Below are positions 1-64,000 of a stretch of DNA of 64,000 nt, in pieces. Source of the DNA: Paludisphaera mucosa. Lineage in GTDB: Bacteria > Planctomycetota > Planctomycetia > Isosphaerales > Isosphaeraceae. The stretch is from the NCBI RefSeq assembly GCF_029589435.1, contig NZ_JARRAG010000001.1, positions 2,036,808 to 2,100,807 on the forward strand. Direction: 5' to 3'. The notes under the pieces were generated by a model. The model ran no database searches. It saw only the letters and a list, made by a program, of their open reading frames with translations, and had not been told where the DNA came from. The first letter of the stretch is position 1; every line of letters starts with the position of its first letter. The position numbers and the translations under genes are program-made.

Positions 1-1
1 C

Positions 2-202
2 AACTCCGGCAGCCCGGTCGTCAATAAGGACAACGAGGTCGTGGGCCTGATCTTCGACGGCAACATCCAGTCGCTGGTGCTGGACTTCGGCTACGAGGAC
101 GCCGTCGCCCGCGCCGTGTCGGTCGACTCACGGGGGATCGTCGAAACGCTCCGCTCGGTCTACCACGCCGATGATCTGCTCAAAGAGCTGACCGCCCGCT
201 GA
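2..202 (+). CDS. C-terminal end of an S46-family dipeptidyl peptidase (partial)
   Basis: Only the last 66 codons are present; the gene enters from the left edge already in frame. The visible part opens with NSGSPV, the segment around the nucleophile serine of chymotrypsin-fold peptidases, followed by VVGLIFDGNIQSL. That combination is characteristic of the S46 (DPP7/DPP11) family, where the tail carries the catalytic serine and an alpha-helical C-terminus. Such enzymes are exported and release dipeptides from peptide N-termini. The stop is followed within seven bases by a perfect 15-bp hairpin. The signal peptide and the other catalytic residues lie outside the window, so the subfamily cannot be set. 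Confidence 0.8.
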   Translation, partial: NSGSPVVNKDNEVVGLIFDGNIQSLVLDFGYEDAVARAVSVDSRGIVETLRSVYHADDLLKELTAR

Positions 203-208
203 GCCCAC

Positions 209-245
209 GTCGGAGCTCGGGCCGGAAATCGGCCCGAGCTCCGAC
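209..245 (+). terminator. Strong hairpin after the peptidase gene
   Basis: A perfect 15-bp inverted repeat (209-223 with 231-245) encloses the 7-base loop GGAAATC. It starts seven bases after the peptidase stop. There is no T-run, as is common for terminators in GC-rich genomes, so termination is inferred from position and stem strength. Confidence 0.6.
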
Positions 246-382
246 GCGAACGCCACCGGCTCCGCGACCGGGCCGGACGATGCTCTTCCCCGTCCCGACC
301 GCAGTAGGAGCCGTGCCGATGCGCGGCCGCTCGCCGTTCCCGGTCCTCGCCGACAACTTCGGCCGCACGCCGGAAGGCGAGT

Positions 383-778
383 TCAATCCCGCGATCGTCG
401 CAACGTTGAAGATCTGGATGGACGGTCTAATCCCGTCCGATCCGAAGCCTGGCCCATGGGACGCCAGCGTTCGGCTCGTTTCACGAGAAGACGAGTTACG
501 AATGCCTCGTAATCGTCGGCCGAGCGTCGCTTCTTGGGGTCCCAACGGCGGCCCTTCTCCCAGTTGCATCGGCCATGGACCGCGGCGAGGTTCGCCGGTT
601 CATCGGTCCCTCCGCGGCTTCGCGCGCGGATGTGCTCGAGCGTCGCGCCCGCCCCGGTCGCCGCGTCGAAGGCGATCGGTCCATTGCAGATCAGGCATTT
701 GCCGACCCAGTCGCCCCCGCGGCGCTCGAATGTGACGTCGCTCTGGGCGGCCAGGTCCAGCTTGTCAGCGATGGTCAC
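383..778 (-). CDS. HNH endonuclease domain protein
   Basis: This 131-residue protein has the HNH nuclease pattern: a CLIC knuckle, then LEHIRARSRGG, then EPANLAAVHGRCN, which supply the paired cysteines and the H-N-H residues of the beta-beta-alpha metal fold. I chose the GTG start at 778 because GGAGGA lies just upstream; the frame stays open further 5' but without a good ribosome site. It stands alone, with no methyltransferase or phage gene beside it. Stand-alone HNH proteins of this size are common and mostly uncharacterised. DNA cleavage is known for the family; the cellular role here is unknown. Confidence 0.8.
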   Translation of the reverse strand: MTIADKLDLAAQSDVTFERRGGDWVGKCLICNGPIAFDAATGAGATLEHIRARSRGGTDEPANLAAVHGRCNWEKGRRWDPKKRRSADDYEAFVTRLLVKRAERWRPMGQASDRTGLDRPSRSSTLRRSRD

Positions 779-1091
779 GCGGCAATCCTCCCTCGTTCCC
801 GGCCATCCGGCTTCGAGCGGCCGGCTCGCGGCGAAGGATGGTCTGAAACGACCGAAATCCATCATGGCATTTTGTCCATCTTAGGGCCGCGCCCGCCAGT
901 TCATCCAGCCAGGGGGAGAAACGTGGCATGTTGAGGGGGTTCCAGGGCGACTCGGGGCCCCGGTATGAACTAGTGTGGAATTGGGAGGAAGGAACGCTCG
1001 CCGCGGAATCCTCCCCGCCCCGACCGCCGGCGACGAAGCCGTGACGCTCGGGCTTTGAGACAAGACGATCGCGAAGGAGCGGTCCGATCCG
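779..1091. other. Intergenic region between divergent genes, no gene seen
   Basis: These 313 bases separate the minus-strand HNH gene from the plus-strand HD-GYP gene and should hold both promoters. I find no convincing paired -35/-10 boxes and no ORF with protein-like composition. AAGGAGCGG precedes the HD-GYP start. Confidence 0.5.
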
Positions 1092-3578
1092 ATGACTCAT
1101 CACGGTGGATCGAACGAACCTGCCCCCCCCCTCCCCGTCGCGGACGCGAGACGCGGGTTGAGCCCGATCGAGCCGCCGTCGGAGCCGAAGATCCACCCTG
1201 CGCGCGCCTCGAATCCGGGCGAAGAGGATCCCAAGTGTGGCCGCGGCAGGCCGACGAGCGCCGAGCTGGCCAACCGTTACGAGCTGGCGATCCGGGCCAC
1301 CGGCCAGGTCTTCTATTTCTGGGATGCGGAACTCGATCAGATCCTGAAACTGGGCCCGAACTGCGAAGAAATCCTCGGTTACCGGCCCGAGGAGCTGGCC
1401 GGCGGCTTGGACCGTTGGATCGGGCTGATCCACCCCGACGACCGCGCCGGCTTCCTGGCGGTCGTGACGTCGCCCACGAAGTCCGATACGTCGTACCGTT
1501 CGCAGTACCGGCTGCGTCACAAATCAGGACGATACCTGATCGCCCGCGACGAAGGACGGTATCTGCTGAACGCGTCGGGCATGCTCGTGCAGGCCGTCGG
1601 CTTCATCACCGACGTCACCGAGCAAGTCCGGGCGGACGAGCGCCGGCGCCATCGCGAGTCGACCCTGCTCAGCTTCTTCAACGCCGCCCCCGAGTCCCTT
1701 TTCGTGACCGAGATGCTCGATGACGACATCCGCATCCTCTCGATGAATCCGGCGGCGGTCGGCCTCATGGGGCGCTCCGAGGAGAAGGTCCTCAACCACA
1801 CGATGGCGCAGCTCGGATATCCCCGATCGGACATCGAGCTCTGGCTCGGGCGATATCGTGAATGCATCCGCACCGGACGGCCTGGATGTTACGAGTTGTC
1901 CCACGAGACCGCCTCGGGAGCGGGATGGTTCACCGTCACGCTGGCCCCGATCCCCGGGCTGTCGGCGGGCCCCCCGCGCTTCGGCTTCATCGCCGAGGAC
2001 GTGACGGCCCGCAAGCTGGCCGAAATCGAGTTGCAGGCCGCGGCCCTCGAACGTCAGCAGATCATGGACGCCATCCCCGACATCCTCTACGTCCTCGACC
2101 GCGAGAGCCGGCTCGTGTCCTGGAACCTCAGCCTCGAGCGGGCCACCGGGTGGACGGCGGAGGAGCTTCGCGGCCGCCCGGCCGCGGAGTTTTTCCCGCC
2201 CGAGGAACGGTCGATCGTCGCGGACGGGATCGCACGCACGGTCTCGGATGGTCGGGCCATGATCGAGGCGACGCTCCTGCGACGGGACGAGACGCCGATC
2301 CCCTACCATTTCGTCAGCGCGCCGCTACTGGACTCCGGCGGAAATCTGGTGGGCCTCGCGGGCATCGGCCGCGACATGACGGAGCGGCGGGCGCTGGACC
2401 GAGCCCTCCGCGAGCAAGCCGAGGCCGTCGAGACGATCAATCGGGTGGGGCTCTCGCTGGCCGCGGAGCACGACTCCGAGGCCCTCGTCCGGTCGATCAG
2501 CGAGGCGTCTCGATCGCTGTCGGGAGCCCGCTTCGCCGCCTATTTCCCCCTGGAACACGCGGGGCGGCCCCCACTCGCACCGCACGTCTGCGCGGCCGCC
2601 GGGCGGCCCGGCGTCCCGCGCCTCTGCGTCTGCCTCTGCGTCGAGCTGTTCGGCCCGGTCTTGCGAAGATCGGAGATCATCCGCGTGGACGACGCGGAGG
2701 CCGACCCGCGATTTCGCCGTTTCGCCGCGGAACCCGGCCTGCTCGGCTGCGCGGGGGTCGCCAGCCTGATGGCCGTGCCCGTCAAGTCCCTCGGCGGCGA
2801 GGTCCTGGGCGGCCTCGTACTGGCTCACGAACGGCTCGGCGTCTTCGACGAGCGCGCCGAGCGGCTGGTCTGCGGCCTGGCGGCCCAGGCCGCGGTCGCG
2901 CTCGACAACTCCCGCCTGCTCGAGGGCCTCCGCGAAAGCCGGGCCGAGGTTGAGGCGGCCTACGACGAGACCATCGCCGGCTGGGCTCGCGCGCTGGACC
3001 TGCGCGACCACGAGACCGAGGGGCACAGCCGACGCGTCACCGACCTGACCATCCGGCTCGCCGACGCCATGGGGATGTCCCGGGAGGACCTGGTCCACGT
3101 TCGTCGCGGCGCCTTGCTGCACGACATCGGCAAGATGGGCGTCCCCGATGGGATCTTGCGAAAGCCCGGACCTCTCGAAGACGCGGAATGGGAGATCATG
3201 AAGCGTCACCCGGCCTATGCCTTCGAGATGCTCAGGCCGATCTCGTTCCTATGCCGCGCGCTCGACATCCCGTACAGCCACCACGAGCGATGGGACGGCG
3301 GCGGCTACCCGCGGGGCCTCCGGGGGAGCCAGATCCCCCTGGCGGCGCGGATCTTCGCCGTCGTCGACCTGTACGACGCCTTGACCCACGACCGGCCCTA
3401 CCGCTCGGCCTGGCCGGCGGAACGGGCCCTGAGTCACGTCCAGTCGCTCTCCGGCACGCACCTCGACCCGACGGTCGTGTCGGCCTTCCTCCGCCTCTTG
3501 AACGAGCGGGCCGACCCGGCGCAGCCGGCTTACCGCAACAGCTCGGGCCCTCGGCCCCGTCAATGCCTCCCGAAGTGA
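1092..3578 (+). CDS. PAS-PAS-PAS-GAF-HD-GYP cyclic-di-GMP phosphodiesterase
   Basis: This 828-residue cytoplasmic sensor-effector has three PAS domains (about 60-180, 190-308 and 320-432), a GAF domain (about 445-620) and a C-terminal HD-GYP domain (about 630-805). The catalytic region is intact: HDIGKMGVPD with the HD pair near 677, and HHERWDGGGYP near 735, so c-di-GMP hydrolysis is expected from the family. I see no membrane segment or receiver domain, so the input is probably a soluble ligand, redox or light cue sensed by PAS/GAF. AAGGAGCGG before the ATG supports the start. A GGDEF cyclase lies about 1.4 kb downstream, suggesting a local second-messenger neighbourhood. Confidence 0.88.
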   Translation: MTHHGGSNEPAPPLPVADARRGLSPIEPPSEPKIHPARASNPGEEDPKCGRGRPTSAELANRYELAIRATGQVFYFWDAELDQILKLGPNCEEILGYRPEELAGGLDRWIGLIHPDDRAGFLAVVTSPTKSDTSYRSQYRLRHKSGRYLIARDEGRYLLNASGMLVQAVGFITDVTEQVRADERRRHRESTLLSFFNAAPESLFVTEMLDDDIRILSMNPAAVGLMGRSEEKVLNHTMAQLGYPRSDIELWLGRYRECIRTGRPGCYELSHETASGAGWFTVTLAPIPGLSAGPPRFGFIAEDVTARKLAEIELQAAALERQQIMDAIPDILYVLDRESRLVSWNLSLERATGWTAEELRGRPAAEFFPPEERSIVADGIARTVSDGRAMIEATLLRRDETPIPYHFVSAPLLDSGGNLVGLAGIGRDMTERRALDRALREQAEAVETINRVGLSLAAEHDSEALVRSISEASRSLSGARFAAYFPLEHAGRPPLAPHVCAAAGRPGVPRLCVCLCVELFGPVLRRSEIIRVDDAEADPRFRRFAAEPGLLGCAGVASLMAVPVKSLGGEVLGGLVLAHERLGVFDERAERLVCGLAAQAAVALDNSRLLEGLRESRAEVEAAYDETIAGWARALDLRDHETEGHSRRVTDLTIRLADAMGMSREDLVHVRRGALLHDIGKMGVPDGILRKPGPLEDAEWEIMKRHPAYAFEMLRPISFLCRALDIPYSHHERWDGGGYPRGLRGSQIPLAARIFAVVDLYDALTHDRPYRSAWPAERALSHVQSLSGTHLDPTVVSAFLRLLNERADPAQPAYRNSSGPRPRQCLPK

Positions 3579-3611
3579 CGTCCGGCACCAGGCGGAGCAC
3601 TCTCGCCCGGT

Positions 3612-4733
3612 TCAGTACATGCGTTCGCCGCCGGCCGGGGCGACTGATCCGTCGCCGACCTTGCCGAGGGCCGCTCGCACCATCAGCAGTTCGCCCACGT
3701 TCTCCAGCGTCAGCAGGCCGACCATTTGGCCGTCGCGCGTCACCGGCACGCAGGGAGCGGCTCGCTCGCGGAGCATGGCGACGGCGACGACGAGCGGCCC
3801 GTCGGCCGCGACCGCCGGTGCTGCGGCCTCGGCGAACTCACGCACCGGGGCCTCCGGCCCGCGCGCGGCAAGGCCGGCCATCAGCCTCGCCCGGGTCAGC
3901 ACGAGGGCCGCGCCCCCGTCGTCGACGACCGGGAAATCCTGCTGAGCGCCGGCGAGGAGCAGTTCCGCGGCCCGGCCCAACTTCTCCTCGGGGTGGAGGA
4001 TCTGAAAGTCCGTTAGCATCGCATCGCGGACCGGGACGTCCTTCAACGCGGCGCGTTCGGCGACCTGCACGGCCTCTGCCTCGGCCCCGATCCACACGAA
4101 GAGGGCGATGAAGAGCAGCATCGGCGCCCCGTTGCCGAGCCCGAACAGCCCGAAGCCGATCGCCATCAACTGGCCCACCGATGCCGCCAGCCGGGTCGCC
4201 CGGGCGTAGGGCAGCCTCATCGCCAGCAGCGCGCGCAGCACCCTCCCGCCGTCCATCGGGAACGCCGGCAGCATGTTGAAGGCCGCCAGGAAGACGTTCA
4301 CGAGCAGGAGCTTGGACCAGAAACCCTCGCGCAGGATCTCGTCCGTTCCCGAGGCCGTCGGGAATCGGACGCCGAAAACCCCCATCAAGACGGCGATGAT
4401 CACGAGGTTCACCGCTGGGCCGGCCAGGGCCACCAGCAGCTCCTGGACCGGCTTTTCCGGGATTCGCTGGAGGCGGGCGACGCCGCCGATCGGCAGCAGC
4501 GTGATGTCCGACGTCGGCACGCCGAACCGCCGCGCGGTCAGTGCGTGCCCCAGTTCATGCAGCACGACGCACGCGAACAGGGCCACGACGAAGGCCCCTT
4601 GCTCCGCCCCCTGCCAAAGGTGCTGATGCTCCATGACCCCGGCCGCGACCAGCCAGATGATGAGGATCACGAACGTCCAGTGGAGATAGATCGGGATCCC
4701 GGCGACGCGACCCAGCTTCCAGGACCAAGACAT
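3612..4733 (-). CDS. Site-2-protease-like M50 metalloprotease with CBS domains
   Basis: This 373-residue integral membrane protein is of the M50B family. It begins with the typical SWKLGRVAGIPIYLHW segment, has the zinc motif HELGH at residues 59-63 inside a membrane helix, and the second zinc site FPMDGGR near 158. Four to six hydrophobic segments precede a C-terminal CBS pair (about residue 250 onward, VRDAMLTDF...LLTLENVGELL), which in relatives senses adenylate or regulates access. The start at 4733 has GGAGGT six bases upstream. It converges on the HD-GYP gene with a 33-base gap. The substrate is unknown; intramembrane cleavage of an anti-sigma factor or leader peptide is the family's usual role. 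Confidence 0.87.
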   Translation of the reverse strand: MSWSWKLGRVAGIPIYLHWTFVILIIWLVAAGVMEHQHLWQGAEQGAFVVALFACVVLHELGHALTARRFGVPTSDITLLPIGGVARLQRIPEKPVQELLVALAGPAVNLVIIAVLMGVFGVRFPTASGTDEILREGFWSKLLLVNVFLAAFNMLPAFPMDGGRVLRALLAMRLPYARATRLAASVGQLMAIGFGLFGLGNGAPMLLFIALFVWIGAEAEAVQVAERAALKDVPVRDAMLTDFQILHPEEKLGRAAELLLAGAQQDFPVVDDGGAALVLTRARLMAGLAARGPEAPVREFAEAAAPAVAADGPLVVAVAMLRERAAPCVPVTRDGQMVGLLTLENVGELLMVRAALGKVGDGSVAPAGGERMY

Positions 4734-5006
4734 CCGTCGACCTCCCTTCGTCCCTGTGCACCTTGCCGCGTCAGCCCTCATTCTATCGGTCTGGACCGGA
4801 TCCAGCATCGTCGGCGGTCCCGTTCAGGTTTCCGCACGCTCATTTGACAAGGCCCGCGAGCGACCTAGGCTAGCGATAAGGGCCCGCGAACCGGAGCGTC
4901 CCGCCGACGGCCGCCGGCCCCCTTTGTGGACAAGACGGGGCGACAGAGGCTCTCGTCCCCGCGTCTCGACGCGGCGGCGGTCCATCCAGCGGAAATCGAG
5001 GCGGTC

Positions 5007-5978
5007 ATGGACTTGAAGGCAACCACGCACATCTGCGTCTCGCCCGTCAAAGCCGAGGACGAGGACACGCAAGTCGTCCCTTCCCAGCCCATGTACCTGA
5101 TCGTGGTCCACGGCGGCACGACCGGGACCATGCTCCGGATCGACGGGCCGGAGACGTCGCTGGGGAGAGGGGGCGACAACACCCACCAGTTCCACGAGGC
5201 CACCGTCTCGCGCCGCCATGCCGTCCTCTCCCATCGCGACGAGGGCCTGTCCTGGTTGACCGACCTGGGGAGCAGCAACGGCTCGTTCGTCGACAGCCGG
5301 CGGATCCCGCCGCGGACCCCCGTACGGATCGAGGACGGGGCCCGGATCCAGCTCGGTGCCGCCGTCGTCTTGAAGTACGTCAGCCTGGACCCCTGCGACG
5401 AGCGATTCCAGCGCGAGATGTTTGAGCGGACCGTCCGAGACAATTTGACCGGCCTCTACAACCGGGCTTACTTCCTGGAGCAAATCGGACCGCTCTGCGA
5501 GAGGAACCAGATGCGGAACCTGGGGACGGCGATCCTCATGGTGGACGTCGATCACTTCAAGAGGGTCAACGACACGTACGGCCACGACATCGGCGACGCC
5601 GCTCTCCGCGAGGTGGCCAAGTCGCTGCGAGACTCGACGCGATCCGACGACCTCGTCGCCCGCTACGGCGGCGAGGAATTCATCATCGCGCTGCCCGTCG
5701 CCTCGACCGAGCAGGCCCTGGAGCGCGCGGAGCAGATCCGGCTGATGCTCGCCCGACGGACGGTGCGGGCCGGGCGCCGGGAGTTGCGCATCACCGCCAG
5801 CGTGGGCCTGTCTTGCAGCCTGCTCGACCGGCCGCGGACCGTCAACGCCCTGATCGCCACGGCCGACATCGCGCTCTACGAGGCCAAACGATCCGGCCGC
5901 GACCGCGTGGTCGACGCCGGCCGGCTCCTGCTGGACGCCGAGCGCAGGACCGAATCGTGCGACGCCGTGGCCGTGTAG
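5007..5978 (+). CDS. FHA-GGDEF diguanylate cyclase
   Basis: This 323-residue soluble protein has an N-terminal FHA domain (about 45-115, with the core SLGRG, SRRH and SSNGSF motifs for phosphothreonine recognition) joined to a GGDEF domain. The active loop is the catalytically competent form GGEEF (about 221-225). RSDD lies five residues upstream, matching the RxxD inhibitory I-site. It should therefore make c-di-GMP from two GTP with product feedback. The FHA module implies control by a Ser/Thr kinase partner, none of which is in the window. The ATG at 5007 is preferred, because codons upstream in frame encode no domain. Confidence 0.88.
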   Translation: MDLKATTHICVSPVKAEDEDTQVVPSQPMYLIVVHGGTTGTMLRIDGPETSLGRGGDNTHQFHEATVSRRHAVLSHRDEGLSWLTDLGSSNGSFVDSRRIPPRTPVRIEDGARIQLGAAVVLKYVSLDPCDERFQREMFERTVRDNLTGLYNRAYFLEQIGPLCERNQMRNLGTAILMVDVDHFKRVNDTYGHDIGDAALREVAKSLRDSTRSDDLVARYGGEEFIIALPVASTEQALERAEQIRLMLARRTVRAGRRELRITASVGLSCSLLDRPRTVNALIATADIALYEAKRSGRDRVVDAGRLLLDAERRTESCDAVAV

Positions 5979-6083
5979 GCCGCCTCCCCTCGCGTCGGGG
6001 GTCGCCTTGGGCTATCATCGGTCGTGCGCCCGTTCCGGGGCGTTTCGACATCGAGCCCCGCGACCCAAAAAGGTGACGGTATC

Positions 6084-6956
6084 GTGCCCACGACGCCCGA
6101 CGTCTCGTCGTCCCCGCGCCCCCTCCCGCCGTTCGCGCTGGGGGTGTGCAGCTGGAGTCTCCAGGTCAAGAACGTCAAGGAGCTGAAGGGCTTCCTCGAC
6201 CAGCTGGGAGTGGACGTCGTCCAGATCGCCTGCGGCGACCCCCATCACGCCAGCTGGGAGGAGGGCGACGACCTTCCGGCCGCGGCCAACTCGGCCGGCT
6301 TCCGCATGACCGGAGCGATGCTCGGGTTCCCCGGCGAGGATTACACCACCCCCCAGTCGATCCAGCGGACCGGCGGCTTCGGCGACCCCGCCACTCGCGC
6401 CGAGCGGCTGGCGCGCCTCGACTGGGCCCTCGACCGCACGCTCGCGCTGGGCCTCTCCGACCTGACCCTCCACGCCGGCTTCCTGCCCGAACTCGACGAC
6501 CCGGCGCGTTCCGAAATGCTCGGTGTCCTGGCGAAGGCGGGCGACGCGGCCTGGCGCAAGGGCGTGGTGCTCGCCTTCGAGACCGGCCAGGAGACGGCCG
6601 GGCTGTTGAGGCGCACGCTCGACGAGCTCCAGTCGCCGAGCATCAAGGTCAATTTCGACCCCGCCAACATGCTCCTCTACGACATGGGCGACCCGATCGA
6701 GGCCGTGAAGATCCTGGGCCCCGACATCCGTTCGGTCCACGTCAAAGACGCCCGCCGGCCGAAGATCGCGGGCGCCTGGGGCGAGGAAGTCCCGCTCGGG
6801 GAGGGCGACGTCGACATCCGCGCGTTCGTCAAGACCTTGAAGGACGTCGGCTACAACGGCCCGCTGGTGGTCGAGCGCGAGGTCGGCGATCAGCAGGGCC
6901 GGCTCCGCGACGTGGCCCGCGGCCTGGCCTTCCTCCGCGAATGCCTGGCGGGCTGA
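6084..6956 (+). CDS. Sugar phosphate isomerase/epimerase-type TIM-barrel protein
   Basis: This 290-residue protein is of the xylose-isomerase-like TIM-barrel superfamily (AP_endonuc_2). The expected metal and catalytic positions are present along the barrel: FALGVCSWSL at the first strand, AFETGQ (Glu), NFDPAN (Asp), HVKDAR (His) and VEREVG (Glu). Family members isomerise, epimerise or dehydrate keto sugars and inositol derivatives; no motif fixes the substrate here. Many planctomycete genomes hold numerous paralogues linked to sugar catabolism. The GTG at 6084, preceded by AAAGGTGA, is the likely start. It reads as a single-gene unit between the cyclase gene and a hairpin-rich spacer. Confidence 0.8.
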   Translation: MPTTPDVSSSPRPLPPFALGVCSWSLQVKNVKELKGFLDQLGVDVVQIACGDPHHASWEEGDDLPAAANSAGFRMTGAMLGFPGEDYTTPQSIQRTGGFGDPATRAERLARLDWALDRTLALGLSDLTLHAGFLPELDDPARSEMLGVLAKAGDAAWRKGVVLAFETGQETAGLLRRTLDELQSPSIKVNFDPANMLLYDMGDPIEAVKILGPDIRSVHVKDARRPKIAGAWGEEVPLGEGDVDIRAFVKTLKDVGYNGPLVVEREVGDQQGRLRDVARGLAFLRECLAG

Positions 6957-7092
6957 GCGAATCGCGGGCCGCAGCCCACCATGCGCGACCGGAGCTGAGG
7001 TTTCCTCGGAGTCGGCGGATGCCTCGAAACGTCCTGCCGTCGACCGCTGCGAACACGCCCCGGACGGCTGCCGGCCCTGGTTCCCGCCGATT

Positions 7093-7232
7093 AGGGGGGG
7101 ACTGCAAGCGCCCCCCCTTAGCTTAGCACGCAGGGATGCTCGACGAAGGTTCGGCGCGTTCGTCCGCTGCGGAGACTCGCGTTACTCCGCCCTGAGGGCG
7201 GCTCGCCCGAGTCCCGGCGGCTTCGCCGGGAC
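7093..7232. terminator. Three tandem hairpins between the isomerase gene and arsR
   Basis: Three separate inverted repeats lie between the converging genes: a G7/C7 stem with flanking A-T (7093-7118), CCGCCC-TGA-GGGCGG (7187-7201), and a perfect 9-bp stem with a GCTT loop (7211-7232). The last is 21 bases from the arsR stop and could end its transcript. The stems are seen directly; terminator function is inferred, and none has a T-run. Confidence 0.4.
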
Positions 7233-7253
7233 GCGAGAGGCCGAAGACGCCGA

Positions 7254-7601
7254 TCAGCCGACGATGGAGTCGACCACTCGGGCCAGCTCGCGGCCGGCCT
7301 CGGTGAGGGCGTAATAATTGTGCTTGCCCGAGCGACGGGGCTCGATCAGCCGGCCGTGGCGCAGGAGCGCAAGGTGATGGCTGACGGCGGGCTGGCTCTG
7401 GGTGCCTAGATCGGTGCAGAGCTCGGTGACGTTCCGCTCCTTCTCGCTCAAGAGGAGGAGGACCTGGAGCCGGGTCGGGTCCGAGACCTGCTTGAGCAGC
7501 TCGGCGACGCGGCGGATCTCGGCGAGCTGGCGGGCGGACGCGGCGGCGGCCGTCTTCGTCGAACGGCTGGACGTCGTTGCGCGGGCAGAGGTTGCAGCCA
7601 T
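7254..7601 (-). CDS. ArsR-family winged-helix transcriptional regulator
   Basis: This 115-residue repressor-type regulator has an alanine/serine/threonine-rich N-terminal tail of about 25 residues and then a compact ArsR winged helix: VSDPTRLQVLLLL, NVTELCTDL, and the recognition region QPAVSHHLALLRHGRLI followed by the wing RRSGKHNYYAL. The classic metal site ELCVCDL is reduced to ELCTDL with a single cysteine, so arsenic or cadmium sensing at that site is unlikely; redox or another input is possible. The start at 7601 follows AGGAGA. An excellent promoter with an inverted repeat in its spacer lies about 95 bases upstream, pointing to autorepression. It is divergent from thrC, but regulation of thrC is only a possibility. 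Confidence 0.85.
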   Translation of the reverse strand: MAATSARATTSSRSTKTAAAASARQLAEIRRVAELLKQVSDPTRLQVLLLLSEKERNVTELCTDLGTQSQPAVSHHLALLRHGRLIEPRRSGKHNYYALTEAGRELARVVDSIVG

Positions 7602-7696
7602 CGCAATTCTCTCCTGGCTGGGCGGGTGTTGAATTGTGAGTCGGGCCGGTGCGGCCCTCGCACGACCAAGGCGGAGGCGAGAACTCAAGTTATAAT

Positions 7697-7725
7697 AGAA
7701 TAGACACATTCTTGTGTTCAGTCAA
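7697..7725 (-). promoter_or_regulatory. Promoter of arsR with an embedded operator-like inverted repeat
   Basis: On the minus strand TTGACT (7725-7720) is followed by exactly 17 bases and TATTCT (7702-7697), a good sigma-70 type promoter. The spacer contains the perfect inverted repeat ACACA-TTCT-TGTGT (7704-7717). This position would let a bound dimer block RNA polymerase, the usual ArsR mode. No other promoter in the window is this well formed. Confidence 0.62.
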
Positions 7726-7910
7726 GCCTGCAATGGATGCGGCTTCCGCGTCGGCCTGGCGAACCGGCCCCGCGGCGCTCGGCTTGTCGCCGCGGGGGGA
7801 TTGTCTTAGAGTGTCGAGGAGGTGCGCTGGCGGCGCGTCCGGGATCGGCCGCCCCTCCGCGCGACGGCGTCCATCCCCTCCGTCGCGCCCTTCCTCCGCT
7901 GAGAGTCCGA

Positions 7911-9374
7911 ATGATGGCCGGGCACCCGACGCCGACGACCGAGTCCCCCCGACGCGCGACCGAGGCGGCTTATCAGCAGTGCTTGAACCCGTCTTGCGCG
8001 GCCACATTCGCCGTCGACGAGGCGCATTTCTCGTGTCCCCGCTGCGGCGACCTGATCGACGTCGTCTACGATTGGGACCGGTTGGCGACGCCCCGAACCC
8101 TGAAGGACTTCGAGGCCAAGTGGTCTCGGCAGCTCGACCCGCTCTGCTTCTCGGGGGTCTGGCGGTTCCGCGACCTTCTGCCGTTCGCGCCGCCGTCGCA
8201 AGTCGTGACGATCGGCGAGGGCCGCACGTTGTTGCAGAAGGCCGATAAGGTGGGCCGATCCGTGGGCATGGACCCCGGTCGCCTGATGCTCCAGTACGAA
8301 GGCATGAACCCCTCGGGGAGCTTCAAGGACAACGGCATGACCGCGGCGTTCACCCACGCCCGGATGATCGGCGCCCGCCGCGTCGCCTGCGCCAGCACCG
8401 GCAACACCTCGGCCGCGCTCGCCGTCTATTGCTCGGCGACGGACTTCGGCTTCAAGGCCATCATCTTCATCGGCTCGGGCAAGATCGCCTACGGCAAGCT
8501 CGCGCAGGCCCTGGATCACGGCGCGTTGACGGTCCAGATCGTCGGCGACTTCGACGACGCCATGAGCCGCGTCCGCGAGGTGGCCGACCGACTGGGCATC
8601 TACTTGATGAATTCGGTCAACCCCTTCCGACTCGAGGGGCAGAAGACCATCATGTACCGGGTGCTCGAGGCGATGGCCTGGGAGGTGCCGGACTGGATCG
8701 TCGTACCGGGTGGCAACCTCGGCAACTCGAGCGCGTTCGGCAAGGCGTTCATCGAGCTGGTCCACCTGGGGCTGATCTCACGGCCACCCCGGCTGGCCGT
8801 GATCAACGCCCACGGGGCCCGGACGCTACACGAGTTGTACGGCTCGCGGGAGATCCGCTGGCGCGACGGGCTCCCTGATTCCGACAAAGTCGACGCCTAC
8901 TACGGCGAGCTCGACGCGGCCGGGGTCAAGGCGTCGACGATCGCCTCGGCCATCGAGATCAACCGGCCGGTCAACTTCAAGAAATGCCTCCGCGCCCTGG
9001 AGTTCTGCGACGGCGTCGTCCGCGAGGTCTCCGACCAGCAGATCATGGACGCCAAGGCCTGGGTCGGCGCCGGCGGCCTGGGCTGCGAGCCCGCCAGCGC
9101 GGCGAGCGTCGCCGGGGCGCGCCTGCTCCGCGAGGAAGGGGTCATCGCCCCCTCGGACCGGGTCGTCTGCATCCTCACCGGCCACCAGCTCAAGGATCCC
9201 ACCGCGACCGTCGCCTACCACGGCGCCGATCAGGAGAATTTCGAGAAGGTCCTGGGCAGCCGGGGCGTGAAACGCGCGGGGTTCGCCAACCGTCCGGTCG
9301 TCGTGCCCAACGACATCGACGACATCATCCGCACCATCGCCCTCTACTCCGACTCGGGCCCGGCCGCCTCCTGA
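7911..9374 (+). CDS. thrC: Threonine synthase
   Basis: This 487-residue PLP enzyme converts O-phosphohomoserine to threonine. The PLP lysine is K139 in GSFKDNGM, followed by the phosphate-binding and substrate loops [12 protein letters not shown] and [13 protein letters not shown]. An N-terminal zinc ribbon (C24, C29, C42, C45), seen in the archaeal/planctomycete type of ThrC, precedes the fold. Two adjacent ATG codons begin at 7911; the weak GAGAG upstream does not decide between them. The roughly 300-base gap to divergent arsR holds the arsR promoter but no clear thrC promoter. dapB follows after 52 bases, so the two aspartate-family genes are probably co-transcribed. Confidence 0.93.
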
Positions 9375-9426
9375 GCGGGGAACGGCCGAGACGACCCATG
9401 ACGACTCCCGAAAGGAAGACCGGCCC

Positions 9427-10233
9427 GTGAGCACGGCGCGAATCCGCATTGGACTCCACGGCGCGATGGGCAGGATGGGCCTGAGGCTCGTCCAGCTCAT
9501 GGCCGCCGACCCCCGCGTGGAGCTGGTCGCGGCGGTCGACCGCTCGCGGCTCGGCGAGGACGCCGGAGTCGCGGCCGGCGTCGGCCCGCTGGGCGTGAGC
9601 GTCCAAACGCTCGAGGCGCTCGACCTCAACGCCGCACGACCCGACGCCTTCATCGACTTCTCACACCCATCGGCGACCTCCGAGATCACCGCTTACTGTC
9701 GACGGGGGCGAATCCCAGTTGTGGTCGGCACGACCGGTCTCGAGGCCGACCAGGGCGAGCAGCTATCCGCCGCGGCGGCCGAGATCCCTGTGCTGACCTC
9801 GCCCAACATGAGCCGGGCGGTCAACGTCCTGATGAAGCTCGTGGGCCAGGCCGCAGCGGCGATGGGCGTCGAGGCGGACGTCGAGATCATCGAGCGCCAC
9901 CACCGCCTGAAGAAAGACGCCCCCAGCGGCACGGCCCTGCGGCTCGCCGAAATCGTCGAGGCCGCTACGGGTGCCGGCCCCCTGGTGCACGGCCGCGAGG
10001 GCCAGGTCGGCGAACGGCCCCGGGGCGAGATCGGGATGCACGCCGTCCGCGCCGGCGACTGCCCGGGCGAACACACGGTGATGTTCGCCGTCGGCGGCGA
10101 CACGCTCGAGTTGAGCCATCGCGCCCTGAACCGCGACGGCTTCGTCCGGGGTGCGATCGACGCCGCCGTGTTCCTCGCCGGCAAGCCCCCCGGTTCTTAC
10201 ACGATGGCCCATGTGCTAGAATCGGCGAGATAG
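9427..10233 (+). CDS. dapB: 4-hydroxy-tetrahydrodipicolinate reductase
   Basis: This 268-residue NAD(P)H-dependent reductase of the diaminopimelate/lysine pathway has the full family pattern: the nucleotide-binding GAMGRMG (12-18), IDFSHP, VVGTTGL and the active-site region ERHHRLKKDAPSGTA with the catalytic histidine and lysine. The length is normal. The start is GTG with AGGAAG upstream. It lies in a run with thrC before it and three further plus-strand genes after it. It supplies precursors for lysine and, in planctomycetes that make peptidoglycan, for the cell wall. Confidence 0.94.
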   Translation: MSTARIRIGLHGAMGRMGLRLVQLMAADPRVELVAAVDRSRLGEDAGVAAGVGPLGVSVQTLEALDLNAARPDAFIDFSHPSATSEITAYCRRGRIPVVVGTTGLEADQGEQLSAAAAEIPVLTSPNMSRAVNVLMKLVGQAAAAMGVEADVEIIERHHRLKKDAPSGTALRLAEIVEAATGAGPLVHGREGQVGERPRGEIGMHAVRAGDCPGEHTVMFAVGGDTLELSHRALNRDGFVRGAIDAAVFLAGKPPGSYTMAHVLESAR

Positions 10234-10262
10234 GGAGAGGTCCCCCGGAGGCTCCGCCGGAC

Positions 10263-10643
10263 ATGGCTCGTTGCGATCAAGGGTATCTTTGCGCGGTCTG
10301 CGGCGAAGAAGTCGAGGACCTGCTCGAGTCCGACCTCTACCTCCGCTACGTGCTGGGAGAAGTCGACCCCGAGCTGCTTCACAAGCTGCCCGAGCGGCAC
10401 ATCCGTTGCAATCCATCGCTGGCGCAGTTCATCGTCGATGAATCGTTCCCGACGGCGGCTTCGGACGGCCTTTTCGCCAAGGCGGCACTCGACCCCCCGT
10501 TCGTCGCCGAGGAAGAGGAGCGCGTCAGCGCCGGGTATCGGAGGCTGAAAGCCCTGGCGGTACGAGGCGAATCGATCCTGGACTACCCCCTGGCCAAGGC
10601 CCGGGACGCGGCCGAAGAATCCGGAGGCCGCGGCCGCGAATGA
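10263..10643 (+). CDS. Small conserved-type protein with CxxC knuckle, function unknown
   Basis: This is a 126-residue acidic soluble protein. Near its start is CAVCGEEVED, a CxxC knuckle suggesting a zinc or structural metal site, with a further cysteine in HIRCNPS about 35 residues later. The middle is rich in charged helix-forming residues, with no signal peptide or membrane segment. GGAGG stands 12 bases before the ATG. It lies 29 bases after dapB and 34 before a receiver-type gene, so an operon is likely. I do not recognise a family with known function. Confidence 0.65.
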   Translation: MARCDQGYLCAVCGEEVEDLLESDLYLRYVLGEVDPELLHKLPERHIRCNPSLAQFIVDESFPTAASDGLFAKAALDPPFVAEEEERVSAGYRRLKALAVRGESILDYPLAKARDAAEESGGRGRE

Positions 10644-10677
10644 CCTCGGCCGGCGGCCGGGAGGGGAGGTCGCTCCC

Positions 10678-11336
10678 GTGATCGAAGTCCCCAGGACCAC
10701 GGAGGCCGATGTCCCATCGTCGCCGGTCGAGGCGGCCCCCGCGACGCCGGACGGCGGCGTCGCGCCCGAGCCTCGCCTCCGCCGCATCCTCTTCCTCGAC
10801 GACGACCCCCGTCGCGCCGAAGTCTTCCTGGTCCGCTGCCCGCAGGCGATCTGGGTCATGACGGCCGACGACTGCATCGCCCGCCTGGCAGAGGCCTGGG
10901 ACGAGGTCCACCTCGACCACGACCTGGGAGGTGAGCGGTACGTCGACGTGAATCGGAACGATTGCGGGATGGCCGTCGTCCGCTGGATTTGCGCCGAGGA
11001 GCGCGGGCCCGTGCGCTCGGCCCGGTTTTTCATCCACAGCTATAACTTCGCCGCCGCCTCGCTGATGGTCGAGTGCCTGCTCCAGAACGGCTACGCGGCC
11101 GAGTTCCGCCCCTTCGGATTCGACCTCGTCGACTTCCTCTCTTTCGAACCTCCTCCGCCGCCCCGTCGGACATTCTGGCGACGCCTGGCCGGCTTCTGGC
11201 GGCGGCTCGTCGGCGGAACGGCGTCAGGCTCCCTGGTGACGGCCAGCCACGTGACTGGCTATGATAGGGGTCCACACCCTGCGGGATTAGACCCTCAGGT
11301 CGGTCGGGGATCGGCGGCGACATCGGAGAAACAGCC

Positions 11337-11340
<4 letters not shown>
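10678..11340 (+). CDS. Cyclic-phosphate processing receiver-domain protein
   Basis: This 220-residue protein has a receiver-like fold (about 37-160) of the type named cyclic-phosphate processing Rec. The acidic pocket is LFLDDDP, and the variant HLDHDLGG replaces the usual receiver aspartate region, followed by a conserved HSYN near the fourth strand. That family is predicted to act on 2',3'-cyclic phosphates rather than in phosphorelay; this rests on published comparative predictions, not on this sequence. A proline stretch and a basic Trp/Arg-rich tail follow. The GTG start has GGAGGGGAGGT upstream. Its stop overlaps the TTG start of the next gene by four bases. Confidence 0.6.
11236..11265 (+). 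promoter_or_regulatory. Candidate internal promoter for the UDP-sugar decarboxylase gene
   Basis: GTGACG (11236-11241), an 18-base spacer and TATGAT (11260-11265) lie within the 3' part of the receiver gene, about 70 bases before the next start. The same two hexamers at the same spacing precede the APC permease. Position and resemblance to sigma-70 boxes are the only evidence. Confidence 0.38.
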
Positions 11341-12269
<929 letters not shown>

Positions 12270-12394
12270 GCGCCCCGTCGACAGGCGGCGATGAGGCGGC
12301 TCCGAACCTTTGCCTCCCACGTCAGGTCCATCCCCGCGGAGGCGTCGCCGATCCCGGCTGCGCCACGGTGACGTCTTCGCGGAAAGCCCTCACG

Positions 12395-13165
12395 ATGCCG
12401 ACGGATCTCGACTCGCGGACCCCCCGAATCGCCGCCTACCTTCGCGCCAATATCGTTGAAGGGGGCGGTGGTCGCGAAGGCGTCTTCACGATCCAACACG
12501 ACCGGGACGACGCCAACATCTACCGCAACTACGCGGTCCCGGACGATGGCTCCGAGCCGGATGATGCGGCCGTCGCCGGCCTCATCGCCCTTTTCGTGGA
12601 GCTGAACCGGACGCCGAGGCTGGAGTACATCCCCGAACTGGCCCCAGCCCTGCTGTCGAGGCTGGAGGCGGGCGGGTTCCGGATCGAGCGGGAGACGCCG
12701 CTGCTGTCCTGTTCCCCCTCTGTCCTACCGGCACCTTACCCAATCGGGCTCGAATGGCCGGCCGCCGAGGATCTAGCGGGGCTCGAAGAGGCCGCACGCA
12801 TCCAGAACGAGGCCTTCGGCGCGACTGAGACGACTCAGTCGGACGTGGAGCGGCTGCGTCAGATGGTGCTCCGCGGGGGAGCCGTCGCCCTGATCCGCGA
12901 CGCCGAGACCGGCGCGGGTCTGGGCTCCGGCGTCTTCACGCCGCCGATCGCAAGCGTGGCCGAGATCGCGGCCGTGGCCGTCCGAGCAGCGGCGCGGGGG
13001 CGGGGGATCGGGTCGAGCCTCGCCGCGTCCCTGGGCCGCCGAGCTATCGAGCAGGGCGTCGATTGCCCGTTCCTCATGGCATCTCCCGAGGACGAGAAGG
13101 GGATCTACCGACGCGCCGGCTACACGTCCTTCGGCCGGGTCCTGCACATCTCGATCCCCCGTTGA
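12395..13165 (+). CDS. GNAT-family N-acetyltransferase
   Basis: This protein of about 256 residues has a C-terminal GNAT fold: EIAAVAVRAAARGRGIGSSLAASL contains the R/Q-x-x-G-x-G/A acetyl-CoA loop (RGRGIG), and GIYRRAGYTSFGR matches the final strand. The N-terminal half (about 1-115) is a separate region typical of two-part GNAT proteins. The ATG at 12395, with GGAAAG upstream, is preferred over a GTG 27 bases earlier. It ends nine bases from the convergent flavoprotein gene. The acyl acceptor cannot be predicted. Confidence 0.75.
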   Translation: MPTDLDSRTPRIAAYLRANIVEGGGGREGVFTIQHDRDDANIYRNYAVPDDGSEPDDAAVAGLIALFVELNRTPRLEYIPELAPALLSRLEAGGFRIERETPLLSCSPSVLPAPYPIGLEWPAAEDLAGLEEAARIQNEAFGATETTQSDVERLRQMVLRGGAVALIRDAETGAGLGSGVFTPPIASVAEIAAVAVRAAARGRGIGSSLAASLGRRAIEQGVDCPFLMASPEDEKGIYRRAGYTSFGRVLHISIPR

Positions 13166-13174
13166 CGCGTCCTT

Positions 13175-14773
13175 CTACTCGCCAAGAATTTCCATGGCGG
13201 CGTTGCGGCCGTTGACGGCGATCACGCTCCCGCCCGGGTGCGTGCAGGCCCCGCACAGGAACACGCCCGGCATCGGCGTCCTCGGCGACAGCCGATTTTC
13301 CCACATGTAGGACGGCAGGCATTCGCCCTGGAAAATATGCCCGCCCGTGAGGCCGACCCGGGACTCGACGTCCGGCGGCCCCAGGGTCTGGGCGTCGATG
13401 ATCGCGTCGGGGAAGTTCTCGCAGAACCGCCCGATCGAGTCGATCGCCAGTCTCTTGACCTCGTCCCGGCGCGAGTCCCAGTCGCCCTCGGCGAAGGCGT
13501 AGGGGACGTACTGTGCGAAGACGCTCATCGTATGGACGCCCTGGGGCGCGACGCTCGGGTCATGAGCCGTGTGAAAGTAGAGTTCGGTCCAGAGCCGGGC
13601 CGGCAGCTCGCCGCGACGCGACGCCTGATAGCCCTGGTCCCACTCCGTCTTCTTCAACGGCGTGTTGATCTGGCCCAGATGATGAGGCTCGGAGGTGCCA
13701 GGCCGCGCCTTGAAGCTGGGCAACTCCCTCAGTGCGACGTTCATCTTCAGCGTGCAGCCGAGCTGCGGCACGGACTCGACGCGCGACTTCCACACGCCGT
13801 CGGCCGCGGTCCCGAGCATCTTTAAGGTGGCCCTAGGGTCTGCGTTGGAGACGACGGTCGCGGCGTGGATCCTCTCGCCTCCCGTCAGTTCCACACCTTC
13901 GCCGGGGATGATCCGCGCGACCGAGGCACCCGTCGCGACGACGGCCCCGAGATCTCGCGCCGCGTCGCAGAGGAGGAACGAGACCATCCCCATCCCCCCC
14001 TCCACGTATCCCCACTGCCCGGGAACGCCTCCCAGCCGGCCCGACTGGTGGTGGAAGTGGATGGACGCCGTCCCCGGGTCGCTCGGGCTGGCGTTGGTGC
14101 CGATGACTCCCTGGCCCAGGTAGGCCATCTGGAGCCGCTCGTCCTGGAAGTAATGCTCGACGCACTCGACCATCGACCAGTCGAACAGGAACCGCCGCGC
14201 CTCGTGGTCGCCCCCCAGGCGCTCGTCGATCTGCTCGATCGTCGGGGCCTTGCCAAGCCAGACGTCGGCGTCGCCTTCGGGACGGAGGGCGTCGCGGAGC
14301 CTCCCCTTCACCGAGCCGAAGTCGCGCCAGCCCTCGACGTCCATCGGCGAGAGCCGGCGGATCTCCCCCTCGCACCGTTCGTCGTCGTCCCAGAGCTGGA
14401 TGCTGCTGCCATCCTCGAACGGGACGAACAAACCGGCCGTGGCGGGGGTCCACCGGAAGCCATAGGCGGGCAGGCGCAAGTCCTCGATCACCTTCGGGTG
14501 GAGGAGTCCGACCAGGTACGCGCACGGCGAGAGCTTGAAGCCGGGCCAGACCTCCTCGATCGTGCAGGCGCCCCCCACCCGTTCCCGCGACTCCAGCACC
14601 AGGACCGACTTCCCCGCCCGCGCGAGGTACGCCGCGGCCGTCAGTCCGTTGTGCCCGGCGCCGACCACGATCACGTCCCACCGCTTCCCCGCGATCTCCC
14701 GGATCGGCGTCTCAATCTCCATCTTGCCAAGGGTTTCGAGCGTCGTCCGTCGGCCCCCGGGTGTGGTCGCCAT
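13175..14773 (-). CDS. PYROXD2/phytoene-desaturase-like FAD oxidoreductase
   Basis: This 532-residue flavoprotein has the dinucleotide fold VVGAGHNGLTAAAYLARAG starting about residue 34, then ESRERVGGACTIEEVWPGF and LSPCAYLVGLL, a pattern typical of the PYROXD2 branch of the CrtI/phytoene dehydrogenase superfamily. The C-terminal FAD loop is present as LCGACTHPGGSV. It has no carotenoid gene neighbours, so a carotenoid role is not supported; the function of bacterial PYROXD2-like proteins is unsettled. The start at 14773 has GAGGAAAG upstream. A much longer open frame continues 5' on this strand but is not credible coding. Confidence 0.8.
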   Translation of the reverse strand: MATTPGGRRTTLETLGKMEIETPIREIAGKRWDVIVVGAGHNGLTAAAYLARAGKSVLVLESRERVGGACTIEEVWPGFKLSPCAYLVGLLHPKVIEDLRLPAYGFRWTPATAGLFVPFEDGSSIQLWDDDERCEGEIRRLSPMDVEGWRDFGSVKGRLRDALRPEGDADVWLGKAPTIEQIDERLGGDHEARRFLFDWSMVECVEHYFQDERLQMAYLGQGVIGTNASPSDPGTASIHFHHQSGRLGGVPGQWGYVEGGMGMVSFLLCDAARDLGAVVATGASVARIIPGEGVELTGGERIHAATVVSNADPRATLKMLGTAADGVWKSRVESVPQLGCTLKMNVALRELPSFKARPGTSEPHHLGQINTPLKKTEWDQGYQASRRGELPARLWTELYFHTAHDPSVAPQGVHTMSVFAQYVPYAFAEGDWDSRRDEVKRLAIDSIGRFCENFPDAIIDAQTLGPPDVESRVGLTGGHIFQGECLPSYMWENRLSPRTPMPGVFLCGACTHPGGSVIAVNGRNAAMEILGE

Positions 14774-15049
14774 GGGTGCTTCGCTTTCCTCGGAATGAGA
14801 ATCCAGATGAGCCGTATGCTGGCGAGCCGCGACCGCAATCGACGGCCGACCACCCCAAGATAACCTGGCCGGCCCTTGCAAGCTAACGGTGCGGTCGTCG
14901 CATTCCCACCGCGTGATGGGCCGAAAAGCGCGCCCCCGGCAAGGGCCATGGTGTAAACTTGACTCGTGCCGCGGCTGCCGGAGACGGCCGATCTGCCTCG
15001 ACGAGATGGGAGATCGCGGCCGCTCTCCCGATGGAGGGATGGGATCGTC

Positions 15050-16096
15050 ATGGCTTCGACCTCGACCGTCATTACTCGGCTCTCGGACCTGGTCGACGGT
15101 CAGGAAGCCGTGTGCTTCGCGGCGCTCGTCAAGGTGACGCGCGGCGTCACGAAGTCGAACCAGCCTTTCATCAAGTGCCTCTTCCGAGACAAGCAGGTCG
15201 CCTACGAGGCTCCGCTTTGGCACGACCACCGTTACTTTCCCGAGGCCGGCTCGTGGGTCGAGGGATTGGCGTACCGGATCCAGGTCCGCGCCAGCTTCAA
15301 CCTCCGCTTCGGGATGCAGCTCGACCTGCTCCACGTCCGACCCGCGATCGACGACGACGCCGGCGACGGATTCAACTTCTTCGACCTCGTCGAGAGCAGC
15401 CAGTACGACCCCCAGAACCTCCTCGACTCGATCTATCGACGCATCCGCAAGTTCGTCCAGGAACCCCACCTCCAGCAGCTTGTGCTGCGGATCCTGGACG
15501 ACAACGCCGAGCTCTTCAAGAAGATGCCGGCCGCGCAGGCGATGCACCACAACTACACCGGCGGCCTGCTCGAACACGTCTGGAGCATGAGCCGGGTCGG
15601 CGAGATGCTCGTCGAGCATTACGCGAGCTATTACAACACGCTCAACCCGCCGTTCGACAAGGGCGTCGTGATGGCCTCGATCATCCTCCACGACATCGGC
15701 AAGCTCAGGGAGCTGTCATACCACCCCGTCGAGGCGCGATACACCAAGGAAGGCTCGCTGGTGGGCCACATCCTGATGGGCCGCGACCTCGTCCGCGAGA
15801 CGGCGAAGACCATCGAGGGCTTCCCGGAAGAGACGCTCCTCTGCCTGGAGCACGCCATCCTGTCGCACCACGGCAAGCGCGAGTTCGGCGCGCCGGTCGT
15901 GCCGATGACCATTGAGGCGCTCCTGGTCTCGTTCATCGACGACCTCGACGCCAAGATGAACGTCGTCGCCCGCCAGCGTCTGCTCTCGAAGACCGAGGAC
16001 GAGTTCACCGACCGCGTCTTCGCGCTCGAGAATCGGCGGATCTACAAGGGGATCCCGGTCGAGAACGGCCAGGCCGACGAGGACTGCGCCTTCTGA
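15050..16096 (+). CDS. HD-domain 3'-5' exonuclease of the YhaM type
   Basis: This 348-residue protein has an N-terminal OB-like nucleic-acid-binding region (about 8-95) and a C-terminal HD phosphohydrolase domain. HHNYTGGLLEHVW, ILHDIGKLREL and LEHAILSHHGKREFG provide the metal-binding histidines and aspartates in the YhaM/KH-HD order, and a final VSFIDDLDAKM completes the set. Homologues are 3'-to-5' exoribonucleases that also act on DNA. The start at 15050 has GGAGGGATGGG upstream. It is transcribed divergently from the flavoprotein gene, with 276 bases between them in which I see no clear promoter pair. Confidence 0.85.
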   Translation: MASTSTVITRLSDLVDGQEAVCFAALVKVTRGVTKSNQPFIKCLFRDKQVAYEAPLWHDHRYFPEAGSWVEGLAYRIQVRASFNLRFGMQLDLLHVRPAIDDDAGDGFNFFDLVESSQYDPQNLLDSIYRRIRKFVQEPHLQQLVLRILDDNAELFKKMPAAQAMHHNYTGGLLEHVWSMSRVGEMLVEHYASYYNTLNPPFDKGVVMASIILHDIGKLRELSYHPVEARYTKEGSLVGHILMGRDLVRETAKTIEGFPEETLLCLEHAILSHHGKREFGAPVVPMTIEALLVSFIDDLDAKMNVVARQRLLSKTEDEFTDRVFALENRRIYKGIPVENGQADEDCAF

Positions 16097-16265
16097 TCGC
16101 GGCCGCAGGGCCCAGGCTCGAAGTCCGACCTCCGCGCCCCGGTCCGCCTCCGGGGCGTCGTCGCGCGCCTGGCCATCGCGGGGGCCCAAGGATAGAATGC
16201 GGACGTGGGCCGCCGCCGTCGCGGCGACCTCGATCTTCACATGAACACGAGATAAAGGAAATCCT

Positions 16266-16775
16266 ATGGACCGGATCTTGCGACTCGGGGCTCCGGCCCT
16301 GGCGCTGGCCGTGCTGGTCGGCTGCGGGGGCGCCCAGGAGGACGCCATGCCGACGACGTCCACGAAGGAGGCGCCCGGGCTCCCGCCCGTCGTCGCGCCG
16401 TCCAAGGACGTGGCCCCGAACCCCGCCCCCAGCCGCGCCGAGCCCGTCGCGCCGATCCCCTCGGCGACCGAGGCCGCCCCGGCCCCGGCCGGCGAGCCGA
16501 AGAAGGAGGGCGAGCCGGCCCTCGAAGCGCCCAAGGCCGCCGTCGTCAAGTTGAGCGATGAGGAGCTGGCGAACGTCAAAAAGCTCCCGGCCGACGAGCA
16601 GGAGGCCGCGCTCAAGCAGGCCGTGTGCCCGGTCAGCGACGAGCACCTCGGCGCGATGGACGTCCCCATCAAGGTCACGGCCGAGGGCCGGACGTTCTAC
16701 CTCTGCTGCAAGGGCTGCGAGAAGGACGTCGCCGCCGACGCCAAGGCCGTGATCGCCAAGCTCGACAAGAAGTAA
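16266..16775 (+). CDS. Lipoprotein with C-terminal metal-binding cysteine motif
   Basis: This 169-residue exported protein has a signal peptide ending in the lipobox LVGC, giving lipidation at C20. A proline/alanine-rich linker of about 70 residues leads to a compact C-terminal domain with [12 protein letters not shown] and [12 protein letters not shown]. The CP...CCxxC layout resembles YHS/TRASH-like heavy-metal domains that bind copper or similar ions. AAAGGAAA precedes the ATG. A 10-bp GC-rich inverted repeat lies just after the stop. A role in envelope metal handling is inferred from the motif; there is no transporter beside it. Confidence 0.75.
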
Positions 16776-16789
16776 TCCGGGCCGTCCCC

Positions 16790-16824
16790 GGGCCGCCCCT
16801 CCCCCTCTCGCCGGGGGGCGGCCC
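16790..16824 (+). terminator. GC-rich hairpin after the lipoprotein gene
   Basis: GGGCCGCCCC (16790-16799) pairs perfectly with 16815-16824 across a 15-base loop, starting 15 bases after the stop. There is no T-run; function is inferred from position. Confidence 0.45.
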
Positions 16825-16899
16825 CCGCCCACTCCGCCCTTTCATCGCGATCGGAACATCGCCTCACACTTCCATATACGAGGTCGATGAAGGTCTGGC

Positions 16900-16974
16900 G
16901 ACGGCCCCGGGCCGTCGGTATAATCGCCGCCTGCGAGAATGGGATCTCGAATCCCGCCCGGTCGAACGGGCGGG
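16900..16974 (+). promoter_or_regulatory. Candidate glnN promoter with palindrome and two mutually exclusive hairpins
   Basis: A perfect -10 consensus TATAAT sits at 16919-16924. Immediately upstream is the palindrome GACGGCC-CCG-GGCCGTC (16900-16916), placed where an operator would overlap the promoter; the -35 match is poor (TGGCGA). Just after the expected start point, GGGAT (16941-16945) pairs with ATCCC (16951-16955), while CCCGCCCG (16953-16960) pairs with CGGGCGGG (16967-16974). The two stems share 16953-16955, so only one can form. The pairings are read directly; a control role is inference. Confidence 0.35.
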
Positions 16975-17380
16975 GGTTCCAACGCAATCCCAGGATCGGC
17001 GACTCTCCCGCGCTGAGACGAGACGGCGGCGCGGCCGACCGCGGGCGCGACTTGACGAAGACGTCCGGCCTCTCCCGGAACGCTTCGGCGCCCCCGACGG
17101 CCGCAGGCCGGCTCGCCGGCCTTGCATTCGCGACGACGAGTCAGCCTCGGACGGCGTCCCAGCCCGCTGCGGCGACGTCCCGGGAACCACGCCTCATCGA
17201 CGAACATCAAGGCTCTCCGGATCGATCGGCGTTCCCAGACTCCGCGCCTCGCTTCGAGATCGAAGACCGCAGTCGCCCGGCCGCGGCGAGCCCTCGCCGC
17301 CGGCCCTCCGGCGACTCCGTCGTCGAAGTCGACCGGCGCGCCCCGGACCCACCTATCAAACGGATCGATGGAGCCTTTCG
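16975..17380. other. Long leader region before glnN, no gene seen
   Basis: These roughly 400 bases run up to the glnN start. Open frames here are arginine/proline/serine-rich, match nothing recognisable and run into glnN in another phase, so I do not call them genes. If the TATAAT at 16919 is the true -10, this is a long untranslated leader. Confidence 0.4.
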
Positions 17381-19567
17381 ATGTCACACGACAGCGCACG
17401 TGAAGCCGCGGTGGAAGCGATCACATCCTGGACGAACATGGGCCGAAGGGCGCCCAAGTCGGTCACGCCGATCACCCAACTCTTCGGGATGAACGTCTTC
17501 TCCGACGACGTCATGAGGGCCCGCCTGCCGGAGAACGTCTACCGGACGCTGCGGAACACCGTGAAGAAGGGCGCGCCCCTCGATCCTTCCGTCGCCGACG
17601 TCGTCGCGACGGCGATGAAGGAGTGGGCGATGGAGCGCGGCGCCACCCACTACACGCACTGGTTCCAGCCGATGACCGGCCTCACGGCCGAGAAGCACGA
17701 CTCGTTCCTCTCGCCGACCGAGGCCGGCACCGCGATCGCCGAGTTCAGCGGCAAGGAGCTGGTCCGCGGCGAGCCCGACGCGTCGAGCTTCCCCTCGGGC
17801 GGCATCCGCTCCACCTTCGAGGCCCGCGGCTACACCGCCTGGGATCCCACCAGCCCGGCCTTCATCCTCGACAACCCCAACGGCACGACCCTCTGCATCC
17901 CGACCGCCTTCTGCTCGTGGACGGGCGAGGCGCTCGACAAGAAGACCCCCCTGCTCCGCTCGGTCGAGGCCCTCTCGGCCCAGGCCGTCCGCGTCCTGAA
18001 GCTCTTCGGCTCGGCCGCGACCCGCGTCGGCACGACCGCCGGCCCCGAGCAGGAATACTTCCTGATCGACAAGAACTTCTACTTCGCCCGCCCCGACCTC
18101 ATCAACGCCGGCCGCACCCTCTTCGGCGCCAAGCCCCCCAAGGGGCAGGAGATGGAAGACCACTACTTCGGCTCCATCCCCGAGCGCGTCCTGGCCTGCA
18201 TGCTCGAGACCGAGAACGAGCTGTACAAGCTGGGCGTCCCGGTCAAGACCCGTCACAACGAGGTCTCGCCGGCCCAGTATGAAATCGCGCCGATGTACGA
18301 GAGCGCGAACGTCGCCACCGACCACAACATGCTGGTCATGGAGACGCTCAAGCGGGTCGCCGACCGCTACGGCCTGCAGGCCCTGCTGCACGAGAAGCCC
18401 TTCGCCGGCGTCAACGGCTCCGGCAAGCACGTGAACTGGTCGATGTCGGACGACCTGGGGAACAACCTGCTGAGCCCCGGCGCCACGCCCTACGCCAACG
18501 CCCAGTTCTTGGTGTTCCTCGCCGCGGTCATCCGCGCCGTCTCCCGCCACGGCGACCTGATGCGCGTGGCCGTCGCCCACGCCGGCAACGACCACCGCCT
18601 CGGCGCCAATGAAGCCCCGCCGGCGATCATCTCGGTGTTCCTGGGCGACATGCTCGAGGACATCGTCGACCAGATCGAGAAGGGCGGAGCCAAGACCGCG
18701 AAGGCGGGCGGCGAGCTGAAGGTCGGCGTGTCCGTCCTGCCGGTCCTCCCCCGCGACCCGGGCGATCGCAACCGCACGAGCCCCTTCGCCTTCACCGGCA
18801 ACAAGTTCGAGTTCCGCGCCGCGGGCTCGGCCCAGTCGATCGCCGGCCCGATCGTCGTCCTGAACACGATCGTGTCCGAGAGCCTCGACTACATCTCCAC
18901 GCAGCTCGAGCAGGCCGTCGCGGCCGGCAAGGACCTCAACGCCGAGATCCAGACGCTGCTCCAGGCGGTGATCAAGGAATCCCGCCACATCGTCTTCAAC
19001 GGCGACAACTACAGCGAGGCCTGGCACGCCGAGGCCGCCAAGCGAGGCCTGCCCAACCGTCGCTCGACCATCGACAGCCTCCCCGACTTCGTCTCGCCGA
19101 AGTCGATCGCGCTCTTTGGCAAGTACGGCGTCTTCTCGGAGCGCGAGCTGCACTCGCGGTTCGAGATCTTCCTGGAAAACTACCGGAAGACGATCACCAT
19201 CGAGTCGCAGCTCACCCTGCTGATCGCCGGGCGGATGATCCTGCCGGCCGCCCTACGCTATCAGGGCGAGGTGGCCGACTCGATCGCCAAGCTGAAGGGC
19301 GCCGGGGTCACCGCCCCCAAGGGCCAGACGGCGCTTCTCGACGAGCTAGTCTCGACCATCGACGAGTTGCAGACGGCCACCGACAAGCTCAGCGACATCG
19401 CCGAAGAGCACCCCAGCGGCGACTCGCTCGACCACGCCAAGCACTCGCGCGACGTCGTCATCCCCGCGATGAACGCCGTCCGCGCCGCCGGCGACAAGCT
19501 CGAAGCCCTCGTCGCCAGCGACCTCTGGCCGCTGCCGACGTACCAGGAAATGCTGTTCATCAAGTAA
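17381..19567 (+). CDS. glnN: Class III glutamine synthetase
   Basis: This 728-residue enzyme has the size typical of GSIII, far longer than GSI. It makes glutamine from glutamate, ammonia and ATP. Recognisable GSIII segments include [19 protein letters not shown], the catalytic [25 protein letters not shown] and [18 protein letters not shown]. The ATG at 17381 has GGAG eight bases upstream. It opens a nitrogen block that continues with amt, a porin, gltD, gltB and a LysR regulator on the opposite strand. A textbook terminator follows. GSIII is not controlled by adenylylation of the GSI kind, so regulation is likely transcriptional or by effectors. Confidence 0.95.
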
Positions 19568-19631
19568 TCTTGATGGACGAAGACATCGACGCCCGTCGCG
19601 GCCGCGGCGGGCGTCGTCGATCCTCCATCCG

Positions 19632-19665
19632 GGGGCCGCGATCTCGCGGCCCCATTTTCATTTTT
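19632..19665 (+). terminator. Rho-independent terminator of glnN
   Basis: GGGGCCGCG (19632-19640) pairs perfectly with CGCGGCCCC (19645-19653) around ATCT and is followed by ATTTTCATTTTT. Stem plus T-run 65 bases after the stop make this the clearest intrinsic terminator in the window. Confidence 0.85.
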
Positions 19666-19797
19666 CTCCCCTTCGCATCTCCCGCGAGTCGAGCGACCGG
19701 GACTTCAAGCACATCGCGGGCGGTCTCATCCGCCCTCGCGAAGAAGTGCCGCGGCGCTCGTGCAGGGGGTCGCCGAATGGGGACCCCTGGGAACACG

Positions 19798-19837
19798 AAC
19801 GGGATCCCCGCCGGCTCGCGCCGAAGGGGATCCCGTT
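19798..19837. terminator. Bidirectional terminator between glnN and amt
   Basis: AACGGGATCCCC (19798-19809) is perfectly complementary to 19826-19837, giving a 12-bp stem with a 16-base loop. It lies 28 bases beyond the stop of the convergent amt gene, with A/T ends on both sides, so it can serve both strands. Confidence 0.7.
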
Positions 19838-19865
19838 TCGAGATTCGATCAAGATCGGTCCGAGA

Positions 19866-21254
19866 TCAGATGGTCGTGGTGACGAGCCCTTCCTCAAGCG
19901 CCACGGGGTCGTGGTGGGCCAGGCCGTTGAGGCGCCAGGCGGCCTCGCCGTGCTGGCTGATGTCCAGGCCCTTGCTCTCCTGTTCGTCCTCGACGCGGAG
20001 CGGGATGATCAGGTCGGTGAGCTTGTAGAGGATCAGCGAGCCGACGAACGCGAAGACGGCGACGATGACCAGGGCGATCATGTGGTACATGAAGGTCTTG
20101 GTCTCACCGTAGTACAGGCCGACGTCCTTGGCGAAGACGCCGGTTGCGATCATGCCGACGATGCCGCCGACGCCGTGGCAGGGGAAGACGTCGAGCGTGT
20201 CGTCGAGGGTCGACCGGGTCTTCATCGAGACGGCGAGATTCGAGACGACGCTGGCGACCAGGCCGATCACGATGCTGTCGCGGATGCTGACGAAGCCGGC
20301 GGCCGGCGTGATGGCCACCAGGCCGACGACGGCCCCGATGCAGGCCCCCATCGCCGAGGGCTTCTTGCCGCGCATCCAGTCGAAGAACACCCAGCCCAGC
20401 ATCGCCACGGCCGAGGCCGTGTTGGTCGTCGCGAAAGCCAGGGTGGCGACCCCGTCGGCGGCGAGGGCCGAGCCGGCGTTGAAGCCGAACCAGCCGAACC
20501 ACAGGAGGCCGGTGCCCAGCAGGACGTACGGGATGTTGGCCGGCTCGTGGGCCACCTTCTCGACGTGGGTCTTGCGGCGACCCAGGATCATCGCGCCGGC
20601 CAGGGCCGCGAAGCCCGCCGACATGTGGACGACGGTGCCGCCCGCGAAGTCCTTGACGCCCCACTTGTAGAACAGGCCGCCGGGATGCCAGGTCATGTGC
20701 GCCAGCGGCGAGTAGATGAACAGGCTGAACAGCACGATGAACAGCAGGTAGGCCGAGAAACGCACCCGCTCCGCGAACGAGCCGGTGATCAAGGCCGGCG
20801 TGATGATCGCGAATTTGAGCTGGAACATCGAGAAGAGCAGCAGCGGGATCGCCATTTTCTGGACGTCGTTGCCCGACCCGAGCACGACCGACCCGGTCGT
20901 GACGTTGTCGAACATGAAGAACGTCCGGGGGTCGCCGATGATCCCGTACCCGCCAACGTCTTCGCCGAAGGCCAGGCTGAAGCCGACGAACACCCAGAGG
21001 AGGCTGATCACGCCCAGCGCGATGACGCTCTGCAGCATCGTCGAGACGACGTTCTTGCTGCTGACCATGCCGCCGTAGAAGAAGGACAGACCGGGGGTCA
21101 TCAACAGGACGAAGGCCGACGCCGTCAACATCCAGGCGACGTTGCCCGCATTGATCTCGTCACCGACGGGCAATTCCGTCCCCGGGTGGTAAGGGACCAT
21201 GGCGAGCACCGCCAGGGCCACCAGGAGCAGAAAGGGACTGACTGCGCGTTTCAT
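19866..21254 (-). CDS. amt: Ammonium transporter, Amt/Mep/Rh family
   Basis: This 462-residue inner-membrane channel begins with a signal-like hydrophobic segment and has about eleven membrane helices. The conduction-pore histidines are visible in GGTVVHMSAG and FPCHGVGGIVGM, with the family signature around DDTLDVFPCHG, and MTPGLSFFYGGMV near the N-terminus. The ATG at 21254 is preferred over one two codons earlier because AGGA then stands seven bases upstream. It shares a convergent terminator with glnN. No glnB/glnK lies beside it, which is unusual since PII genes normally accompany amt. Its region upstream carries GCAAG/CTTGC repeats but no convincing sigma-54 site. Confidence 0.94.
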   Translation of the reverse strand: MKRAVSPFLLLVALAVLAMVPYHPGTELPVGDEINAGNVAWMLTASAFVLLMTPGLSFFYGGMVSSKNVVSTMLQSVIALGVISLLWVFVGFSLAFGEDVGGYGIIGDPRTFFMFDNVTTGSVVLGSGNDVQKMAIPLLLFSMFQLKFAIITPALITGSFAERVRFSAYLLFIVLFSLFIYSPLAHMTWHPGGLFYKWGVKDFAGGTVVHMSAGFAALAGAMILGRRKTHVEKVAHEPANIPYVLLGTGLLWFGWFGFNAGSALAADGVATLAFATTNTASAVAMLGWVFFDWMRGKKPSAMGACIGAVVGLVAITPAAGFVSIRDSIVIGLVASVVSNLAVSMKTRSTLDDTLDVFPCHGVGGIVGMIATGVFAKDVGLYYGETKTFMYHMIALVIVAVFAFVGSLILYKLTDLIIPLRVEDEQESKGLDISQHGEAAWRLNGLAHHDPVALEEGLVTTTI

Positions 21255-21428
21255 AAGCATGTCCTGCTAGAAGGAAGGCAAGGGGTGGTCTCAGGGCTTC
21301 GACGTCGTAGTCGGTCTTCGCCGAGCCAGGGTCCCGTGCGCGGATCGCAAGTCGTTTTGCAGTAGCAAGTTAAGCAAACGCTTGCGTGGGCTTCGCGACG
21401 ACGGGAGGCAGCACGATGCGGGAATAGC

Positions 21429-21496
21429 AAAGGGGCGCATTGCAACCGGTGTGCCATGCGCCCCTTTCACGCCGCGACGGAGAGGACGTCGCGGCG
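21429..21496 (-). terminator. Two tandem hairpins after the porin gene
   Basis: Reading the minus strand after the porin stop, a 10-bp stem (21496-21487 with 21479-21470, 7-base loop) is followed by a perfect 12-bp stem (21467-21456 with 21440-21429, 15-base loop). Both are fully complementary. The double structure lies 32-99 bases after the stop and should end the porin transcript or protect its 3' end. Confidence 0.65.
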
Positions 21497-21527
21497 GGAT
21501 CGATATGTCAAACATCGTTTCCGGCGA

Positions 21528-23303
21528 TCACCAGAGGATGATCGCGTCGACCGCCAGGGTGAGCTGGCTCTTGCGGGTGTCGTCGGTGTAGGCGTTGTGG
21601 TACTGCGACCAGTCGTAGCGGGCTTCGGGGCGGATCCAGAGGTTCGGGATGGGCTTGTAGATCATGCCCAGCGTCATCTCATAGAAGCGGTCGCCGACGA
21701 ACTGGCCGTTGACGATCTTCTGCGTGCGCGCCCCCTGGGGGTCCCAGAAGACTTCCGAACGCCACACACCGGTCAGCTTGGGGCTGAGTTCGTAGAGGAA
21801 CCAGTTGCCGTAGCTGAACCAGGTGGCGTCTCGGGGAGCGCCGTTGGCGCCGCCCGAGCCGAGGCCGGGGATCGACCGTTCCCAGGCCTGGTCGGTCTCC
21901 ATGACCTGCGTGAGCCGATCGTTCCACTTGTGAGTGCCGACCCAGGTGAACAGGGTCCGGTCGTTCCGCCAGTAGCCCGGGTTCCGCAAGCCGGCGAGCG
22001 TCGGGATGTTCACGTAGCCGGTCGGGTAGATCTGCTGGCTGGCGGGAAGGAAGCTGGGGAACTGGTTGGGCCCCCAGACCGCGGTCATGGCGAGGGTGGT
22101 CTTGTCGTCCTGGCTGGTCCAGGAGAAGCCGCCCATGTAGCCCCACAGGTACCGCTCGTTGATCCAGCGGTCCCAGCCGTTGATGGCGCCGTTGTAGAGG
22201 TTGATCTTATCCGTCAGGTGGAGCGTCGTCATGACGCCCGTGTGGGTGAACGGTTGGCCGTAGTTGAACATGTAAGGCGTCGACAGGAGCGGGCGGGCGA
22301 TCGCCGGCACCTGTTCGTAGCCGGCGAGCGTGTAAAATCGTCCGCCCTTGATGTCCAGGCCGCCCTCGGTCAGGAACGGCAGGTGGACTTCGCCGTAGAG
22401 CTGGGCCAGGTCGTAGCCGGGCTTGTTCAACGGAAATGCGTCGTTGAAGAGGCCCTGCATGTAGTTGAACTGCCAGTCGTGGCCGAACAGGTTGTCCACG
22501 CGGAAGCCGAAGTTGACGGTGTCGTCCTGCTCGAGCGGATTCTCGACGACGATGTAGTACTGGTTCCCCATCCACCAGTTGGCCTTGTGGTTGGGGTTCA
22601 CGCCGAAGTTCTCGCCGCTCTTGCCGCGGCCGTTGGTGTTGCCGGTGTAGCTGTTCTGGATCCAGCCGTAGATCTTCACCGGGGAGTCTTCGAAGCCCAG
22701 GAGGTCCTGGAGGCGCTTCGGCTCGTCGGCCTTGTCCGCCTCGTCTTCGGCGGCCTCGGTGGCGGCCGTCTCGGTGGTCGGCTCGCCGCCGCCGATGCCG
22801 CGATCGGCGGCCGGGACCGCGAGGTCCGGCGAGCCGGGCGAGGTGCCCGCCCCGAAGGGATCCCGCCCGCCCACGCCGGCCGCGCCGGGGACCGTGGGGT
22901 CGGGGGGGACAGGCTGGCCGATCGCACCGGTCGGGGGCTCGCCGGCGCCGAGGGCGCGGTCGGCGGCCGGGACGGAGAGGTCCGGCGTGCCGGGGTCCTG
23001 GCGAACAAGACGCAGGCGGGGATCGCGAGGCACGGAACGATTCGCCGCGGGAGTCGTCGGGGCCGTCACGAGCGCGTCCTGCGCCCGCACTAGGCGATCC
23101 GGGCCTGCGGGGGCCGGGGCGGAGGCCGACGCCTTGCCCTTGCTCCAGCTGGAAGGATCGAAAAACTTACGATAGCGACTCGCCTTCGGCGAGGGGGAGG
23201 ATCCGCCGACGTCCTGGGCCGAGACCGCCCCGGCCGTTGTTATCACGAAAACCGCCAGGCAGCACGCCCGCCGCCGGACGCCGCTTGAGAGACATAACTT
23301 CAT
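21528..23303 (-). CDS. OmpL-like outer-membrane beta-barrel porin
   Basis: This 591-residue exported protein has a signal peptide ending about ...GAVSAQ (residue 30), a low-complexity Pro/Ala/Gly-rich segment (about 31-205) and a C-terminal barrel (about 208-591). The barrel has alternating hydrophobic/aromatic strands such as VKIYGWIQNSYT, NQYYIVVEN and GVWRSEVFWDP, ending in a terminal strand LTLAVDAIILW, as in the putative porin-2 (OmpL-like) family. The linker contains two copies of PG-T/S-PDL-S/A-VPAADR spaced 52 residues apart. It sits between amt and gltD, suggesting nitrogenous-solute uptake across the outer membrane, which is inference from location. Confidence 0.8.
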   Translation of the reverse strand: MKLCLSSGVRRRACCLAVFVITTAGAVSAQDVGGSSPSPKASRYRKFFDPSSWSKGKASASAPAPAGPDRLVRAQDALVTAPTTPAANRSVPRDPRLRLVRQDPGTPDLSVPAADRALGAGEPPTGAIGQPVPPDPTVPGAAGVGGRDPFGAGTSPGSPDLAVPAADRGIGGGEPTTETAATEAAEDEADKADEPKRLQDLLGFEDSPVKIYGWIQNSYTGNTNGRGKSGENFGVNPNHKANWWMGNQYYIVVENPLEQDDTVNFGFRVDNLFGHDWQFNYMQGLFNDAFPLNKPGYDLAQLYGEVHLPFLTEGGLDIKGGRFYTLAGYEQVPAIARPLLSTPYMFNYGQPFTHTGVMTTLHLTDKINLYNGAINGWDRWINERYLWGYMGGFSWTSQDDKTTLAMTAVWGPNQFPSFLPASQQIYPTGYVNIPTLAGLRNPGYWRNDRTLFTWVGTHKWNDRLTQVMETDQAWERSIPGLGSGGANGAPRDATWFSYGNWFLYELSPKLTGVWRSEVFWDPQGARTQKIVNGQFVGDRFYEMTLGMIYKPIPNLWIRPEARYDWSQYHNAYTDDTRKSQLTLAVDAIILW

Positions 23304-23536
23304 GGGACCGATTTCCTCTCGATTTCGGGGACCTTACGCGGCCCGGGGGTCGTCCTTGACCCCTCCTTAACGGCCCTGTCGCGCATGCCGTTACGCAGGA
23401 ATAATCGGATCATCCCGGATTCAACATGACCTAATTCATCGGATTCCCATCGAGCGATCCCAACGCGTCGAGCGAAGCGCCGGCTCCCCGACCCGTTGAA
23501 TGAGAAGGCTTTAAGGAATACGGTTCGAAACGACGA
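23304..23536. other. Upstream region of the porin, no gene seen
   Basis: This spacer is less GC-rich around 23395-23450, as expected for the porin promoter. On the minus strand TTGAAT and TATTCC occur about 15 bases apart near 23405-23425, a sub-optimal spacing, so I do not call it a promoter. No credible ORF is present. Confidence 0.4.
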
Positions 23537-23577
23537 CGGCCCCGGCGGGCGACTTCGTGGTCGTCCCGCCGGGGCCG
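23537..23577 (-). terminator. Terminator of the gltBD operon
   Basis: A perfect 13-bp GC stem (23537-23549 with 23565-23577) is extended inside by GAC/GTC (23551-23553 with 23560-23562). It lies 52 bases past the gltD stop on the minus strand. There is no T-run. Confidence 0.6.
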
Positions 23578-23628
23578 CGGATCGGCCTCGAGAGCGTTCG
23601 ACGGGCGGCGGAGCCGCCCGCGTCGAAA

Positions 23629-25093
23629 TCAGGCGAAAGGCCGCATGACGTTGCCGTGCTCCAGGGGCCGGGGCAGCTCGGTGGCGCCCATCAAGAACTC
23701 GTCGATCGTCGCCGCGGCGTGGCGGCCCTCGGCGATCGCCCACACGATCAGGCTCTGGCCCCGCGTCATGTCGCCGGCCGTGAAGACCTTGTCGACGCTC
23801 GTGCGGCGATCCGGGTCGCTCTTCACGTTCCCCATCGAATCCAGCTCGACGCCGAGTTGTTCCAGCAGGCCGCCGCGTTCGGGGCCGGCGAAGCCCATGG
23901 CGAGCAGGACGAGGTCGGCCGGGTAGACCTTCTCGGTCCCGGGGATCTCGGCGAAGCGGGGCCGACCGTTCTCGACGACCATCTCGACCCGGACGGTCTC
24001 GAGCGCCGTGACGCGGCCGTCCTCGCCCAGGAACCGCCGGGTGTTGATGGCGTACTCGCGGACGCCCCCCTCCTCGTGGGCCGAGGAGATCCGGAAGACG
24101 TTCGACCACTGGGGCCAGGGGTTCGTGGGCGTGCGGGTCTCGGGCGGGCGGGGGACGATCTCGAACTGGTGGACCGACTTGCATCCGTGGCGATGGGCCG
24201 TCCCCAGGCAGTCGGCCCCGGTGTCGCCGCCGCCGATGATGATGACGTGCTTATCCTTGGCCGTGAGCGAGCCCGTCTCCGGCACGTCGTCGCCGGCCAC
24301 GCGCTGGTTCTGGGGGGTGAGGAAGTCCATGGCGAACAGGACGCCATCGAGGTCGCGGCCCTCGATCGGCAGGTTCCGGGCCTGGGTCGCTCCGCCGCAG
24401 AGGCAGACGGCGTCGAACTCGGCCAGCAGGGCGTCGGCCGCGACGTCGACGCCGACGTTCACGCCCGGCTTGAAGACGACCCCCTCGGCCTGCATCTGGT
24501 CGAGCCGGCGGTCGAGGTGGCGCTTCTCCATCTTGAAGTCGGGGATGCCGTACCGCAGCAGGCCGCCGATGCGGTCGGCCCGCTCGAAGAGCGTCACGTC
24601 GTGGCCGGCGCGGGCGAGCTGCTGGGCGCAGGCCAGGCCCGCCGGCCCGGAGCCGACGACCGCGACCGTCTTGCCGGTCTTGACCTTGGCCGGCTGGGGA
24701 GTCACCCAGCCCTCGTCCCAGGCCCGGTCGATGATCCCGACCTCGATCTGCTTGATCGTCACCGGGTCGTTGTTGATCCCCAGGACGCACGAGGCCTCGC
24801 ACGGGGCCGGGCACAGCCGGCCGGTGAACTCCGGGAAGTTGTTGGTCTGGTGGAGGCGGTCGAGAGCCAGCCGCCACTGGTCGCGGTAGACCAGGTCGTT
24901 CCAGTCGGGGATCAGGTTGCCGAGAGGGCAGCCCTGGTGGCAGAAGGGGATCCCGCAGTCCATGCAGCGGGCGCCCTGCGACTTGAGCTTCTCCTCCGGG
25001 AAAGGGTCGTAGACCTCCAGATAGTCGTTCAGCCGCTGGGGGACGGGGCGCCGCGACGGCAGCTCCCGGGGGATCTCGATGAAGCCGCTCGGC

Positions 25094-25101
<8 letters not shown>
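23629..25101 (-). CDS. gltD: Glutamate synthase small (beta) subunit
   Basis: This 490-residue FAD-dependent NAD(P)H dehydrogenase passes electrons to GltB. The N-terminal cysteine cluster [17 protein letters not shown] and later [10 protein letters not shown] bind 4Fe-4S centres. Two dinucleotide folds follow: [19 protein letters not shown] for FAD and [13 protein letters not shown] for NAD(P)H, with [17 protein letters not shown] at the C-terminus. The ATG at 25101 lies inside the end of gltB (8-base overlap), with its ribosome site GGAGGTGA in gltB codons, so translation is coupled. It completes the GS-GOGAT cycle with glnN. Confidence 0.96.
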
Positions 25102-29665
<4,564 letters not shown>

Positions 29666-29955
29666 GGCGTTGGTCCTTCCAGGACTGGCGTTCACCTTAC
29701 AAGAGAGCGGGAGTCGGTCTTTTCGGGCGCCCCGCATCGGGCGGGCGGCGACCGGGACCGGAATCTACAGGGTTTCTCAGGCGTCCGGAGGGGTGGTCCC
29801 TTCGCGTCCGCGGGGCCGGATCTTCGGCGTCCGGCGGGCTTCCGAGTCGTCGCCGGCGGCCCGGACGCGGATCGCGGCAAGCTCGGTCGGCCGCGCAGGA
29901 GGCGAAGAGCGTCGGGCCCGACGCCCTCGAATCCCGGCGTCCCGACCCGGGCTCG

Positions 29956-30915
29956 TCAGGAGGAGGAAGCCGCCGGGACCCGCCGGCCGGCCGCCGGGTC
30001 GGCGGCCTCGGGATCGCCGTCGCGGCCCGTGAGCAACTCCAGAAACCGCGAAGTCGTGATGTCCAGCTTCTCGTTGCGGCGGTGGATGATCGCCAGGGGC
30101 CGGGTCAGCCGGTGCTTCGGGTCCTGGCCGTCGATCGCCAGGGCCGCCAGCGTGCCGGCGCGAATCTCTTCGGCGACCGAGGGCTCGGGCAGGATCGCAA
30201 CCCCCGCGGAGATCTCGACCGCGCGTTTGATGTTCTCGATGTTGTCGAACTCCAGCGCCACGTCGACGGCGACGTCGTGGCGACGCAGGAAGCGGTCGAT
30301 GGCCTTGCGGATCGACAGCTCGGAGTCGAAACCCACGAGGGTCTCGCCGTCCAGCTCCCGCACGTGGACCGTCTCCCGGCGCGCGAACCGATGGCCGGGG
30401 GCGACGACCAGGACCATCGTCTCCTCGCGCCAGGGGATCACCGCCAGGTCGGGCCACTTCCGGGGGTAAGAGATCAGGCCCAACTCCACGTCGCCGCCGC
30501 TCACGCGCTCGACGACCTGGGTCGGGTGCAGGTATTCCAGCCGTACGCTCGCCTCGGGGTGGTGCTCCGCGAAGGTCTTGACGTATCGGCTCATGTGCAG
30601 CAGCCCCACGGAGTAGATCGCCGCCACCCCCACGGTGCCGGTCGCCCTCCGCTCGTCGCTCAGGGTCCGGATCCGATTCTCCAGCTCGAGGTAGCGCGCG
30701 ACGAGATCCCTGCAGCCCTCGTAGTAGACCCTCCCCTCCTCCGTCAGGACCAGGGGCCGCTTCGAGCGGTCGATCAGCCGCACCCCCAGCCGGACTTCCA
30801 GCTGATGCACGGCCTGGCTCGCCGAGGACTGCGAAATCTTGTTCTCCGACGCGCCCCGAGAGAAGCTGGCCCAGCGCACCACGTCGCAGAAAATTTGGAG
30901 CGACTCGAACTGCAT
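29956..30915 (-). CDS. LysR-family transcriptional regulator
   Basis: This 319-residue regulator has an N-terminal winged helix (1-60; MQFESLQIFCDVVRWASFSRGA, with SQSSASQAVHQLE as recognition helix) and a two-lobed effector domain from about residue 90. The tail of about 25 residues is Ala/Pro/Ser-rich. It lies upstream of and in the same direction as gltBD, so control of glutamate synthase or nitrogen genes is plausible but not proven; LysR regulators of gltBD (GltC type) are usually divergent. CysB-like sensing is another possibility. The start at 30915 is chosen because it begins exactly at the helix-turn-helix domain; a long open frame upstream is non-coding in character. Confidence 0.85.
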   Translation of the reverse strand: MQFESLQIFCDVVRWASFSRGASENKISQSSASQAVHQLEVRLGVRLIDRSKRPLVLTEEGRVYYEGCRDLVARYLELENRIRTLSDERRATGTVGVAAIYSVGLLHMSRYVKTFAEHHPEASVRLEYLHPTQVVERVSGGDVELGLISYPRKWPDLAVIPWREETMVLVVAPGHRFARRETVHVRELDGETLVGFDSELSIRKAIDRFLRRHDVAVDVALEFDNIENIKRAVEISAGVAILPEPSVAEEIRAGTLAALAIDGQDPKHRLTRPLAIIHRRNEKLDITTSRFLELLTGRDGDPEAADPAAGRRVPAASSS

Positions 30916-30939
30916 GCGTCTTCGCCTGCCCGCATTTCT

Positions 30940-30964
30940 CGATAGTATGCGCCGACCCGTATCG
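30940..30964. promoter_or_regulatory. Dyad upstream of the LysR gene
   Basis: CGATA (30940-30944) and TATCG (30960-30964) form an inverted repeat with a 15-base centre in a locally AT-richer stretch 25-50 bases before the LysR start. LysR proteins often bind interrupted dyads of this kind at their own promoters; the match is short and could be chance. Confidence 0.25.
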
Positions 30965-31115
30965 GATTTCGTAATAGTTAACGCTTCCCGAGCGTGGCGA
31001 GTCAAGACATTTTCCGGAAAACGCGCCAACGAACGGCCGCCGGGTCCGTAGAGGTCCGGGCCGGGCGTAAGTCTTTGCGCGACCGTCGATGTCGGGTCGA
31101 GGCGCGGCCGTCGGG

Positions 31116-31763
31116 TCACTCGGGAGGTGTCGAGCGCTCCGACCAGGCGCGCACGGCCTCGGCGATGTGGGCGACCTCGGCCATCGCCCCCAGGCCGACG
31201 TCGCCGCAGGCGAGCCGCTTCGACTGGGGGGGGACGAGGATGATCGCCGGGGCGTGGTGGGCGAAGAGGCCCTCGGCCGTCTCCAGCGACCACTCCGGGG
31301 GGACGTCGCGGCCGACCTGGTCGGACCAGAGCTGGGCCAGGTGGCGGGCGGTGGCGGGCTTCCGCCACATCAGCGTATTCATGGCCGGCGCCAGGACGAC
31401 CGGCTTCTCGAAGTCCCAGGCGCGGAAGAGGCAGGAGAGGAGGTTGTCGCACAGCCCGAGCGCGAACTTGGCCAGGCTGTTGGCGTCGAGGGGCGCCACG
31501 ACGAGCAGGTCGGCCCAGCGCCGAAGCTCGATGTGCAAGACGTCGTCGCCCCGCGCGTAACGGCCGCGGGGCCATTCATCGGCGTCGCGATGCAGGGTCG
31601 TCGCCGGCGGACCCGCGGGCAGCTCGGCCGGGTCGAAGAAGTACAGCGCGGGCTCCGTCGCCACGACGCGGACCTCGTGGCCCTGCGCGACGAGCGTCGC
31701 GCAGAGCGCGGGGATGCGCACGGCGGCCACAGAACCGGTCGTCCCGACGAGGATGCGTGCCAT
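31116..31763 (-). CDS. Stand-alone phosphopantothenoylcysteine decarboxylase-like flavoprotein
   Basis: This 215-residue HFCD-family flavoprotein has ILVGTTGSVAA at the N-terminus, the signature PLDANSLAKFALGLCDNLL and LAPAMNTLMW, the substrate-binding PAMN motif of CoaC. It decarboxylates phosphopantothenoylcysteine in coenzyme A synthesis. In most bacteria this domain is fused to CoaB; here the protein ends after the CoaC part and no CoaB follows. Another HFCD member (for example a UbiX- or EpiD-like enzyme) is less likely given the PAMN motif. A small unknown gene precedes it by 39 bases on the same strand. Confidence 0.8.
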   Translation of the reverse strand: MARILVGTTGSVAAVRIPALCATLVAQGHEVRVVATEPALYFFDPAELPAGPPATTLHRDADEWPRGRYARGDDVLHIELRRWADLLVVAPLDANSLAKFALGLCDNLLSCLFRAWDFEKPVVLAPAMNTLMWRKPATARHLAQLWSDQVGRDVPPEWSLETAEGLFAHHAPAIILVPPQSKRLACGDVGLGAMAEVAHIAEAVRAWSERSTPPE

Positions 31764-31802
31764 GGGCGCTCGGGGTCGAAGGAGGCTCGGCCCCGCCTGA
31801 GA

Positions 31803-32042
31803 TCAGCGGTGGCCGGCGGAGAGGGGCTTGACCTCGGCGTTGACGGCGTCGACGAGGCGGTTCCAGATCGACCGCTGGAGCAGCTGCGTCTGGCGCTTCG
31901 AGAGCATCAGCCGCTCGGCCGCGCGCTCGGCGAGGATGGAGACGATCACCTTGACGTCCCCGTTGATGTGCCCCGTCAGGTCCTCGAACTCCGGGGGGAG
32001 GTCCAACGAACGCAGCGCGGGGATCTGGGTGCGCGGAACCAT
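31803..32042 (-). CDS. Small protein upstream of coaC, function unknown
   Basis: This 79-residue protein has GGAGGG six bases before its ATG, a strong ribosome site. It is mostly helical and charged, with a central IVSILAERAAERLMLSKRQ stretch and no signal or membrane segment. It lies where many bacteria have rpoZ (RNA polymerase omega) next to coaBC, and the central helix loosely resembles omega's conserved alanine/arginine helix. I cannot confirm this from sequence, so omega remains a hypothesis. Confidence 0.6.
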   Translation of the reverse strand: MVPRTQIPALRSLDLPPEFEDLTGHINGDVKVIVSILAERAAERLMLSKRQTQLLQRSIWNRLVDAVNAEVKPLSAGHR

Positions 32043-32321
32043 GATGAACCCTCCATGGCCAGGGGTGAACCGGGCTGTCGTCCAAGACGTCCTTGATGCA
32101 GAAACTACCCCGGGTCCCTCCCCCCGGTCAAGCAGCTGGTCCTCGGCCCTCCCCCACGGGGGATGCGACGATCGCTTCCATGGCCCGACATATCTAAGCA
32201 AGTCGGGCTTCGGATGGATCGCCGCGCGGCCGCCTGACGAATCATAGTCGCGAGCCCCGCGCGTTTCCATCGAAAACCGCGACCGTCCGCCGATCCGTCC
32301 CACGGCCTGCGCCCTCGCGTC

Positions 32322-33149
32322 TCAGAACCACGAAGGCTCCGGCTCCTTGCGAGCGCCGGGGCCGAGGGCCTGCGTGACCAGCTCGACGATTCTAGGGCCG
32401 TCGACCAGCTCGATGGGGTGGTCGGCGGAGAACTTCTCGGCCGCCAGCGAGAACGTGCTGGTGGTGACGAAATAGCCCTTGTGGGCGTGGGCGTGGTGCA
32501 CCGAGCCCAGGAACTTCTGCAGCTCGGGCGAGCCCACGACGCCGCGCTTGTGGTACTTGCACTGGACGATCGCCAGCAGCCCGCCGCGGCGGAGGTGCAG
32601 GTCGATCCCCTCGTCGCCCGTGCCGCCGACCTGCGCGACCTCGTAGCCCATCGCCTCGAACAGCTCGCCGACGAACTCCTCGAAGGTCTCGGGCGAGAGC
32701 GTGGTGAGCTGCGCCAGCTTCAGCTCGGCGCGGCGGGCCTGGAGGCGGAGCCGCTCGGTCCGCTCCTTGTGGTCGCGGACCTCGTCGCGGAGCCGCGCGA
32801 CCTCCCCCTCGTGGCAGACGCGCTCGGCGGCGTCGACCCGGGACAGGTAGCGTTCGATCTTGAAGAGCGCGTTCTCGATCGAGTTGTCGAGCCGGCCGCG
32901 TTCGGCCCGCGTGAGCTGGTTCTGGTAGCGCCGGAAGACGGCGAACTGGAGGTGCTCGACGGCCCCGGCCATCTCGGCCGCCGAGGTGATCGCGGGGGCT
33001 TCCTCCTGATAAGGCGCGGCCTTCCACAGGAGGCCCTGCCGAGCGGCCCCGGGGGCCGTCGCCGGGGCCGCGGCGAGTCCCCCCTCCGCGGCCCGCGCCC
33101 GGAGCCATTCCAGCATCGTCGCGGCGCATTGCGGTCCCAGACACTCCAT
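32322..33149 (-). CDS. Mrr-type restriction endonuclease domain protein
   Basis: This 275-residue protein has a helical N-terminal part, a coiled coil of charged residues (about 105-147) and a C-terminal PD-(D/E)xK nuclease fold of the Mrr_cat type. LSPETFEEFVGELFEAMGY begins the fold and the active site is GDEGIDL (D183) with QCK (Q196, K198). It has no methyltransferase partner, and Mrr-like enzymes cut modified or foreign DNA without one. GGAGGG precedes the ATG at 33149. A DNA-repair role is the alternative. Confidence 0.82.
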   Translation of the reverse strand: MECLGPQCAATMLEWLRARAAEGGLAAAPATAPGAARQGLLWKAAPYQEEAPAITSAAEMAGAVEHLQFAVFRRYQNQLTRAERGRLDNSIENALFKIERYLSRVDAAERVCHEGEVARLRDEVRDHKERTERLRLQARRAELKLAQLTTLSPETFEEFVGELFEAMGYEVAQVGGTGDEGIDLHLRRGGLLAIVQCKYHKRGVVGSPELQKFLGSVHHAHAHKGYFVTTSTFSLAAEKFSADHPIELVDGPRIVELVTQALGPGARKEPEPSWF

Positions 33150-33410
33150 CGCGGGCGGCCCTCCTCGGCTCGGCGTCGGCGTTCGCGCATGACCGGACGC
33201 GAACGCCCATACACCATTCTGCCCGCGAGGTCGCGGCGACGCCAGGGCCGGGCCGGCCTGGCTCGTTGACGCCCGGGCGGCCGCGTCGCAAGAATCGAGG
33301 GCGTCGGGCGATGCGCCTTTCGCGGATCGTCCGGGCCCTCGGCGGCGCGACGAAGCGTCCTGCCGACGGGCGTGACCTTTGCGAAGGTCGGGAGCCAGAA
33401 GGAGGACGCC

Positions 33411-34196
33411 ATGAGACGATTCGCCGTGATCCTGCCGGCCGCAGGCCGCTCCACCCGCTTCGGGGACGCGAGACGCAAGAAGATCTACACCGACCTGGAG
33501 GGCCGCGCCGTCTGGCTGAGGTCGGTCCAGCCGTTCCTCAACAACCACGACGTGGGCCAGATCATCGTCGCCATCGCCGAGGACGATCGCGAGATGTTCG
33601 AGAGCCGGTACCGCGACAACGTCGCCTTGCTGGGTATCGACGTGGTCGTCGGCGGCGCCGAGCGGGCCGACACGGTCGCCGCCGCGCTCGCGCACGTGAA
33701 GGACTCGTGCGACTTCGTCGCGGTCCACGACGCCGCCCGGCCCTGCCTGACCGCGGCGCAGGTCGTCGCCGTATTCGCCCTCGCCGAGGAGCGCGGGGCG
33801 GCGATGCTGGCGGTCCCCGTCGCCGACACGATCAAGCGGGTCGAGGACGGCGTCGTGGTGGAGACCGTCTCGCGGGACGGCCTGTACCTCGCCCAGACGC
33901 CCCAGGTGTTCCGCCGCGACTGGCTCGTCGAGGCCTACGAGAAGCGGGATCGAACGGGCAAGGCGGCCACCGACGACGCCCGGCTCGTCGAGGCCCTCGG
34001 CCGGCCGATCGCGATCGTCGCCGGATCGGCGTTCAACCTCAAAATCACCACCCAAGACGACCTCAGGCTGGCCCGGGCGGTGCTGGCCGTCCAGGAGGAA
34101 GAGAGCTCGGGGTTCCACGAGCATCCCTTCCCCGAGGAGCAGGCGAAGTGGGAGGGCCAGCCGAAGATGAGGCCCTCCGACCTGTTCGAAAGCTGA
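33411..34196 (+). CDS. ispD: 2-C-methyl-D-erythritol 4-phosphate cytidylyltransferase
   Basis: This 261-residue CTP transferase belongs to the MEP isoprenoid pathway. The N-terminal nucleotide loop VILPAAGRSTRFG, the VHDAARPCLT motif and TPQVFRRDWL are diagnostic of IspD. The usual length is about 230; the extra 30 residues are a C-terminal acidic/proline tail. AAGGAGG stands just before the ATG. The stop abuts the stop of the convergent SGNH hydrolase with no base between. Isoprenoid units made here serve quinones, hopanoids and lipid carriers. Confidence 0.92.
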   Translation: MRRFAVILPAAGRSTRFGDARRKKIYTDLEGRAVWLRSVQPFLNNHDVGQIIVAIAEDDREMFESRYRDNVALLGIDVVVGGAERADTVAAALAHVKDSCDFVAVHDAARPCLTAAQVVAVFALAEERGAAMLAVPVADTIKRVEDGVVVETVSRDGLYLAQTPQVFRRDWLVEAYEKRDRTGKAATDDARLVEALGRPIAIVAGSAFNLKITTQDDLRLARAVLAVQEEESSGFHEHPFPEEQAKWEGQPKMRPSDLFES

Positions 34197-34937
34197 TCAG
34201 GGCTTCTCGCCCAGGAGCTTCCGGAGCGTCGGCTCGACGGCCTCGGCCCAAAGCTCGTAGCCCTTGCCGCTCAGGTGCAGATAGTCGGGCATGATCTCTT
34301 TCGAGATCGTATCGTCCTTCTCCAGGAACGACTTGCCGATGTCGAGGTAGAAGACCTTCTTGCCGTCGTCGAGCTTGGAGATCCGGGCGTTCACGTCCTG
34401 GAGCTTCTTGCGGGTCGCGTCGGGCTTCTGGCCCCTGGGGAAGACGCCCAGCACGAGGATCTTGGACTCCGGCAGCCGGGTCTTCAGCTCGGCGACGATG
34501 GCCTCGACCCCGGCCGCGATCTCGTCGGCCGAGCTGGAGGCGGAGTTGTTGGTGCCGATCATCAGCATCACGGCCTTGGGCTTGATGCCGTCGATCTCGC
34601 CGTTCTGAATCCGCCAGAGGACGTGCTGGGTCTGATCGCCGCCGATCCCCAGGTTGAGCGCCTTGCGGGGGGCGTAGTGCTTCTTCCAGACGTCGTTCCC
34701 GCCCCAGCCTTCGGTGATGGAATCGCCGAGGAAGAGCAGGTCCACGCCCTTCGCCTCGCGGGCCTTCTTGACCTCGCCCAGGTACGTCTCGTGCCGCTGC
34801 TTCCACCAGGCGTCGCCCCGGGGCGAAGGCGTGGCGGTGGGGGGGGCCTGGGCCAGGGCCGCCGCGGCGGGAGCGAACAGGAAGGCGCCCGCCAGGACCG
34901 CGACGAACCGATGAGCGTCGGACAGCTTGCGATACAT
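34197..34937 (-). CDS. Secreted SGNH/GDSL-family hydrolase
   Basis: This 246-residue exported esterase-type protein has a signal peptide of about 30 residues (hydrophobic VLAGAFLFAPAAAALAQA). All four SGNH blocks are present: FLGDSITEG with nucleophile S73, IGGDQT, IGTNNS and the C-terminal DYLHLSG with the Asp-His pair. This subgroup resembles platelet-activating-factor acetylhydrolase-type planctomycete proteins that deacetylate sugars or lipids. It is tail-to-tail with ispD. The substrate is unknown. Confidence 0.86.
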   Translation of the reverse strand: MYRKLSDAHRFVAVLAGAFLFAPAAAALAQAPPTATPSPRGDAWWKQRHETYLGEVKKAREAKGVDLLFLGDSITEGWGGNDVWKKHYAPRKALNLGIGGDQTQHVLWRIQNGEIDGIKPKAVMLMIGTNNSASSSADEIAAGVEAIVAELKTRLPESKILVLGVFPRGQKPDATRKKLQDVNARISKLDDGKKVFYLDIGKSFLEKDDTISKEIMPDYLHLSGKGYELWAEAVEPTLRKLLGEKP

Positions 34938-35035
34938 CTCGTGACCACCTCAGATTGGGAGGAGAGGGACGACGCCCCGCGGCGCCGTCGCCATGCCAGC
35001 CGCATCGTAAACCCGGCCGGGGCGCCGATCCAGGC

Positions 35036-35707
35036 TCAAGGCGTCCAGGGCCGGCCGAAGTGCTCGGCGTAGCAGACCTCCTCGATCCCGAACCGTCCGG
35101 GGAACGGCTTCTCGGACGCCGCGTACCCCAGCGCGACCAGGCAGCAGACCGAATGGTCGTCGGGCACGCCGAACTCGCGCCGCACGGCCTCGGCGTCGAA
35201 GCCTTCCATCGGGGCCGAGGCGACCCCCAGCGACTCGGCCGCCAGCATCAGCGTGGCCGCCGCGAGCATCGTCGAGCGGGTCGCCCAGAGGGCCCGGTCG
35301 GCGACGTCCCGCAAGCTCGAGGCCGCGCGGCCGCGGATCTCGGCGGCGCGTTCGGGCGTGCAGGCCCCGGCGTCGACCTGCATGGCGAGCATCGCCTCCA
35401 GGTGGGTGCGCTCGGGGTGGTGGTAGCCCAGCACCACCACGACGACCGGGGCCTGGCCGACCTTCGGCTGGTTGCGGGCGCAGGCCTGGAGCCGCCGCCG
35501 GTTGGCCGCGTCGCGGACGACCAGGAATCGCCAGGGCTGGAGGTTCAGCGACGACGGCGCGAGCGTCGCCAGGCCCAGGATGCGCTCCAGGAGCGCCGGC
35601 TCGACCGGCAGGTCCGGGTCGAACAGGGGCGACGCCCGGCGTCGCCGCGCGGCCTCCTCGACGGTGAGCGGGCGGGGGGCGGCGGGGTTCGGATTCGCGT
35701 CGGACAT
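35036..35707 (-). CDS. Nitroreductase-family flavoprotein
   Basis: This 223-residue FMN protein has RRRASPLFDP and LGLATLAPSSLNLQPWRFLVV at the N-terminus, the FMN-binding arginine and SSxNxQPW block, and LGVASAPMEGFD plus VALGYAASEKP at the C-terminus. It reduces nitro, quinone or enoate compounds with NAD(P)H. AGGAGG lies ten bases before the ATG at 35707. An arginine/proline-rich extension in the same frame upstream is not taken as coding. It is divergent from the DUF1080 gene. Confidence 0.85.
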   Translation of the reverse strand: MSDANPNPAAPRPLTVEEAARRRRASPLFDPDLPVEPALLERILGLATLAPSSLNLQPWRFLVVRDAANRRRLQACARNQPKVGQAPVVVVVLGYHHPERTHLEAMLAMQVDAGACTPERAAEIRGRAASSLRDVADRALWATRSTMLAAATLMLAAESLGVASAPMEGFDAEAVRREFGVPDDHSVCCLVALGYAASEKPFPGRFGIEEVCYAEHFGRPWTP

Positions 35708-35744
35708 GCGGCGGCGGCCTCCTGCGGCGGCGGGCGGCTGACTA

Positions 35745-35772
35745 CTGGCACGCCCCATCCCCCCGTTATAGA
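35745..35772 (+). promoter_or_regulatory. Candidate promoter of the DUF1080 gene
   Basis: CTGGCA (35745-35750), a 16-base spacer and TATAGA (35767-35772) lie 75 bases before the ATG in the short divergent spacer. Each box matches the sigma-70 consensus at four of six bases. Confidence 0.3.
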
Positions 35773-35847
35773 CTTGCAACTCGAACTCGGGAACCGCCCT
35801 CAGGGATTCCCGAGGCCCTTGGGTCGACAACCAGGAGAACGGCAACG

Positions 35848-36465
35848 ATGAAATCGCTCAATTGGACGCGCGGGGCGCTCTGCGCGCTCGCGATGACGGT
35901 CGGGACCGCGTCGCAGGCCGAGGAATGGACCCCCCTCTTCGACGGCAAGACCCTCAGCGGGTGGACGGTCGGCGGCGGCGGCGGCGAGACCAAGTGGGAG
36001 GTCAAGGACGGCATGATCGTCGGCTCGGGCAAGGCCTCGATGCTCTACAGCCCGAAGAAGTACAAGAACTTCAAGTACCGCGCCGAGGTGAAGATCAACG
36101 ACAAGGGGAACTCGGGCCTCTACTTCCGGTCGCCGACCAACACCGGCAACTTCGTCGACGGCTACGAGGCCCAGATCGACAGCACCCACTCCGACCCGAT
36201 CCGCACCGGCTCGCTCTACGGCTTCGTCCACATCTACAAGCGGCTCGTCCCGCCCGACACCTGGTTCACCTACGAGGTCGAGGTCGTCGACAAGGAATGG
36301 CGGGGCCGGAAGGCGCCGCACATCACGATCAAGGTCAACGGCGAAGAGTTGTTCATGTTCATGGACTTCGCGAACACCTTCAAGGAAGGCTACTTCGCCT
36401 TCCAGCAGCACGACCCGGGCAGCCGCATCGAGATCCGCAAGATCGAGGTCGTCGAACTGCCGTGA
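35848..36465 (+). CDS. DUF1080 / 3-keto-disaccharide hydrolase domain secreted protein
   Basis: This 205-residue exported protein has a signal peptide ending about ...GTASQAEE and then the DUF1080 concanavalin-like fold: WTPLFDGKTLSGWTV, WEVKDGMIVG, SGLYFRSP and a closing QQHDPGSRIEIRKIEV. Many planctomycete paralogues exist; the domain is now described as a 3-keto-glycoside hydrolase acting on oxidised disaccharides. AGGAGA stands before the ATG. The next gene, an APC permease, may have its own promoter overlapping this stop. Confidence 0.88.
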   Translation: MKSLNWTRGALCALAMTVGTASQAEEWTPLFDGKTLSGWTVGGGGGETKWEVKDGMIVGSGKASMLYSPKKYKNFKYRAEVKINDKGNSGLYFRSPTNTGNFVDGYEAQIDSTHSDPIRTGSLYGFVHIYKRLVPPDTWFTYEVEVVDKEWRGRKAPHITIKVNGEELFMFMDFANTFKEGYFAFQQHDPGSRIEIRKIEVVELP

Positions 36466-36491
36466 CGACGCGGGCGTGAATGTTGTATGAT
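36462..36491 (+). promoter_or_regulatory. Candidate promoter of the APC permease gene
   Basis: GTGACG (36462-36467) overlaps the DUF1080 stop; 18 bases later is TATGAT (36486-36491). The gene starts at 36644, giving a leader of about 145 bases. Both boxes and the spacing are identical to the element before the UDP-sugar decarboxylase gene. Confidence 0.4.
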
Positions 36492-36643
36492 CGTCGCGGG
36501 ACGCGGCTCCCCGGGGCCCCAAGGCCCTCTCCTCTCCCGCCGGGCCCCCCTTTCGGACCGCGTCTCCCCCGCCCGCCGGCCCCTCGCCGGCGGCGCGTCG
36601 AACAGCCCCCCAGCCAATCCCTGGATATGAGCGAGAGGACACG

Positions 36644-38233
36644 ATGGCGAATATGTGGGTCCGTAAATCCATCGCCGCGCTGAAGGCGGAGGCGGCGGCC
36701 AGCGAAGAGGGCGGCCTGAAACGCACCCTGACGGGCGTGAACCTGATCATGCTCGGCATCGGCGCCGTGATCGGGGCCGGCTTCTTCGGGCTGACGGGCG
36801 AGGCCTCGGCCAAGTACGCCGGGCCCGCGATCTCGCTGTCGTTCGTGCTGGGGGGGATCGTCTGCACCTTCGCCGGGCTCTGCTACGCCGAGATGGCCTC
36901 GACCGTCCCGGTCGCCGGCTCGGCCTACACCTACGCCTACGCCACGATGGGCGAGTTCATCGCCTGGCTGATCGGCTGGGACCTGATCCTCGAATACATG
37001 GTGGGCGCCACGACCGTCGCCATCAACTGGTCGGGCTACGTCGCCAGCTTCCTCCACGATCGCGGCCTCGACCTGCCGCCGCGGTTCCTCTCGTCCCCCG
37101 GGACCAAGATGATCGAGGTCCCCGACGACATCGCCGGCCGGCTCCACCTGAGGCACGGCTGGTCGATGCTCGACTCGGTCAAGGACCGGCTGATCGAGGC
37201 CGGCGTCGACTTCACGGGCTTCCCCCAGGTCGAGGCCCTGTTCAACGCCCCGGCCATGCTCATCGTGGCCCTGGTCACGGCCCTGCTCGTCGTCGGCGTC
37301 CAGGAGTCGGCCAAGGTCAACAACGTCATCGTCTTCATCAAGGTCTCGATCCTGATCCTGCTCATCGTCCTCGGCCTGCCGATGGTCGACACCAAAAACT
37401 GGGGCGGCTCCTACATCCAGCCCTCGGTCGGCCCCTGGTACAACTTCGAGTACGGCTGGAGCGGCGTGCTGCGGGCCGCGGGCCTGGTCTTCTTCGCCTA
37501 CATCGGCTTCGACGCCGTCTCGACGACCGCGCAGGAGGCCAAGAACCCCCAGCGCGACCTGCCCATCGGCATCATCGGCTCGCTGGTGATCTGCACGATC
37601 CTCTACTTCCTGGGCTCGATCGTGCTGACCGGCGTCGTGAACTACAAGCAGCTCCACGTGCCCGACCCGGTCGCCGTGGCCACCGACGCCATGAAGATGC
37701 CCTGGCTCTCGTTCTACGTGAAGATCGGGGCGATCATGGGGCTCAGCTCGGTGATCCTGGTCATGCTCATGAGCCAGCCCCGCATCTTCTACGCGATGTC
37801 GAAGGACGGCCTGCTGCCGGCCTTCGCCGCCAAGATCCACCCTCGGTTCCACACGCCGTACATCACGACGATCATCACCGGCCTGGTCGTCATGACGGCC
37901 GCCGCGATCCTGCCCCTGAGCGTCGCCGGCGAGTTGACCTCGATCGGCACCCTCTTCGCCTTCGCCATCGTCTCGGCCGGCACGCTCTACCTGCGGATCA
38001 CCCAGCCCGACGTCGAGCGGCCGTTCCGCGCCCCGGCCATCTGGTTCACCGCCCCCATGGGCATCCTCACCGCCGTCCTGCTGATGCTCCCCCTGCCCTT
38101 CGACACGTGGGTCCGTCTGATCGTCTGGATGGCGATCGGCCTGGTGATCTACTTCGTCTACGGCAAGAGCCACAGCGTGCTGGGCAACAACCCCCAGGAC
38201 ACCCTGGTCGGCGCCGGCGCCGGCGAGGCCTGA
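36644..38233 (+). CDS. APC-superfamily amino acid permease
   Basis: This 529-residue inner-membrane transporter has twelve or more hydrophobic segments. [19 protein letters not shown] is the substrate-binding first helix of cationic-amino-acid-transporter (CAT/YfnA-like) members, followed by ITLSF-like helix 2 and [20 protein letters not shown] in the middle. It is slightly long because of an external loop near residues 130-195. GAGAGGA precedes the ATG. The substrate, probably a basic or neutral amino acid taken up with protons, is inferred from family. Confidence 0.88.
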
Positions 38234-38242
38234 TCCCGCCCG

Positions 38243-38275
38243 GGACCGCCTCTCTCGGAACGGGGGAGGCGGTCC
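38243..38275 (+). terminator. Hairpin after the APC permease gene
   Basis: GGACCGCCTC (38243-38252) pairs perfectly with 38266-38275 across a 13-base loop, beginning ten bases after the stop. There is no T-run. Confidence 0.5.
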
Positions 38276-38417
38276 TGCCCGGCCGACCGGAGATCGGGTT
38301 CGGATTGGGTCCGTGCGCGCCGGACGACCAAGGAAGCCGATCGACGCAATCCGTTACGTTGTTTCGATTTCCATTCGATTTTCGGCGTCAGGATTTGGCT
38401 TCGCTCGTCCTATTTTT

Positions 38418-38451
38418 TTCTCAAAACGGCCTCTCGCCGCCGGTTTGAGAA
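38418..38451. other. AT-ended dyad in the convergent permease/cstA spacer
   Basis: A 13-base arm (38418-38430) pairs with 38439-38451 at 12 of 13 positions. A run of seven T lies at its left edge on the plus strand, so polarity is wrong for an intrinsic terminator on either strand, though the stem could still mark transcript ends. The rest of the 328-base spacer holds no gene. Confidence 0.35.
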
Positions 38452-38561
38452 GTCGCTAGGGCGGCCTCGGCGCGCAGGCCTCCTGTCGAGAGCATGGGCC
38501 CGAAACGCGCGTTGGGGAGCGAATTCGGGGGGCGACGCCGCCGTCGCCGACGGCCTGAGCG

Positions 38562-40744
<2,183 letters not shown>

Positions 40745-40745
<1 letters not shown>

Positions 40746-41110
40746 CAGCCTGGGCCCTTACGTCGTTTCGTCTTGTAGCCGAACTTCTGGAGGGCTCGCT
40801 CGGCCGCGTCGCGGCGGTCGCCCTGGAGCTCGATCCGGCCGTCCTTGTACGTGCCGCCGGTCCCGCAGGCGGTCTTCAGCAGGCTCGTCAGCTCTTCCAA
40901 ATCATTACCTTCGGGGTCAAGCTCCGACACGAGGGTCACGAGCTTCCCCTTGGGCCGCTTGTCCAGGGCCACGCGGGCCGTCTGGTCCGCGGGCGGGATC
41001 CGGACGCGTTCCACGGGCCTGGGCGGGCAGGCGCACTCGGACTCCAGGCGGCCGCAGGTCTCGCAGACGGGCGGGCGGTCCCAGGGGGTCCCGGCGAACA
41101 GTCGAGTCAC
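40745..41110 (-). CDS. SUI1/eIF1-like translation factor (YciH type)
   Basis: This 121-residue protein has a C-terminal SUI1 domain: KLVTLVSELDPEG, LTSLLKTACGTGGTYKDG and RIELQGDRRDAAERALQKFGY. The segment CGTGGT is the family hallmark. The N-terminus has a cysteine cluster (CETCGRLESECACP), probably a zinc knuckle, as in some YciH proteins. These proteins affect start-codon discrimination on the 30S subunit. The start is GTG, ten bases after the DinB stop. Direct overlap with cstA is unexpected functionally. Confidence 0.86.
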
Positions 41111-41120
41111 GCGGCGGACC

Positions 41121-41624
41121 TCACACGATGGGATAGGTATACCGCGGCTGGATCGCGACGCCCAGGTTCGCCCGCTTGCCGTACAGGAATTTCAGGTGGT
41201 AGTCGAGGTGGCCGACGTACATAGCGACCAGCTCGGCCAGCGTCACCCGGCCCTTCTCGGTGTGGTTCCCCGCCCGCGCGAAGTCGGCGTCGGTGCAGTT
41301 GCGGAGGATGCGCTCGGTCCATCGCCGGTTGGCGGCGAAGAGGGCGACGGCCTGGTCGAGCGGGGCCTCCTGCATGCGGAGCCGGTCGTTCCAGGCGTTC
41401 TCGTCGTAGGCGAGCAGCGTGGGCTCGGGCTCGGCGATCACCCGCTTCATCCGGTCGCTGGCGACGGCGTCGCTGTCGGCCAGGTGGGAGACCAGCTCGG
41501 CCAGGCTCCACAGCCCGGGGCCGGGGCGGGCCCGGAGGTGCTCCTCGCTCAGGCCGTAGACGGCGTATTCGAGCGTCGAGGGGCCCAGGGCGTAGCGATC
41601 GATCAAGTCGGTTGCGGCGCTCAT
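41121..41624 (-). CDS. DinB-family four-helix protein
   Basis: This 167-residue protein has a DinB/DUF664-like helical bundle: LIDRYALGPSTLEYAVYGLSEEHL, WSLAELVSHLADSD with the metal histidine, and AMYVGHLDYHLKFL with the HxxxH pair near residue 145. Such proteins bind a divalent metal and many transfer bacillithiol or mycothiol or handle thiols; the true substrate is unknown. The ATG overlaps the stop of the preceding 175-residue gene (ATGA), indicating co-expression. Confidence 0.8.
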   Translation of the reverse strand: MSAATDLIDRYALGPSTLEYAVYGLSEEHLRARPGPGLWSLAELVSHLADSDAVASDRMKRVIAEPEPTLLAYDENAWNDRLRMQEAPLDQAVALFAANRRWTERILRNCTDADFARAGNHTEKGRVTLAELVAMYVGHLDYHLKFLYGKRANLGVAIQPRYTYPIV

Positions 41625-42148
41625 GACTTGGGGGCTCGCTTGGTGTTGGTTTTCCCGTCGGCTTCGGCCGGCGACCGCCGCCAGATGGAAAGCTGGGGAT
41701 GGCTGTATTCGACGAACCAGATCTCCTCCTCGACCCCGAGTTCCTGCGCGAACCTGCGGGCGACGAGGTGGTTGACGACCTCCAGCGAGACGCCCAGTAT
41801 GTCGGCCCCGCCTTCGCCCTCGTCGCCGGGGTTGTGGAAGATGAAGCGGATCACGATCACCCGCTCGTCGATCGGCCCCTGCGCCGAGAGGTAGCGGCCG
41901 TCCATCTCGTAGATGGAATAGCCGCGGCTGGCCTGGCACAGGGACGTGATCCAGCGGGCCTCGTCGAAGCCCGGCTCCTTGCGGCGGCGGGCGATCGACT
42001 GCTTGACGAACGGCACCCGGCGGATCGCCCGCTCGTCGAATAGGTCTTCGAGGACTTCCTGGATCTTGCCGAAGTAGCCGATCTTCTTCGGCAGGATGAC
42101 CTCGTAGATCCGGGCGGGCTTCGGCCCTTGCAATCGGTAGCTGGCCAT
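41621..42148 (-). CDS. Uncharacterised 175-residue protein
   Basis: This soluble protein has no signal peptide or membrane segment. It has mixed alpha/beta character, with IYEVILPKKIGYFGKIQEVLE near the start, a central YSIYEMDGRYLSAQG and a basic tail. I recognise no domain. It is translationally coupled to the DinB gene by a four-base overlap and follows the glycosylase gene after 51 bases, so it belongs to the long minus-strand operon. Composition and codon use match its neighbours, so it is probably real. Confidence 0.65.
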   Translation of the reverse strand: MASYRLQGPKPARIYEVILPKKIGYFGKIQEVLEDLFDERAIRRVPFVKQSIARRRKEPGFDEARWITSLCQASRGYSIYEMDGRYLSAQGPIDERVIVIRFIFHNPGDEGEGGADILGVSLEVVNHLVARRFAQELGVEEEIWFVEYSHPQLSIWRRSPAEADGKTNTKRAPKS

Positions 42149-42199
42149 GCCCTGCCCTTCGGCGACGGACGACCGGACGGACGCGACGGCCGGCGACGG

Positions 42200-42889
42200 T
42201 CAGCCGTCGGCCGGGATCGGACCGCCCTCGGGTAAGACGACCTTCAAGGGGCAAGGTTCGCAGCGCGGGCCCGAAGGCTTGCAGAAACGGCGGCCGACAT
42301 CCGACAGCACCCGCGACGCCGCCGCCAGGGCCCCCGGGTCGCGCTCCGCCGCTTCGATCAGGAGGTGCGACGCCTCGTCGTAGTCGACGGTCGGGTCGAT
42401 CCAGCCGTGGCGGACGAGGATGCGGTAGGTCGCCCGATCCACGGGATACGTCGCCGCGCCGAAGACGTGCAGGGCGATGGCGTCGGCCGTGGCGCGGCCC
42501 ACGCCGTTGATCGCGGCCAGCTCGTCGGCGTACGTCGAGGGCGGGTCGTCCCCCGGGGCGGGCTCGCGTTCCAGTTCGTCGCGGCGGCCCCGATACCAGT
42601 CGGCGACCCGTTGCAGCAGGCGGACGGCCTTGGGGTTCGCCTCGACGCGGGCGTCGCGCAGGGCGTCGACGACCTCGGCGAGGGGCGAGGTCGCCAGCGC
42701 CTCGGGGTCGAGCAGGCCCGCCTCGTCGAGCGCGGAAGCCAGCCGATCGCCGCGCCCGGAGGCGAGGCTGCCGGACGCCGCGAACGCGATCAGGGCCTCG
42801 AACCGCGAAGGCCCCGGCGGCGGGACGGCCCGGCCGGCGGCGGCCGACGTCCGGGCGATCGTCGGGAAGGCTGCGCTCAGGGAGGGCAT
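42200..42889 (-). CDS. HhH-GPD DNA glycosylase of the MagIII/endonuclease III-related type
   Basis: This 229-residue protein has the helix-hairpin-helix AINGVGRATADAIALHVFG and catalytic D151 in YPVDRATYRILVRHGW. The lysine that makes endonuclease III a lyase is alanine here (A133), so it should be a monofunctional glycosylase. The iron-sulfur loop has C203, C210 and C213 in Endo III spacing, but the fourth position (219) is leucine, so the cluster is probably absent or altered. MagIII enzymes, which remove 3-methyladenine, share these losses. The ATG at 42889 begins the frame. It lies between rpsT and an unknown gene. Confidence 0.78.
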   Translation of the reverse strand: MPSLSAAFPTIARTSAAAGRAVPPPGPSRFEALIAFAASGSLASGRGDRLASALDEAGLLDPEALATSPLAEVVDALRDARVEANPKAVRLLQRVADWYRGRRDELEREPAPGDDPPSTYADELAAINGVGRATADAIALHVFGAATYPVDRATYRILVRHGWIDPTVDYDEASHLLIEAAERDPGALAAASRVLSDVGRRFCKPSGPRCEPCPLKVVLPEGGPIPADG

Positions 42890-42926
42890 CCCGGGGACCT
42901 CCGCGACGGTCGCCGATCGGGTCGAA

Positions 42927-43211
42927 TCAGGACGTCTGCTTGGCCTTCTCGAGCGCCGCCTTGTACTCGCGGGCGAGCTTGCTCTTGCGGCGGGCGGCGG
43001 TGTTCGGGTGCAGGACCCGGCGGGCGCCCGCCTTGTCGATCTTGGCGACGGCGGCGCGGAACTGGGTCTCGGCCGCGTCGAAGTCCTTCTCGGCGACGGT
43101 CGCCAGCGCCTTCCGGGCGGAGGTCTTGACGATCTTCTTGGCGATGCGGTTGTGCAGCCGCTTCTTGGCGCTCTGGCGCAGCCGCTTGGCGGCCGATTTG
43201 GTCGTTGGCAT
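42927..43211 (-). CDS. rpsT: 30S ribosomal protein S20
   Basis: This 94-residue, strongly basic helical protein has the S20 order: MPTTKSAAKRLRQSAKKRLHN, IAKKIVKTSARKAL, and GARRVLHPNTAARRKSKL near the end. It binds 16S rRNA early in small-subunit assembly. S20 autoregulates its own translation in other bacteria, which could apply here given a weak ribosome site. It is followed after 37 bases by the glycosylase gene. Confidence 0.95.
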   Translation of the reverse strand: MPTTKSAAKRLRQSAKKRLHNRIAKKIVKTSARKALATVAEKDFDAAETQFRAAVAKIDKAGARRVLHPNTAARRKSKLAREYKAALEKAKQTS

Positions 43212-43260
43212 GGGTCCCTGGATCTTCCCGCGGGGTGACGAAGCGAAACGAGGCCCGCCC

Positions 43261-43277
43261 GCGCCGGCGGCCGGCGC
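43261..43277. terminator. Small GC hairpin between the TPR gene and rpsT
   Basis: GCGCCGG pairs perfectly with CCGGCGC around CGG, inside an outer weaker GCCCG/CGGGC match. It may end the TPR transcript or be part of the rpsT leader; there is no T-run. Confidence 0.3.
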
Positions 43278-43339
43278 CGAGGACGGGCTTCCTGTCAGGT
43301 CGGCCTACTCGAAGCGAAACTGTACCATGAACCGCGATT

Positions 43340-44719
43340 TCAGTTCAAGTTGCGAAGTCGCTGGGCGACGTCGCGGTAGGTGTAGTCGTTGGCGGCCACC
43401 TCGTTGTAATGCTCCTCGGCCGCTTCCATGTTGCCCAGCGACTCGTTGACGCGGCCGAGCTGGTAATGGATGGCGTTGAAGCTGGCGGTGTCGCCCTCTT
43501 CCATGGCCTTGAGGGCCTCTTGATAGGTCCGCTCGGCCAGCTTGCCGCGGCCGTCGGCCTCGAAGCTCATGCCGGCCTGCAACAGGGCCTGGACCTTCAG
43601 GTTCGGGCTCCCCTTGGCGAGCTGGAACTCGCCGATGGCCTCGCCGTGCTTGCCGTCGCGGGCCAGGCAGAGGCCGAGCTGGAAGTGGAGGTTGTGGTCT
43701 TCCGGGCTCAGGGCGATCCGGCGGCGGTACTCCTTGATCTCGTAGTCCAGGAGCATCCGCGAGATCTGTTCGAGCTTGGCCTTCGAGGTGACGTCGGTCG
43801 GGTCGTCGTCGACGCGCTTGGTCAGGGCTTCCATGGCCCGCTTGAGGCGGGTCGTCTGGACCTCGAAGTAGTTCTGCAAAAGCATGGCGTCCTTGGGGAC
43901 GGCCTTGAGGCCGGCGCCGAGGATCTTCTCGGCGTGCTCGAACTGGCTGCGCTTGCGGAAGATCTCGGCCAGCTCGATGTACGGCCAGACCGCCTTGGGA
44001 TCCTTCTGGATCTCCTTGTGCAGGCGCTCCTCCGGCGACATCTTCTCCTGCTTGAGCCGCTCCAGGTCGGCGGCGACGTCGGCGGCGGTGTCCTTCGGGT
44101 CTTCCTTCCTGTCGATCTGGTCCTCGTACTTGGCCCGCTTGATCGTGGCGCTGGCGGAGAGGCCGTTGATCTTGCGGTTGGCCTCGTCGTCGTAGGGGTC
44201 GATCTTCTTGACGGCCTCCCAGGCGGCGATGGCCTTGGGCCAAGACTCGCACAGCTCGTGGACGTGGGCGGCGTGGCGGTGGAACTCCGCGTCCTTGCCG
44301 ACCTCGCTCTGGACCGACTCCAGGTACCACTGGGCCAGCGGGAAGAAGTCGAGCCGCTCGGCCGCCTCGGACGCCTCTCGCGCGGCGGTGACGTCCCAGG
44401 GGTTGTTGGTGAAGGCCTCCTCGCAGATCTCGAGGGCCGTCGTGTACCTTTCCTTGCCGCGGGCGGAGCGGGCGCGCATGTGGATCGGCTTGTTCGTCAT
44501 GCCGACGAGCCGGCCGACCTTCGACGGCTCGTTCTGGAACTTGCGCCGCTGGGCGCCGCGCAAGGCCTGCCGGAACGTCAGGTTGTCCGGGGCCAGCTTG
44601 CAGGCCTGCTTGTACATGTCGACGGCGTAGTCCAAATTGGACTTGAGCGCGGCGTCGTTGCCGTATTGGAAGAAGGTGCGGGCCTTCGAGAGATCCTGGG
44701 GATCCGACTCCGGTGGCAT
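43340..44719 (-). CDS. Tetratricopeptide-repeat protein
   Basis: This 459-residue soluble protein is built from helical TPR units across most of its length, for example DYAVDMYKQACKLAPDN at residues 28-45, YTTALEICEEAFTNNP, AVWPYIELAEIFRKRSQ, LHFQLGLCLARDGKHGEA and NMEAAEEHYNEVAANDY. A charged, possibly coiled stretch rich in Lys/Glu lies about 185-235. It has no signal peptide, so it is cytoplasmic. TPR arrays bind partner proteins; the partner is unknown. It heads the minus-strand run that leads to rpsT and cstA. Confidence 0.88.
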   Translation of the reverse strand: MPPESDPQDLSKARTFFQYGNDAALKSNLDYAVDMYKQACKLAPDNLTFRQALRGAQRRKFQNEPSKVGRLVGMTNKPIHMRARSARGKERYTTALEICEEAFTNNPWDVTAAREASEAAERLDFFPLAQWYLESVQSEVGKDAEFHRHAAHVHELCESWPKAIAAWEAVKKIDPYDDEANRKINGLSASATIKRAKYEDQIDRKEDPKDTAADVAADLERLKQEKMSPEERLHKEIQKDPKAVWPYIELAEIFRKRSQFEHAEKILGAGLKAVPKDAMLLQNYFEVQTTRLKRAMEALTKRVDDDPTDVTSKAKLEQISRMLLDYEIKEYRRRIALSPEDHNLHFQLGLCLARDGKHGEAIGEFQLAKGSPNLKVQALLQAGMSFEADGRGKLAERTYQEALKAMEEGDTASFNAIHYQLGRVNESLGNMEAAEEHYNEVAANDYTYRDVAQRLRNLN

Positions 44720-44877
44720 CGAGAGTGCTCCTCACCAAGCCGAGGATACACGGCGGCGGTGGACTTGAAGCTTGAGGATGGTCGTTTCGCCCTTCATTCT
44801 ACTGGATCGCCGCACGCCCCACCACTGCCAGATGGACCGAGCACGCCCGGAACCGAACCCGAGAGGACCGGAACGAC

Positions 44878-45762
44878 ATGGAGATACTCAGGGACGCGGG
44901 CCTGTCCGCCCTGATCGCCAGCGACCGCCTCGAAACCCTGGCCGACGGCTTCGAGTTCACCGAAGGGCCGCTCTGGCTCCCCGACGGCTCGATCCTGTTC
45001 CAGGACATCAAGGCCGAGCGGACCTACCGCCTGGGCCCCGACCGCAAGGTCCAAGTCCTTCGCGAGCACACGGGCGCGGCCAACGGCCAGACCTTCGCGG
45101 CCGACGGCGGGATCGTCTTCTGCGAGCAGACCGGCCGCCGGCTCTCGTGGATGTCGATCCGCAGCCCCGAGCCCGTGGCCCTGGCGCTCGACTGGCAGGG
45201 CAAGCGGCTGAACAGCCCGAACGACGTCGTCTGCCGCAGCGACGGCTCGGCCTACTTCACCGACCCGCCCTACGGCGTGAAGCCCGAAGATCGGGAGATC
45301 GAATTCCAGGGGGTCTTCCGCTGGACCGCCGACCTCGGCCCCGTGAAGCTGCTCGAAGACTTCGAAAAGCCCAACGGCCTGGCCTTCACGCCCGACGAGC
45401 GGACCCTCTACGTCTGCGACACCGGCCGCTACCACGTCCGGGCGTTCCGCGTCCGCGAGGACGGCGACCTCGAGCCCGGGGTGGGCCGGATCTTCGCGAC
45501 CCTCGACCCCGACCAGGCCGGCGGCCCCGACGGCATCAAGGTCGACCGGGCGGGGCGGGTGTACGTCGCCGTGGCGCTGGGGGTCTGGGTCTTCGAGCCC
45601 GACGGCCGCCTGCTGGGCATCCTGGCGACCCCCAAGCGGCCCTCGAACCTCAACTGGTGCGACGCCGACGCCTGCGGCCTCGTCATCACGGCGGTGGACG
45701 CCGTCCATTACGTCCGTTTCCACGAACCCGGCCTGCCGCCCGTCTTCCTGCCCCGGGAGTGA
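44878..45762 (+). CDS. SMP-30/gluconolactonase-family hydrolase
   Basis: This 294-residue six-bladed beta-propeller protein has FTEGPLWLPDGSILFQDI with the metal-binding glutamate, NSPNDVVCRSDGSAYFTDP, NGLAFTPDERTLYVCDTG and GGPDGIKVDRAGRVYVA, the metal Asn/Asp set of the LRE family. It hydrolyses sugar lactones such as gluconolactone. There is no signal peptide, so the site is cytoplasmic. GAGAGGA precedes the ATG. No sugar dehydrogenase lies adjacent. Confidence 0.9.
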   Translation: MEILRDAGLSALIASDRLETLADGFEFTEGPLWLPDGSILFQDIKAERTYRLGPDRKVQVLREHTGAANGQTFAADGGIVFCEQTGRRLSWMSIRSPEPVALALDWQGKRLNSPNDVVCRSDGSAYFTDPPYGVKPEDREIEFQGVFRWTADLGPVKLLEDFEKPNGLAFTPDERTLYVCDTGRYHVRAFRVREDGDLEPGVGRIFATLDPDQAGGPDGIKVDRAGRVYVAVALGVWVFEPDGRLLGILATPKRPSNLNWCDADACGLVITAVDAVHYVRFHEPGLPPVFLPRE

Positions 45763-45987
45763 GGCCGAATTCGAGGCCGTCGATCGCGGCATGGGTGGGA
45801 TGATCTGTTCGGCGGGCGTCGCGTCGACTACAATGGTCCGTGCGACGTTCCGCGCCCCCCGCGGAGCGAGGCGACCCCGAGCCGGCCATCCCCGCGAGTC
45901 GCCGCCCCCGCCCGTCGAGACTCGTCTGGCCCAGCTGAACACGAATCGCGCCCGCATGGCCGGCGCGATTCGCCGTAGGAGAACCGC

Positions 45988-46206
45988 GTGGCTAAGGAAG
46001 AACCGATCCGTACCGAAGGGCGCATCGTAGAGGCGCTCCCCAACACCCAGTTCATGGTCGAGCTTGAGAACGGCCACAAGGTGCTCGCTCACATCGCGGG
46101 CAAGATGCGGAAGAACTTCATCCGGATCGTCCCGGGCGACCGGGTGACCGTCGAGATCTCGCCGTACGACTTCCTCAAGGGCCGCATCGTCTATCGCGAG
46201 CGCTGA
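45988..46206 (+). CDS. infA: Translation initiation factor IF-1
   Basis: This 72-residue OB-fold protein is of exactly standard length: [34 protein letters not shown] and [18 protein letters not shown] are all family-typical. It occupies the ribosomal A site during initiation. The start is GTG with TAGGAGA upstream. It is not beside the ribosomal protein operon here but stands alone, ending 27 bases from the convergent RNase HII-like gene. Confidence 0.96.
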
Positions 46207-46233
46207 GACGCGTCGCCGCCCCTTCGGCCGCGT

Positions 46234-47229
46234 TCAGCGCTCCCGCCACCAGACGCGCGGCCCGATCCCCATCGCCGCGGCCGTCGGCTCGACGTCCCTC
46301 CGGAACCGGGAGGCGTCGATCGGATAGCCGGCCGACGGCTTCAGGCCCGGGACGCGACGCGTCCAGAAGGCGTTGAACACGTCCATCCAGCATTCCCGGA
46401 CGGATTTCGACACGATCGACGCCAGCGCCACGAGCGCATCGTCGGCGTCGGCGCGGGGCGTCAGCCGGAGGTTGACCGAGCGTCCGGGCGCGCGGATCGT
46501 GTACTCGCTCAATTCGGGCCCCTCGACGCCGCGGTCGATCCAGGTCCCCGGAAAGGCCGCGAGCAGCGGCTCCAGGTAATAGTGCCGCCCGCCGTGCTTG
46601 TCGCCGCGGACGCGCGCCGGGCGGCCGTCCTCGGCTCGCTCCCAGACCGCCTTGAGAAGCCGCTCGAACGCCTCGAAATGGACGCCGGCCTTCGACGCGT
46701 GGCGGTCGAGCCCCGCGTTGAACCGCTCGGGGCCGACGACCTCGACGAGCACCTCGGCGACCCGCCACGCGCCCGACGGCGGCGCGAACGGCCGGCAAGC
46801 CAGGCGGCCGCACAGACGTTCGACCAGGTCGGCCGCCGCCCAGGGGGTCGGGGGATCTTCGGCCGTGCGCCAGCGGTCGATCTCAGCCTCGGCGGGGTCG
46901 CGTTTCGTCAATGAGGCCACGAACTCGGCGGGGTTGGGGTGGAGTTCGTGCCCCGCCGCATCGAGGAGGGCGAGGCACGTCGCGTGCAGCGGCTCGCGGC
47001 CCCGGCCTCCCTTGAGGATCGCCTTGGAATCGTCGACCTGGAAACGGTCGCTCGGCCGCCCCGCGCGGCAGACGGTGGCGGCGAGGTCGTCCCAGAGTCG
47101 TCGAGGGGGCTCGCGATCGAGCGGATCGGCGCCGTCGCCGAGGTCGCAGGACTCGACGACGACGGCCGTCATGACCAGGGGGCCGAGATTCGGCCCGTAG
47201 CCCGCCTCGTCGATCCCCACCCAGCGCAT
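46234..47229 (-). CDS. Enlarged RNase HII-like protein
   Basis: This 331-residue protein keeps the RNase HII core: VGIDEAGYGPNLGPLVMTAV with acidic D7/E8, VDDSKAI at 65-71, ALASIVSKSVRE and SAGYPIDASRF. RNase HII is normally about 200 residues; here a segment of roughly 130 residues, including RGDKHGGRHYYLEPLL, separates the VDDSK block from the ASIV block. It should cleave RNA in RNA-DNA hybrids if active, but the GRG found in true RNase HII is GYG, so specificity for single ribonucleotides is doubtful. It follows parA after 23 bases. Confidence 0.7.
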   Translation of the reverse strand: MRWVGIDEAGYGPNLGPLVMTAVVVESCDLGDGADPLDREPPRRLWDDLAATVCRAGRPSDRFQVDDSKAILKGGRGREPLHATCLALLDAAGHELHPNPAEFVASLTKRDPAEAEIDRWRTAEDPPTPWAAADLVERLCGRLACRPFAPPSGAWRVAEVLVEVVGPERFNAGLDRHASKAGVHFEAFERLLKAVWERAEDGRPARVRGDKHGGRHYYLEPLLAAFPGTWIDRGVEGPELSEYTIRAPGRSVNLRLTPRADADDALVALASIVSKSVRECWMDVFNAFWTRRVPGLKPSAGYPIDASRFRRDVEPTAAAMGIGPRVWWRER

Positions 47230-47252
47230 GGCGATCGGCCCTCGGTCGGGGT

Positions 47253-48119
47253 TCAGGCGGCGGTGGCGTCGGAGTCGGCCGCCGCGGGGGCCTCGTCGCC
47301 GTCGGGGTCGGTCTCGGCCCAGAGCGAGGCCGGGGCGCGGCCGAGGACCTCGGCGGCGAGCGACGCGTAGTCCTCGGCGCCGCGGCTGGTCGGGGCATAC
47401 TGGAAGATCGACTGGCCGAAGCTCGGGCACTCCGCCAGCCGGATGTTGCGGCGGATGCGGGTCTTGTAAAGCTTCGCGTCGGACCAGGGCGAGACGCCCT
47501 TCTTCTTGGCCGCGAAGAAGCTCTGCAGGTCCTCGACGACCTCGCCGCCGTGGCGCGTGCCGGCGTCGTACAGGCAGAGGACCACGCCGCCGACTTTCAG
47601 CTCGCGGTTGACCCGCTTCGACACCAGGTTCACCGTCTCCAGCAGCTTCGATAAGCCGTGCAGGGCCAGGAAGTGGGCCTGGAGCGGGATCATCACCTCG
47701 TTGGCGGCGCAAAGGGCGTTCAGCGTCAGGACGCTGAGCGACGGCGGGCAGTCCATCAGGACGAAGTCGTACTCGTCGGTGTCGGCGGCGAGCTGGTCGC
47801 GGAGGATGACCTCGCGGCCGACGGTCCCCAGCAGCTCCAGCTCGGCCCCGGCGAGGTCGATGTGGCTGCCCACGATCGAGAGGTTGGGCGCAACCTGCCG
47901 TCGGGCGTCCTGGATGCTCAGGCTCTCCGTCAGGACCTCGTAAAGCGACGGCCCCGACCGGCCCGGCAGCAGGCCGAGGTGGAGGGTGGCGTGGGCCTGG
48001 GGGTCGAGGTCGATCACCAGGACCTTGTGGCCCTCCATGGCCAGCGCGGCGGCCAGATTGACCGTCGACGTCGTCTTGCCGACGCCGCCCTTTTGGTTGA
48101 GCACCGCGATCCGCCGCAT
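47253..48119 (-). CDS. ParA/Soj-type ATPase without ParB
   Basis: This 288-residue P-loop ATPase has the deviant Walker A KGGVGKTT (10-17) with the signature lysine, [11 protein letters not shown] as switch I, and [17 protein letters not shown] as Walker B. The core is chromosomal Soj-like (about 255 residues) plus an acidic alanine-rich tail of about 30. A ParB-type partner is not adjacent, and the gene is instead followed by the RNase HII-like gene. It may position another cargo. A palindromic repeat element lies about 170 bases upstream. Confidence 0.86.
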
Positions 48120-48290
48120 CGTATCTCCCTCCGTGGACTTGATCTGCGCCAGCCGGCCCGGCCGCCGAGGGCCCCGTCCATCCCTGTCGAGTCGACGCCT
48201 CGTCGAACCCGCGGGACCCGGCCCGAGCCTTTGGACCGGAGTCTATCCCTTTCGCCCCGAGGCGCTAAGTCGAATCGAGGACCCTCCGAC

Positions 48291-48463
48291 GCCTTCCACA
48301 CTCGCGGGGGAAGGCAGACCCCGCAGGGGTCGGATGAGGGGGAGGACGAGCAAGAGGGCCGACGGAATTCGCAATACAGCCCTAAGTTACGCCGACGCAC
48401 GACTCGCTTGTCCTCCCCCTCGTCCGGCCCTCCGGGCCACTTTCCCCGCGAGGGGGGAAGGCC
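48291..48463. repeat. Palindromic repeat element, copy 1
   Basis: An element of about 173 bp has imperfect inverted arms: 48291-48360 carries CTCGCGGGGGAAGG and GGATGAGGGGGAGGACGAGC, while 48400-48463 carries the complement (TCCTCCCCCTCGTCCGG ... CCCCGCGAGG). Small internal hairpins are GACCCC-GCA-GGGGTC and GGCCC-TCC-GGGCC. The centre holds GGAATTC and AAGTTA. A related copy occurs at 50073-50220 in the same orientation. It has no coding capacity, so it is MITE- or REP-like. The surrounding 363-base spacer (48120-48482) holds no gene. Confidence 0.75.
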
Positions 48464-48482
48464 GTCGATCGGGGGCGGCCGC

Positions 48483-49436
48483 TCAGTCGTGGTTTTCGAG
48501 CCGTCCCTGGTTCTTCTTCTTGGCGAGCTTGGGGGCGAGTTCATCGAGGAAGAGGTCGCGGGATTCGTCGGCCGCGCGGCGGAGGCGGGCGAGCAGGCCC
48601 TCGACGGACTCGTGGAAGGCCTCGTCCTGGCGGCCCAGGGCCACGAACGTCTCGACCTCGGTGAGCGCGACGACGGCGTCTTGATGTTCGCCGAGGACGT
48701 CCTGGATCTTGCGCGCCAGGTTGATGATCCGCCTGGCGCGCTTCTCGGGCTTCGGGCCCAGGGCGGAGGCGACCAGCTCGGTGGTGTAACGCGCCCGCTT
48801 GGCCCGCTTGCGGATCTCGTGGAAGGCCACGTCGGGGCTGTCGGCCGCGAGGCCGTCGGCGTCGCTCCGCAGCCGCTTCCACGCTTTCACCACGAGCGGC
48901 GGCAGGATCTTGCGGCAGGGCTTGCCGGCCCGCTCGCCGACCGGCGGGTCGTCGGCGGCCTTCTCAAGCTCGGCGAGCAGCTTCTTGAACCGTTCGCCCG
49001 TCAGGGTCCGGCGCATCGTCCGGCCCCCCTTCGTCCGCCGCCCTTCCAACCAGTCGAAGAGGGGCTTGAGCGCCAGGCGGTCGGCCTCGGACTCGCCCTT
49101 CTCGAAGCGTTCGCGGAGGACGTCCAGGTCGCGGACCTCGCCGATCGCGCCGCCGAGCCATCGCAGCTCGGCCGCCAGGTGGTCGCGCCACTCGGCGTCC
49201 AGCAGCTTCCCGAAGGCCTGCAGCTCGCTGCGGAGCCGGCGGGCCGATGTGCGCAGCCGATGCACGCCTTCCGGCTCGCCCCCGCGCGCGGCGGGGTCGG
49301 CGATTTGGATCCGCTCGATCGCCGTCCTTAAAGACGCGACGATCGCCTTCGAAGCAGGATCGTCGGGGCCCGTCCGCTCGCGGTCGTCGTCGGGTCGAGG
49401 GGCCTCGGGGACGCTGGGATTCGCTGGGGAGCTCAT
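48483..49436 (-). CDS. CHAD domain protein
   Basis: This 317-residue helical protein has the CHAD domain (conserved histidine alpha-helical). EGVHRLRTSARRLRSELQAF carries the first conserved His/Arg cluster and VAFHEIRKRAKRARYTTEL the second. CHAD proteins bind polyphosphate through these basic helices. No CYTH triphosphatase partner is adjacent. The ATG at 49436 is preferred over one 22 codons upstream because the upstream residues are cysteine-rich and atypical; its ribosome site is weak. It lies between two copies of a repeat element together with the release-factor-like gene. Confidence 0.82.
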   Translation of the reverse strand: MSSPANPSVPEAPRPDDDRERTGPDDPASKAIVASLRTAIERIQIADPAARGGEPEGVHRLRTSARRLRSELQAFGKLLDAEWRDHLAAELRWLGGAIGEVRDLDVLRERFEKGESEADRLALKPLFDWLEGRRTKGGRTMRRTLTGERFKKLLAELEKAADDPPVGERAGKPCRKILPPLVVKAWKRLRSDADGLAADSPDVAFHEIRKRAKRARYTTELVASALGPKPEKRARRIINLARKIQDVLGEHQDAVVALTEVETFVALGRQDEAFHESVEGLLARLRRAADESRDLFLDELAPKLAKKKNQGRLENHD

Positions 49437-49527
49437 GAGGGTCCAACAAACTGGAGAAGCTGTGCGGCAGTCCGCGTCCCTCACCATACGTCGTCGGTCC
49501 ACGTCGCCACAAGGCGGCTCCCGCGGC

Positions 49528-50028
49528 TTAACGCAACGGGTGCAGCCCCCGCAGGCCCCGCCGGGCGTTGACTTCGCCGAGCGCCCGGGGCTCGGCGGCG
49601 AGCAGCTTGACGAGCTGGGTCGACGAGCAGCCGAGGGCCGCGGCGGCCTCCTTCACATCGTCGTCGCGGCCGGCCAGGACGTCGAGGGCCTCGGCCAGGA
49701 GCGCGGGGAAGTCGTCGTGCTCGGGGCTGACGACGATCCGCCCTCCCCGCAGGCGGGACGCCCAGCGCGGGCTCGGCGCGGTCGCGGCGGGCGTGCGGAT
49801 CTCCAGCGCCAGCCGGAGTCGGAGCCGGAAGAGGGCCTCGCGGCGGTTCTCGCCCTGGGAACGGCGCTCGGAGGCCTCGGCCACGGTCCCGGTCGGCCGG
49901 TGGGTCAGGATGACGGCCGTCTCGACCTTGTTGCGGTTCTGCCCGCCGGGCCCCGAGCGCCGGGTCGTCCGGAAGTCGCACTCGGCGGCGAGCCGGTCGG
50001 GGTCGAGAGCCGCGGGATGGCCGCTCAT
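49528..50028 (-). CDS. GGQ-domain release-factor-like protein
   Basis: This 166-residue protein has the class I release-factor catalytic domain: TTRRSGPGGQNRNKVETAV with GGQ at 28-30, followed by RLRLRLALEIRT. It lacks the codon-recognition domain of RF1/RF2, like ArfB or the PrfH-type fragments that free stalled or damaged ribosomes. Its tail is not the strongly basic one of ArfB but a helical extension (about 95-150) of unknown role. There is no obvious Shine-Dalgarno site before the ATG. It is probably a rescue factor. Confidence 0.75.
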   Translation of the reverse strand: MSGHPAALDPDRLAAECDFRTTRRSGPGGQNRNKVETAVILTHRPTGTVAEASERRSQGENRREALFRLRLRLALEIRTPAATAPSPRWASRLRGGRIVVSPEHDDFPALLAEALDVLAGRDDDVKEAAAALGCSSTQLVKLLAAEPRALGEVNARRGLRGLHPLR

Positions 50029-50072
50029 GTCGGAGGTTGCTCCCGAAGGTCCAATTCAGATCGTCGTTGGAA

Positions 50073-50220
50073 GGCCTTCCCCCCTCGCGGGTGATGAGGG
50101 GGAGGATGAGCGAGGCCCCTTCGGAATTCAAAGGCAGATTGGAAGTTAGGGCGTCGGTATTCGTGCTCGTCTCCCCCTCGTCCGGCCCTTCGGGCCACCT
50201 TCCCCCGCGAGGGGGCAAGG
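50073..50220. repeat. Palindromic repeat element, copy 2
   Basis: This 148-bp relative of the element at 48291 has a left arm (50073-50115: CCCTCGCGGGTGATGAGG, GGAGGATGAGC) and right arm (50163-50220: CTCCCCCTCGTCCGG, GGCCC-TTC-GGGCC, CCCCGCGAGGG) with the same centre features GGAATTC and AAGTTA. Compared with copy 1, the left arm lacks about 25 bases, including the GACCCC-GCA-GGGGTC hairpin. It lies between the end of the sugar-kinase operon and the release-factor-like gene. Confidence 0.75.
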
Positions 50221-50262
50221 ACCTTATAGGGGGGGACAAACCGGCCCTAACCGAGCAGCCTC

Positions 50263-51294
50263 TCAGCGAGTCCAGGTCCGGTTCCGAAGGGCGGCGAGGT
50301 CTTCGGTGGTCGCGACGCCCGTGGTGCCGACCTGATGGACGACGATCGACGAGGCGAGCACGGCCAGCTCGACGGCCTCGCCCAGCGAGGCCCCCGCCGC
50401 CAGCGCCGCGGCCAGGTTGGCCGTGACCGAATCGCCCGCGCCGACGACGTCGATGGGCCCCCGTACGGGCAGGGCGTCCGAGTGGACGACCTCGCCGTCG
50501 GGGCCGGCCGCGACGATCCCGCGCTCGGCCATCGTGACGAAGACCGGCCGGCCCGAGCCCAGCGCCAGCTCGGCGGCCGCCCGTTTGGCCTCCTCGATCG
50601 TCGAGACGCTCGGGCGGTCGAGCAGAGTCGCCAGCTCGGCCGCGTTCATTTTGAGGGCCACGGCCGGCCAGTCGCGGAGTCCCCGGCGCGAGTCGGCCAG
50701 GAAGAGGAGCCGGGGGTACTCGTCGGTCAAGGCGTCGATCGCCTGCAGCAGCCCGCGCGTGACCACGCCGGTCTCGGCCGCGTCGACCTGCTCCAGGACG
50801 ATCACCGCATGGCAACGCGCGGCGACCGCCCGCAGGCTGTCGATCAGGCGGAGTTCCAGGTGCCTCGGCGTCGGCGTCCAGTTCTTCGTGTCCAGCCGGT
50901 TCAGCTCGACGGGGACCTCGCCGGGGCGGACCACCAGCGGCTTGCAGTAGGTGAAGGTGCGGCGGTCGGGGGCCGTGAGCAGGTGCTCGGTGGAGACGCT
51001 GGGCGACGCTTCGAGCCCGCGTCGCAGCTCGTAGCCCTCGCCGTCGTCGCCCCGGAAGCCGACGACCTCGATCCGGCCCACGCCGAGCGCGACGAGGTTG
51101 TTGAGGACCGTCCCGGCCCCCCCCGGCTGGGCGCGGACGTTGGCGACGTTGTAGACCGGCAGGCCCGTCTCGATCGACGTCTCGGCGCGGGCCGGGTCGA
51201 TCTCCAGGTAGCGATCGAGGCAGAAGTCGCCGACCACCGCGATCCGCAGGCCCTTGTACAGCGAGACGACGTCCTGGAAGCGTTCCGGGGTCAT
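50263..51294 (-). CDS. PfkB-family kinase resembling heptose-7-phosphate kinase (HldE-N)
   Basis: This 343-residue ribokinase-fold enzyme has VVGDFCLDRYLEIDPARAE at the start and AQPGGAGTVLNNLVALGV for sugar binding, as in RfaE/HldE domain 1, and DVVGAGDSVTANLAAALAAG as the ATP/catalytic-base motif near 300. HldE-N puts a phosphate on C1 of D-glycero-manno-heptose 7-phosphate. The nucleotidyltransferase half of HldE is missing here. It is last in the four-gene operon; its ATG overlaps the previous stop (ATGA). A kinase for a related sugar phosphate is possible. Confidence 0.8.
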   Translation of the reverse strand: MTPERFQDVVSLYKGLRIAVVGDFCLDRYLEIDPARAETSIETGLPVYNVANVRAQPGGAGTVLNNLVALGVGRIEVVGFRGDDGEGYELRRGLEASPSVSTEHLLTAPDRRTFTYCKPLVVRPGEVPVELNRLDTKNWTPTPRHLELRLIDSLRAVAARCHAVIVLEQVDAAETGVVTRGLLQAIDALTDEYPRLLFLADSRRGLRDWPAVALKMNAAELATLLDRPSVSTIEEAKRAAAELALGSGRPVFVTMAERGIVAAGPDGEVVHSDALPVRGPIDVVGAGDSVTANLAAALAAGASLGEAVELAVLASSIVVHQVGTTGVATTEDLAALRNRTWTR

Positions 51295-52397
51295 GAAGCG
51301 GCGACCTGGTGGTAGAGGTTGTGGATGAACGCGGCGTTGTCGCACTGGAGGTAGTGCATCTCGCCCCCCATCCGGGCGTAGCTCTTGCAGAACCGCAGGT
51401 AATACGCCGGGTTCGACTTGGGGGGCTCGCCGGTGGTCCAGTCCCAGCCGCCGCCGTCCTGGACGTCGACCACGTAGATCGCGTGGTCCTCGACGATCGG
51501 CCGGCCGTCCTGGAGGCGGAGGTTGTTGACGCAGCTCAGGCTCTTCTCGAAGACCTGCGGGCCCATGATCGCCGATCCGACCGAGAGCACGACGCCGTGG
51601 TCGAGGGTCTCGACCGAGCCGCCGAACAGCCGGAAGTCGTGCTCGGCCGCCCGGCCGATCGCCGCGCCGTTGAAGATCGGATGGTTGGCGATGATGTCGT
51701 AGCCGATGCCGGGGTGGACGGTCATCGGGATCTTGTGCTGGAACGCCTGCGCCAGGATCGACGCGTGCTTCCACTCGTGCTCGACGATGATCCGGCCGGT
51801 CGGCAGATTGTTGGCCAGGATCGCCCGCAGGGCGTCGGCGCGGGGGGGGGCCAGGGGGTGGGCGGGCTCGTCGCGGAGGCTCTGCTCCAGCTCGGCGGCC
51901 GTCGGCAGGTCGACGCCGTCCTCGGCGATGAACCGGCCCAGGCCCGCGCCGTAACCCTCGCCGCGGAGGCCGGCGGCCAATAGCGCCAGGTGGATGTTGC
52001 GGCCGGTCTCGTCCCACGAGCCGAACGCCCCCAGCGGGACGTTCTCGCGGACGCTCTCGGTGGAACGGCCGATCCAGGCGTACTCCCAGTCGTGGATCGT
52101 GCCCGCGCCGTTGGTCGCCAGGTGGGTGACCCATTCCTTGGCCATCATGCGGCCGAGGATCGACGCGGCCCCGTTGCGCAGCAGGTGCGCGCCGTAGATC
52201 AGCATCACCCCCCCACCCATCTCGCGGGCCCGGCGGATGCGGCGGGCGCATTCGGCGACCCGCAAGGCGACCGGCCCCGGCAGGGGCTTGGGCTCGGCGT
52301 CGGGGTCGATCAGGACTTCCTCGACGGTCGTCAGGCTGCGGCGCTCTTCGAGGGGGTAGACGCGGAGCCGGGACAGGTCGAGCGGTCGGGTGTTCAT
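51291..52397 (-). CDS. Unknown operon protein with faint deoxyhypusine-synthase resemblance
   Basis: This 368-residue soluble protein overlaps both neighbours by four bases and so is tightly linked to the sugar operon. Segments such as GGGVMLIYGAHLLRNG (61-76), THLATNGAGTIHDWEYAW (about 91-108) and VHPGIGYDI, rich in glycines at strand ends, suggest a Rossmann-like nucleotide fold. The TNGAGTIHD motif resembles the TGANxxHD block of bacterial deoxyhypusine-synthase-like proteins. The lysine-containing DHS active site is not evident. I cannot assign a reaction; NAD-dependent sugar chemistry is a guess from context. Confidence 0.6.
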   Translation of the reverse strand: MNTRPLDLSRLRVYPLEERRSLTTVEEVLIDPDAEPKPLPGPVALRVAECARRIRRAREMGGGVMLIYGAHLLRNGAASILGRMMAKEWVTHLATNGAGTIHDWEYAWIGRSTESVRENVPLGAFGSWDETGRNIHLALLAAGLRGEGYGAGLGRFIAEDGVDLPTAAELEQSLRDEPAHPLAPPRADALRAILANNLPTGRIIVEHEWKHASILAQAFQHKIPMTVHPGIGYDIIANHPIFNGAAIGRAAEHDFRLFGGSVETLDHGVVLSVGSAIMGPQVFEKSLSCVNNLRLQDGRPIVEDHAIYVVDVQDGGGWDWTTGEPPKSNPAYYLRFCKSYARMGGEMHYLQCDNAAFIHNLYHQVAAS

Positions 52398-53233
52398 GAT
52401 CCCAGGATCAGCTCCAGAAGGGGCTTGGAATCGCGATAGTCGGGGATGACGACGTCGGCGCCGACGCCGGTGAGGCGGTCGCGCTTCCAGGCGTCCATCC
52501 GGCCCGATCCGTTGGCCGCCTCGTCGCTGGCCACGGCCACGGCCAGGCCGCCGACCTCCTTGGTGTTCTCGATCTCGACGTAGCCGTCGCCGAACGACAT
52601 CAGCTCCGCGCCGTGGATGTCGTTCTCGCGGAGGATCCGCTCGATCACCATCTTCTTCGAGAACGACTTGTAGTCGTCCTGGGCCCCGTAGATGTGGGTC
52701 CCGAAGTAGCGGGAGACGTCGAGCAGCTCGGCCTCGCGCCGCACGAACGGCTCGTCGGTGCCGCTGGCGAGATAGAGCGAAAGGCCGCGGCGCGTCAGGT
52801 CTTCCAGCAGGGCCCGCGAGCCGTGGACGAGCAGGTCGTCGGGCTTGATCGTGCCGTCCTTCAGGCCGTGCAGCCGGGCCATGATCCGGTCGTCGAGGCG
52901 GCGGAGGTACTCGTGCTTGTACCAGAGCGGCTCGCGGGGCTCGCCCCCGCGCTCGCGGACGCGGTCGGCGAGCTGGATCATCTGGTAGATGGTCTGCTTG
53001 CCGTTGAGCCGCATGATGTCTTCGAAGGCCAGCCGGCGGCGGTCCTCCTCCGACTCGCCGTCGAGGGCCGGCAGGACCTCGACGAACATGGGGACCATGA
53101 CGTCGGGCCAGCCCTGGCGGACCAGCGAGAGCGTGCCGTCGAAGTCGAAGACGACGCGGCTGATCCCGGGGCGGGGGGCGAACGACGGCAGCAGGATGAC
53201 CTCGCCTTCGAAGGTCGGGCTCGCGGGCGTCAC
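52394..53233 (-). CDS. HAD-superfamily phosphatase
   Basis: This 279-residue HAD enzyme has motif I VVFDFDGTLS (nucleophile D30, acid D32), motif II LASGTDE near 155, and motif IV FGDGYVEIEN with two acidic residues near 220. The insert between motifs I and II is helical, as in subclass I caps. The GTG start at 53233 follows AAGGAGA and overlaps the gmhA stop. In this operon it is placed to dephosphorylate a sugar bisphosphate, the GmhB step, though it is not a close GmhB sequence. A pseudouridine- or glycolate-type phosphatase is the alternative. Confidence 0.78.
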   Translation of the reverse strand: MTPASPTFEGEVILLPSFAPRPGISRVVFDFDGTLSLVRQGWPDVMVPMFVEVLPALDGESEEDRRRLAFEDIMRLNGKQTIYQMIQLADRVRERGGEPREPLWYKHEYLRRLDDRIMARLHGLKDGTIKPDDLLVHGSRALLEDLTRRGLSLYLASGTDEPFVRREAELLDVSRYFGTHIYGAQDDYKSFSKKMVIERILRENDIHGAELMSFGDGYVEIENTKEVGGLAVAVASDEAANGSGRMDAWKRDRLTGVGADVVIPDYRDSKPLLELILGS

Positions 53234-53799
53234 GCGGTCTCCTTTTCGATTTCCATGAACGCGTAGCAGATCAGGTGGTAGAGCGTCATCTGAACGTCCT
53301 CGACGCGGCCGTAGTGGGTGTCGGCCACGACGATCGTCTGCTCGGCGAGCGCGGCGCACCCGCCTTTCTTGGCGCCCACGAACGCGATCGTCCGCATGTC
53401 CCTGTCGCGGGCCCATTCCATCGCCTTGACCAGGTTCGGCGAGTTGCCGCTGACGCTGCTGGCGATCAGAACGTCGCCGGGCCGGGCGTGATTCTCCAGG
53501 GGGCGGACGAAGACGTCCTCGAAGCAATAATCGTTGCCGATGGCCGTGAGCCAGGCGACGTTGTCGGCCAGGGTGATGATCCGGAACCGGCGGCCGAGGG
53601 CGTCGCTGGCCCCCTTCCCCAGGTCGGTCGCGAAGTGCGACGCGCTGGCGGCGTTGCCGCCGTTGCCGATCACGAAGATCTGGCGATCCTCCTCCCAGGC
53701 CCGCCGCACCGTCGCGACGACGCGCTCGACGGCGTCGAGCGGGATCGAATCCAGGGCGCGGTGCTGGGCCTCGATGTAACGCGCCAGCCAGGACTGCAT
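53230..53799 (-). CDS. gmhA: SIS-domain sedoheptulose-7-phosphate isomerase-like protein
   Basis: This 189-residue single SIS-domain protein has FVIGNGGNAASASHFATDLGK (about 43-62) and ASSVSGNSPNLVKAM for the sugar phosphate, plus LTAIGNDYCFEDVF, which is strongly GmhA-like. GmhA turns sedoheptulose 7-phosphate into D-glycero-D-manno-heptose 7-phosphate. It is first in the operon with the HAD, unknown and kinase genes. The frame starts at the ATG at 53799; the ribosome site is not strong. DiaA-like SIS proteins are the main confounder, but the operon favours GmhA. Confidence 0.82.
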   Translation of the reverse strand: MQSWLARYIEAQHRALDSIPLDAVERVVATVRRAWEEDRQIFVIGNGGNAASASHFATDLGKGASDALGRRFRIITLADNVAWLTAIGNDYCFEDVFVRPLENHARPGDVLIASSVSGNSPNLVKAMEWARDRDMRTIAFVGAKKGGCAALAEQTIVVADTHYGRVEDVQMTLYHLICYAFMEIEKETA

Positions 53800-53877
53800 C
53801 GGGGGCCTCGCTTCCTCTCTCGTGGGGAGACGTCATCGAATCCCCCACGATCATAGAGCGCGACCGGGGCGCGGGCG

Positions 53878-55083
53878 ATGGGGGTCCCCGGCGAATCCCC
53901 GGCCGGCGTCCCGCACTTGCCCGGTTCGGGGGGGGCCGGTACCTTGATAGCCGACCGCGACGCCGCGAGTGCGGCCCGCGCCCTCCCCCCGCCCCGAGTG
54001 CCAGCCGTGAAACCTCCCCCCTCGAGCCCGGTCGGATGGCGCAAGCCGGCGACCCGCGCGCTCAAGGCGGCGGTGGCCGTCCTCGTCTTCTGGGGGGTCG
54101 GCCGGCACGTCCTGCGCACCTGGGACGACCTGGGGCGGAGCGGGGCGACGCTGCAGCTCCATCCCGGATGGCTCGCCGCCTCGGGCCTGGCCTACCTGGT
54201 CGGCCTGGGATTCTGCGGGGCCTTCTACCGCGACGTCCTGGGGGCGAGCCCTACCCCGCTCTCGCGGTTCGCCGCCCAGCGGGCCTACCTGGTCAGCCAC
54301 CTGGGCAAGTACGTCCCCGGCAAGGCCGTGGTGGTCGTGATGCGCGCCGCGCTCTCGACCCCCTACGGCGTCCGGGCGTCGACCTCGGCCCTGGCCACGT
54401 TCTACGAGACGCTCGTCATGATGGCCTCGGGGGCGGCGATCGCCGCGGTCGTCTTCGCGGCGGGGGGCGATTCCCCGGTGATCAGGCTCGACCGCCCGCT
54501 CCTGGGCGTCCGCGAGGTCCGCGCCTTCGTCCTCTTCGCCCTGATCGCCGCGGGGCTGACGGCGGCCTTCCTGACGGTCGTCGCGCCGCCCGTCTTCCGC
54601 AAGTGCGCGGGGACGTTCCTGCTCAAGGTCCCGGGCGTCGGGGCCGACGCGCTGCCGACCCTGAGCTGGGGCCTGCTGGGGCTGGGGCTCGCCCGGACCG
54701 GGGTCGCGTGGGTCTTCCTGGGCTTGAGCCAGGTCGCCGCGGCCCGGGGGCTGGCCGGGGCCGGGATGGGGACGACGGCGTTCGACCCGGCGACGATCCC
54801 GGTCGTGGTGGCCAGCGTGGCCCTGGCGACGGTCGCCGGCTTCGTCGTGGCCGTCGCGCCCGGCGGGCTCGGCGTGCGCGAGAGCGTCTTGATGTACGCC
54901 CTGGGGCCGGCGTTCGGCCCGGGGCTCGCCGTGGCCGCCGCCCTGGTCCTCCGGCTCGTGTGGGTCGCCGCGGAAGTCCTCGCGGCGCTCGTCCTCGTCC
55001 CCCTGGGGAGGTCGTCCGGCCCGGAGCGGATCCGGGCGGCCGAGGAACTCCAGGAGGCGGTCCCGATATCGGAAGCCCCATGA
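53878..55083 (+). CDS. UPF0104/AglD-type polytopic membrane protein, flippase-like
   Basis: This 401-residue protein has about eight membrane helices of the lysylphosphatidylglycerol-synthase transmembrane-region family: FAAQRAYLVSHLGKYVPGK is the hallmark first cytoplasmic loop, and FVVAVAPGGLGVRESVLMYAL the second. Related proteins move lipids or lipid-linked sugars. The start is uncertain: ATG 53878 begins a proline-rich leader, and GTG codons at 53998 and 54007 are alternatives; none has a good ribosome site. It overlaps the GT2 gene by four bases, so the two are coupled. Confidence 0.8.
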   Translation: MGVPGESPAGVPHLPGSGGAGTLIADRDAASAARALPPPRVPAVKPPPSSPVGWRKPATRALKAAVAVLVFWGVGRHVLRTWDDLGRSGATLQLHPGWLAASGLAYLVGLGFCGAFYRDVLGASPTPLSRFAAQRAYLVSHLGKYVPGKAVVVVMRAALSTPYGVRASTSALATFYETLVMMASGAAIAAVVFAAGGDSPVIRLDRPLLGVREVRAFVLFALIAAGLTAAFLTVVAPPVFRKCAGTFLLKVPGVGADALPTLSWGLLGLGLARTGVAWVFLGLSQVAAARGLAGAGMGTTAFDPATIPVVVASVALATVAGFVVAVAPGGLGVRESVLMYALGPAFGPGLAVAAALVLRLVWVAAEVLAALVLVPLGRSSGPERIRAAEELQEAVPISEAP

Positions 55084-56099
55084 TCAGCGTCGTCGTCCCG
55101 GTCTGCAACGAGGAAGCCAGCCTGATCGCCCTGCACCGCGAGCTGGACGCGGCCTTCGCGCGGCTGGGCGGCGAGGCCGAGTTCATCTTCATCGACGACG
55201 GCAGCCGCGATGGCTCGTGGCGGGTCGTCGAGGAACTCGCCCGCCTCGACCCCCGCGTGCGCGGGATCCGCTTCCGGCGCAACTTCGGCAAGGCCTCGGC
55301 CCTGACGGCCGGCTTCCAGGCCGCGGTCGGCGAGCGGGTCTTCACGCTCGACGCCGACCTGCAGGACGACCCCGCGGAGATCCCCCGGTTCCTGGAGCGG
55401 CTCGACTCCGGGCTCGACGTGGTGAGCGGCTGGAAGCGGACCCGGCACGACCCCTGGCACAAGGTCTATCCCAGCCGCGTCTTCAACGCGATGGTCAGCC
55501 GCCTGACCGGCTGCCGCCTGCACGACCACAACTGCGGCTTCAAGGCCTACCGGGCCGAGGTCCTCCGCGAGGTCGGCATCTACGGCGAGCTGCACCGCTT
55601 CGTCCCGGCCCTGGCCTTCGCCAAGGGGTTCCGCGTCGGCGAGCTGGAGGTCCACCATAGGCCTCGCGAGCACGGCCAGTCGAAGTACGGCTTCACCCGC
55701 TTCCTGAAGGGGTTCCTCGACCTGCTGACGGTCGTCTTCCTCACCCGGTTCCGCCAGCGCCCGCTGCACATCTTCGGCGGCTCGGGGCTGGTGCTCTCGT
55801 CCCTGGGCGTCCTGGGGATGCTGTACATGGCCGGCCTGTGGGTGCTCAACCGCCTCTGGGTCGTCGACGCAGGCCGGCCCGAGCCCCACCCGATCGGCAC
55901 GCGGCCCCTGCTCTCGTACTCGATCGCCCTGCTGGTCGTGGGCGTGCAGCTCTTCTGCCTGGGGATCGTCGCCGAGCTGATGACCTCCTACAGCCTGCGC
56001 GCGTCCGACACTTACAGCATCGCCGAGACCCTCCGCCCCCGCGTCTCCGATCGATCGGATCGCGACGTCGCGACCGCCTCCTCGCAACCGGAAGTCTGA
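55080..56099 (+). CDS. GT2 glycosyltransferase with membrane tail (DPM1/GtrB/ArnC-like)
   Basis: This 339-residue enzyme has SVVVPVCNEEASLIALH at the start, FIDDGSRDGSW, and TLDADLQDDPAEIP with the metal-binding DxD, then HRPREHGQSKYG. The C-terminus has two membrane helices (about 230-260 and 275-305). Enzymes of this subgroup put a sugar from a nucleotide donor onto polyprenyl phosphate on the cytoplasmic face. GGAGGCGG precedes the ATG, which lies in the flippase gene's stop. The next membrane protein gene follows after six bases. Confidence 0.88.
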   Translation: MISVVVPVCNEEASLIALHRELDAAFARLGGEAEFIFIDDGSRDGSWRVVEELARLDPRVRGIRFRRNFGKASALTAGFQAAVGERVFTLDADLQDDPAEIPRFLERLDSGLDVVSGWKRTRHDPWHKVYPSRVFNAMVSRLTGCRLHDHNCGFKAYRAEVLREVGIYGELHRFVPALAFAKGFRVGELEVHHRPREHGQSKYGFTRFLKGFLDLLTVVFLTRFRQRPLHIFGGSGLVLSSLGVLGMLYMAGLWVLNRLWVVDAGRPEPHPIGTRPLLSYSIALLVVGVQLFCLGIVAELMTSYSLRASDTYSIAETLRPRVSDRSDRDVATASSQPEV

Positions 56100-56105
56100 G
56101 GAACC

Positions 56106-57629
56106 ATGAGCACCGCCGAAGCCCACGAGCCCCCGGTCGACGTTTCGGCCCCGCGCAGCGAGCCCCGCCGCCTGATCGGCACGCTCTTGATCGCGACCGC
56201 CACGGCCCTGGCCCTCGGCGCCCTGCTCCGTCAGCCGACCATGATGGGCGCCAACGACATCTCGCGCTGGTGCACCATCTGGAGCCTGCTGGAGCGGGGC
56301 ACGTACGTCATCGACGACTGCCCCTGGCATCCCGAGACCCAGGACAAGGTCCAGATCCCCGCCAATCCGCCCCAGGACGGCCCCGACGGCCAGCCCCTGA
56401 AGCACTACTACTCCAGCAAGCCGGCCCTGCTGCCGACCCTGATCGCCGGCCTGCTCTACCCGGCCCGGACGCTCGTGGGCGTCCCGCTCGACCGGGTCGT
56501 GCTCCAGCCTCGCGAGGCCCGCTGGTCGCAGGTCCCCGACCCGGACCACCCCGGGAAGGTGAAGGGGGTCCTGACCACGCCCGACCAGCCCGTGAAGTGG
56601 CCGTCGTACGTCTACTATTTCAAGCCGATCCTGATCCTCCTGAACATCATCCCGTTCTGCGGCTTCCTCGTCCTCTTCGCCCGCATCCTCGACCGCTGCG
56701 CCCGGACCGACTGGGCCTGGACGTACAGCCTGTTCGCCGCGGCCTTCGGGACGTACCTGCTCCCCTACACCCAGACGCTCAACAACCACACCGTCGCGGC
56801 CTTCACGGCGTTCTTCGCCCTCGACCAGTTCCTGCGGATCTGGGACGACGGCGCCGACGAGGGATGGCGGTTCGCGCTGGTGGGCCTGCTCGCCGGCTTC
56901 ACGGCCACCAACGAGCTGCCCGCCGCCGCGTTCCTGGGGTTGCTCGGCCTGGCACTCGCGGCGCGGTACCCGGCGCGGACGATCGCCTGGTTCGTCCCCT
57001 TCGCGGCCCTGCCGCTGCTGGCCCTGGCCACCTCGCAGTACGCGGCCTTCGGGAAGTTCAAGCTGGCCTACGAGGAGTTCGGGACCGACGCCTACGAGTT
57101 CGAGGGGAGCCTCTGGAAGACCCCCCTGGAGCTGGACGCCCTGAATCTCCCCTGGACCAAGCCCGAGGAGGCGGCCCGCCGCGGGATCGTCGGCGAGTCG
57201 TACGCCAAGTACCTCTTGCACATGACGCTCGGCCACCACGGCTTCTGGTCGCTCTCGCCGATCTTCCTGGTGGCCGCGATCGGGCTGGTGAGCTTACTGC
57301 GCACCCGGGGTCGGCTGTCGGCCGTCGCCTGGCTGACGCTCGGGCTGACCGTGATTTTGCTGGCCTTCTACACCTGGAATCCCAAGGCCCGCAACTACGG
57401 CGGCTCGGCGCAGGGGCTGCGCTGGCTCTTCTGGCTGATCCCGTTCTGGCTGCTGATGCTCCCCGCCGCCCTGGACGCGATCGCCGACCGGCCCTGGCTG
57501 CGACGGCTGGCCGTGCTGGCCCTGTTCGTCTCGGTCATGTCGGTCGGCTATGCGATGCGCGGGCCCTGGAGCAACCCCTGGATCCAGGACATGATCGAGC
57601 ACCTGGGGCTCTATACGCTGCCCCGCTGA
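56106..57629 (+). CDS. Polytopic membrane protein, possible GT-C glycosyltransferase
   Basis: This 507-residue protein has around ten hydrophobic helices and a long soluble loop between helices one and two (about 45-155), where GT-C enzymes (GT39/GT83) place catalytic acidic residues. Seen here are NDISRWCTIWSLLERGTY with an Asp and later KHYYSSKPALLP. Near the end is NYGGSAQGLRWLFWLIPF. Its location after a polyprenyl-phosphate GT2 enzyme and a flippase suits a GT-C enzyme using the flipped lipid-sugar. That is inference; no clear family motif is present. Confidence 0.65.
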   Translation: MSTAEAHEPPVDVSAPRSEPRRLIGTLLIATATALALGALLRQPTMMGANDISRWCTIWSLLERGTYVIDDCPWHPETQDKVQIPANPPQDGPDGQPLKHYYSSKPALLPTLIAGLLYPARTLVGVPLDRVVLQPREARWSQVPDPDHPGKVKGVLTTPDQPVKWPSYVYYFKPILILLNIIPFCGFLVLFARILDRCARTDWAWTYSLFAAAFGTYLLPYTQTLNNHTVAAFTAFFALDQFLRIWDDGADEGWRFALVGLLAGFTATNELPAAAFLGLLGLALAARYPARTIAWFVPFAALPLLALATSQYAAFGKFKLAYEEFGTDAYEFEGSLWKTPLELDALNLPWTKPEEAARRGIVGESYAKYLLHMTLGHHGFWSLSPIFLVAAIGLVSLLRTRGRLSAVAWLTLGLTVILLAFYTWNPKARNYGGSAQGLRWLFWLIPFWLLMLPAALDAIADRPWLRRLAVLALFVSVMSVGYAMRGPWSNPWIQDMIEHLGLYTLPR

Positions 57630-57645
57630 GGTCGGTCGCCGCCGC

Positions 57646-59082
57646 TCAGGCCTGCAGGGCGGCGGCCGTCGCGGCCTCGTCGCGGCGGCCGGGCTCGACG
57701 GCCCGGGCGGGGAACGTGCAGATCACGCGGGTGCCGACGCCCGGCTCGCTCTTCAACTCGATCGCGCCGTGGTGCGACTTGGCGACCGCCTGGCAGATCG
57801 AGAGGCCGAGCCCCGTCGCGCTCGACTTGCGGGGCCGGGCCGAGTCGATGCGGTAGAACCGCTTGAAGATGTGGGGGATGTGCTCGGCCGCGATGCCGAT
57901 GCCGGTGTCCTCGACGACGAGCGTGGCCCGGTCCTGCCGGAACTCCAGGCCGACGCGGATCTCGCCGTCCGCCGGCGTGTATTTCACCGCGTTGTCGATC
58001 AGGTTCAGGAGCAGGCGGCGGAGTTGATCGCTGTCTCCGTAAACGACGCAGGCGGCGATCGGCTCCTTCAGGACCAGGCGCTGGCCGGCCTCGGCCGCGA
58101 CGGCCCGCATGTGCTCGGTCACGTCCTGGACCAGGACGTCCAGCCGCAGGTCCTCGAACGAGGGCTTGACGAGCGCGTCCTCGCGGCAGAGGTACAGCAG
58201 GTTCGTGGTCAGCCGGGTGAGGTGCTCGATCTCTTCGAGCATGCTCTCCAGGGTCCGGCGGTATTCGGCCGGCTCGCGGTCGGTCATCAGCGTGACCTCG
58301 GCCTCGCTGCGGAGGGCGGCGAGCGGCGAGCGCAGCTCGTGGGCGGCGTCGGCGGTGAACCGCTGGATCTCGCCGAACGAACGCTCCAGCCGCGCGATCA
58401 TGCCGTTGAGGGTGCGGGCCAGCCGACCCAGCTCGTCGTCGGGGTTCGGCGTCGCCAGCCGGCGGTCGAGCCGCGTGGCCGTGATCTGCTGGGCCTCGGC
58501 CGCCAGCTTCTCGACCGGCGAGAGGGCCTTCCAGGCCAGCAGGTAGCCGCAGCCCAGCGCCGCGAGCAGCAGGATCGGGCCCGTCGACAGGAAGACGTCG
58601 CGCAGCTGCCCCAGGTGCCGCTCGTTCATCTCGGTGTCGAGCGCGACCTGCACCAGCAGCGAGGCGTAGGGCGTGTCGATCGACTTGCTGAGCATCCGGC
58701 AGTGGCCCAGGCCGGGGACGCTGACGTCCTCGTGCACGTACTCGCCGTGGTCGTCCGGCGCGACGGCGGGCATCGGCAGGCCCGACTCCGCGATCCGCTC
58801 GGAGCGCAGCCAGGCGCGGTCGCCGTCCTCGGTGACCTGCATCTCGAACACGGGGTGGATCGCGAACTGCCAGGCCAGCCGCTCGCGGAGGACGTCGGCG
58901 TTCTCCGCCCGGCCGATCTGGTCCTCGATGACGGCGAGCTGGCCGTCGAGGTTGCTGTCGGTCCGGTACTGGATCACGCGGATCATCAGCAGGTCGACCG
59001 TGGCCGCGAAGATCGTCAGCACGGCCGCGAGCACGGCCCCGTACCAGAGGGTCAGCCTCCAGCGGATGGTCATCCGGCTCAT
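57646..59082 (-). CDS. Sensor histidine kinase
   Basis: This 478-residue membrane kinase has two helices (about 10-36 and 164-184) around a periplasmic domain of about 125 residues, HAMP (about 185-237), the phospho-acceptor H248 in FTADAAHELRSPLAALR, and an HATPase with LLLNLIDNAVKYTP, DTGIGIAAEHIPHIF and TGLGLSICQAVAKSH. The layout is that of CusS/QseC-like kinases. The ATG at 59082 overlaps the regulator's stop (ATGA), with GAAGGA upstream. The stimulus is unknown; heavy metals are common for this class, and no efflux genes are adjacent. Confidence 0.92.
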   Translation of the reverse strand: MSRMTIRWRLTLWYGAVLAAVLTIFAATVDLLMIRVIQYRTDSNLDGQLAVIEDQIGRAENADVLRERLAWQFAIHPVFEMQVTEDGDRAWLRSERIAESGLPMPAVAPDDHGEYVHEDVSVPGLGHCRMLSKSIDTPYASLLVQVALDTEMNERHLGQLRDVFLSTGPILLLAALGCGYLLAWKALSPVEKLAAEAQQITATRLDRRLATPNPDDELGRLARTLNGMIARLERSFGEIQRFTADAAHELRSPLAALRSEAEVTLMTDREPAEYRRTLESMLEEIEHLTRLTTNLLYLCREDALVKPSFEDLRLDVLVQDVTEHMRAVAAEAGQRLVLKEPIAACVVYGDSDQLRRLLLNLIDNAVKYTPADGEIRVGLEFRQDRATLVVEDTGIGIAAEHIPHIFKRFYRIDSARPRKSSATGLGLSICQAVAKSHHGAIELKSEPGVGTRVICTFPARAVEPGRRDEAATAAALQA

Positions 59083-59756
59083 GCCACGTCCTTCAGGACG
59101 TAGCCCACCCCCCGCACGGTGTGGATCAGCGGGGGGCGGTCGGGCTTCTCGATCTTCTTGCGAAGCAGCGTGATGTAGACGTCGATCGTGTTGGTGAGGG
59201 TGCCCGTCGCCTCTTTCCAGACGTCGCGGGCGATCATCTCCCGGGTGACCGGGGTGTTCTTGTGGCGGAGCAGGAACTCCAGCAGCTCGAACTCGCGACG
59301 GGTCAGGTCGATCTCGACGCCGCCCCGCACGACCGAGCGGGCCACAAGGTTCATCTCCAGGTCGTCGGCCTGGAAGCACAGCTCGCGGCTCAGGACGTCC
59401 CGGCGCAGCAGGGCGCGGACGCGGGCGAGCAGCTCCACGAAGGCGAACGGCTTCACCAGGTAGTCGTCGGCCCCCGAATCCAGCCCCTCGACCCGCGCCT
59501 CGACCTCGTCGCGGGCCGTCAGGATGAGGACCGGCTTCGAGAACCCGTCGGAACGGAGCCCGCGCAGGACCTCCATCCCGTCGCGCTTGGGGAGCATCAG
59601 GTCGAGGATCACGGCGTCGACCAGCGTCGTGCTCGCCTGTTCGTAGGCGTCGCGGCCGTCGGACGACGTGACGACCTCGTACCCCTCCTCGCGCAAGCCT
59701 CGCTCCAGGCTCTGGAGGAGCTTCGGCTGGTCTTCGACGACAAGGAGACGCGGCAT
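59079..59756 (-). CDS. OmpR-family response regulator
   Basis: This 225-residue regulator has a receiver (1-118; phosphorylation site D52 in VILDLMLPKRDG, with LTARD and YLVKPFAF) and a winged helix (about 130-222: LTRREFELLEFLLRHKN, NTIDVYITLLRKKIEKP, TVRGVGYVL). It is partnered with the overlapping kinase. The ATG at 59756, preceded by GAGGTGAGG, is preferred over one 11 codons upstream. It is transcribed divergently from an unknown secreted-protein gene, with a spacer holding an AATACC/GGTATT dyad that it might bind. Confidence 0.92.
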   Translation of the reverse strand: MPRLLVVEDQPKLLQSLERGLREEGYEVVTSSDGRDAYEQASTTLVDAVILDLMLPKRDGMEVLRGLRSDGFSKPVLILTARDEVEARVEGLDSGADDYLVKPFAFVELLARVRALLRRDVLSRELCFQADDLEMNLVARSVVRGGVEIDLTRREFELLEFLLRHKNTPVTREMIARDVWKEATGTLTNTIDVYITLLRKKIEKPDRPPLIHTVRGVGYVLKDVA

Positions 59757-59900
59757 GACCTCACCTCGAAGATTCCCGGGGAATCCCATGGACCCGGCCG
59801 GGCTTCCACCTCGAACTCGTTCCGACTCGCACTCGCCGACGAACGCCGCCGCCTCTCCAGCCTACCCCGTGGAGCCGCGACGGTCACAGGGCGGAAGAGA

Positions 59901-59930
59901 TTGAAAATACCTAATCCGGGCCGGGTATTC
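59901..59930 (+). promoter_or_regulatory. Promoter-like element and dyad between the regulator and the secreted-protein gene
   Basis: TTGAAA (59901-59906) stands 18 bases before GTATTC (59925-59930), and the inverted repeat AATACC (59906-59911)/GGTATT (59924-59929) spans the same stretch. A regulator bound there would cover the promoter of the gene at 60060. No gene lies in the 303-base spacer 59757-60059. Confidence 0.33.
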
Positions 59931-60059
59931 CAGTCGCACGGGCCGCCCGTGAGGATTTGGTCGAGTTTCCGGGCTCGGAGGACGATAACGACGACGAGGG
60001 ATGCGCCGTGCGCGTCGCCCGGTTCCACGTCCCTCTTCGGCGGGGGTCCGTTCCATCTC

Positions 60060-61319
60060 ATGGCCGTCCGACGTCGGATCGATCGCCCTCGGGCCCGCGT
60101 CCTCCTCATGACGATCGTGGCGTCGGCCCTCGCGGCCGGGCCGGGTTGCCTGGGGCCGAGCGCCCTGCGCTCGACGCGCATGAAGTACAACGAGGCGATC
60201 CGGACCACCAACGACGAGCAGCTTTTGATGAACATCGTGAGGCTGCGCTACGCGGACTCGCCCGTCTTCATCGACCTGCCGAGCATCACCAGCCAGTTCG
60301 AGATGGCCGGCCGGGCGCAGTTCCTGGGAGGCCGGGGCAACCAGTTCCCGGGCTACGCCAACCTGGGGACCGGCGAGCTGACGGCCCGCGACAGCCCCAC
60401 GCTCAGCTACCGCCCCCGCGAGGGCAAGGACGTCGCCCGGATCCTGCTCACGCCGCTCTCCGCCGAGCTGTTCAGCGTCGTCAACGCCGGGGCCAACTTC
60501 GAACAGCTCATGCTCACGACGATCGACGACATCAACGACGTCCCCAACGCGCCTCAGGCCGCCGTGATGGTCCCTAAAGTACCCGACAACAACGACGAGT
60601 ATCTCCGCGGGATCCGCCTGCTCGCCGACCTCTTCGACCGAGGGGGCATCGAGCTGAAGGTCGGCAGCCAGGAGGACGACGCCAACGCCTCCGACCCGAT
60701 CACCTCCGAAACCCTGGGGGGCGACGACCTGCTCAACGCCGCCAAGGAAGGCTACGTCTTCCGCCACAAGGGCCAGGGCCAGTACGCCCTGCTGAAACGC
60801 GACAAGGGGTTGGTCCTGAAATTCCGACCGGGCTTCGCCGGCGCGCCCGAGGCGCGGGAATTCGAGCGACTCTTGCGGCTGCGCCCCGGCCTGGACGGCT
60901 ATCGGATCAAGTCGGACCTGACGGAGAACGCGCTCGAGGCCCCCAAGCCCCTCGACGAGGGGGGCGACACGATCTACCTCCACATGCGCTCGATCCTCCA
61001 GATCATGATCTTCCTCTCCAAGGGCGTCTGCGTCCCCCAGGAGCACGTCGTCCGGAACGTCGTCCCCAACACGCCGGGGCCCGACGGCCGCCCCTACGAC
61101 TGGACGCAGGTCGTCGCCGGGAACTTCTTCGTGCACTCCTCCAAGCACCGCCCCCGCGAGGCCGAGATCGCCGTCCACTACCGCGACTACTGGTTCTTCG
61201 TCCCCAAGAACGACGTCAACAGCCGATCGATCCTGGCCATCCTCGAGATCCTCGTCTCGCTCGAAGACTCCGAGGCCCGCACCACCGGCCCGCTGCTGAC
61301 CATCCCCGTAGGCGGCTGA
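60060..61319 (+). CDS. Uncharacterised exported protein
   Basis: This 419-residue protein has a basic N-terminus and hydrophobic segment (VLLMTIVASALAAGPGC) that reads as a signal; GPGC is not a strict lipobox, so lipidation is uncertain. Internal segments MKYNEAIRTTNDEQLLMNIVRLRYADSP and DLPSITSQFEM look conserved in kind, and a C-terminal helix IYLHMRSILQIMIFLSKGV and VHYRDYWFFVPKND follow. I recognise no named domain. The ATG at 60060 has no clear ribosome site; ATG 60108 is an alternative. It stands alone, divergent from the two-component genes. Confidence 0.7.
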   Translation: MAVRRRIDRPRARVLLMTIVASALAAGPGCLGPSALRSTRMKYNEAIRTTNDEQLLMNIVRLRYADSPVFIDLPSITSQFEMAGRAQFLGGRGNQFPGYANLGTGELTARDSPTLSYRPREGKDVARILLTPLSAELFSVVNAGANFEQLMLTTIDDINDVPNAPQAAVMVPKVPDNNDEYLRGIRLLADLFDRGGIELKVGSQEDDANASDPITSETLGGDDLLNAAKEGYVFRHKGQGQYALLKRDKGLVLKFRPGFAGAPEAREFERLLRLRPGLDGYRIKSDLTENALEAPKPLDEGGDTIYLHMRSILQIMIFLSKGVCVPQEHVVRNVVPNTPGPDGRPYDWTQVVAGNFFVHSSKHRPREAEIAVHYRDYWFFVPKNDVNSRSILAILEILVSLEDSEARTTGPLLTIPVGG

Positions 61320-61678
61320 GATTTCGGGTTCGTGCGTCGAGCGAAGCCAACGATAGTTCGCGCTCAAGTCTCTGACAAATATCGACTTACATCATTGTCG
61401 ATCGGCTTCGGTCGTCGTTTTTCGTCGCTTTTTCTCGTGTCCCCGCATCGCGTCCTTCGAGCCAGGACGAATCCCAATGCGGCCGAAGGCGAAATCGACC
61501 TGAGAAGAAGGTACTATCAACATGATGGTCCACGTCGGGGGTCGGCGTATCGCTCTCGGCGAATCCGGCCCCGGACTTGGAGCATGCCTGAAGCACGCCA
61601 TCCCGACGACTGGATGGTGACGGGGCGGGACGTCCCCGTCGACTTCACGTTCCCCCTCTCGAGAAGGGAGGTCCTGCC
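61320..61678. other. Spacer before the Uma2 gene
   Basis: This 359-base stretch is notably AT-richer than the rest, with T-runs at 61420-61440 after a weak GATCG-GCTT-CGGTC stem that might end the previous transcript. One small open frame with a ribosome site (61522-61620) is listed separately. I see no other gene. Confidence 0.45.
61522..61620 (+). CDS. Possible 32-codon small ORF
   Basis: Tandem ATGs at 61522 are preceded by GAAGAAGG about ten bases upstream. The frame encodes 32 residues, glycine- and histidine-containing, and ends 58 bases before the Uma2 start. There is no similarity I can name and no membrane helix, so it may be a chance frame or a leader. Confidence 0.18.
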   Translation: MMVHVGGRRIALGESGPGLGACLKHAIPTTGW

Positions 61679-62278
61679 ATGGCGACGGTCGGCCGATCTC
61701 GATGCCTCCCGGTTCCGGCCGCGGAAGACATCTACCGCATCCCTGTCGAACTCTATGAACGCCTGGTCGAACTCGCCGAGCTGGATGAGGATGATCGGAT
61801 CGAATTGTTGAACGGGATGCTCGTCAGGAAGATGACCAAGAACCCTCCTCATCAGGTTTGCTGCGAACTCTGCCGCGATGAAATCGCGAGAATCCTGCCC
61901 GCGGGATTCACGGTGCGCAGCGAGGGGCCCGTTCGCATACCCGACTACAGCGAGCCCGAGCCGGACCTGGCCGTCGTCCGCGGACGGACGCGCGACTATG
62001 TCGACCGGCACCCCGAGCCGGCGGACGTCGCCTTGCTCGTCGAGGTCGCCGACTCCAGCCTCGCGCGCGACCGCGGCGAGAAGCGGGACATCTACGCCCG
62101 GGCGGGTATTCCCATTTACTGGGTCGTGGACCTGACGGCGCGATGCGTCGAGGTCTACACAGGGCCGCGGGATGGAGCCTACGCCTCGACCCTCGTGATC
62201 GCGGAAGACGCCGCGATCGACGTCGTCGTCGAAGGCGAGCCCTGGGGCAGGCTGGTCGTCGCCGCGATCCTCCCTTGA
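61679..62278 (+). CDS. Uma2-family putative endonuclease (DUF820)
   Basis: This 199-residue protein has a PD-(D/E)xK-like Uma2 fold: RIELLNGMLVRKM, then SEPEPDLAVVRG with the conserved acidic residue, LLVEVADSS and EKRDIYARAGIPIYWVVD, the complete family signature. The function in cyanobacteria and planctomycetes, where it is multiplied, is unresolved. GGGAGGT lies seven bases before the ATG. It converges with the DUF1501 gene after a ten-base gap. Confidence 0.88.
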   Translation: MATVGRSRCLPVPAAEDIYRIPVELYERLVELAELDEDDRIELLNGMLVRKMTKNPPHQVCCELCRDEIARILPAGFTVRSEGPVRIPDYSEPEPDLAVVRGRTRDYVDRHPEPADVALLVEVADSSLARDRGEKRDIYARAGIPIYWVVDLTARCVEVYTGPRDGAYASTLVIAEDAAIDVVVEGEPWGRLVVAAILP

Positions 62279-62288
62279 TCGCGGATCG

Positions 62289-63782
62289 TCAGGCCAGCAC
62301 CTCGGAGATGACCTCGGCGTCGGCGACCAGCGGCAGGGGGCGGCCCAGGCGGTCGCGGATCATGGCGGCGGGGTCGATGCCCAGCAGGTGGTACATCGTG
62401 GCGAGCACGTCCTTGGGCGAGACCCGGCGCTCGACGGGGTCGCCGCCGATCTTGTCCGACTTGCCGAGCACGCGCCCCCGGCCGATGCCGCCGCCGGCCA
62501 TGACCACCGAATAGCAGCGCGACCAGTGGTCGCGGCCCCCGCCGGGTACGTTGCCGATCTGCGGGGTCCGGCCGTGTTCGCTCAGGAGCACGACCAGGGT
62601 CTCGTCGAGCGTCCCCCGGCGGTCGAGGTCCAGGATCAGGCCGGAGAGGGTCCGGTCCAGGCCGGGCAGGAGTTCGTCCTTCATGCGCGGGAAGTGGTCC
62701 CAGTGGGTGTCCCAGCCGGTCCCCGCCAGGCCGTACTCGTCCCAGAAGACCGAGACGAAACGGCCGCCGGCCTCGACGAGTCGACGGGCCGTGAGCGTCG
62801 CCTGGCCGAACAGGGTCATGCCGTAGAGGGCCCGGGTGTCCCACGTCTCCAGGTCGAGGTCGAAGGCCTGGCGGAACGTCGGCGACTGGAGCAGGCGATA
62901 CGCCGTCTCGCGATGGCGGTCGATCGCCGGACCGGCGGAGAGGCCGCGATGGGCGTCTTCGAGCTGCTGGAGCAACGTGCGGCGGCGGTCGAGCTGGTCG
63001 AGGGTGACGGTGCCCGACGGGCCGTTCACGCCGCTGATCTGGAACCGGCTGTCGGGCGTGATCCCGCGATAGGGTTCGAGGTCGTCCCAGGCGAGCGCCG
63101 CCAGGGTCTTGCTCGCCTTTTTCGTCCCCTGGCCGAGGAACTCGGTGCAGATCGGGTCGTAGGCCTGCCCGAGGAACCCGCCGTACGGCCCGGCGCGGGC
63201 GACCTCGCCGATGCGCTGGCTGCTGAAGGCGAACGGGAGCTGCAGGTTCCGCGGCACCTCGGGCCGATCCGCCGCCCCCCCGCCTCGGCCGGCGTCCATG
63301 TAGTCGACGACCGAGCCGATGAAGGGCCAGTGGGCCGGGTCGCGCGGGCTCAGCTCCATGGCGAGCGGGATCGCCGGGTTGCCGGTCGTCGCGTAGGCCA
63401 CGCCGTGGACGGGGAAGGGATGCGAGACCGAGCGGATGACCGTGATCTTGTCCATGATCGCGGCCAGGTTCGGCAGCCCTTCGCAGAAGTTCACGCCGGG
63501 GACGCTGGTCGGGATCGCCCCGAACTCGCCGCGGATCTGCGAGGGGGCGTCGGGCTTGGGGTCGAACGTCTCGATCTGGCTGTGCGACCCGTAGAGGAAG
63601 AGCATGATGCACGACTTCGCCCGGCCGAAGCCCGGAAGCCCCGCGGTCGACGACGCTTCGGGCGCGGCCCCGACCCGGCCGCCGAGCCCCGCGCCGAGCA
63701 CGCCGAGCGATCCCACCTGCAGCAGGTCGCGCCGGGTCAGGCCGTCGCACAACCGTTTGGGACCGCCCAGGACTCGGATCAT
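62289..63782 (-). CDS. DUF1501 twin-arginine exported protein
   Basis: This 497-residue protein has a twin-arginine signal LTRRDLLQVGSLGVLGAG (R17, R18), pointing to Tat export of a folded protein. The DUF1501 region follows: SCIMLFLYGSHSQIETFDPKPD, FPVHGVAYATTGNPAIP, GTGWDTHWDHFPRMKDELLP and LSEHGRTPQI, an alkaline-phosphatase-like fold typical of planctomycetes, often paired with a DUF1549/1553 gene. No such partner is visible on this side; it could lie beyond 64000. GAGGTGG precedes the ATG at 63782. Confidence 0.92.
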   Translation of the reverse strand: MIRVLGGPKRLCDGLTRRDLLQVGSLGVLGAGLGGRVGAAPEASSTAGLPGFGRAKSCIMLFLYGSHSQIETFDPKPDAPSQIRGEFGAIPTSVPGVNFCEGLPNLAAIMDKITVIRSVSHPFPVHGVAYATTGNPAIPLAMELSPRDPAHWPFIGSVVDYMDAGRGGGAADRPEVPRNLQLPFAFSSQRIGEVARAGPYGGFLGQAYDPICTEFLGQGTKKASKTLAALAWDDLEPYRGITPDSRFQISGVNGPSGTVTLDQLDRRRTLLQQLEDAHRGLSAGPAIDRHRETAYRLLQSPTFRQAFDLDLETWDTRALYGMTLFGQATLTARRLVEAGGRFVSVFWDEYGLAGTGWDTHWDHFPRMKDELLPGLDRTLSGLILDLDRRGTLDETLVVLLSEHGRTPQIGNVPGGGRDHWSRCYSVVMAGGGIGRGRVLGKSDKIGGDPVERRVSPKDVLATMYHLLGIDPAAMIRDRLGRPLPLVADAEVISEVLA

Positions 63783-64000
63783 GGACCACCTCGCCTCAGG
63801 GGAAGGGCGGCGTCTTCGCGCGGAGCCCCGTCGATCGGACACCGTCGCAGGATAACCACCTTCCAAGAATTATTCAACAAAGCGACCGCCTGTATCGTCG
63901 GACGTAACCCGGGGCCGCCTGCACCCTTGGCAGGGTCGCCATCAATTGTTAAACTTCGGCTCGCGTCCCGGGCCGGAGTCGGGTTCATTCGCACGACGCG
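63783..64000. other. Upstream region of the DUF1501 gene to window end
   Basis: No credible gene is seen. Locally AT-rich bases near 63865-63885 (AAGAATTATTCAACAAAG) could hold the promoter of the DUF1501 gene, but no clear box pair is found. Confidence 0.4.

Follow-up and report, generated by a model that had tools for sequence, protein, structure and literature searches.

A four-gene sugar-phosphate operon of Paludisphaera mucosa with a GSU2086-family protein, a candidate nickel-pincer-nucleotide enzyme

Four overlapping genes on the minus strand (53799-50263) of the window, the 64,000-nucleotide stretch of the Paludisphaera mucosa genome analyzed here, encode a GmhA-like SIS isomerase, a HAD phosphatase, a GSU2086-family protein, and an HldE-type PfkB kinase. 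This gene set is conserved in relatives; its GSU2086-family member has a predicted enzyme fold, is related to ornithine cyclodeaminases, and co-occurs across the Planctomycetota with genes for the synthesis of the nickel-pincer nucleotide (NPN). We hold it an evenly balanced proposition that the operon makes a heptose-type sugar phosphate by a variant route, one step of which would resemble an epimerase reaction and proceed by hidden redox, probably with NPN.

Operon structure and conservation

All four frames are open on the minus strand: the SIS sugar-phosphate isomerase (53230..53799; 189 aa, ATG start), the HAD-superfamily phosphatase (52394..53233; 279 aa, GTG start), the GSU2086-family protein (51291..52397; 368 aa, ATG start), and the PfkB sugar kinase, which resembles the N-terminal domain of HldE (50263..51294; 343 aa, ATG start). 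As the initial annotation had claimed, each junction is a four-base stop/start overlap on that strand, namely, GCGTGACG (GTGA, 53230..53233) between the isomerase and phosphatase genes, TCATGAAC (ATGA, 52394..52397) between the phosphatase and GSU2086-family genes, and TTCATGACC (ATGA, 51291..51294) between the GSU2086-family and kinase genes. Within the stretches compared, the identical three overlaps are seen in Paludisphaera soli (L054) and Chthoniobacter flavus (L126), and a further locus (L034) has ATGA at all three junctions.

The comparison drew on 130 loci from relatives, in which five genomes are represented twice; 85 of the loci span at least 8 kb, the rest being too short for distant neighbors. 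Our home-made gene caller performed poorly on GC-rich sequence, and its clusters served only for picking proteins for the Pfam search. The complete four-gene order, for which the initial annotation had proposed a search in relatives, recurs in 5 of 100 loci (L034, L054, L057, L062, and L126), with two phyla represented. Of the 82 loci that extend 1.2 kb to either side of the GSU2086-family gene, 34 have the HAD and kinase genes within 3 kb of it and on its strand (28/63 in one locus subset and 6/19 in the other), and another 34 have neither on that strand, including one (L045) in which they occupy the opposite strand. The HAD and kinase form a single ORF in two relatives (L042, by Pfam and BLAST; L040, by BLAST). 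This fusion and the conservation of the order in other genomes support the view that the four genes are one functional unit. In the short-type loci L049 and L050, the GSU2086-family gene is accompanied by a bifunctional HldE (in L050 it adjoins both this full HldE and GmhA), and in L048 it lies next to LpxK. The proposal that the pathway feeds the divergently transcribed flippase, GT2, and membrane genes found no support: the trio occurs together only in P. soli among the 130 loci, and we have therefore dropped it as a part of the system. A weak GT2 match was seen in one other locus (L071).

The GSU2086-family protein and the NPN synthesis genes

The 368-aa protein, previously described as having no named family, matches the NCBIfam model NF052581 (GSU2086 family) at 332 bits over residues 5-363, above the curated cut-off of 250; literature searches found no function for this family. 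Its Geobacter sulfurreducens member keeps similar company, being flanked by genes for an HldE-type kinase and GmhA (GSU2085-2087). PMC5585712 lists Tn-seq values of -3.1, -3.2, and -3.7 for GSU2085 hldE, GSU2086, and GSU2087 gmhA, reports that insertions in all three of these consecutively numbered loci impair electrode growth, and places GSU2086, in a table, in a sugar biosynthesis operon. Relative to the Geobacter set, the P. mucosa kinase lacks the adenylyltransferase domain and a HAD gene has been added; moreover, the window protein, unlike the short forms of the family, is a long form with about 50 extra residues near positions 160-210.

An alignment of 21 family members shows 38 invariant columns. 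The AF2 model of the window protein (pLDDT 91.5, pTM 0.90) predicts a fold similar to the OCD domain of AgrE (Z 18.6 over 214 residues) and to deoxyhypusine synthase (DHS; Z up to 17.7 over 250 residues, the value for P. horikoshii DHS), with modest Foldseek TM-scores of about 0.4-0.5. Profile comparisons recovered homology to AgrE/ArgZ (2e-5) as well as to the TIGR00300 protein that this genome encodes (3.2e-8 over 68 columns), whereas the ornithine cyclodeaminase model TIGR00300 itself matches only residues 43-112, at 19.6 bits against a cut-off of 410.8. The window protein has the fold and a GAH/HD-E stretch in common with TIGR00300 and the AgrE/ArgZ C-terminal domain, but the sequence similarity is confined to about residues 15-112, and the LOR/SDH N-terminal region present in the genome's own TIGR00300 protein is not matched in it by Pfam. 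Neither PF01916 (deoxyhypusine synthase) nor PF09861 (Lar_N, LarA superfamily) gave a Pfam match at E values up to 1, and a direct profile match to the genome's own DHS was rejected (hhalign probability 0.1%).

NCBIfam labels the TIGR00300 cyclodeaminase as NPN dependent. The basis of this label was not found in the literature searched, and the searches likewise returned nothing joining NPN with ornithine cyclodeaminase, DHS-like proteins with heptose, or sedoheptulose 7-phosphate and heptose with planctomycetes. With the LarA superfamily of NPN racemases and epimerases, the GSU2086 family would have the proposed cofactor and the hidden-redox logic in common; the known LarA substrates are 2-hydroxy acids (PMC7583248, PMC11770544).

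We surveyed 392 Planctomycetota genomes, taking as carriers the 180 with a best E value below 1e-40 (175 of which pass the curated NF052581 cut-off); 58 weaker matches were kept apart, 34 of them, with E below 1e-4, being classed as TIGR00300-like by E value only. The gene for the NPN nickel inserter, larC, is present in 166/180 carriers versus 121/212 noncarriers (OR 8.9, p 4e-16) and in 109 of the 110 carriers that are at least 90% complete. The association holds in larA-negative genomes (85/94 carriers versus 45/116 noncarriers, p 2e-15), with larC in all 61 of the carriers at least 90% complete that lack larA, and 85 of the 130 genomes with larC but without larA carry the GSU2086 family. 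The TIGR00300-like genomes, serving as a positive control, have larC in 32 of 34 cases, and the 24 weakest matches have it in 7. A joint model for larC gave ORs of 14.9 for the GSU2086 family (p 2e-15), 5.8 for larA, 14.6 for the TIGR00300-like proteins, and 2.0 for DHS (p 0.018). Stratified by taxonomic family (8 families; larA-negative genomes among the matches listed), the association gave a CMH OR of 9.5 (p 0.007), the contrast running the opposite way in family f47 (and, through a single genome, in f46) and being nil in f20 and f30.

Strong larB matches (E below 1e-30), classed as such in carriers only, were found in 161/180. The search for larE covered the P. mucosa genome and the 14 carriers that lack larC. 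Ten of these 14 have a strong larB or larE; four have neither, and three of the four belong to one taxonomic family, f30. The f30 genomes (G026, G051, and G089; 79-85% complete) carry the GSU2086-family gene with no larC, no larE above the cut-off, and no larB match. None of the residues invariant in the alignment is lost from L044 (from G089), the sole f30 protein included there, and the site of this protein therefore does not look different. Like the window protein, G089 is of the long type. Among the matches listed there are at least 14 long-type carriers, with larC in 13/14 and larA also in 12; those without larA are G029, which has larC, and G089, which does not. As nearly all of these long-type carriers have larA too, the long subfamily to which the window protein belongs may be argued to use NPN mainly on grounds of homology. 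In the 130 loci, of which many are short, a tblastn search with P. mucosa proteins as queries found neither larC nor larE near the GSU2086-family gene.

These data bear on an alternative that we consider unlikely but deserving of weight, in which the GSU2086-family enzyme performs hidden redox with NAD+, epimerizing or dehydrating a heptose-type phosphate, and the link to larC arises from shared ancestry or ecology. NAD+ is bound within the fold family, both in DHS structures and in the AgrE crystal (6lrg), which holds ornithine together with NAD+; the f30 genomes carry the gene but show no NPN genes, genome relatedness is only partly controlled in the larC association, and in the joint model even DHS is weakly linked to larC. 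Yet DHS, the NAD-dependent relative that served as a fold control after six very weak matches were dropped, is on its own little associated with larC (OR 1.4, p 0.15), a far weaker co-occurrence than that of the GSU2086 family. Furthermore, larA and the GSU2086 family show no association with each other (p 0.68), yet each is associated with larC.

The isomerase, phosphatase, and kinase

The isomerase matches PF13580 (60.9 bits) and, below the cut-off of 209.45, TIGR00441 (GmhA, sedoheptulose 7-phosphate isomerase; 110.8 bits), and the kinase matches PF00294 (97.2 bits) and, below the cut-off of 345, TIGR02198 (HldE kinase domain; 136.1 bits), its best PDB match being heptose 7-phosphate kinase 4e84. 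The closest families of both are heptose families, in agreement with the heptose-type class assigned to them earlier; neither a closer kinship to unrelated sugar families nor an unconserved gene order, the two outcomes named beforehand as speaking against that assignment, was found. With both scores so far below the heptose cut-offs, the earlier reading as a variant heptose route or a pathway to a different sugar was a fair one. The phosphatase (PF00702, 1.4e-11; PF13419, 7.2e-7) matched no GmhB or heptose-bisphosphatase model in Pfam and NCBIfam, its hits being to general HAD, phosphoglycolate-phosphatase, and other non-heptose models. Pfam detects in the kinase only PfkB and a weak Phos_pyr_kin match; the C-terminal adenylyltransferase/cytidylyltransferase-like domain was not found in it, while the HldE of L050 has such a domain, as does the HldE of the P. 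mucosa genome. The absence of a nucleotidyltransferase, also claimed initially, is borne out by the Pfam matches across the operon. In alignments the isomerase forms a subfamily of its own with the motifs T-D-(L/V)-G-K-(G/C) and HYGRVED. Its alignment with 2i22 suggests that, of the catalytic and metal-binding residues of GmhA (His61, Glu65, Gln172, and His180 in E. coli numbering), His61 and His180 are kept, with Glu65 replaced by Asp and Gln172 by Glu.

The initial interpretation was incomplete: at other sites the genome encodes HldD and a full HldE with an adenylyltransferase domain (L143), and the fold family of the inserted protein is one of hidden-redox enzymes. The operon has the isomerase, kinase, and phosphatase classes in common with the GmhA/HldE/GmhB/HldD pathway to ADP-heptose but differs from it in its diverged subfamilies, a phosphatase without a GmhB match, an additional hidden-redox-fold enzyme, and the missing nucleotidyltransferase. 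Could these genes simply be the organism's gmhA, gmhB, and hldA, with the third protein an accessory or regulatory subunit? Besides the kinship to GmhA and the HldE kinase, the two SIS proteins retrieved with this isomerase as the query both fail the GmhA cut-off, and the operon isomerase could therefore serve an ADP-heptose route together with the HldE and HldD encoded elsewhere. We nonetheless regard this as improbable: a second kinase is not needed, since L143 already supplies a full HldE; the isomerase and kinase scores reach roughly half of the equivalog cut-offs or less; the isomerase appears to be altered at positions that are catalytic in GmhA; and the third protein combines a predicted enzyme fold with its many invariant columns.

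Isomerases, kinases, and phosphatases are also found in catabolic gene sets. Degradation or salvage of a phosphorylated sugar or sugar acid, for which the lack of a nucleotidyltransferase and the action of LarA-family NPN enzymes on sugar acids such as D-gluconate (PMC7583248) might speak, seems more doubtful still, given the family's cell-envelope biosynthesis company (the bifunctional HldE and LpxK noted above) and the tabulation of Geobacter GSU2086 under sugar biosynthesis.

Proposed pathway and significance

On the reading that we prefer, a variant heptose-type route with a hidden-redox step, the GmhA-like isomerase would act on sedoheptulose 7-phosphate, or on a closely similar ketose phosphate, to give an aldose phosphate. 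The GSU2086-family enzyme would then change a stereocenter by withdrawing hydride from a carbinol carbon and returning it, with NPN as the most likely cofactor and NAD otherwise. A second phosphate would be put on by the kinase and one taken off by the HAD phosphatase; the sugar 1-phosphate so formed would pass to a nucleotidyltransferase whose gene lies outside the operon. The order in which these steps occur is what we infer, as are the epimerization, its substrate, and its cofactor.

The study in PMC11796402 (2024) reports that about 15% of the genomes that it analyzed have larB, larC, and larE without larA, infers unknown non-LarA NPN proteins from this, and describes an E. coli expression system in which the GSU2086 family could be put to the test. 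This family is a concrete and widespread candidate for one of the missing NPN users, for which a predicted fold, a set of invariant residues, and a setting within a pathway are at hand. That it represents a second non-LarA family of NPN enzymes beside the cyclodeaminase, the first to act on sugar phosphates, and one accounting for most of the sampled Planctomycetota with larC but without larA, is a tentative proposal to which we give slightly less than an even chance. If it is true, nickel chemistry would enter sugar-phosphate metabolism, and probably the synthesis of cell-surface sugars, in Planctomycetota, their relatives, and Geobacter.

The operon and its genomic setting

The host is a planctomycete with an 8.2-Mb genome in nine contigs and a completeness rating of 100%. 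The four-gene operon occupies 53799-50263 of the minus strand, and the four-base overlaps previously claimed for each junction (GTGA, ATGA, ATGA) are indeed read in the sequence. Its first product is a SIS-domain protein with GmhA as nearest family, scoring 110.8 bits against TIGR00441 (cut-off 209.45). Seven aligned homologs of this type share the motifs T-D-(L/V)-G-K-(G/C) and HYGRVED, with GEL and (R/K)(I/V)QE at the corresponding places in three other GmhA-like proteins of the same alignment; alignment to chain 2i22 puts these differences at what we take to be Glu65 and Gln172 of Escherichia coli GmhA. The second product is a general-type HAD phosphatase, and the fourth a PfkB kinase that most resembles the N-terminal domain of HldE (136.1 bits; cut-off 345), with no nucleotidyltransferase domain among its domain and family matches.

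Elsewhere, the genome encodes a full HldE (contig 3; 489 aa, adenylyltransferase domain over the cut-off) and an HldD over the cut-off (contig 2); thus, the operon is not its sole heptose-type gene set. With the window isomerase as query, the genome yields one further SIS protein only (L150:2423-3052, contig C2), likewise below the GmhA cut-off, so a canonical GmhA may be missing from this genome; the operon isomerase may serve more than a single route. Another frame overlapping this second SIS gene resembles, by eye, a ROK-type kinase.

Among the matches listed, the closest named record at the operon locus is Paludisphaera soli (Planctomycetota, Isosphaeraceae), with a third protein 90% identical. 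The divergent genes at 53878-57629 encode an LPG_synthase_TM flippase-like protein, a GT2 glycosyltransferase, and a protein of 507 aa that matches no Pfam family. The initial annotation suggested that the operon feeds them; among the loci searched, this trio lies beside the operon only in P. soli. The downstream genes at 48483-50028, one encoding a protein with an RF-1 domain of the peptide-release type and the other a protein with a CHAD domain, also follow the operon in L054 (P. soli) and L055.

The third protein and the conservation of its gene unit

The 368-residue third protein, described in the initial annotation as having no named function, scores over the cut-off of NCBIfam NF052581, the GSU2086 family (332 versus 250 bits). 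Its AlphaFold2 model, built from a mixed alignment of 21 sequences (pLDDT 91.5, pTM 0.90), most closely matches, among solved structures, the ornithine-cyclodeaminase domain of AgrE/ArgZ (6lrf; Z 18.6, 3.2 Å, 214 residues) and deoxyhypusine synthase (7cmc; Z 17.7, 3.6 Å, 250 residues); Foldseek TM-scores are about 0.4 to 0.5. Both enzymes carry out internal redox chemistry. The sequence profile of the third protein likewise matches AgrE/ArgZ (2e-5) and, across 68 columns with an E-value of 3.2e-8, the TIGR00300 protein encoded in this genome. The latter is full length (L145:7495-8775, about 2271494-2272774 of contig C2; 530 bits). The frame that follows it resembles, by eye, an arginine dihydrolase, and the pair may correspond to the cyanobacterial AgrE/ArgZ, split into two genes. 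In a set of 93 sequences, mostly of the long type seen in the window, conservation reaches at least 97% at 63 positions. Among these are His71, His102, His228, His239, Asp103, Asp234, Asp254, Glu105, Glu114, Glu130, and Lys285, all eleven of which are also invariant in the mixed 21-sequence set.

We compared 100 loci with a GSU2086-family gene (20 from planctomycete genomes and the best 80 of 583 named records), in 82 of which the sequence extends 1.2 kb or more to either side of the gene. Of these 82, 34 have both a HAD and a kinase gene on the strand of the family gene and no more than 3 kb away, and another 34 have neither. The entire four-gene order, which the initial annotation had proposed to seek in relatives, is present in 5/100 loci: L034, L054, L057 (an Isosphaeraceae MAG), L062 (an Opitutae MAG), and L126 (Chthoniobacter flavus). 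A single reading frame encodes HAD and kinase in L042 and L040, and a bifunctional HldE adjoins the family gene in the short-type loci L049 and L050, the latter also with GmhA. The Geobacter sulfurreducens genes hldE, GSU2086, and gmhA are numbered consecutively. In a published tabulation of genes that influence growth on electrodes, their Tn-seq values are -3.1, -3.2, and -3.7, and GSU2086 is listed as a hypothetical cytoplasmic protein of a sugar biosynthesis operon (PMC5585712); polar effects could contribute to these values. Two Acidobacteria records (L066:11117-12025 and L082:11117-12025) have the family gene without HAD and kinase, adjoined by a convergent HldD-like gene (43% identity to this genome's HldD). 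At L048:9420-10511, the DNA upstream of a short-type family gene encodes LpxK (lipid A kinase, PF02606).

Co-occurrence with nickel-pincer nucleotide synthesis genes

NCBIfam labels TIGR00300 "ornithine cyclodeaminase, nickel-pincer nucleotide-dependent." Nickel-pincer nucleotide (NPN) is described as made by LarB, LarE, and LarC, and non-LarA users have been inferred from the about 15% of genomes with larB, larC, and larE but without LarA (PMC11796402). We therefore compared the distributions of the GSU2086 family, larC, larA, and larB, with deoxyhypusine synthase as control, in the same 392 genomes; the associations concern gene presence rather than cofactor use, cover Planctomycetota only, and control partly for taxonomic relatedness. 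larC is found in 166/180 carriers of the family versus 121/212 non-carriers (OR 8.9, p 4e-16) and, among larA-negative genomes, in 85/94 versus 45/116 (OR 14.9, p 2e-15); the family shows no association with larA (p 0.68). Since carriers with more than one family match could conceal a TIGR00300 gene, single-match carriers were compared separately: larC is present in 35/43 larA-negative ones versus 32/101 genomes lacking GSU2086, larA, and TIGR00300-like genes (p 5e-8). It is present in 109/110 carriers at least 90% complete (61/61 of those without larA) and in 32/34 TIGR00300-like genomes, a positive control by the NCBI label. In a joint model for larC, the odds ratios are 14.9 for GSU2086 (p 2e-15), 5.8 for larA, and 14.6 for TIGR00300-like genes. 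Deoxyhypusine synthase, not significant alone (OR 1.4, p 0.15; without larA, p 0.27), keeps a small association in that model (OR 2.0, p 0.018). A test within eight taxonomic families, on the larA-negative genomes listed, gives a pooled odds ratio of 9.5 (p 0.007), due mostly to one family, f34 (8/8 versus 2/8).

Other observations weigh against the link. Fourteen carriers lack larC; ten of these have a strong larB or larE, and in the other four, G175 (78% complete) and G026, G051, and G089 of family f30, none of larB, larC, and larE is over the cut-off. Incomplete assembly hardly accounts for this absence in three of three f30 genomes, and f30 would be either an NPN-independent branch or one with divergent NPN genes; G089 at least is of the long type, as in the window. 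Fourteen long-type carriers were recognized by match length among the matches listed, and 13 have larC; as 12 also have larA, the long subfamily offers little independent support.

Proposed cofactor and route

The main rival cofactor is NAD: NAD+ is present with ornithine in entry 6lrg, and the f30 carriers would suit it, while the larC association argues for NPN, which we favor for the GSU2086 family at even to slightly better than even confidence. The gene set fits a heptose-type sugar-phosphate route extended by a hidden-redox enzyme, which in the simplest view would epimerize a phosphorylated sugar; the end product and the sequence of reactions are our inference. In 32 of the 130 larC-positive, larA-negative Planctomycetota genomes, GSU2086-family and TIGR00300-like genes are both absent; more non-LarA NPN users may thus exist. 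Our literature searches returned no paper giving the GSU2086 family a function or tying it to NPN; hence, as far as these searches reach, the proposed link between this family and NPN is new.
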